A DNA stretch of 28,000 nucleotides from an uncultured bacterium (lineage in GTDB: Bacteria > CALINM01), in NCBI GenBank assembly GCA_938045315.1, contig CALINM010000054.1:1-28000 (forward strand), given 5' to 3'. The notes beneath the pieces are model-generated. The model saw nothing but the letters and a program-made list of their open reading frames with translations. It ran no database searches and was not told the DNA's origin. The position numbers and the translations under genes are program-made. Shown piece after piece: positions 1 through 28,000 of this stretch (positions are counted from its first letter, which is position 1; every line of letters begins with the position of its first letter).

Positions 1-3
1 AGT

Positions 4-186
4 GTTTTAGACCCACTTCCATAAAAACAAGGATTGAAACATCTCCTTTGCTAATCAAGATTTGTTTTTTTACCCTGTTTTAGACCCACTTCCATAAAAA
101 CAAGGATTGAAACCAAGAGAAGAGATAATTATTGAATAACCAAGGGGCTGTTTTAGACCCACTTCCATAAAAACAAGGATTTAAAC
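4..186 (+). CRISPR. Trailer end of a CRISPR array: three 37-bp repeats, two 36-bp spacers
   Basis: Three copies of a 37-bp repeat lie at 4-40, 77-113 and 150-186. Each begins GTTTTAGACCCACTTCC and the first two end AAGGATTGAAAC. Spacers at 41-76 and 114-149 are both exactly 36 bp, and bases 1-3 are the end of a further spacer, so the array continues off the left edge. The third repeat has one change (T instead of G at 182, giving GATTTAAAC). Decay of the last repeat marks the end far from the leader. Together with the ATTGAAAC 3' end, which normally supplies the 8-nt crRNA 5' handle, this implies transcription left to right with the leader outside the window. The repeat style suits type I-B or III systems, but no cas gene is visible, so the subtype is open. 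I found no match to either spacer by eye elsewhere in the window. Confidence 0.96.
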
Positions 187-248
187 GTAAACAATAGTAA
201 AATGGTGACAGGCACTTTATTTGCTGGCACGTTATTTATCTAAAAAAA

Positions 249-291
249 GTTTTAGACTCTGTTCTTTAAAATTAAAATTAGGGACTGAAAC
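249..291 (+). repeat. Fossil CRISPR repeat, 43 bp, 62 bp after the last good repeat
   Basis: The segment begins GTTTTAGACTC and ends GGGACTGAAAC, so it keeps the first nine bases of the array repeat and, with one change, its last seven (CTGAAAC for TTGAAAC). The middle also aligns (TTC, then TAAAA, then A-rich, then GGA) if about six extra bases (TTAAAATT region) are allowed. It has the same orientation as the array. I read it as an old, decayed repeat beyond the trailer-end repeat, although convergence by chance in AT-rich DNA cannot be excluded. Confidence 0.6.
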
Positions 292-404
292 TATCATTGA
301 AATGAGAAATAGGAACAATGGGTATAAGATTTAGAGCTACGTTTGTAAAAAAAGTTAATTGTTAAGTAGTAGAGAAACTAAGGTATGTTTATGAAATTAA
401 ATTT

Positions 405-434
405 TTTGTTTTTTTTTGTATAAAAAAAACAAAT
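405..434 (-). terminator. A/T-only hairpin downstream of the leftward fur operon
   Basis: TTTGTTTTTTTT and AAAAAAAACAAA form a 12-bp inverted repeat around a short GTAT-type loop, 60-90 bp beyond the stop codon of the flavoprotein gene that is transcribed towards it. The stem has just one G-C pair, so it would be weak. A run of T on either strand could help termination. The assignment rests on position and symmetry only. Confidence 0.3.
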
Positions 435-494
435 TTCAAATACCTGATGGAAACACATATAAAATTTTAAATGCATGGGTTAATATGCACTTTT

Positions 495-1556
495 TTATGT
501 CACAAGCCTAAGTAATGCCTTTATATACCAATTTTTAGTTAGTGGGATATTATCTGGACTGTCTTTAAATAAACCTTTATTTTTTAAACGGGATAATATT
601 CTGTGGGAACCAAATTTTTCCCATAGTATCAAAAATACTCTTTCAATAAAAAACCTTAAATCAACGCTTTTTAAAAACTTTTCATAAATTATGAAATCTT
701 CTTTTTCTATTGATTTTGCAATGTAAAATCCTGATAAGTATGCAGTATCAATTCCTCCTCCATGAAGGGGTGAGCAAAGGCCCAATGCATCTCCCGAGAG
801 TATTATTTTTTTGTGTTTATAATGTCTTATTCTCTTAGTTGGTATTGGGCCTGACATTATTTTTTCATCAGTTATTTGTATGTTTTCTTTAGCTAATATC
901 TGTGAAAAAACTGATTTAAGATTTGGTAATTGGTTTTTCTTTGATAATAACCCTAAACCAACATTTGCTAAGTTAATAAAACCATTACTTTTTCGAGGGA
1001 ATAACCAAAAATATCCGGGTGGGTCGTTAAGAAGTATCACTTTTATTGTATCTTTGTATATGGAAAAGTCTTTTTTAATTTTGTATTGGATTGTGGGCAT
1101 CAGGTACTTTCTATAAATTTTTACTTCCTCTTTAGGAAAAAAGCTGTGAGTTACGCCCTTTACACCAGATGCATCTATTAAATAGTCAAAATCCTTCATT
1201 AAGCTATTTATGTCTTTTTTATCAATTTTTGTATTTTCAATAACTTTAACTCCATGAAATATTGCTTTGTCAGCTAAGTTAAGCTGCCATTTTTTTCTAT
1301 CGAAAGTATAAAATTTACCTGTTTTTGGTAATGGTATTTCGTAATTTTTATCATCTTGAACAATTAGCTTCCTTATTTGTAATTTTTCTGGTAATTCCAC
1401 ATGGATCTCACTGAAATAATCAAAGAAACCTTCAGCACATATTATGTTTTCGCCAACTCTACCTTTTTCAAAAATATAAACTTGTTTGTTAGCTTTACCA
1501 AGCTCAATTGCAGCTGTTAAACCTGCAGGCCCCGCTCCAATAATTCCGATTTTCAT
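495..1556 (-). CDS. Geranylgeranyl-reductase-family FAD-dependent oxidoreductase
   Basis: The 353-residue protein begins with a dinucleotide-binding GxGxxG fold (GIIGAGPAGLTAA, residues 4-16) and carries the family's second FAD motif GDALGLCSPLHGGGID around residues 256-271. This is the geranylgeranyl reductase / digeranylgeranylglycerophospholipid reductase branch of PHBH-type flavoproteins, which saturate isoprenoid or related double bonds. In bacteria most members are of unknown substrate; menaquinone side-chain or lipid saturation are possibilities, not shown here. The ATG overlaps the stop of the HEAT-repeat gene upstream by four bases (ATGA), so the two are translationally coupled in a fur-HEAT-reductase unit. 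Length is slightly shorter than the usual 380-400 residues, but both ends look intact. Confidence 0.8.
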   Translation of the reverse strand: MKIGIIGAGPAGLTAAIELGKANKQVYIFEKGRVGENIICAEGFFDYFSEIHVELPEKLQIRKLIVQDDKNYEIPLPKTGKFYTFDRKKWQLNLADKAIFHGVKVIENTKIDKKDINSLMKDFDYLIDASGVKGVTHSFFPKEEVKIYRKYLMPTIQYKIKKDFSIYKDTIKVILLNDPPGYFWLFPRKSNGFINLANVGLGLLSKKNQLPNLKSVFSQILAKENIQITDEKIMSGPIPTKRIRHYKHKKIILSGDALGLCSPLHGGGIDTAYLSGFYIAKSIEKEDFIIYEKFLKSVDLRFFIERVFLILWEKFGSHRILSRLKNKGLFKDSPDNIPLTKNWYIKALLRLVT

Positions 1557-2038
1557 AGATTTTTCCCGGTAATTTTTTTTAAAGCCTCTTTAGCCTGATT
1601 TTTTACAATTAGAGACTCATCATTACAGAGTTTAACAAGATAAGGTTCAATGCTTCTATCCCCAATTTGTCCCAGCGTGCGAGCTAAGGATTTTCTAACT
1701 ATTTGTGACTCGTCGTCAATTAGTTCTAAGAGTGCTGATAAAGCTTCTTCAGCTTTAAGCAACCCCAGAGCCTTTACAGCAGATTTTCTTACCCACTCGT
1801 CTTTATCTTTCAGTGCTTTTATTAAATAGGGGATACCGCTTTTGTCTCCTATTTCTCCTAAAGCATAGGCAGCATTATCTCTAACAATTGAGTTTTCGTC
1901 TTTTATTAGTAATTCTGCTATTTTTTGAACCGCTTCTTTTGCCTTTCTTTTGCCTAACTCTTGTATGGCTGAAGTTTTAATTATTGGTATTGGATCTTCA
2001 AGAGCTTTTATTAATTGTGAAATTGTTAAATTGTCCAT
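1553..2038 (-). CDS. HEAT-repeat (PBS lyase type) protein
   Basis: This 161-residue protein consists almost wholly of five tandem repeats of about 31 residues. Each has the helix-turn-helix pattern of PBS-lyase HEAT-like repeats, for example VRDNAAYALGEIGDKSGIPY and VRKSAVKALGLLKAEEALSA. No signal peptide or membrane segment is seen. Such proteins are scaffolds for protein-protein contact, and the phycobilin-lyase name is historical. It lies 45 bp downstream of the Fur-family gene and overlaps the flavoprotein gene by four bases, so it may act on or with that flavoprotein. That partnership is an inference from gene order. Confidence 0.85.
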   Translation of the reverse strand: MDNLTISQLIKALEDPIPIIKTSAIQELGKRKAKEAVQKIAELLIKDENSIVRDNAAYALGEIGDKSGIPYLIKALKDKDEWVRKSAVKALGLLKAEEALSALLELIDDESQIVRKSLARTLGQIGDRSIEPYLVKLCNDESLIVKNQAKEALKKITGKNL

Positions 2039-2083
2039 AAAAAAATATTTTACAAATGTGGGAAGTAAAATAAAAGGTTATAT

Positions 2084-2509
2084 TTATTTTTTCCTGCATT
2101 TACTGCAGTAACCATAAATTTCTAAAGTATGTCTTATGTGAATAAAATTTTGATTATCACAAAGCTCTTTTTGAAGTATCTCAAGAGCAGAAGAATAAAA
2201 TTCAATAACTTTACCGCATTTTAAGCATATCATATGATCATGATGATTTTTTTCAGATTTCTTTTCATAATGCTTATGCCTATCGACATTTTCAACGGCT
2301 TCAATTGCTCCACATTCCAATAATAGATTAATTGTTCTATAAATTGATGCCCTTGAAACTTTGGATCCCCGGGATTTCATTTTTATATATAGTTCGTCTG
2401 GATCAAAGTGCCCATTAATCTTTTCAATTTCGTGAATTATTTCGTCCCTTTCTTTTGTAAATTTCAAGCCCTTATCTTTGAGAAAATTTTTTAATATTTT
2501 TTTTATCAT
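2084..2509 (-). CDS. Fur-family metal-responsive repressor
   Basis: The 141-residue protein has the Fur-family layout. An N-terminal winged helix (residues about 10-80, recognition region SRASIYRTINLLLECGAIE) is followed by a dimerisation domain with the metal motif HHDHMIC (89-95), CLKC (95-98) and a C-terminal CSKC (135-138). These two CxxC pairs form the structural zinc site in Fur, PerR and Zur proteins. Which metal or peroxide signal it reads cannot be told from the sequence. It heads the leftward unit with the HEAT-repeat and flavoprotein genes. No Shine-Dalgarno sequence precedes the ATG, and I saw no clear Fur box upstream. Confidence 0.9.
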   Translation of the reverse strand: MIKKILKNFLKDKGLKFTKERDEIIHEIEKINGHFDPDELYIKMKSRGSKVSRASIYRTINLLLECGAIEAVENVDRHKHYEKKSEKNHHDHMICLKCGKVIEFYSSALEILQKELCDNQNFIHIRHTLEIYGYCSKCRKK

Positions 2510-2877
2510 GTGTTCAGTCTATAAAATTTTTAATCGAATTGGTAGAAAAAATTTGTCCCGGTTAAAAGGTCAATTTGATTTTGAACTATACGTAAAAAAA
2601 GGGTTTTGTAAAAAAATTTTATAAATACCAAGATGGTTATATCTTTATCAAGGCATATCTTGTGAAGAGGGTCCTTACAGGAAAGATACCAATCAATTTT
2701 AAATGCTAAATGTCTATCAGGTTATTATTTAAGATTTAGCAACTGAATATTGATATGGATAGGTGATTGAAAAATGCGTGATTAGAATTAAGTCTTATAG
2801 CCCTTTAATTAGTGAGCATGGCCAGATACGAGTAAACTTAGTAATCTGTAGATTACTATGTACACATGTTTAATATA
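2510..2877. other. 368-bp gap between fur-like gene and ABC ATPase gene
   Basis: No open frame of useful length with a ribosome-binding site is seen. The gap holds the upstream region of the fur-like gene (a weak TATAGA element 8 bp before its ATG) and, at its right end, a perfect hairpin AGTAATC-TGTA-GATTACT at 2840-2857. No remnant of permease genes, tRNA or riboswitch was recognised. Confidence 0.5.
2840..2857 (-). terminator. Short perfect hairpin downstream of the ABC ATPase pair
   Basis: A 7-bp perfect inverted repeat (AGTAATC / GATTACT, 4-nt loop) lies 20 bp past the stop of the leftward dppF-like gene. There is no T run after it on the minus strand, so it is at best a weak terminator or a 3'-end stabilising hairpin. 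Confidence 0.25.
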
Positions 2878-3684
2878 TTAATGTGAGAAGTGTTTTTCAG
2901 GTAATGAAGATATGAGTTTTTTTGTATATTCATTTTCTGGTTGGTGGAAAATTTTCTGTGTTTCTCCTAACTCCACTATTTCACCCTTTGAAATTACAGC
3001 TATTCTATCTGATATATGTCTAACAACTCTTAAATCGTGAGAAATAAAAAGCATAGAAAATCTATATATTTTTTGAAGTTCCATGAAAAGATTGAGGATC
3101 TGAGCTTGTATTGATACATCAAGAGAAGATACAGGTTCATCAGCTACTAAAAATTCTGGTTTAAGTAGTAATGCCCTTGCTAAATTTATTCTCTGCCTCT
3201 GTCCACCAGAAAATTCGTGAGGGTATTTGTAAGTATCATCAATGTTAATCCCTACCTGATTAAGGGTTAAAGCTATTTCGTTATCAATCTCTCTCAACGT
3301 CATCTTTGTATGTATCTTAAGTGGCTCCCTAAGTAAGTCAATTACCCTCATCCTTGGATTAAGAGATGAGAGGGGATCCTGAAAAACTGCTTGCATCTTT
3401 GTCCTAACTTTTTTCATATCTCTGTAACTTAGTTTTGTTATATCTTGATTGTTGAAAATTATTCTTCCCGAATCAGGTTCGATTAATCTTAGGATTATTT
3501 TCCCCAGTGTAGATTTTCCAGAGCCAGACTCTCCGACTAGACCTAAAATTTCATTTGAATATATGTTTAAATTGATATTTTTTAGGGCATCAATTTTTAT
3601 TTTTCCACCAAAAAAACCTTTTTTAAGTTCGTAACTTTTGTTTATGTTAATGCATTGTAAGATTATTTGATTACTCTTCTGCAT
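2878..3684 (-). CDS. Peptide/nickel-type ABC transporter ATPase, DppF-like
   Basis: The 268-residue ATPase has Walker A GESGSGKS (51-58), a signature FSGGQRQRINLARALL, Walker B LVADEP followed by SSLDVS, and the switch histidine in LFISHDLRVV. It belongs to the F-type ATPases of dipeptide/oligopeptide/nickel (PepT family) importers. It stops soon after the core fold and lacks the C-terminal extension often seen in DppF, so its length is like NikE. It overlaps the partner ATPase gene by 22 bp, so both are made from one message. No permease or substrate-binding protein gene adjoins the pair, so the substrate is unknown. Confidence 0.88.
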   Translation of the reverse strand: MQKSNQIILQCININKSYELKKGFFGGKIKIDALKNINLNIYSNEILGLVGESGSGKSTLGKIILRLIEPDSGRIIFNNQDITKLSYRDMKKVRTKMQAVFQDPLSSLNPRMRVIDLLREPLKIHTKMTLREIDNEIALTLNQVGINIDDTYKYPHEFSGGQRQRINLARALLLKPEFLVADEPVSSLDVSIQAQILNLFMELQKIYRFSMLFISHDLRVVRHISDRIAVISKGEIVELGETQKIFHQPENEYTKKLISSLPEKHFSH

Positions 3685-4616
3685 AGAACCCCATGATTTT
3701 CATTTATGAATGTAAATAAGAATTCCCTTTTGCAATTTGCCTGAGCTAGATCGCACCTATCATAGAAGGGACAATAAAAATCAGAAATTTTTGAATATCC
3801 AGGGATAGTTTTTAAAGGTTTTTTGGGAACACTGGTGATAGAAGGCACAGCATCAATTAAACCTTGTGTGTAGGGATGAAGGGGATTTTCAAATATTTCT
3901 TCTTTTATGCCTTCCTCAACTATTTTCCCACCATACATGACATAAATATAGTCAGATAATGATTTTACAATTCCAAAGTCGTGGGTTATCAAAAGTATAC
4001 TTAGATTAAGTTGCTTTCTTAATTCTAAAAAGAGTTCAAGAATTTCTCCTTGTATAGTCACGTCAAGGGCGGTTGTTGGTTCATCAGCAATTATTAAAGA
4101 AGGTTTTAATGCTACTGCCATGGCAATAAGAATTCTTTGTCTTTGACCACCACTTAACTGATGGGGATAGGATTTAAGTCTAACTGCTGGGTTGTCTATT
4201 TTAACAAGCTCTAATAATTTTAAGCACTGAGCTTTAATTTCATCCTTTGACAAATTTGTGTGAACTTCAAAGATTTCCGATAATTGTCTCTCTATGGTAA
4301 GAACAGGATTTAAAGCTGTTAATGGCTCCTGAGGTATCATAAAAATATCTCTGCCCCTAAACTCTTTTATTTTTTCTTCGGGGAGACTGATGAGGTCTAT
4401 ATCATTAAAGAAAATTTTGCCCGAGGTTATTTTAAGATTCTGTGAGGGGAAGATTCTCATAAAGGAATAACCTGTTAAACTTTTACCGGAACCGGATTCT
4501 CCAACAAGTGATATAATTTTACCATCTGGTATTTTTAAAGAGACACCTTTGACAAGTAGCCTGTCTATTTTATTATTTTTAATAAGAGATACTTCCAGAT
4601 TTTTTACTTTGAACAC
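3663..4616 (-). CDS. Peptide-type ABC transporter ATPase, DppD-like, GTG start
   Basis: The 317-residue ATPase has Walker A GESGSGKS near residue 38, signature LSGGQRQRILIAMA, Walker B IIADEP and ITHDFG. The C-terminal oligopeptide-transporter extension contains CPFYDRCDLAQANC and a further C near the end. In this family that four-cysteine pattern can hold an iron-sulfur cluster (known for some DppD/OppD proteins; not shown here). The start is GTG at 4616-4614: the frame reads GTG TTC AAA GTA and no ATG fits the family's N-terminus. There is no Shine-Dalgarno sequence, and a TATAAT box ends 7 bp before the GTG, which suggests a leaderless message. It is first in a two-ATPase unit without permease genes. 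Confidence 0.87.
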   Translation of the reverse strand: MFKVKNLEVSLIKNNKIDRLLVKGVSLKIPDGKIISLVGESGSGKSLTGYSFMRIFPSQNLKITSGKIFFNDIDLISLPEEKIKEFRGRDIFMIPQEPLTALNPVLTIERQLSEIFEVHTNLSKDEIKAQCLKLLELVKIDNPAVRLKSYPHQLSGGQRQRILIAMAVALKPSLIIADEPTTALDVTIQGEILELFLELRKQLNLSILLITHDFGIVKSLSDYIYVMYGGKIVEEGIKEEIFENPLHPYTQGLIDAVPSITSVPKKPLKTIPGYSKISDFYCPFYDRCDLAQANCKREFLFTFINENHGVLCRRVIK

Positions 4617-4623
4617 ATTTAGA

Positions 4624-4652
4624 ATTATATAAATAACCTCGTAAAATTGCTA
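4624..4652 (-). promoter_or_regulatory. Putative leaderless promoter of the ABC ATPase pair
   Basis: On the minus strand a perfect TATAAT (4629-4624) lies 7 bp before the GTG start. The -35 position (4652-4647, TAGCAA) is poor. Transcription would start at or next to the first codon, in agreement with the missing ribosome-binding site. Confidence 0.45.
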
Positions 4653-4658
4653 TTTTTT

Positions 4659-4687
4659 TTGACAAACAGTGAAGGTTAAAGTAGAAT
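4659..4687 (+). promoter_or_regulatory. Sigma-70 promoter of the alaC-hom-thrC operon
   Basis: TTGACA (4659-4664), a 17-bp spacer and TAGAAT (4682-4687) form a near-consensus promoter. A GGAGG ribosome-binding site follows at 4701-4705 before the ATG at 4712. It shares the 95-bp divergent gap with the leftward promoter of the ATPase pair. Confidence 0.85.
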
Positions 4688-4711
4688 TAAATATCTTAAT
4701 GGAGGTATACA

Positions 4712-5905
4712 ATGTTTGAGTTTCAAAGGATTAAGAGACTGCCACCTTATGTATTCAATATTGTTGTTGATTTAAAGAACAAAGCAAGAAGAGCAGGAGA
4801 AGATATCATAGATTTAGGGATGGGTAATCCAGATATACCAACACCTCAACACATTGTGGATAAACTTGTTGAAGCTTCATATAATCCTCGAAATCACAGG
4901 TACTCTGCATCAAGGGGAATAACAAAACTAAGGGTTGCTATTTCAGATTGGTATAAGAGAAATTATGATGTAACAATAGATCCTGAAACTGAGGCTATAG
5001 TAACTATTGGAGCGAAGGAAGGGCTTTCCCATTTTGCCCTGGCTACATTGGAAAGAGGTGATATGGTAATGGTTCCAAATCCGACCTATCCAATTCATAC
5101 ATATTGTGCAGTTATAGCTGGGGCAGATGTTCAATCAATACCCTTTACTGAAGATAGAGACTTTTTTGTTGAGATCGAAAAGGCAACAAAAAGAACGTGG
5201 CCTAAACCAAAGATGTTAATAATTAGCTTTCCCCATAATCCAACTACAAAGATTGTGGATCTTAATTTTTTTGAAAGGGTAGTGGATTTTGCTAAAGAGA
5301 ACAATATAATTCTTGTTCATGATTTTGCATATGCTGATCTTTGTTTTGATGGTTATAGAGCACCAAGTATGCTACAGGTTAAGGGAGCAAAGGAGATAGG
5401 GGTTGAATTTTACACTCTCTCAAAGGGATATAGTATGCCTGGTTGGCGAGTGGGATTTTGTGTTGGTAATGCTGAATTAATTAATGCCCTTGCAAGGTTG
5501 AAAAGCTATTTTGATTATGGTATTTTTCAGCCCATACAGATAGCTTCAATTATTGCATTAAATGGACCTCAAGATTGTGTGGAAGAAATAAGTAATATCT
5601 ATAAATCAAGGCGAGATGCATTAGTAGAAGGTTTAGAAAAAATAGGATGGAAAATTGAAAAACCAAAAGCTACGATGTTTGTATGGGCAAAGATACCAGA
5701 AAGGTTTAGTAATATGGGTTCTCTTGAATTTTCTAAATATCTATTGCAGGAGGCAAAAGTTGCCGTTTCACCTGGTATTGGTTTTGGTGAATATGGAGAA
5801 GGGTATATAAGGTTTTCTCTTGTAGAAAATGAACATAGAATCAAACAAGCCGTAAAGGGAATTAAAAAGGCTTTCAGTAAAGGGTGTAAAAATGAGGGTG
5901 ATTAA
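4712..5905 (+). CDS. alaC: AlaC-type class I aminotransferase (glutamate-pyruvate / LL-DAP aminotransferase family)
   Basis: This 397-residue fold-type I PLP enzyme has the substrate loop [12 protein letters not shown] (34-45), SFPHNPTT (172-179, cofactor Asn), the D204/Y207 region, the Schiff-base lysine K238 in [15 protein letters not shown], and a carboxylate-binding Arg in YIRFSL near the C-terminus. The family covers alanine transaminase AlaC and related aminotransferases that act on alanine, aspartate, methionine or LL-diaminopimelate. It is cytoplasmic. It opens an operon, overlapping hom by 14 bp, an arrangement seen widely in bacteria next to threonine genes. A role in aspartate-family amino-acid supply is therefore plausible, but the exact substrate cannot be read from sequence. 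Confidence 0.85.
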
Positions 5906-7202
5906 TTTTGGTATTATTGGTTTTGGTACCGTTGGGAGTGGCGTAGTCAAGCTATTTTTAGAAAATCAGGATGAGATAGCCAGAAGGTTAGGATTTAAGC
6001 TTAGGCTTAAAAAAATAGCTGATAAATTGATGAAATCTAAAGAGGGTGTTTATGTACCAATCGATATGATAACTTCTGATGCGTATGAAATTATTAATGA
6101 TCCTGAGATTGACATAGTTGTGGAGCTGGTAGGTGGAAAAACTTTTGCAAAGCAGTTTATAATCGATGCTTTTAAGAACAAAAAGCATGTAGTTACTGCA
6201 AATAAAGCACTTCTCTCAGAGTTTGGAAACGAAATATTTACTGAAGCAGATAAAGCAAATTGTTATATTGGTTTTGAAGCTTCAGTAGGTGGTGTTATAC
6301 CCGTTATAAAGACTATAAAAGAGAGTCTTGCAGGGGATAAGATAGAGAGCATATATGGAATAATGAATGGAACCTGTAATTACATACTTACAAAGATGTC
6401 AGAAGAAAAGAAGGATTTTTATGAAATATTGCTGGACGCACAAAAAAAGGGTTATGCTGAAGCAGATCCAACGCTTGATATTGATGGCATTGATGCAGCC
6501 CATAAGCTTGCAATTCTTACATCTTTAGCTTTTGGAACAAATGTAAATTTCAGTAACATTCATTGTGAAGGTATAAGGGATATTACGAATTTAGACATGG
6601 AGTTTGCTGCAGATTTCGATTATACAATTAAACTGCTTGGGATAGCAAAGGATAATGGGGATAAAATTCAGGCTAAGGTTCATCCAACCCTTATCCCTAA
6701 AGACCATCCCCTTGCAAGTGTAAGGTTAGAATATAACGCAATTTTTATAAAAGGCGTGGGATGTGGTTCGATACTTCTTTATGGGAAAGGTGCAGGGATG
6801 ATGCCAACAGCCTCAGCTGTACTTGGTGATATAATAGATTGCGCCAGACATATACATACAAATTCAATTAAAACAATATCAAACAGAGGCTATCTGGAAA
6901 GTAATATGCAAAACAAGCAGATTGAGTTTATAGATGATATTGTTAGTAAATTTTATATAAGATTAATGGTGGTTGATAAACCTGGTGTTTTAGCTTCTAT
7001 ATCAGGTATATTAGGTGAAAAAAATATAAGCATAGAATCGGTGGTCCAGAAAGGGAGGGCACAAAATGGTGAAGGAGTACCTCTGGTAATATTTACCCAC
7101 GATACAAGAGAAAAAGAGTTAAGAGAAGCTCTTAATAAAATAGGAGGTATGGATTATTGCCTTGCAAAACCAGTGTTTTTCAGGATAGAAGATAAAATTT
7201 AG
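5892..7202 (+). CDS. hom: Homoserine dehydrogenase with C-terminal ACT domain
   Basis: The enzyme reduces aspartate semialdehyde to homoserine with NAD(P)H, the branch point to threonine and methionine. The 436 residues comprise a Rossmann domain with GFGTVG at 10-15, the catalytic core with [35 protein letters not shown] and [19 protein letters not shown], and an ACT domain from about residue 350 ([20 protein letters not shown]). The ACT domain is typical of feedback inhibition by threonine. The start ATG lies inside the alaC 3' end (14-bp overlap), preceded by an AAAGGG motif. thrC follows 8 bp later. Confidence 0.96.
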
Positions 7203-7210
7203 GAACAAAT

Positions 7211-8263
7211 ATGTGGCGGGGATTAATCAGGGAATACAGAGATTTTTTTAATATCAAAAAAGATGATTATATAGTTACTCTTAATGAGGGTAATACACCA
7301 CTTATTGCATCAAGATACATAGGTGGCAATTTAAACCCGCCAATTAGACTTTATTTTAAGTATGAGGGGCTAAATCCAACAGGATCTTTCAAAGATAGAG
7401 GAATGACATATGCAATTTCAAAAGCTTTAGAGAATGGTTCTAAAGCAGTTATATGTGCATCAACAGGCAATACTTCTGCTTCAGCAGCCGCATATTCTGC
7501 AAGGGCTGGAATTAAATGCATTGTTTTAATTCCGGAAGGGAAAATTGCCCTTGGAAAACTATCTCAGGCAATGATACATGGTGCAATTGTGATACAGATA
7601 CTGGGCAATTTTGATGATGCTTTAAGTATTGTTAGGGAAATATCTGATAAATATCCCATAACACTTGTAAATTCACTAAATCCCCATAGAATTGAGGGTC
7701 AAAAAACAGGTGCCTTTGAAGTTTGTGATGCCCTTGGGCATGCTCCAGATTATCACTGCTTACCTGTTGGTAATGCAGGTAACATAACCGCTTATTGGAA
7801 GGGATATAAGGAGTATCATAGCAGTGGAAGATCTGAAAATTTGCCAAAAATGTTAGGATTTCAGGCTTCAGGTGCAGCACCAATAGTGCTCGGGCATCCC
7901 GTTAAAAATCCAGAAACGATAGCAACAGCGATTAGAATTGGTAATCCAGCAAGCTGGGACAAAGCTGTTCAGGCAAAGGATGAATCTGGAGGTTTAATAG
8001 ATATGGTAACAGATGATGAGATATTAGAAGCATACGGACTTCTTGCATCAAAAGAAGGGATCTTTTGTGAACCAGCTTCTGCAGCATCCGTTGCAGGGGT
8101 ATTAAAATTATCAAAAAAAGGTTTTTTTAAAGGACAAGAAGAAGTTGTATGTACATTAACAGGTCATGGACTTAAGGATCCGGATCTGGCAATTAAGCAA
8201 TCGAAATCACCAATAACACTAAGACCAGATATAAAGGAAATATTGTCAATAATAGAACTATAG
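7211..8263 (+). CDS. thrC: Threonine synthase
   Basis: This fold-type II PLP enzyme converts O-phosphohomoserine to threonine. The 350-residue protein is the short class. It has NEGNTPL (25-31), the PLP lysine K61 in [30 protein letters not shown], the glycine-rich phosphate loop [14 protein letters not shown], and the late motif [14 protein letters not shown]. It directly follows hom. The intermediate kinase gene thrB is not in the operon or window. Homoserine kinase must be encoded elsewhere, or be one of the non-orthologous kinases known in some bacteria. Confidence 0.95.
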
Positions 8264-8272
8264 GGAGGGACT

Positions 8273-8878
8273 ATGAGACCAATTGAGAAATCATTGCATA
8301 GCTATCAGGAAAAGCTATCAAATGCAATGGAAGACTTGTTAAACATGTTAAGTTATATTTATGACGGCTTTATTAAGCACAAAAGAAGTTATCTACACGA
8401 AGCAGAAAAGTTAGGCAAAAAGATACATGAATTTGAAAAAAATTTTACAGAAGAGATTATAAAAGAGGGAGATAAAGAAACTGTAAGACTTTTCATTTCT
8501 ATAGCGGGGCATATTGAAAGAATTGGGGATTGCTATGAAAATGTTGTAAAAACAGTTTATACAAAGATTGCAGAAGGAACGCTTTTTTCTGACAAAGCTG
8601 TACAGGAATTGAATTATTTATTTAACGCTTCTAAAGATATGGTAAGGAATGTAAAAGATGTTATTATTACATTGAATCCTGTTTTAATGGAGCATTCATT
8701 AAATTTGGGTAATAAGGTGAACACCATGGCTGATGAATTTGCCACCCAGCATGAGGAAAGACTGGTAACAGGTATTTGCCATCCTAAACACTCATCTATG
8801 TATCTTGATATGCTTGATAATTTAAGAATGGGGGTGTGGCATTTAAAAGAGATTGTTAAGAAGCTTCAGAACTACTAA
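8273..8878 (+). CDS. PhoU-like (DUF47-type) helical protein
   Basis: The 201-residue, all-helical protein resembles the PhoU / DUF47 superfamily. It has acidic and basic heptad-like helices and the metal-site-like motif ISIAGHIERIGDCYENVVK (near residues 72-90), matching the E/DxxxD-type signature of PhoU domains. Such proteins modulate phosphate uptake (PstSCAB, PitA) or bind metal clusters. No phosphate transporter adjoins it here. It follows thrC by 9 bp with the strong ribosome-binding site AGGGAGG, so it is the last gene of the amino-acid operon. Its last 23 bp overlap the 3' end of the opposing ROK kinase gene. Confidence 0.75.
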   Translation: MRPIEKSLHSYQEKLSNAMEDLLNMLSYIYDGFIKHKRSYLHEAEKLGKKIHEFEKNFTEEIIKEGDKETVRLFISIAGHIERIGDCYENVVKTVYTKIAEGTLFSDKAVQELNYLFNASKDMVRNVKDVIITLNPVLMEHSLNLGNKVNTMADEFATQHEERLVTGICHPKHSSMYLDMLDNLRMGVWHLKEIVKKLQNY

Positions 8879-9776
8879 TTGCAGATTTAGCTATATGAAA
8901 ACCACCAAAAATCCCTGCTTCATCAACGAGCAGGGATTTTTTTATTTGAAGATTCTCCAGATGAGTTTTAAATGTATGTTCCTCCAATCCTTTATATATG
9001 CTTTTTTCTAATAATTCCCATGCCTTACTAACTCCACCACCAATAACTACCATCTCCATATCCAACAGATTGACTATTGTTGCAATGCCAATCCCTAAGT
9101 GATATCCGGCCTTCTCAAAAATTTTTCTTGCTATTTTATCACCCCTTATTGCAAGCCCTGCTATTTCTTCTGCTTCTAATACAAGTTGTGTTTGATTTTC
9201 CATCATTTTTTTTATTGCTGTTGCTGAACTATAGGCTTCAAGACAACCCCGTTTACCACAACTACATTGTGGACCTGATGGATGTATTACAATATGTCCT
9301 ATTTCTCCAGCCATGCCTTTACTTCCTCTATATATACGTCCATCTATTATAATACCTCCACCAACTCCTGTCCCAAGTGTGATCCCAACAAAATTTTTAT
9401 ATCCCCTTGCTGAACCAAAAAAACCCTCACCTAATGCGAAAAGATTTGCATCATTTTCTATGTTAACCGGAATATTGAGAGTTCTTTCTAAAGTATTCTT
9501 AATATTCACATAATGCCAGTCTGGAAAATTTGGGGATTCAATGACTATGCCATCATCAGTAACAAGTCCAGGCACACCAATACCGATGGATTGAATATTT
9601 GAATATTCGTCAAACCTCTTTAATTCTTCAAGAATTATATTTTGTAAATTTGCAGGATCTTTGATGGATTTGGAAGAAGCCTTCCATGACTTTATGAGTT
9701 CTCCTTCAAGATTGAAAACACCTATTTTAATATTGGTACCGCCTAAATCTATACCAAATATAACCTGCTGTTTCAT
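8856..9776 (-). CDS. ROK-family sugar kinase, probable glucokinase
   Basis: The 306-residue protein has the ATP-binding [12 protein letters not shown] (10-21), the catalytic Asp in [12 protein letters not shown] (D109), GTGVGGGII, the ROK motif EIGHIVIH (158-165) and the zinc-binding set [10 protein letters not shown] (C171, C173, C178). These match ROK glucokinases, which phosphorylate glucose or related hexoses with ATP; N-acetylmannosamine kinase is an alternative. Its ATG overlaps the UDP-glucuronate decarboxylase stop by four bases. It completes a leftward sugar-nucleotide unit. Its 3' coding end carries the terminator of the convergent amino-acid operon on the opposite strand. Confidence 0.88.
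8908..8943 (+). terminator. Strong intrinsic terminator inside the opposing ROK gene
   Basis: AAAATCCCTGCT (8908-8919) and AGCAGGGATTTT (8929-8940) form a perfect 12-bp stem with a 9-nt loop. It is followed on the + strand by an uninterrupted T run (8937-8943), about 30 bp after the PhoU-like stop codon. It lies within the ROK coding sequence on the other strand (codons for [10 protein letters not shown]). Read leftward, the same hairpin is followed by five T. Confidence 0.9.
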
Positions 9777-10717
9777 TTATTCAAACGTTTTTTGAAATCT
9801 TCAATGGTATTTTTAAGCCCTTCTTCAAGTTTTACAGTTGGTTCCCACCCCAGTAATGTTTTTGCTCTTGTTATATCCGGTCTTCTAACCTTAGGATCAT
9901 CCTGTGGCAATGGCTTATAGACAATTTTACTTTTTGTCCCTGTCATTTCTATGATTTTTTTTGCAAGATCTAAAATACTCATCTCCACAGGGTTTCCTAA
10001 ATTTACAGGATAGTTATAATCTGACATGAGAAGCCTATAAATTCCCTCGACAAGATCTGAAATATAACAAAAACTTCTGGTTTGACTACCATCTCCAAAG
10101 ACAGTTATGTCTTCATCATTAAGAGCCTGATTTATAAATTCAGGTATTGCTCTTCCATCGTGAATCCTCATTCTCGGGCCATAGGTATTGAAAATCCTAA
10201 CAATTTTTGTATCTATCCCGTGAGCTCTATGATAAGCCATCGTCATAGCTTCTGCAAATCTTTTTGCTTCATCATAAACTCCTCTTGGCCCTATGGGATT
10301 GACATTTCCCCAATAATCTTCACTCTGGGGATGAACAAGGGGGTCTCCATATACCTCAGATGTTGAAGCTAAGAGAAATTTAGCTTTTTTCTCTTTAGCA
10401 AGTCCTAAAGTTTTGTGAGTGCCAAGAGCTCCAACTTTCAGTGTTTGAATTGGAAGATTATGGTAGTCAATTGGGCTTGCTGGTGAAGCAAAGTGGAGTA
10501 TATAATGAACTGGCCCTGGTACGTGTATATAGTTTGTAACATCTAATTTGATAAAGAGGAAATCAGGATTTTGAAAGAGATGTTCAATGTTTTTTAAATC
10601 TCCTGTTAAAAGGTTATCAACACAAATGACACTATAACCTTTTTCAAGAAAATAATCACAAAGATGGGAACCAATAAAACCTGCACCGCCAGTTATTAAT
10701 ACACGTTTCTTCTCCAT
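9773..10717 (-). CDS. UDP-glucuronate decarboxylase (UDP-xylose synthase)
   Basis: This extended short-chain dehydrogenase of 314 residues has [10 protein letters not shown] (10-19) for NAD binding, [12 protein letters not shown] (75-86), the catalytic STSEVYGDP stretch (118-126) and YDEAK (Y148, K152). [11 protein letters not shown] together with EVYGDP is characteristic of UDP-xylose synthase, which oxidises and decarboxylates UDP-glucuronate to UDP-xylose. The UDP-glucose dehydrogenase that makes its substrate is immediately upstream, with its TAG stop directly abutting this ATG. The pairing makes the assignment firm. The product feeds polysaccharide or lipopolysaccharide synthesis. Confidence 0.93.
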
Positions 10718-12016
10718 CTAAAGCCTACCAATACCGTAATATGTAAAACCAAGAGCTCTCATTTTATCGGGGTTATAGACATTTCTACCATCAAAGATAA
10801 CATGTGATTTTAATCTTGCCTTAATTTTATTATAGTCTGGATTTCTAAATTCATTCCATTCAGTAATAAGCACAAGCGCATCAGCCTTTTCTAATGCCTC
10901 GTAGGGATCTTTGCACAGGGTTATTTTGTTATCAAAAATCTTTTTTGCTTCCTTCATGGCTTTTGGGTCAAAGGCTCTTATCTTAGCGCCTAAATTAAGT
11001 AATTCATTTATAATAGTTATGGATGCGGCTTCTCTCATATCGTCTGTATTGGGTTTGAAAGAGAGACCCCATATTGCAAAGATTTTACCCATAAGATCAT
11101 TTTTAAAATGGGCTTTTATCTTTTCAACAAGATGTTTTTTTTGTCTATCGTTTACTTCTAAAGTTGCCTTGGGCAATTTTAAATCAAAATTATATTCTTT
11201 TGCTAAGTGGACAAGAGCCCTTACGTCTTTTGGAAAGCAAGAACCACCAAATCCCACCCCCGGAAAAAGAAAAGCGTAGTTAATCCTCTGATCTGCACCT
11301 ACACCTTTCCTAACCATTTCAACATCTGCACCAACCTTTTCACATAATAAAGCTATCTCATTCATAAAAGATATTTTTAGAGCAAGTAATGCATTGGCAG
11401 CATATTTAGTCATTTCAGCACTAGCATTGTCCATGAAGATAATTGGACGCTCATTTCTCACAAATGGAGCATACAACTCCTTCATAACCTCAAAAACATA
11501 GTTATCATCTGCTCCAATAACAACCCTATCGGGTTTCATAAAATCATCTACTGCAACCCCTTCTTTCAAAAATTCTGGATTTGAGCATATATAAAGCTTA
11601 TACTTAGAATCCTTGACAATCTCTTTAGCCCTTTTTGCAGTTCCCACTGGTACTGTACTTTTAAGAACAACAATTTTTTCTGAATTTGCATATTTTTTTA
11701 TTGTTTTGATACAGTCAAACACATAGGTTAAATTAGCAGAGCCATCATCAGCCGAAGGGGTACCTACGGCTATGAAGATTATATGGGAATCTTCAACAGC
11801 TTTTTTCGGATTTGTTGTAAACTTGATTCTCTTTTCCTTAAGGTTTCTTTCTAATAGCTCATCGAGGCCATGTTCATAGATGGGGAGGATACCTTTTTTC
11901 AACAAATTTATCTTATTTTCATCAACATCATATCCGATAACATCGTTTCCACTTTCGGCAAGACATATACCTGTAACTAATCCCACATAACCAGTTCCAA
12001 AAATAGAGATTTTCAT
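10718..12016 (-). CDS. ugd: UDP-glucose 6-dehydrogenase
   Basis: The enzyme oxidises UDP-glucose to UDP-glucuronate with two NAD+. In the 432 residues one sees GTGYVGLVTG (7-16), the sugar-binding EFLKEGVAVDDF (148-159), the catalytic Cys260 in PGVGFGGSCFPKD and the C-terminal NAD/UDP-binding fold with FKPNTDDMREA. Length and motifs match bacterial Ugd/TuaD proteins. It begins 29 bp after the tRNA-Leu gene on the same strand and no separate promoter is obvious, so it may be expressed from the tRNA promoter. It is distinct from the WbpA-type dehydrogenase at 23698-25005. Confidence 0.95.
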   Translation of the reverse strand: MKISIFGTGYVGLVTGICLAESGNDVIGYDVDENKINLLKKGILPIYEHGLDELLERNLKEKRIKFTTNPKKAVEDSHIIFIAVGTPSADDGSANLTYVFDCIKTIKKYANSEKIVVLKSTVPVGTAKRAKEIVKDSKYKLYICSNPEFLKEGVAVDDFMKPDRVVIGADDNYVFEVMKELYAPFVRNERPIIFMDNASAEMTKYAANALLALKISFMNEIALLCEKVGADVEMVRKGVGADQRINYAFLFPGVGFGGSCFPKDVRALVHLAKEYNFDLKLPKATLEVNDRQKKHLVEKIKAHFKNDLMGKIFAIWGLSFKPNTDDMREAASITIINELLNLGAKIRAFDPKAMKEAKKIFDNKITLCKDPYEALEKADALVLITEWNEFRNPDYNKIKARLKSHVIFDGRNVYNPDKMRALGFTYYGIGRL

Positions 12017-12044
12017 TAGTTAATAATTTCCCCCTATTAAAAAA

Positions 12045-12129
12045 TGCCTAGGGCGGGACTCGAACCCGCACGGAGCTAAGCTCCAAGGGATTTTAAGTCC
12101 CTTGTGTCTGCCAGTTCCACCACCCAGGC
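12045..12129 (-). tRNA. tRNA-Leu (anticodon UAA)
   Basis: The reverse strand folds into an 85-nt class II tRNA: acceptor GCCTGGG/CCTAGGC with one G-T pair, anticodon stem AGGGA/TCCCT around a CTTAAAA loop (anticodon UAA), a long variable arm (GGAGC/GCTCC) and a T arm with GGTTCGAGTCC. The discriminator is A. The 3' CCA is not encoded. It is third in a Gly-Cys-Leu tRNA operon. Confidence 0.97.
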
Positions 12130-12135
12130 ATCCTG

Positions 12136-12209
12136 TGGAGGCACCGACCGGATTCGAACCGGTGATAGTGATTTTGCAGACCACTGCCTTACCACTTGGC
12201 GACGGTGCC
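12136..12209 (-). tRNA. tRNA-Cys (anticodon GCA), CCA encoded
   Basis: The acceptor is GGCACCG/CGGTGCC with discriminator T, as expected for Cys, and an encoded CCA. The anticodon stem GTGGT/ATCAC surrounds loop CTGCAAA (anticodon GCA), and the T arm contains GGTTCGAATCC. It is the only one of the three tRNAs here with a genomic CCA end. Confidence 0.97.
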
Positions 12210-12219
12210 ATAAAAAAAG

Positions 12220-12291
12220 AGCGGGAAACGGGATTTGAACCCGCGACCCTCTGCATGGCAAGCAGATGCTCTACCACTGAGCTATTCCCGC
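12220..12291 (-). tRNA. tRNA-Gly (anticodon GCC)
   Basis: The 72-nt tRNA has acceptor GCGGGAA/TTCCCGC, discriminator T, anticodon stem TCTGC/GCAGA around TTGCCAT (anticodon GCC) and a T arm with GGTTCAAATCC. CCA is not encoded. It is the first gene of the tRNA operon, about 24 nt after the predicted transcription start. Confidence 0.97.
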
Positions 12292-12321
12292 ATAAAAAAC
12301 TGATTTTTATTGTAGTTAAAA

Positions 12322-12351
12322 ACAATATCAAAAAAACACTTACTTTGTCAA
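12322..12351 (-). promoter_or_regulatory. Promoter of the tRNA-Gly-Cys-Leu operon
   Basis: On the minus strand, TTGACA (12351-12346), an 18-bp spacer and TATTGT (12327-12322) lie about 30 bp before tRNA-Gly. The consensus -35 and the position support it. It may also serve ugd and the sugar genes downstream. Confidence 0.75.
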
Positions 12352-12467
12352 GAGATTTAAAAATGGTTATTAGTGATAGGTTTATAAATTTTATGTTTAA
12401 TGTGAGAAGATAATAAAATTTTCACTTATACTTGGTTTTTTTAACCTCTAACTTTTCTACTATTAGC

Positions 12468-12496
12468 TTGACAAAATAAATTTATTTTGGTATTAG
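12468..12496 (+). promoter_or_regulatory. Sigma-70 promoter of the secreted-protein pair
   Basis: TTGACA (12468-12473), a 17-bp spacer and TATTAG (12491-12496) are followed by a strong AGGGAGG ribosome-binding site (12524-12530) and the ATG at 12538. Confidence 0.8.
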
Positions 12497-12537
12497 CAAA
12501 GCTAAGGGTGTTTAAATAATATAAGGGAGGTAGGATA

Positions 12538-13230
12538 ATGAAGAGGGTTTTTTTATCCATCATTACTTTTTTTTGTTTAACAACGGTTGCGTTAGCACAA
12601 AATGTCCTGCTACTTCAGCCAAATGGTGGAGTTTTAGCAGCGGGCTCTACTTATCAAATTCAGTGGTCTGGAAAAGGTGCTAAATATACTCTAAAATTTA
12701 GTAAGAATAATGGAATGACATGGAGTACCATTGCTAGTAATATTACAGCCACATCCTATGATTGGACTGTTCCGATCCCAACAAATAATATTAAAAAGTG
12801 CTTGATAAGTGTTGTAGCTTATAATGAAAATAACAGGGTTATTGGGACTGATAAATCTGATGCTCCTTTTATTATCGAAGTAGTAAGACTTAATTCACCA
12901 AATGGTGGTGAAACCTTATACGCGGGAAGTAATTATGAAATTAGCTGGACTGCAAACGCCACAATAACACCTGTTTCTAATGTATCGCTTCTTTATACAA
13001 CTAATGGTGTCACATGGAGAAGTATTGATATGGGATCGGATAATACTAATGATGGTTCTTTCATTTGGACAATTCCTAATGTGAGTACACCTATTACAAA
13101 AGCAAAAGTAAGAATTGTATTAAAAGATAGTTCAAATAAAATTATCGGGAGTGACGATAGTGATTCAGTTTTTACAATCCTACCAGCTTCACAGGGTGAT
13201 GTAAAAATAATAGGTGGATCTAACCAGTAG
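12538..13230 (+). CDS. Secreted protein with two tandem SPNGGE-type beta-sandwich repeats
   Basis: The 230-residue protein starts with a Sec signal peptide (MKRVFLSIITFFCLTTVALA, cleavage after ALA at about residue 20). Two homologous domains follow, roughly residues 22-115 and 116-214. Each opens with a PNGG(E/V)...AGS.Y.I.W pattern and ends in a WT(V/I)P strand and a D.SD..F.I strand. This is the architecture of the Ser-Thr-rich / Kre9-KNH-like domain found in many bacterial surface proteins, where it serves as a spacer or carbohydrate-binding module. No anchor is seen. The second gene begins 10 bp later, so both are probably exported and act together. The function is unknown. Confidence 0.8.
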   Translation: MKRVFLSIITFFCLTTVALAQNVLLLQPNGGVLAAGSTYQIQWSGKGAKYTLKFSKNNGMTWSTIASNITATSYDWTVPIPTNNIKKCLISVVAYNENNRVIGTDKSDAPFIIEVVRLNSPNGGETLYAGSNYEISWTANATITPVSNVSLLYTTNGVTWRSIDMGSDNTNDGSFIWTIPNVSTPITKAKVRIVLKDSSNKIIGSDDSDSVFTILPASQGDVKIIGGSNQ

Positions 13231-13240
13231 GAGGTGTATC

Positions 13241-15277
13241 ATGATAAAAAAAATAATCGCCTTTTCTTTCATAATTTTTATCTTTTTTTTATCAAATGAT
13301 ATTTTAAAAGCTGAGAATCCAACTTCAGAGATTTTTACAATTTATAAAACACAGTTATTCTTAAATAATAACTCAAATCCTGTTACTGTTTTTGACAATC
13401 CAAACGGGATTGAAAATGATATAATTCAAAATCCTGAATCAATTTTTGGTACCGGCAATGTTCCGGCTGGAAGTTATAAAAGGTTACATCTTGTCGTAAA
13501 AAATAGTTTTACATACACAGGATCCAATCCCTGTGGGGGAACAACGATAACGGGCACTGGAATTATTAATCCCCAAGCCTCACCCGATGAAAAAGTTGAC
13601 ATTTATTTTGCTACTGCAGATGATGGCGGTGGTAGTGGTTGGTACAGCAATGGTACTGCTCAATACCCATTTCTCATGCAATCTCCAATTTCAGTACAAT
13701 CAGGAAAAAGTACAATCGTAAAATTAGTATTTAATACAGCGAATACTTTGCAATGTATAAATAATAGTCCTTTGCTTTTCCCACCATCGATAAACGTTAC
13801 AAGCATTATAGAAAATGTTCCAACTACTTGCTCAATTACTGGGCAGTGGTGGTTCGTTCATTATAATATTTTCGTTTGGCCCAGGGTATGCTCAGACCAA
13901 AGTTGTTCATCCTATCATTTCCCATCAACTCCACAAGAAATTTTTGATAATACAAGTATAGAAGCAGGTTGGGGTACGATAACTTTTGATAGCAATGGTA
14001 CGTGGACTGTAAATTTAGGAAGTACTTTTGAGAATCAGAACAATCCAGGTACTGCATATCACAGACATAATCTTGCTATGTATGACCCACAATCGTCTGA
14101 AGATGGTTATCACAATCCTGCCGGGACCGGGACATTGTCTGGAACATATAAAGTATCAGGGAATTTGCTCACCCTTTATTTACCTGAGGGAGGAGTTATA
14201 GAAGGAGCTATTTCTTCTGATTGTAAAACTATTGCAGGAGCAAATATTGCAAGTGATAGCGATAATGATATAATTTTTGCCGTTAAAAAGCCATTAAACA
14301 TGTCTACTACTTTCCCCTCCGGTAAATATGTTTTAAGCCAGCTCGGATTTAATTTATGTTATGATGTAGAAGGCAGTAGTTGTTATTATCAAGGAGATAA
14401 GAAAATAAGATATTTAAACTATTTAAATGAAATGAGTGCTCTTGACACAAATCTTGGTAGTGGGGGTACTTTAATAAGCTGGTCATCACATCAGGAATAT
14501 AGCCCCCAGTATGATGGTCAATCAGGTAATCTTAGTTCAATATTACTTTATCAGCCAAGTGAATCATTCGGAGTGAATAGAGGTGTGCTAAACTTAATCT
14601 CATTAAGAAATGATGGTCTAGTTACAATTACAGAGGAACCTTTGTTTTTTGCTATGGGGGAAAATATGAGTGCTGTTTTTGCAGCACCAGCATCGGGAGA
14701 TAATGATAGTAGTGACAGAATTACAGTGGGTTTTATGGTAAAAGTGGCAAGTTCTCCAACAGTAGCTGATTTAAATGGTACATGGAGGTTATCGATTATT
14801 GGCTCAGAAGTTGAACCGGGAGAGGATAATATCTGGGGGACGGAAGATGATCAAGCATGGTATGGCCTTACTTATGGAGAGATTAAGATTTATAATGGTG
14901 CAGTAACATCACGTTCATTTGTACATAAAAATATTTTTGATGGTACCATAGAAAGCGAAAAAGGTAGTGGCGAAACAATTCAGCTGAAAATGGAATGTTT
15001 CAAACCCGGCAAACATATTACGACAAATGCATGCTCTGATCCCGATTCTCTAAAAATACCAGTATTTTATATTTATGGAGCAGGAAATAATGCAGGAAGA
15101 GTGATAGGGAAAATGATTCTTGATAGTTCAAAAAAGGCAGCAACTTTATGGGGCAACATTGATAAAGATGAAACGCCACCAGCTGATTTATGTTCACCTG
15201 AGTTTGATAATGAATATTGTGATACTACAGGGGGGAATTCTCTTTCCCTCTTTGGCGTTGCTGTAAAAATACAATAA
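13241..15277 (+). CDS. Large secreted protein of unknown function
   Basis: I chose ATG 13241 (678 residues), because TAGGAGGTG at 13228-13236 is a proper ribosome-binding site and the protein then begins with a clean signal peptide (MIKKIIAFSFIIFIFFLS..., cleavage after LKA near 24). The mature part is rich in Gly, Ser, Thr, Asn and aromatic residues and in predicted beta strands. The first ~170 residues contain VPAGSYKRLHLVVKN, reminiscent of DUF4382-type beta domains. Later parts show lipocalin-like openings (TGQWWFVHY, LNGTWRLS) and balanced cysteines, as in an extracytoplasmic, perhaps disulfide-bonded, protein. No catalytic motif or anchor was found. I do not recognise the family as a whole. 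It is paired with the preceding repeat protein and ends at a strong terminator. Confidence 0.8.
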   Translation: MIKKIIAFSFIIFIFFLSNDILKAENPTSEIFTIYKTQLFLNNNSNPVTVFDNPNGIENDIIQNPESIFGTGNVPAGSYKRLHLVVKNSFTYTGSNPCGGTTITGTGIINPQASPDEKVDIYFATADDGGGSGWYSNGTAQYPFLMQSPISVQSGKSTIVKLVFNTANTLQCINNSPLLFPPSINVTSIIENVPTTCSITGQWWFVHYNIFVWPRVCSDQSCSSYHFPSTPQEIFDNTSIEAGWGTITFDSNGTWTVNLGSTFENQNNPGTAYHRHNLAMYDPQSSEDGYHNPAGTGTLSGTYKVSGNLLTLYLPEGGVIEGAISSDCKTIAGANIASDSDNDIIFAVKKPLNMSTTFPSGKYVLSQLGFNLCYDVEGSSCYYQGDKKIRYLNYLNEMSALDTNLGSGGTLISWSSHQEYSPQYDGQSGNLSSILLYQPSESFGVNRGVLNLISLRNDGLVTITEEPLFFAMGENMSAVFAAPASGDNDSSDRITVGFMVKVASSPTVADLNGTWRLSIIGSEVEPGEDNIWGTEDDQAWYGLTYGEIKIYNGAVTSRSFVHKNIFDGTIESEKGSGETIQLKMECFKPGKHITTNACSDPDSLKIPVFYIYGAGNNAGRVIGKMILDSSKKAATLWGNIDKDETPPADLCSPEFDNEYCDTTGGNSLSLFGVAVKIQ

Positions 15278-15281
15278 ATTT

Positions 15282-15311
15282 AAAAGTGGCAGGATACACC
15301 TGCCACTTTTT
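15282..15311 (+). terminator. Intrinsic terminator after the secreted-protein pair
   Basis: AAAAGTGGCAGG and CCTGCCACTTTT form a perfect 12-bp stem with a 5-nt loop (ATACA), followed by T. It starts 5 bp after the stop codon. The A run on the other side makes it potentially bidirectional. Confidence 0.92.
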
Positions 15312-15641
15312 CTAAAAAATCTACTTAGGGTTCTTAATTATCTAAATTTATGAAATTTTTTCACTTCAAGCCGATTACCCTTAAGAGATTATATTTCAAA
15401 GTTGGTTTAATGTTTCAATCTTAAGTTATCTAAAAAGTGATGGATAAATTCAAAAATTTGAATTATGTACAAAATTGCATATTAGAAGATCTGAGCTAAC
15501 CAGGAAGTGATAGAAAATAATTGGTTAATTTTAATCACTTTTTGATAATTATTAATCAAGAGACAGGGAAATACATTTTAAAATTTTTTCACTTAATTCA
15601 TAACTTTTTTGATAATACAAATAAAATCATAATTTTAATTT
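15312..15641 (+). promoter_or_regulatory. Upstream region of the AOR operon with candidate activator sites
   Basis: This 330-bp gene-free stretch precedes a sigma-54 promoter and is rich in symmetric elements. These are a perfect palindrome AATTCAAA-AA-TTTGAATT (15447-15464), AAGTGAT (15505-15511) facing ATCACTT (15534-15540) with a third AAGTGAT at 15435-15441, and an imperfect palindrome TTGAT...ATCAA (15542-15559). A 14-bp direct repeat AAATTTTTTCACTT occurs at 15353-15366 and 15581-15594. Sigma-54 activators bind such sites 80-200 bp upstream; which of these is a true site is not decided. Confidence 0.45.
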
Positions 15642-15657
15642 TGGCATAACCATTGCT
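15642..15657 (+). promoter_or_regulatory. Sigma-54 (-24/-12) promoter of the AOR / bam-like operon
   Basis: TGGCATAACCATTGCT matches the sigma-54 consensus TGGCAC-N5-TTGC with one mismatch and the obligatory GG-N10-GC spacing (GG at 15643-15644, GC at 15655-15656). Transcription would start near 15668, giving a leader of about 30 nt with GAGG before the ATG at 15699. Expression would then need an ATP-dependent enhancer-binding activator, none of which is encoded in the window. Confidence 0.85.
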
Positions 15658-15698
15658 TGTAATATACAAGCTTAGCATTAATAAGTGAGGTAATAAAA

Positions 15699-17666
15699 AT
15701 GAGATATGCAGAGGCAGGCTTTAATTTAGAAATTGATTTATCAACAGGTAATATTGAAAAAGTTGCAACGGATCCCAAAGATACGGAGGACTACTTAGGA
15801 GGATTAGGTACTAATGCAAAAATTATCTGGGATAGAATTGCTGGTGATACAGATCCATTTTCAGAAGATAATGTTTTAATATTTAGTTCAGGGCTTTTAT
15901 GTGGCACTCCAGCATATGGTGCTAATAGAACTATTATATCTTCCATTTCCCCTCAAACAAAACTCTTTGCCTTTTCTATGACGGGTGGGTTTTTTGCGCC
16001 TGAATTAAAGCAAGCAGGTTATGATAAAGTAATTTTGCGTGGGAAGTCACCTAACTGGATATATGTTTACATAAATAATGATAAAGTTGAATTAAGAGAT
16101 GCTACTCATTTGCTTGGTAAGAGCACTTATGAAACCTTGGAAGCTATAAGAGATGAGATAAACGATCCCCGTGCTCAGGGACTTGCCATTGGTCTTGCAG
16201 GAGAAAATAGGGTCTTCTTTGCATCAATCGAAACTCATAGGGGCAGTGCAAGTAGACTTGGTCTTGGTGCTGTGATGGGAGATAAAAAAGTTAAAGCAAT
16301 TGTTGTTCGAGGCACTAAAGATTTAAGTATTGCAAAGCCTATGGAATTCATGAATGAATGCAGTAAAGTTTTAGATTATATGATGTATAGACTTCAAAAT
16401 CCCATAAAAGGTGTTCCTGCTATACTTTCTTTGATTGGTTCTCCCCAGGAGATGTTACTACACGATGAAGAATGGCATACTAATAATTTTGCCTGGGGTA
16501 ATGCACGAGTTAGAAGAAAGAATTTCTGGAACAGTGAGATAGAAAAAGAATGGTCAGAAACATTAGAGAAAGCAAGGAAAAAGCTCATTAGCTGCTATAA
16601 CTGCCCTATTAGATGTGCTGGTATAATTCAGTTACCCGGCTTTCCTACATATGTTATGAAATGTTATTCTAAAATTACTTATACAATGGCTGCTATGGTA
16701 GATAGTCTTGAGTTTGGGCTTAAAATTGCAGCAAAGGCACAGCATTATGGTGTAGATGGATTTACCACTCCACAAGTTATGGCCTTTGCCATTGAGCTTT
16801 ATGAAAACGGTATACTAACAGATAAAGATTTAGAGGGGATGCCTAAAGAAAGTAAAGAAGAACAATTTTTCTGGTTACTTGATAGAATTGTAAGAAGGGA
16901 AGGTATAGGTGAGTATCTCGCCGATGGAGTTTACTGGGCAGCAAGAAGGATTGGTAAAGGTGCAGAACAGTTTGACAGGAATACAATAAAAAAACACGAG
17001 CAGATACCCATAAAACTTGGCATGCTTAATCCCATTTACTATATCATGTGGTCTACGGGTGAAAAGGTTAATATCACACAAATTGAAGGACAATTTCCAC
17101 AAGCACCGTTCCCATCCAGAGAGTTAAAAGAGGAGTTTATAAAGGATTGGATACAAATCCCCACAGGTAAGGAAGAGAAATTTAAAAGATTTATCATGGA
17201 GTGGGGTGAAGAGGGCAAAAATTTCCCCTTCTGGCCAGAGCCAGAACTAATAGCTGAATTAGTAGAATGGCAGGAGCTTATGCACTATGTTGATGATTCA
17301 TTGGGACTTTGTGCTGGACTTTCTTCCTTTCCCTTGAAACCACCGTATCATATTCATAATTTGCCAGTCTTTATTAAATATGCTACGGGCATTGATTATG
17401 ATGAAGAGAAGCTTTGGAATACTGCTAGTAGAATTAGAAATTTAGTCCGCGCTATAAATATAAAAAGAGGTTTAAAAAGAGAAGACGAAAAACCACCAGA
17501 GGATCATTGGAAAAAAAGATTCCCAGAATATGAGCAGAAATTGCTTGATGAATATTACAAATACAAGGGATGGGATAATAGAGGAATTCCGAAGAGAGAA
17601 ACTCTTGATAAGTTAGGGCTTGGTTATGTTGCTGAGGAGTTTGAGAAGATGGGAGTTTATGATTAG
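15699..17666 (+). CDS. bamB: BamB-like tungsten aldehyde:ferredoxin oxidoreductase-family enzyme
   Basis: The 655-residue protein belongs to the AOR family of tungsten-bispyranopterin enzymes. It is closest in layout and length to BamB, the catalytic subunit of class II benzoyl-CoA reductase. It has the N-terminal GGLGTNAKI and TGGFFAPELKQAGYDKVIL pterin-binding regions and the 4Fe-4S cysteines C299, C302, C306 and C538 (LGLC). It also has E251, H255, E257, H260 and C322, which from memory coincide in number with the active-site residues and tungsten ligand of Geobacter BamB. In BamB the enzyme reduces benzoyl-CoA to a cyclic dienoyl-CoA by using low-potential electrons without ATP. Related AORs of unknown substrate share the fold, so the aromatic substrate is an inference. 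It is first in a sigma-54-driven operon. Confidence 0.82.
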   Translation: MRYAEAGFNLEIDLSTGNIEKVATDPKDTEDYLGGLGTNAKIIWDRIAGDTDPFSEDNVLIFSSGLLCGTPAYGANRTIISSISPQTKLFAFSMTGGFFAPELKQAGYDKVILRGKSPNWIYVYINNDKVELRDATHLLGKSTYETLEAIRDEINDPRAQGLAIGLAGENRVFFASIETHRGSASRLGLGAVMGDKKVKAIVVRGTKDLSIAKPMEFMNECSKVLDYMMYRLQNPIKGVPAILSLIGSPQEMLLHDEEWHTNNFAWGNARVRRKNFWNSEIEKEWSETLEKARKKLISCYNCPIRCAGIIQLPGFPTYVMKCYSKITYTMAAMVDSLEFGLKIAAKAQHYGVDGFTTPQVMAFAIELYENGILTDKDLEGMPKESKEEQFFWLLDRIVRREGIGEYLADGVYWAARRIGKGAEQFDRNTIKKHEQIPIKLGMLNPIYYIMWSTGEKVNITQIEGQFPQAPFPSRELKEEFIKDWIQIPTGKEEKFKRFIMEWGEEGKNFPFWPEPELIAELVEWQELMHYVDDSLGLCAGLSSFPLKPPYHIHNLPVFIKYATGIDYDEEKLWNTASRIRNLVRAINIKRGLKREDEKPPEDHWKKRFPEYEQKLLDEYYKYKGWDNRGIPKRETLDKLGLGYVAEEFEKMGVYD

Positions 17667-17710
17667 TGTGATTTAAAGAGCAATAAAATTGAGATAAGGG
17701 ATTAACAAAT

Positions 17711-18301
17711 ATGGAACTAACTTTAAAAGAGGAGTTAGGTGTGAGTAAAAAGAAAAAAGTAAAATTTATTAAAATTGATTTGGATAAGTGTCATGGTTGT
17801 CGTGCCTGTGAAGTTGCCTGTTCAGCTTTCCATGCAAAGCCAAAATACAGCACAATAAATCCAGCGCGTTCGAGAATTAGGGTATTTAGAGATGAACTGA
17901 GAAATGTCTTTGTCCCTGTATATGCAAGCTTTTATACAAAGGCAGAGTGCCCGGGAAGAAGGGTTTATATTGCTGAGCAAAAGGAACATAGCCCTGATAG
18001 AAAAGAGTATGTGGAGTGTAGTTTTTGTGGAGCAGCATGTCCTTCAAGGGATTTATTTTTTGAACCCGATTCTGGTCTTCCTGTAAAGTGTGATATGTGT
18101 GAAGATGATCCACCAATTGAGACTCCCTGGTGTGTCAAGGTATGTCCCGTTGGTGCACTTGTTGTTGAGGAAAGGGAAGTGGAAATTGCAGAAAGAGAGG
18201 AAGAAAAAGAAGATGAGCTGGAAATTGGTATGGAAGCATTAGCAGATAAATATGGCTGGGATAAAATAATTGATATGGTAGTGAAAAAAAATATCAAGTA
18301 G
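17711..18301 (+). CDS. bamC: BamC-like polyferredoxin electron-transfer subunit
   Basis: The 196-residue protein carries three cysteine groups for 4Fe-4S clusters: C27-x2-C30-x2-C33-x3-C37; C103, C106, C110 in CSFCGAACPSRD; and C127, C130, C141, C145 in the CDMC / WCVKVCPVGA region. C80 may complete the second group. The order is typical of DmsB/HybA-type and BamC proteins that dock to an AOR-family catalytic subunit. The tail (residues 155-196) is highly charged (EREEEKEDELE). No signal peptide is present, so it is cytoplasmic. It follows the AOR gene by 44 bp behind an AAGGG site. It should carry electrons between BamB and the HdrA-like subunit. Confidence 0.8.
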   Translation: MELTLKEELGVSKKKKVKFIKIDLDKCHGCRACEVACSAFHAKPKYSTINPARSRIRVFRDELRNVFVPVYASFYTKAECPGRRVYIAEQKEHSPDRKEYVECSFCGAACPSRDLFFEPDSGLPVKCDMCEDDPPIETPWCVKVCPVGALVVEEREVEIAEREEEKEDELEIGMEALADKYGWDKIIDMVVKKNIK

Positions 18302-18314
18302 TGCTTTATTGTTC

Positions 18315-20849
18315 ATGGAAAATACTGCAGTTTTAAAATTGAGAGATTTTTTTAAGAATCGAGATTATGGCGATGTTTTAATGGTTGGTGGAGGTATAAG
18401 CGGCATACAGGCTGCACTTAATCTTGCTAATTCAGGATTTAAAGTATACCTCTTAGATAAGGCACCTACAATTGGTGGTCATATGGCTATGCTCGACAAA
18501 ACATTTCCTACAAACGATTGCTCTATGTGTATAGAATCGCCAAAATTTGTTGAATGTTACAGGCATCCAAATATTGAACTTCTAACCTCTTCAGAAGTAG
18601 AAAAAGTAACCGGCTCAGCAGGTAATTTTACGGTAACGATAGTAAAAAAACCAAGATATGTTATCGAGTCTAAATGTACTGATTGCACATCCTGTGTAGA
18701 ACATTGTCCTGTAAAATATCCCGATCAATTCAACCAGAATATATCTAAAAACAAGGCAATACATATTTATTTTGCCCAGGCAGTGCCTCTGGTCACCTAC
18801 ATAGATCAGTCATGTCTCTACTTACAGGAAAAAAAGTGTGGTATATGTGAGAGTGTATGCAAAACAAGTGCAATAGATTTTACTCAGAAACCTGAATATA
18901 GAACGCTAAAGGTAGGAGTGATCATAATTTCACCGGGGTTTTCTGCTTTTGATGCTGCAATAATAGAGTTTGGATATGGTAGATATAAAGACATTGTGAC
19001 AGGCCCTGACTACGAGAGGCTTCTATGTGCCACGGGTCCCTTTGAAGGTGAAGTTTTAAGAATAAGCGATCACAAATACCCAGAAAAGATTGCTTGGATT
19101 CATTGTGTTGGTTCAAAAAGTGTGGTAAAAAATTCCAATACTTATTGCTCTTCAGTGTGTTGTACTTATACGCAAAAACAGATTATTCTCACAAAGGGCC
19201 ATGATGAAGATGCAGAATGTGTTGCATTTCATAATGACATAAGATCTTATGGTAAAGATTTTGAGAGATTTTTCAAGAGGGTTGCAATTCTTCCAGGGGT
19301 AAGATTTATTAGAAATTATGTTTCTGTTGTGGGTGAAAATCAGGAAAATAAAAATGTGATATTAAGATACTCTACTTTTGACAAGGGTGTTGTTCAGGAA
19401 GAGTTTGATATGGTAGTTTTATCAGTGGGATTGAATCCGCCTGCTGATAATGAAAAGATTAGGGATATATTTGGTATAAAACTAAACAATAAAGGCTTTT
19501 CCTCATCAAACTACTTCGATCCCGTTGAAACAAATGTGAAGGGTATATTTGTAAGTGTTGCCTTTCTTGGGCCTATGGATATCCCTGAAGCAGTTTTTAC
19601 AGCAAGTTCAGCTGTTTCAAAGTGTGGAGAAATTCTTAAAAATGAAAGATGGAAATTATCAAAGGAAAGGGAGTATCCATTCACCCTTGAAAATCTTGAT
19701 ATAAAAACTTTTCTGGATAATCTAATAAAAATGGTTTTTAAGCATCCATTAACGCATGTTTATATGGGTGGAAAAGTAGTAGAATCAACAGGTTATGTGG
19801 GTAACTTTTTAACCAAAATAGAAACTTCAAATAATAAAACTTTTGAAATTAAACACGGTGCAACTGTAATAGCGGTAGGAGCTAAAGAATATAAGCCAGA
19901 AGAATATTTATATGGTAAATCGAATCTTGTAAAGACCAATTTAGAATTAGAAAATATGATTGGAAGGAGAGAAAAAAGCCTTTTAGAAGCAGAAAGTGTA
20001 GGATTTATACAATGTGTGGGTTGTAGAAACGAAGAGAGAAGTTATTGTTCAAAAATTTGTTATACTAATAGCATTAAGCTTGCAATAAAACTAAAAGAGA
20101 TTGATCAAAGAAAGGATATTTATGTTTTTTTTAGAGATATGAGGACTTATGGTTTTAGAGAGGACTATTTCAGTAAAGCTTCAGAGCTTGGTGTTAAATT
20201 TATAAGATATGATGCAGATAACCCACCTATTGTTGAGGATACAGGTGACGATAAAACACTTAATATTAGAGCCTTTGACCATGTACTTAACAAAATGCTT
20301 GAAGTCTCAGTTAATTATTTATTCCTTGCCAGTGCTGTAATCCCAAACGAAGATGCTGCAACCGTAGCTAAGTACTTTAAGGTTAATCTTGGTACAGATG
20401 GATTCTTTCAAGAAGCTCATGTAAAATTAAGACCAGTGGATTTCGGTGCCGAAGGGGTTTATTTATGTGGTACAGCCCATTACCCAAAATTTATAAACGA
20501 GACTATAAGTCAGGCTTACGCAGCAGCAGGAAGAGTAGTAACACTCCTTTCCCATGACACTATTGTGGCTTCAGGTTCGGTATGTGTTGTGAATGAAAAA
20601 AGCTGTATTGGATGTGGTGCCTGCGTGGATGCTTGTACTTACGGCGCTATTGAGCTAAAAAAAACAAATTTTGGACACAAAGCAACTGTAAATCCCATAT
20701 TATTCAAAGGGGATGGACTATGTAATTCTAAATGTCTCACATATGCAATTTCACTAAAGCACTTTACTGAAGATCAGTTAATAAAGCAGATTTTGGCAAC
20801 AAAAGAAAAAGAGGCTGATGAAAAATTAATGCTCAATGGAGTAGCATGA
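18315..20849 (+). CDS. bamE: BamE-like HdrA flavoprotein with FeS domains
   Basis: ATG 18315 gives 844 residues; a TTG two codons upstream is possible, and neither start has a clear ribosome-binding site. The N-terminus binds FAD (VGGGISGIQAALNLA) and has the HdrA motif TFPTNDCSMCIESPK. A ferredoxin insert follows (KCTDCTSCVEHCP and KCGICESVCK), then two CVG-type stretches with IHCVGSKS and IQCVGCRNEERSYCSKIC. The C-terminal ferredoxin has a complete first motif (C764, C767, C770, C774). The second reads LFKGDGLCNSKC, with F797 and D800 where cysteines are expected and only C803 and C807 left. HdrA-like BamE is thought to split or confurcate electrons at its flavin. The ORF is intact and overlaps the next gene. 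Confidence 0.8.
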   Translation: MENTAVLKLRDFFKNRDYGDVLMVGGGISGIQAALNLANSGFKVYLLDKAPTIGGHMAMLDKTFPTNDCSMCIESPKFVECYRHPNIELLTSSEVEKVTGSAGNFTVTIVKKPRYVIESKCTDCTSCVEHCPVKYPDQFNQNISKNKAIHIYFAQAVPLVTYIDQSCLYLQEKKCGICESVCKTSAIDFTQKPEYRTLKVGVIIISPGFSAFDAAIIEFGYGRYKDIVTGPDYERLLCATGPFEGEVLRISDHKYPEKIAWIHCVGSKSVVKNSNTYCSSVCCTYTQKQIILTKGHDEDAECVAFHNDIRSYGKDFERFFKRVAILPGVRFIRNYVSVVGENQENKNVILRYSTFDKGVVQEEFDMVVLSVGLNPPADNEKIRDIFGIKLNNKGFSSSNYFDPVETNVKGIFVSVAFLGPMDIPEAVFTASSAVSKCGEILKNERWKLSKEREYPFTLENLDIKTFLDNLIKMVFKHPLTHVYMGGKVVESTGYVGNFLTKIETSNNKTFEIKHGATVIAVGAKEYKPEEYLYGKSNLVKTNLELENMIGRREKSLLEAESVGFIQCVGCRNEERSYCSKICYTNSIKLAIKLKEIDQRKDIYVFFRDMRTYGFREDYFSKASELGVKFIRYDADNPPIVEDTGDDKTLNIRAFDHVLNKMLEVSVNYLFLASAVIPNEDAATVAKYFKVNLGTDGFFQEAHVKLRPVDFGAEGVYLCGTAHYPKFINETISQAYAAAGRVVTLLSHDTIVASGSVCVVNEKSCIGCGACVDACTYGAIELKKTNFGHKATVNPILFKGDGLCNSKCLTYAISLKHFTEDQLIKQILATKEKEADEKLMLNGVA

Positions 20850-21692
20850 TGAAAACTACGAAATATAAGCCTAAAATGATTGGGTTTGTTTGTAACTGGT
20901 GTTGTTATGGAGGAGCAGATTTAGCAGATGTATCTCATTTCCAGTATCCTCCATATATTTAGATTGGTAAGGGTTATGTGTTCAGGTAGAATAGATTTTT
21001 CACATATTTTTACTTCTTTTATGACAGGTTATGGTGGTGTTTTCGTTGGTGGCTGCCATCTTGGAGACTGTCACTACATTACTAACGGTAACTATGATGC
21101 TATTAGTCTAGTTCAGCTTGCAAAGAAGATATTAGAATACATTGGGATCAATCCCATCAGGCTTAGGATAGAGTGGGTATCAGTATGAGAAGGAATCAGA
21201 TTTGCAAATATTATGAATGAATTTAGTGATCAGATTTTGCAACCTGGCCCTTTAGGGTTCAAAGAAAACTTAGATTTAGTAACAGTGAAGAGTAAGATAA
21301 AAGAGGTTATGAGGTTAGTGTCATACATAAAAATTGCAAAAAGAGACAAACTAAAAACAAGATTTTTCGAGACAAAAATGTACGATGATCTTTTTACCAC
21401 AGAGGAAGTCAAAGATTTAATTGAAAACGTCCCCAATTACTGGATAGATCCTGCAAAATGTACTGCTTGCACAATATGTGCTAAGAGATCTCCTGTAGAT
21501 GCAATAGAAGGTGATAAGGGAATAATTCATGTTATAGATCAGCAAAAATGTATCAAATGTGGCACCTGTTATGATGCTTGTCCAGATAAATTTAAAGCCC
21601 TTCAAAGGCTTGTTAATATGCAGATTTCAGTACCACTGCCATTTGATGCAAGGCAGAAAATAAGAAAAGTTGAAAATGTAAAAGGGATTTAG
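20849..21692 (+). pseudogene. bamF: BamF-like MvhD-ferredoxin fusion gene, interrupted by frameshift and in-frame TGA
   Basis: Three pieces in two frames make one MvhD-type protein of about 280 residues. From ATG 20849, 37 codons encode the 2Fe-2S start (FVCNWCCYGGADLA) and stop at TAG 20960-20962. Dropping one T at 20958-20960 restores RLVRVMCSGR and GGCHLGDCHYI, up to RIEWVSV. A TGA (21186-21188, codon 113) follows, and the same frame continues with EGIRFANIMNEFSDQI into a two-cluster ferredoxin domain ending at 21692. Its first motif, C204-x2-C207-x2-C210-x3-S214-P, has serine for the fourth ligand cysteine; the second motif is complete. MvhD passes electrons to HdrA. Decay is the simplest reading. 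Sequencing error, programmed frameshift, or selenocysteine at TGA are alternatives. Confidence 0.8.
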
Positions 21693-21722
21693 AAAAAAGC
21701 AATTTTTTTTAAGGAGTATAAA

Positions 21723-22880
21723 ATGGAAATATTCGAGCCTTTTAAAGAAGCGATAGAAGAGATAAATCAAGCAGGTGGTGAAAGAACAAAACTATGCTTC
21801 CAGTGTGGTAAGTGTGATAGTGTTTGTCCCTGGAATAGAGTTAGAAATTTTAGTATGAGAAGACTTATAAGAGAAGCTAATTTTGGCTTATCGGAGATAG
21901 AAAAAGACGATATTTGGCTTTGTACAACTTGTGGAAAATGCCCCCAAAGATGTCCAAGAGATGTTAGACAAATAGAAGATACTGTTGCTGTGAGAAGAAT
22001 TGCTAATGTTTATAATGTTTTTTCAGATACTGCTAAACCCATTAAAACTGTATCCTCCGGGCTAAAAACCGAAGGTAATCCCTTTGGCGAAGAACGCTCA
22101 AAAAGATATGCATGGGCAGAGGGACTTAATTTAAAAAAATTTGAAGAGGGTATGGAATATCTTTTCTTTACTGACTGCTATCTTTGCTATGATCCAAGGA
22201 TGAAAAAAGTAGCAAAAATGACTGTAAACATTTTAAATTCCTCAGGCATTGAATATGGAATTTTAGGGGAAATGGAAAATTGCTGTGGAGAAAGTATAAG
22301 AAAAACAGGCAATGAAGAGTTATTCAAAAAGTTAGCAAAGGAAAACATAAAAAACTTTATAGATAGGGGAGTGCAGAAAATCATTGTTAGTTCACCTCAT
22401 TGTCTCTATACATTTAAAAATGAGTATTCGCAATTTAAAGTAAATTTTGAAGTTATACATATTGTTGAACTTTTATATAAGCTTATACTGGAAGGGAAGC
22501 TTAAGTTTAATGGTAGTTTAAAAAAGAAAGTTGTTTATCATGACCCCTGTTATTTAGGAAGACACAGCGGGATTTATGATGAACCAAGAGAGTTATTAAA
22601 ATCTATACCAGGATTAACACTTCTCGAGATGGAAGAAGAAAGAGAGGAATCACTATGTTGCGGTATGGGAGGTGGTAGGGTGTGGATGGAAACACACAAA
22701 AACGAGAGATTCTCAAATATTAGAATTGAACAGGCAATAAATGCAGGAGCTGAAATACTTGTTACAGCATGTCCCTATTGCATCACAAACTTTGAAGATA
22801 CAAGAGTAGTATTAGGTTTGGAAGATAAAATTGAGATTAGAGATATAACAGAAATTATTGCTGAGGTTGCTTTTGTTTAA
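21723..22880 (+). CDS. bamD: BamD-like HdrD/HdrBC-type FeS protein
   Basis: The 385-residue protein has an N-terminal HdrC-like ferredoxin with two clusters (C25, C28, C31, C35 and C67, C70, C73, C77). Two CCG domains of the HdrB type follow, with NCCGESIRKTG and SLCCGMGGGR plus their partner cysteines (DCYLC, SPHC, DPCYLG, ACPYC). CCG domains bind non-cubane or 4Fe-4S clusters and in Hdr proteins reduce disulfides. In the Bam complex BamD is an electron-transfer subunit next to BamE. All ligand cysteines look intact, in contrast to the gene before it. AAGGAG precedes the ATG, 30 bp after the ferredoxin stop. It is the last gene of the cluster. BamGHI (NuoEFG-like) do not follow. Confidence 0.82.
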   Translation: MEIFEPFKEAIEEINQAGGERTKLCFQCGKCDSVCPWNRVRNFSMRRLIREANFGLSEIEKDDIWLCTTCGKCPQRCPRDVRQIEDTVAVRRIANVYNVFSDTAKPIKTVSSGLKTEGNPFGEERSKRYAWAEGLNLKKFEEGMEYLFFTDCYLCYDPRMKKVAKMTVNILNSSGIEYGILGEMENCCGESIRKTGNEELFKKLAKENIKNFIDRGVQKIIVSSPHCLYTFKNEYSQFKVNFEVIHIVELLYKLILEGKLKFNGSLKKKVVYHDPCYLGRHSGIYDEPRELLKSIPGLTLLEMEEEREESLCCGMGGGRVWMETHKNERFSNIRIEQAINAGAEILVTACPYCITNFEDTRVVLGLEDKIEIRDITEIIAEVAFV

Positions 22881-23048
22881 GAAAGTTATTTAATTGTCTT
22901 TACGATGCAAAAGTTCATATTAAAATGTAGTAAAATTTTATTTTTTTATGTAGAATAGCAAATTTTTGCAAAATATAAATAAATCTGTCTTATCAATTTA
23001 CATCAAGATTGCTCATTTATTACTTTTAACCTATTTAATTTTTTTAAG

Positions 23049-23077
23049 TTGACATATTTTCAAAAAAGCTGTATGTT
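23049..23077 (+). promoter_or_regulatory. Sigma-70 promoter of the surface-sugar operon
   Basis: TTGACA (23049-23054), a 17-bp spacer and TATGTT (23072-23077) form a good promoter. The expected start point, six or seven bases after the -10 box, falls on the first ATG at 23084, so the message may be leaderless. Confidence 0.78.
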
Positions 23078-23083
23078 CAAAGC

Positions 23084-23683
23084 ATGAACGGTAAAAAAGA
23101 GAAGATGGATGAATCTATTACATTAAAATTACTTGAAGAGATTGAACAAAATAGGGACATATCCCAAAGATCCCTTAGCAGCAAGCTTGGGATTGCTCTT
23201 GGTCTTGTGAACACTTATATCAAGCTTCTTGTAAAAAAAGGTTATATAAGAATATCAAATTTTCCAAAAAGCAGATATACATATTTAATTACACCGGAAG
23301 GTTTGTCTGAAAAATCAAGACTTGTTTACAAGCATCTTAGTTATTACAATAACATGTTTAGAAAGGTTAGGGATGATTCAAGAAAGATTTTCAAAGAATT
23401 AGCCACTAAAGGAGTTAAAAAGGTTGCCTTTGTGGGAGTTGATGAATTTGCCGAAATTGCTTTTTTATCACTAATAGAGGCTGATTTAACCCTTGAAGGT
23501 ATTTATGATAATCAACATATAGGAGAATTGTTTCTTAAAAACCGTGTAAAATCCTTGGATAAATTGCTTGATAGTGATTTTAACTACATACTTATAACAT
23601 CAATTAAAAGAAGAACAATGCTTTATAATGATTTGATAAACTTAAAAATTAAAAGAGAAAAGATTGCATCTTTATTTGATTAA
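23084..23683 (+). CDS. Winged-helix regulator with Rossmann-like C-terminal half, head of surface-sugar operon
   Basis: The first ~75 residues form a winged helix (RDISQRSLSSKLGIALGLVN recognition region, then LVKKGYIRI and the YLITPEG wing) as in EPS-associated MarR-like regulators. The C-terminal ~90 residues (from KKVAFVGVDEFAEIAFLSL) look like a small Rossmann domain with VGV-type nucleotide-binding loop, GIYDN and YILITS strands, as in sugar-nucleotide or CoA-type sensor domains. I infer a ligand-sensing regulator of the operon it heads. ATG 23084 (199 residues) sits on the predicted transcription start and has no ribosome-binding site. ATG 23105, with a GAGAAG before it, would give 192 residues and cannot be ruled out. 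wbpA follows 14 bp later. Confidence 0.72.
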   Translation: MNGKKEKMDESITLKLLEEIEQNRDISQRSLSSKLGIALGLVNTYIKLLVKKGYIRISNFPKSRYTYLITPEGLSEKSRLVYKHLSYYNNMFRKVRDDSRKIFKELATKGVKKVAFVGVDEFAEIAFLSLIEADLTLEGIYDNQHIGELFLKNRVKSLDKLLDSDFNYILITSIKRRTMLYNDLINLKIKREKIASLFD

Positions 23684-23697
23684 AAAGAGAGGTTTTT

Positions 23698-25005
23698 ATG
23701 CAGACAAAGGAAATGATTGAGAGGATTAAAAATAAAAAAGCATCAATTGGAGTTATAGGCCTTGGTTATGTAGGGCTACCGTTAGTCATAGAGTTTGCAA
23801 AAAAAGGTTTTACAGTTTTTGGTTTTGATATAGATGACAAAAAGATAGAAATGCTTAAATCCTGGAAAAGTTACATAAAGCATATTGATTTAAAAGATCT
23901 TAAGGGTAGAAATTTTACTCCCACAAGCGACTTTACAAAGTTAAAAAGTGTAGATTGCATAATCATTTGTGTTCCCACACCATTGAACAAATATCGAGAA
24001 CCAGATATGACTTATGTTTTCAATACAGCAAAAACCATATCCCAGAACATGAGAAGGGAACAACTAATAGTACTTGAGTCAACTACCTATCCAGGGACAA
24101 CCGATGAAGATGTAAGAAGGATATTAGAAGAAAGTGGGTTAAAGGCGGGTAAAGATTTTTATTTAGCCTTTTCTCCTGAGCGGGAAGATCCTAATAACCA
24201 AAACTTTAAAACCAATCAAATACCAAAAGTAGTAGGTGGTTACGATAAAGAGAGTTTAGAAGTAGCAAAGACACTTTATGATCAAATTGTGGCAAAAACG
24301 GTGCCCGTATCATCTACAAAAGTTGCAGAAGCAACAAAGCTTTTAGAAAATATTTATCGAGCTGTGAACATAGCTTTGGTAAATGAATTAAAGATACTTT
24401 TTGATAGAATGGGTATAGACATCTGGGAGGTAATAGATGCTGCCAAGACAAAGCCCTTTGGGTTTCAGGCCTTTTATCCGGGACCTGGCATAGGTGGGCA
24501 TTGCATACCCGTTGACCCCTTTTATCTTACCTGGAAGGCAAGGGAATATGATTTTTCCACGCGCTTCATCGAGCTTGCTGGAGAGATAAATATATCAATG
24601 CCCTACTTTGTAGTTCAAAAAACAATAGAAGCCCTTAACGAACGGGGTAAAAGTATCAAAGGTGCGAAAATTCTCATACTTGGTATGGCATACAAAAAAG
24701 ATGTGGATGATATGAGAGAATCGCCATCCCTTGTAATATACGAGCTTTTTGAGAAAAAGGGAGCGGTTGTGGATTATAACGATCCTTTCTTTCCAGAGAT
24801 ACCAAAATTAAGAAAGTATGAGATACATAAAAAATCTATTCCCCTCACAAAAGCCAATCTAAAGAAATATGACTGTGTGGTCATAGCCACAGATCATAGC
24901 GAATATGATGGAGACTTTATAGCAAGAAACTCAAACCTAATTGTAGATACAAGGAATCTCATCAAGGATTCAGAGAAGTATAAGGGCAAAATAGTTAAGG
25001 CTTAA
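23698..25005 (+). CDS. wbpA: UDP-N-acetylglucosamine 6-dehydrogenase (WbpA type)
   Basis: The 435-residue nucleotide-sugar dehydrogenase has GVIGLGYVGLPLVIEFAKKG (18-37), CVPTPLNKYREPD, the substrate region FSPEREDP (159-166), the catalytic C269 in GPGIGGHCIPVDP and the C-terminal YKKDVDDMRESPS fold. The GHCIPVDP form and SPEREDPGN-like loop mark the UDP-N-acetylhexosamine branch (WbpA, WecC, TviB) rather than Ugd. It oxidises C6 to yield UDP-GlcNAcA. The following genes, a 2-epimerase and a WbpB-WbpD fusion, point to the UDP-ManNAc3NAcA-type pathway, so WbpA is the better name. An AGAGAGG site precedes the ATG. Confidence 0.85.
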   Translation: MQTKEMIERIKNKKASIGVIGLGYVGLPLVIEFAKKGFTVFGFDIDDKKIEMLKSWKSYIKHIDLKDLKGRNFTPTSDFTKLKSVDCIIICVPTPLNKYREPDMTYVFNTAKTISQNMRREQLIVLESTTYPGTTDEDVRRILEESGLKAGKDFYLAFSPEREDPNNQNFKTNQIPKVVGGYDKESLEVAKTLYDQIVAKTVPVSSTKVAEATKLLENIYRAVNIALVNELKILFDRMGIDIWEVIDAAKTKPFGFQAFYPGPGIGGHCIPVDPFYLTWKAREYDFSTRFIELAGEINISMPYFVVQKTIEALNERGKSIKGAKILILGMAYKKDVDDMRESPSLVIYELFEKKGAVVDYNDPFFPEIPKLRKYEIHKKSIPLTKANLKKYDCVVIATDHSEYDGDFIARNSNLIVDTRNLIKDSEKYKGKIVKA

Positions 25006-25008
25006 TTT

Positions 25009-26121
25009 ATGAAAATTATACAAATAGTGGGAGCAAGGCCACAATTTATAAAGTATTTTCCTGTCCATAAGGCTTTATTAAAATACGAAAACGTTCGAAA
25101 TATTCTTATTCATACGGGGCAACATTACGATGTAAACATGTCAGATATATTCTTTAAAGAGCTTGGCATACCAGAACCACACTATCATTTAGGTGTTGGC
25201 TCTGGACCACAAGGTGCTCAAACAGCTCGAATGATAGAAAAAATAGAAGAAGTCATTTTAAAAGAAAAACCAGACTGTATTGTCATCTATGGAGACACAA
25301 ACTCAACCTTAGCTGGAGCTTTAGCAGCTTCAAAACTTCACTTACCTGTTTTTCATATAGAGGCTGGACTGAGAAGCTACAACAAATTCATGCCAGAAGA
25401 AATAAATAGAGTTCTCTCAGATCATGTATCAACGCTACTTTTTTGTCCTACAAAAACAGCTATTAAAAATTTAGAAAAAGAGGGGTTTAAAAATAAATTA
25501 AATGATGGAGAACTAATACCTATACCCTTCAATCAGAAAATAGTTTCTAATATCTCTGAACCTTTGATAGTAAATGCAGGCGATGTGATGTATGATATAA
25601 TAAAAGAAATTGGACCAAAAGCTGAAAAATCAGAAATTCTTGAAAGACTTGGGCTTAATGGCAAGAATTATGCCACAATGACACTACATAGAGCTGAAAA
25701 TGTTGATAATGCAGAAAGACTTCAGAAACTATTAAACTTTGTAAATGATATAGATTTAGAGAAGGTGATATTTCCAGTCCATCCCAGGACAAAAAGACTC
25801 CTTTCACAGGTAAATTTTTCAGAAAAGATAAAAATAATTGATCCCCTGGGCTACATAGACATGGTAAAGCTTACAAAAGAGAGTTCGTTAGTTTTAACTG
25901 ATTCAGGGGGGCTTCAGAAAGAAGCCTTCTGGCTTGGCGTGCCCTGTATAACACTAAGAGAGGAGACAGAGTGGATAGAAACCATTGAGCTGGGCTGGAA
26001 CATACTGTATAAAAATTTTAAAAGTATTAATGACTTTACAAAAAAAACGGCATACCCCTTTGGCGATGGCAGAGCAGGGGAGAGAATAGTAGAAGTAATT
26101 GTAAATATGGGGATTAATTAA
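25009..26121 (+). CDS. wbpI: UDP-N-acetylglucosamine 2-epimerase family, WbpI type
   Basis: The 370-residue protein of the WecB family has [12 protein letters not shown] (8-19), [59 protein letters not shown] and [20 protein letters not shown]. These contain the family's catalytic Asp, Glu and His residues. The sequence [19 protein letters not shown] and the pathway context fit WbpI/WlbD, which epimerises UDP-GlcNAc3NAcA at C2 to the manno form. Plain WecB, acting on UDP-GlcNAc, is the alternative. It starts three bases after wbpA and is followed 13 bp later by the fusion gene, so it lies mid-operon. Confidence 0.83.
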
Positions 26122-26134
26122 GGAGAAAAGTGAA

Positions 26135-27697
26135 ATGGTCAAACAACTAACTGAACCGTTTATAGCCCATATAGGACTTGGCTATTGGGGGAAAAATATA
26201 TTGAGAAACCTATATGAGTTAGGCGTTCTTCATACAGCATGCGATGTAAGTGAAAAACTAATAGAAGAAAGGAAAAAAGAGTATCCAGATATAAAATTTA
26301 CAACAAAATATGATGAGCTTTTAAATAACGATATAATAAAAGCTATAGTCATATCAACACCTGCAGCAACCCATTATGAGCTTGCAAAAGAAGCATTACT
26401 TGCAGGAAAAGATGTATTTGTAGAAAAGCCACTATCATTAAGAGTTGATGAGGCTCAAGAGCTAATAAAAATTGCAGAGAGGGAAAAAAGAATACTGATG
26501 GTGGGTCATATTCTACACTACCATCCCGCTGTAGTAAAAATGAAAGAGATGATCAAATCAGGCAAACTTGGGAAAATCCAGTATATATACTCAAACAGGT
26601 TAAACATTGGCAAAATTAGAACAGAAGAAAATGTAATCTGGAGTTTAGCTCCCCATGATGTATCACTCATTCTTGATATAGTAGGTGAAGATGCAAAAGA
26701 TATTAAGGCCTTTGGTGCTTCATATCTTACCTCAAACATAGATGACATAGCGACCATACAAATAACATTCAACAACAATATAAAAGCCCATATATTTGTT
26801 AGTTGGTTAAATCCTTTTAAGGAACAAAAATTTGTTGTAGTGGGATCAGAGGGCATGATAGTTTTTGATGATGTTTCAAAGGAGAAGCTTTTTTTCTACC
26901 CCCACAAAATTGAGTGGCAGAATGGTAGAATTCCGGTAGCAATAAAGGTAAAGGAAGAAATAATACCCATAGAGTCAGGAGAACCATTAAAGTTAGAGCT
27001 AATACACTTTATAAAATGTGTGGCAAAAAGGGATAAGCCACTAACAGATGGAAGAGAGGGATTAAAAGTTATAGAAGTCTTAACAAAAACTAATAATATA
27101 AATAACGCAATCCCAAACACAACCAAAAGGCTAAACTACTTTGTTCACGAGTCATCTTACATAGATGAGGGAGTTGAAATAGGGGAAGGTACAAAAATAT
27201 GGCATTTCAGTCATATATTAAAGGGGACTAAAATCGGTAAAAACTGTATAATAGGGCAGAATGTCGTAATTGGACCAGATGTTGTGGTGGGTAACAAATG
27301 TAAAATACAAAATAATGTATCCCTGTACAAAGGAGTTATCCTGGAAGACGAGGTTTTTTGTGGTCCTTCTTGCGTGTTCACTAATGTTTACAATCCAAGG
27401 GCATTCATAGAGAGGAAACACGAATTTAAACAAACATTAGTGAAAAGGGGAGCTACAATAGGAGCAAATGCAACGATAGTGTGTGGAGTAACAATAGGGG
27501 AGTATGCACTCATTGCAGCTGGGGCTGTGGTTAAAAAAGACGTTCCGCCCCATGCAATAGTTGCAGGGGTGCCTGCAAAACAGATAGGGTGGGCATGTAA
27601 GTGCGGCGTTACACTAAAGTTCAAGAATAATAAAGCTAAATGCGAATATTGTGGCAATGAGTACGAAGATCAAAAAGGGACAATTATTTGTGATTAG
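26135..27697 (+). CDS. WbpB-WbpD fusion: sugar-nucleotide 3-dehydrogenase plus N-acetyltransferase
   Basis: The 520 residues hold two enzymes. Residues ~8-325 are a Gfo/Idh/MocA oxidoreductase ([38 protein letters not shown] with the EKP motif, [10 protein letters not shown]), as in WbpB/WlbA, which oxidises C3 of UDP-GlcNAcA. Residues ~335-485 are a left-handed beta-helix acetyltransferase of hexapeptide repeats ([38 protein letters not shown]), as in WbpD/WlbB, which acetylates the 3-amino group. A CxC...CxxC zinc-ribbon tail (C488, C490, C503, C506) ends the protein, as in many WbpD homologues. The two steps are separated by an aminotransferase (WbpE) not present here. AAGGAG precedes the ATG. 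Confidence 0.9.
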
Positions 27698-27840
27698 TGA
27701 ATTGTGAGTAGAAATATTTTATAGGTCATAGGGGATAGGTAATAGTTGAAACTCCATAATCTGGGATTTGGAGCAAGACGTGTTAACAACTCTACAAACT
27801 CTATAGATCCCTAACTACGAACATACCACTTCACTACTAT

Positions 27841-27869
27841 TTGACTTCACCTTATAATCAATGTAAAAT
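27841..27869 (+). promoter_or_regulatory. Sigma-70 promoter of the last, cut-off gene
   Basis: TTGACT (27841-27846), a 17-bp spacer and TAAAAT (27864-27869) form a near-consensus promoter. The predicted start near 27876 leaves a leader of only about 10 nt before the ATG at 27887, without a Shine-Dalgarno sequence. Confidence 0.65.
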
Positions 27870-27886
27870 CCATTATATGATTAAAA

Positions 27887-28000
27887 ATGTTAAAAATAAC
27901 AGAATTGGAAGACAAAATTATCAGAGAAAGCCACTTAAATTATGAACAATCAATAAAAATCTATGATTCAATGAGAAAAGAAGTGCTTGCTTTGGGTATT
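27887..28000 (+). CDS. N-terminus of a small helical protein, truncated by the window edge
   Basis: An open frame from ATG 27887 runs 38 codons to the window end. The visible part is a charged helix (MLKITELEDKIIRES...) followed by EQSIKIYDSMRKEVLALGI. This pattern resembles the start of small conserved proteins that accompany nucleotidyltransferase or toxin-antitoxin-like genes in thermophiles and other anaerobes. That resemblance is from memory and weak. A good promoter just upstream supports it as a real gene separate from the sugar operon. It is not the missing aminotransferase wbpE, whose N-terminus would look different. Confidence 0.5.
   Translation, partial: MLKITELEDKIIRESHLNYEQSIKIYDSMRKEVLALGI

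Follow-up and report, generated by a model that had tools for sequence, protein, structure and literature searches.

The question posed by the locus analysed here is whether an interrupted bacterial reading frame represents a decayed gene or one that is expressed by recoding. The gene concerned, a BamF-like gene, lies within a stretch of 28,000 nucleotides from an uncultured bacterium (contig CALINM010000054.1; here referred to as the window) and contains both a frameshift and an in-frame TGA. MvhD-type (FrhD) proteins and HdrA are known selenoprotein families (PMC1794560), and for this reason the selenocysteine (Sec) reading of the TGA was tested first. An earlier sequence-only reading of the window had proposed a recent loss of function in the link between the Hdr-like subunits and their electron donor or acceptor. 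The portions of the literature consulted on BamF, on MvhD/HdrA selenoproteins and on pseudogenes provided background and contained no earlier account of the present case.

The genes for aldehyde:ferredoxin oxidoreductase (AOR), ferredoxin, HdrD, HdrA and MvhD-type proteins are found in one cluster, so that a BamBCDEF-type gene content is present (Table 1). The benzoate cluster of Geobacter metallireducens has the BamB-BamF genes and encodes the same five kinds of subunit, namely aldehyde ferredoxin oxidoreductase, 4Fe-4S, Cys-rich 4Fe-4S, 4Fe-4S/FAD and hydrogenase delta (MvhD-like) proteins (PMC1924859). The window differs from that cluster in its gene order, AOR-Fd-HdrA-BamF-HdrD, and in the damage to BamF and HdrA. 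In the same-genus genome G001 no close match to the AOR, ferredoxin, HdrD or BamF of the window cluster was found, and in the same-family genome G002 the HdrD-like gene alone was close to it, on a contig that starts inside this gene (G002:C150:1-1121, L135). The window HdrD-like gene shows 85% identity to this counterpart, with a dN of 0.10 and a saturated dS (NG86), and it is therefore under purifying selection. Further downstream, at 23736-27637, the window carries a nucleotide-sugar gene cluster, part of which has a second copy at G000:C86:609-5118 with ~70% DNA identity.

Table 1. Positions in the window of the cluster genes and of the lesions in the HdrA-like and BamF-like genes
Feature	Position	Strand	Remarks
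BamB-like aldehyde:ferredoxin oxidoreductase subunit	15699..17666	+	AFOR_N + AFOR_C; full length, open; 11/162 invariant columns changed
BamC-like ferredoxin subunit, intact	17711..18301	+	Fer4 domains; 0/37 invariant columns changed
HdrA-like (BamE-like) gene	18309..20849	+	HdrA2 family match; open 846 codons, internally deleted; 51/191 invariant columns lost, rank 1/52
HdrA-like deletion junction, residues 457/458	19677..19682	+	~192 codons missing, including FAD motif of second module
HdrA-like invariant Cys to Tyr, residue 585	20061..20063	+	TAT
HdrA-like invariant Cys to Phe, residue 799, C-terminal ferredoxin	20703..20705	+	TTC
BamF-like 5' piece	20849..20962	+	37 codons with CNWCCYGGAD (Cys form), then TAG
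Frameshift site, BamF-like gene	20958..20960	+	TTT, one base more than homologous reading
BamF-like remainder, +1 frame	20958..21692	+	MvhD domain + ferredoxin domain
In-frame TGA, BamF-like gene	21186..21188	+	context WVSV*EG; Gly site in relatives; no SECIS-like hairpin
TCT (Ser) in BamF-like gene	21489..21491	+	replaces invariant ferredoxin Cys, fourth of first ferredoxin motif
HdrD-like (BamD-like) subunit, intact	21723..22880	+	two CCG domains

Both interruptions described in the sequence-only reading are present in the raw sequence. Owing to the TTT of the frameshift site, the BamF-like frame that opens at ATG 20849 runs for 37 residues into the TAG at 20960-20962; the homologous reading is picked up in the next frame, encounters the TGA (21186-21188) and terminates with the TAG at 21690-21692. 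When joined, the pieces yield an MvhD-ferredoxin protein that is full length at 280 residues. Its downstream part scores 102.6 bits against the FlpD/MvhD family and also contains ferredoxin domains, and the joined reading as well as P0002 match the FlpD and Fer4 models, with the FlpD domain followed by 4Fe-4S domains. As to the third lesion, the TCT codon is likewise present and the cysteine that it replaces is invariant in the ferredoxin-fused homologues, but its earlier description as a ligand of the first cluster needs amending: in the usual wiring of a 2[4Fe-4S] ferredoxin, the first motif contributes its fourth Cys to the second cluster. At three other positions that are otherwise invariant, Gly is replaced by Asp (20927-20929), Arg by His (20936-20938) and Pro by Ser (21321-21323). 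The gene as it stands has neither a single open reading frame, being interrupted by the frameshift TAG and the TGA, nor a full set of ferredoxin cysteines.

Relatives of BamF were collected in one scan of the genome collection, which returned 80 loci, and ~95 stretches were aligned. At the frameshift site, the frame is collinear in these ~95 homologous stretches (FQYPPYIRLIRVMC). In the TGA column the nearest relatives have Gly (WVSAGEG) and almost all of the other stretches have Gly, Ala or Ser, with no Cys or Sec anywhere; the Gly codons of the relatives at this column include GGA, which is one base off TGA. No BamF lesion of the window is common to any of the stretches, and chance is excluded for the lesions on the basis of this comparison. 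Alignment with full-length homologues had been put forward in the sequence-only reading as a check, and it bore that reading out, the lesions being unique to the window. The Cys-form MvhD-ferredoxin proteins of Pelotomaculum (L034-L036) share with the window BamF the CNWCCYGGAD motif, the fused ferredoxin, 57-59% identity and the same tree clade; however, their frames are open, with Gly in place of the TGA and no ferredoxin cysteine missing, whereas the window gene is broken.

Expression by recoding, with the TGA read as selenocysteine and the frame restored by a programmed frameshift, has some initial appeal in this genome, as it decodes TGA as selenocysteine (tRNA-Sec, SelB and SelA were all found) and contains real Sec proteins of the BamF family. 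The real Sec codon of that family, however, lies in an N-terminal CxxU motif, at which the window gene has Cys as in Pelotomaculum, and the column of the window TGA, being without Cys or Sec in the aligned stretches, does not have the pattern of a selenoprotein site. Folding of the 45 bases 3' of the TGA revealed no SECIS-like hairpin directly after it, the fold energy being -0.3 kcal/mol versus -7.5 to -12.1 kcal/mol at seven real Sec TGAs. Selenocysteine at this position was rejected on these three grounds, and together they make Sec recoding very unlikely. A programmed frameshift at 20958-20960 was also rejected since it is common to no homologue, and even a recoded product would still be missing the ferredoxin Cys; the probability of expression through both events is, in our estimate, close to negligible. 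Loss of function, as the sequence-only reading had held, is therefore the best reading of the BamF-like gene. As a separate observation on the family, CTGGAGTTTCCAGACT follows the BamF Sec codon without variation in 7/7 genomes examined (L038, L040, L042, L048, L050, L133 and L134), and this downstream sequence is probably the SECIS hairpin.

The frames flanking the BamF-like gene had been described as intact, which is literally true but misleading with regard to the HdrA-like gene upstream. Apart from the loss of two cysteines, this gene has undergone an in-frame deletion of ~576 nt, with the break at 19679/19680, of a block that is kept in 56/56 compared homologues; the size was estimated at ~192 codons, or 178 to 197 by BLAST arithmetic over these 56 homologues. 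The deleted block corresponds in sequence to residues 2-173 of the HdrA of 5ODC (HdrABC-MvhAGD) and holds the GxGxxG of the second module. A two-module HdrA would have both FAD-binding motifs and the ferredoxin cysteines, and in the window protein the second FAD motif and two Cys are absent. Sequence matches to 5ODC extend over the HdrA modules and MvhD; the differences are that the window HdrA is without the block and that in 5ODC MvhD stands alone as a protein, with Ser (WISASEG) in the position of the TGA. For HdrABC-MvhAGD, the proposed electron route leads from the MvhD [2Fe-2S] cluster to the flavin of HdrA (PMC6019823). By analogy, both sides of the MvhD-HdrA electron contact would be damaged in the window.

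The lost invariant positions were scored by a leave-one-out test against the relatives. The window ranked first for HdrA, in which 43 of the losses are due to the deletion, and for BamF (4/42, TGA excluded), and second for AOR and for HdrD (6/105). The second rank of AOR and HdrD implies that part of the divergence reflects lineage distance; of the six HdrD changes, four also occur in G002. Outside the deletion the HdrA rate, 8/148, is no higher than that of AOR and HdrD, and the decay signal of HdrA therefore consists of the deletion and the two cysteines. That the lesions never occur together in one cell, and are products of misassembly or of a strain mixture, is a reading to which the fragmentation of the draft genome (244 contigs) lends some weight. 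We nevertheless consider it unlikely, as the lesions differ in kind (a single-base insertion, a stop, missense changes of ligands and a 576-nt in-frame deletion) and cluster in a pair of neighbouring genes for the same complex, with open frames in the window's other predicted genes.

A changed function is another conceivable explanation, in which the cell would still make the internally deleted HdrA together with at least one BamF fragment. It would be compatible with an HdrA frame that remains open for 846 codons, which, along with the restriction of the data to one genome, also limits the evidence for a pseudogene, and with an ATG-started ORF of 159 codons at 21213-21692 that spans the ferredoxin part of the BamF-like gene. 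Against it, the deletion takes out the FAD motif of the second HdrA module, invariant cysteines are gone from both HdrA and BamF, and no purine-rich ribosome-binding motif was seen by inspection at the usual distance upstream of ATG 21213. Continued use of these fragments thus appears highly improbable.

The same genome contains a second HdrA-BamF pair. Its BamF-like gene, on contig C122, is open with the TGA in CYWUGYGAAD, and G002 also has one. Contigs C65 and C122 overlap at their ends by no more than 16 bases; their joined reading gives an open HdrA stretch of 1037 residues that contains a single Sec codon, and the Sec-form BamF comes next on C122. This pair is homologous to the window pair over both proteins (the BamF proteins being 49% identical) and retains the residues lost there, but differs in being open, full length and equipped with Sec in both proteins. 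The damaged pair therefore represents the Cys form, whereas the intact one, on C65/C122, is of the Sec form. In FastTree analyses, the window BamF was placed in the Cys-form clade (support 0.95) and the window HdrA with the Sec-form HdrA of its own family (support 0.998). Given these differing placements, the two window genes may differ in their histories, a suggestion that is tentative in view of the long branches. Upstream of the Sec-form HdrA, on the minus strand, is a 782-codon ORF (G000:C65:2637-4982, L132) with two nitrite/sulfite reductase halves and a C-terminal TusA domain; it adjoins the Sec-form pair and may encode a partner for it.

Taken together, we put the probability at roughly 0.87 that the BamF-like gene at 20849-21692 is a recent pseudogene in a BamBCDEF-like cluster, with the adjacent HdrA-like gene damaged too. 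Its disabling lesions are unique in comparison with the relatives, and BamF and HdrA are the genes for which the window ranks first in lost invariant positions. The term recent, which was also used in the sequence-only reading, is supported in a relative sense, with genus-level divergence as the yardstick, because most invariant residues are preserved in what is left of the two genes. Since translation stops after 37 codons, neither an MvhD [2Fe-2S] protein nor a ferredoxin arm would be expected from the window BamF, and a product that read past the two stops would still be short of one cluster ligand. The proposed loss of the Hdr-like electron link agrees with the damage to BamF and the adjacent HdrA-like gene; however, since the genome has a further, undamaged HdrA-BamF pair, the link may have been replaced and not lost.

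The Cys-form pair was most likely made redundant by the Sec-form pair, whereupon selection on it would have relaxed and decay set in; the case looks like an unremarkable shedding of a component no longer needed. The Sec-form pair could possibly act in trans for the AOR, ferredoxin and HdrD subunits that remain. The fuller proposal, that the organism is losing the Cys-form HdrA-BamF as a unit while AOR, ferredoxin and HdrD are retained and draw on the selenoprotein pair in trans, is a tentative one that we regard as possible but doubtful. The BamF case tells a pseudogene from a selenoprotein in a setting where an in-frame TGA often is selenocysteine, and a naive Sec annotation would be wrong here. 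With a Cys-form electron-transfer pair decaying beside still-open partners and a Sec-form pair kept, both replacement and selenium dependence become testable and, if the proposal is true, replacement of subunits by a Sec isoform would make the enzyme selenium-dependent.
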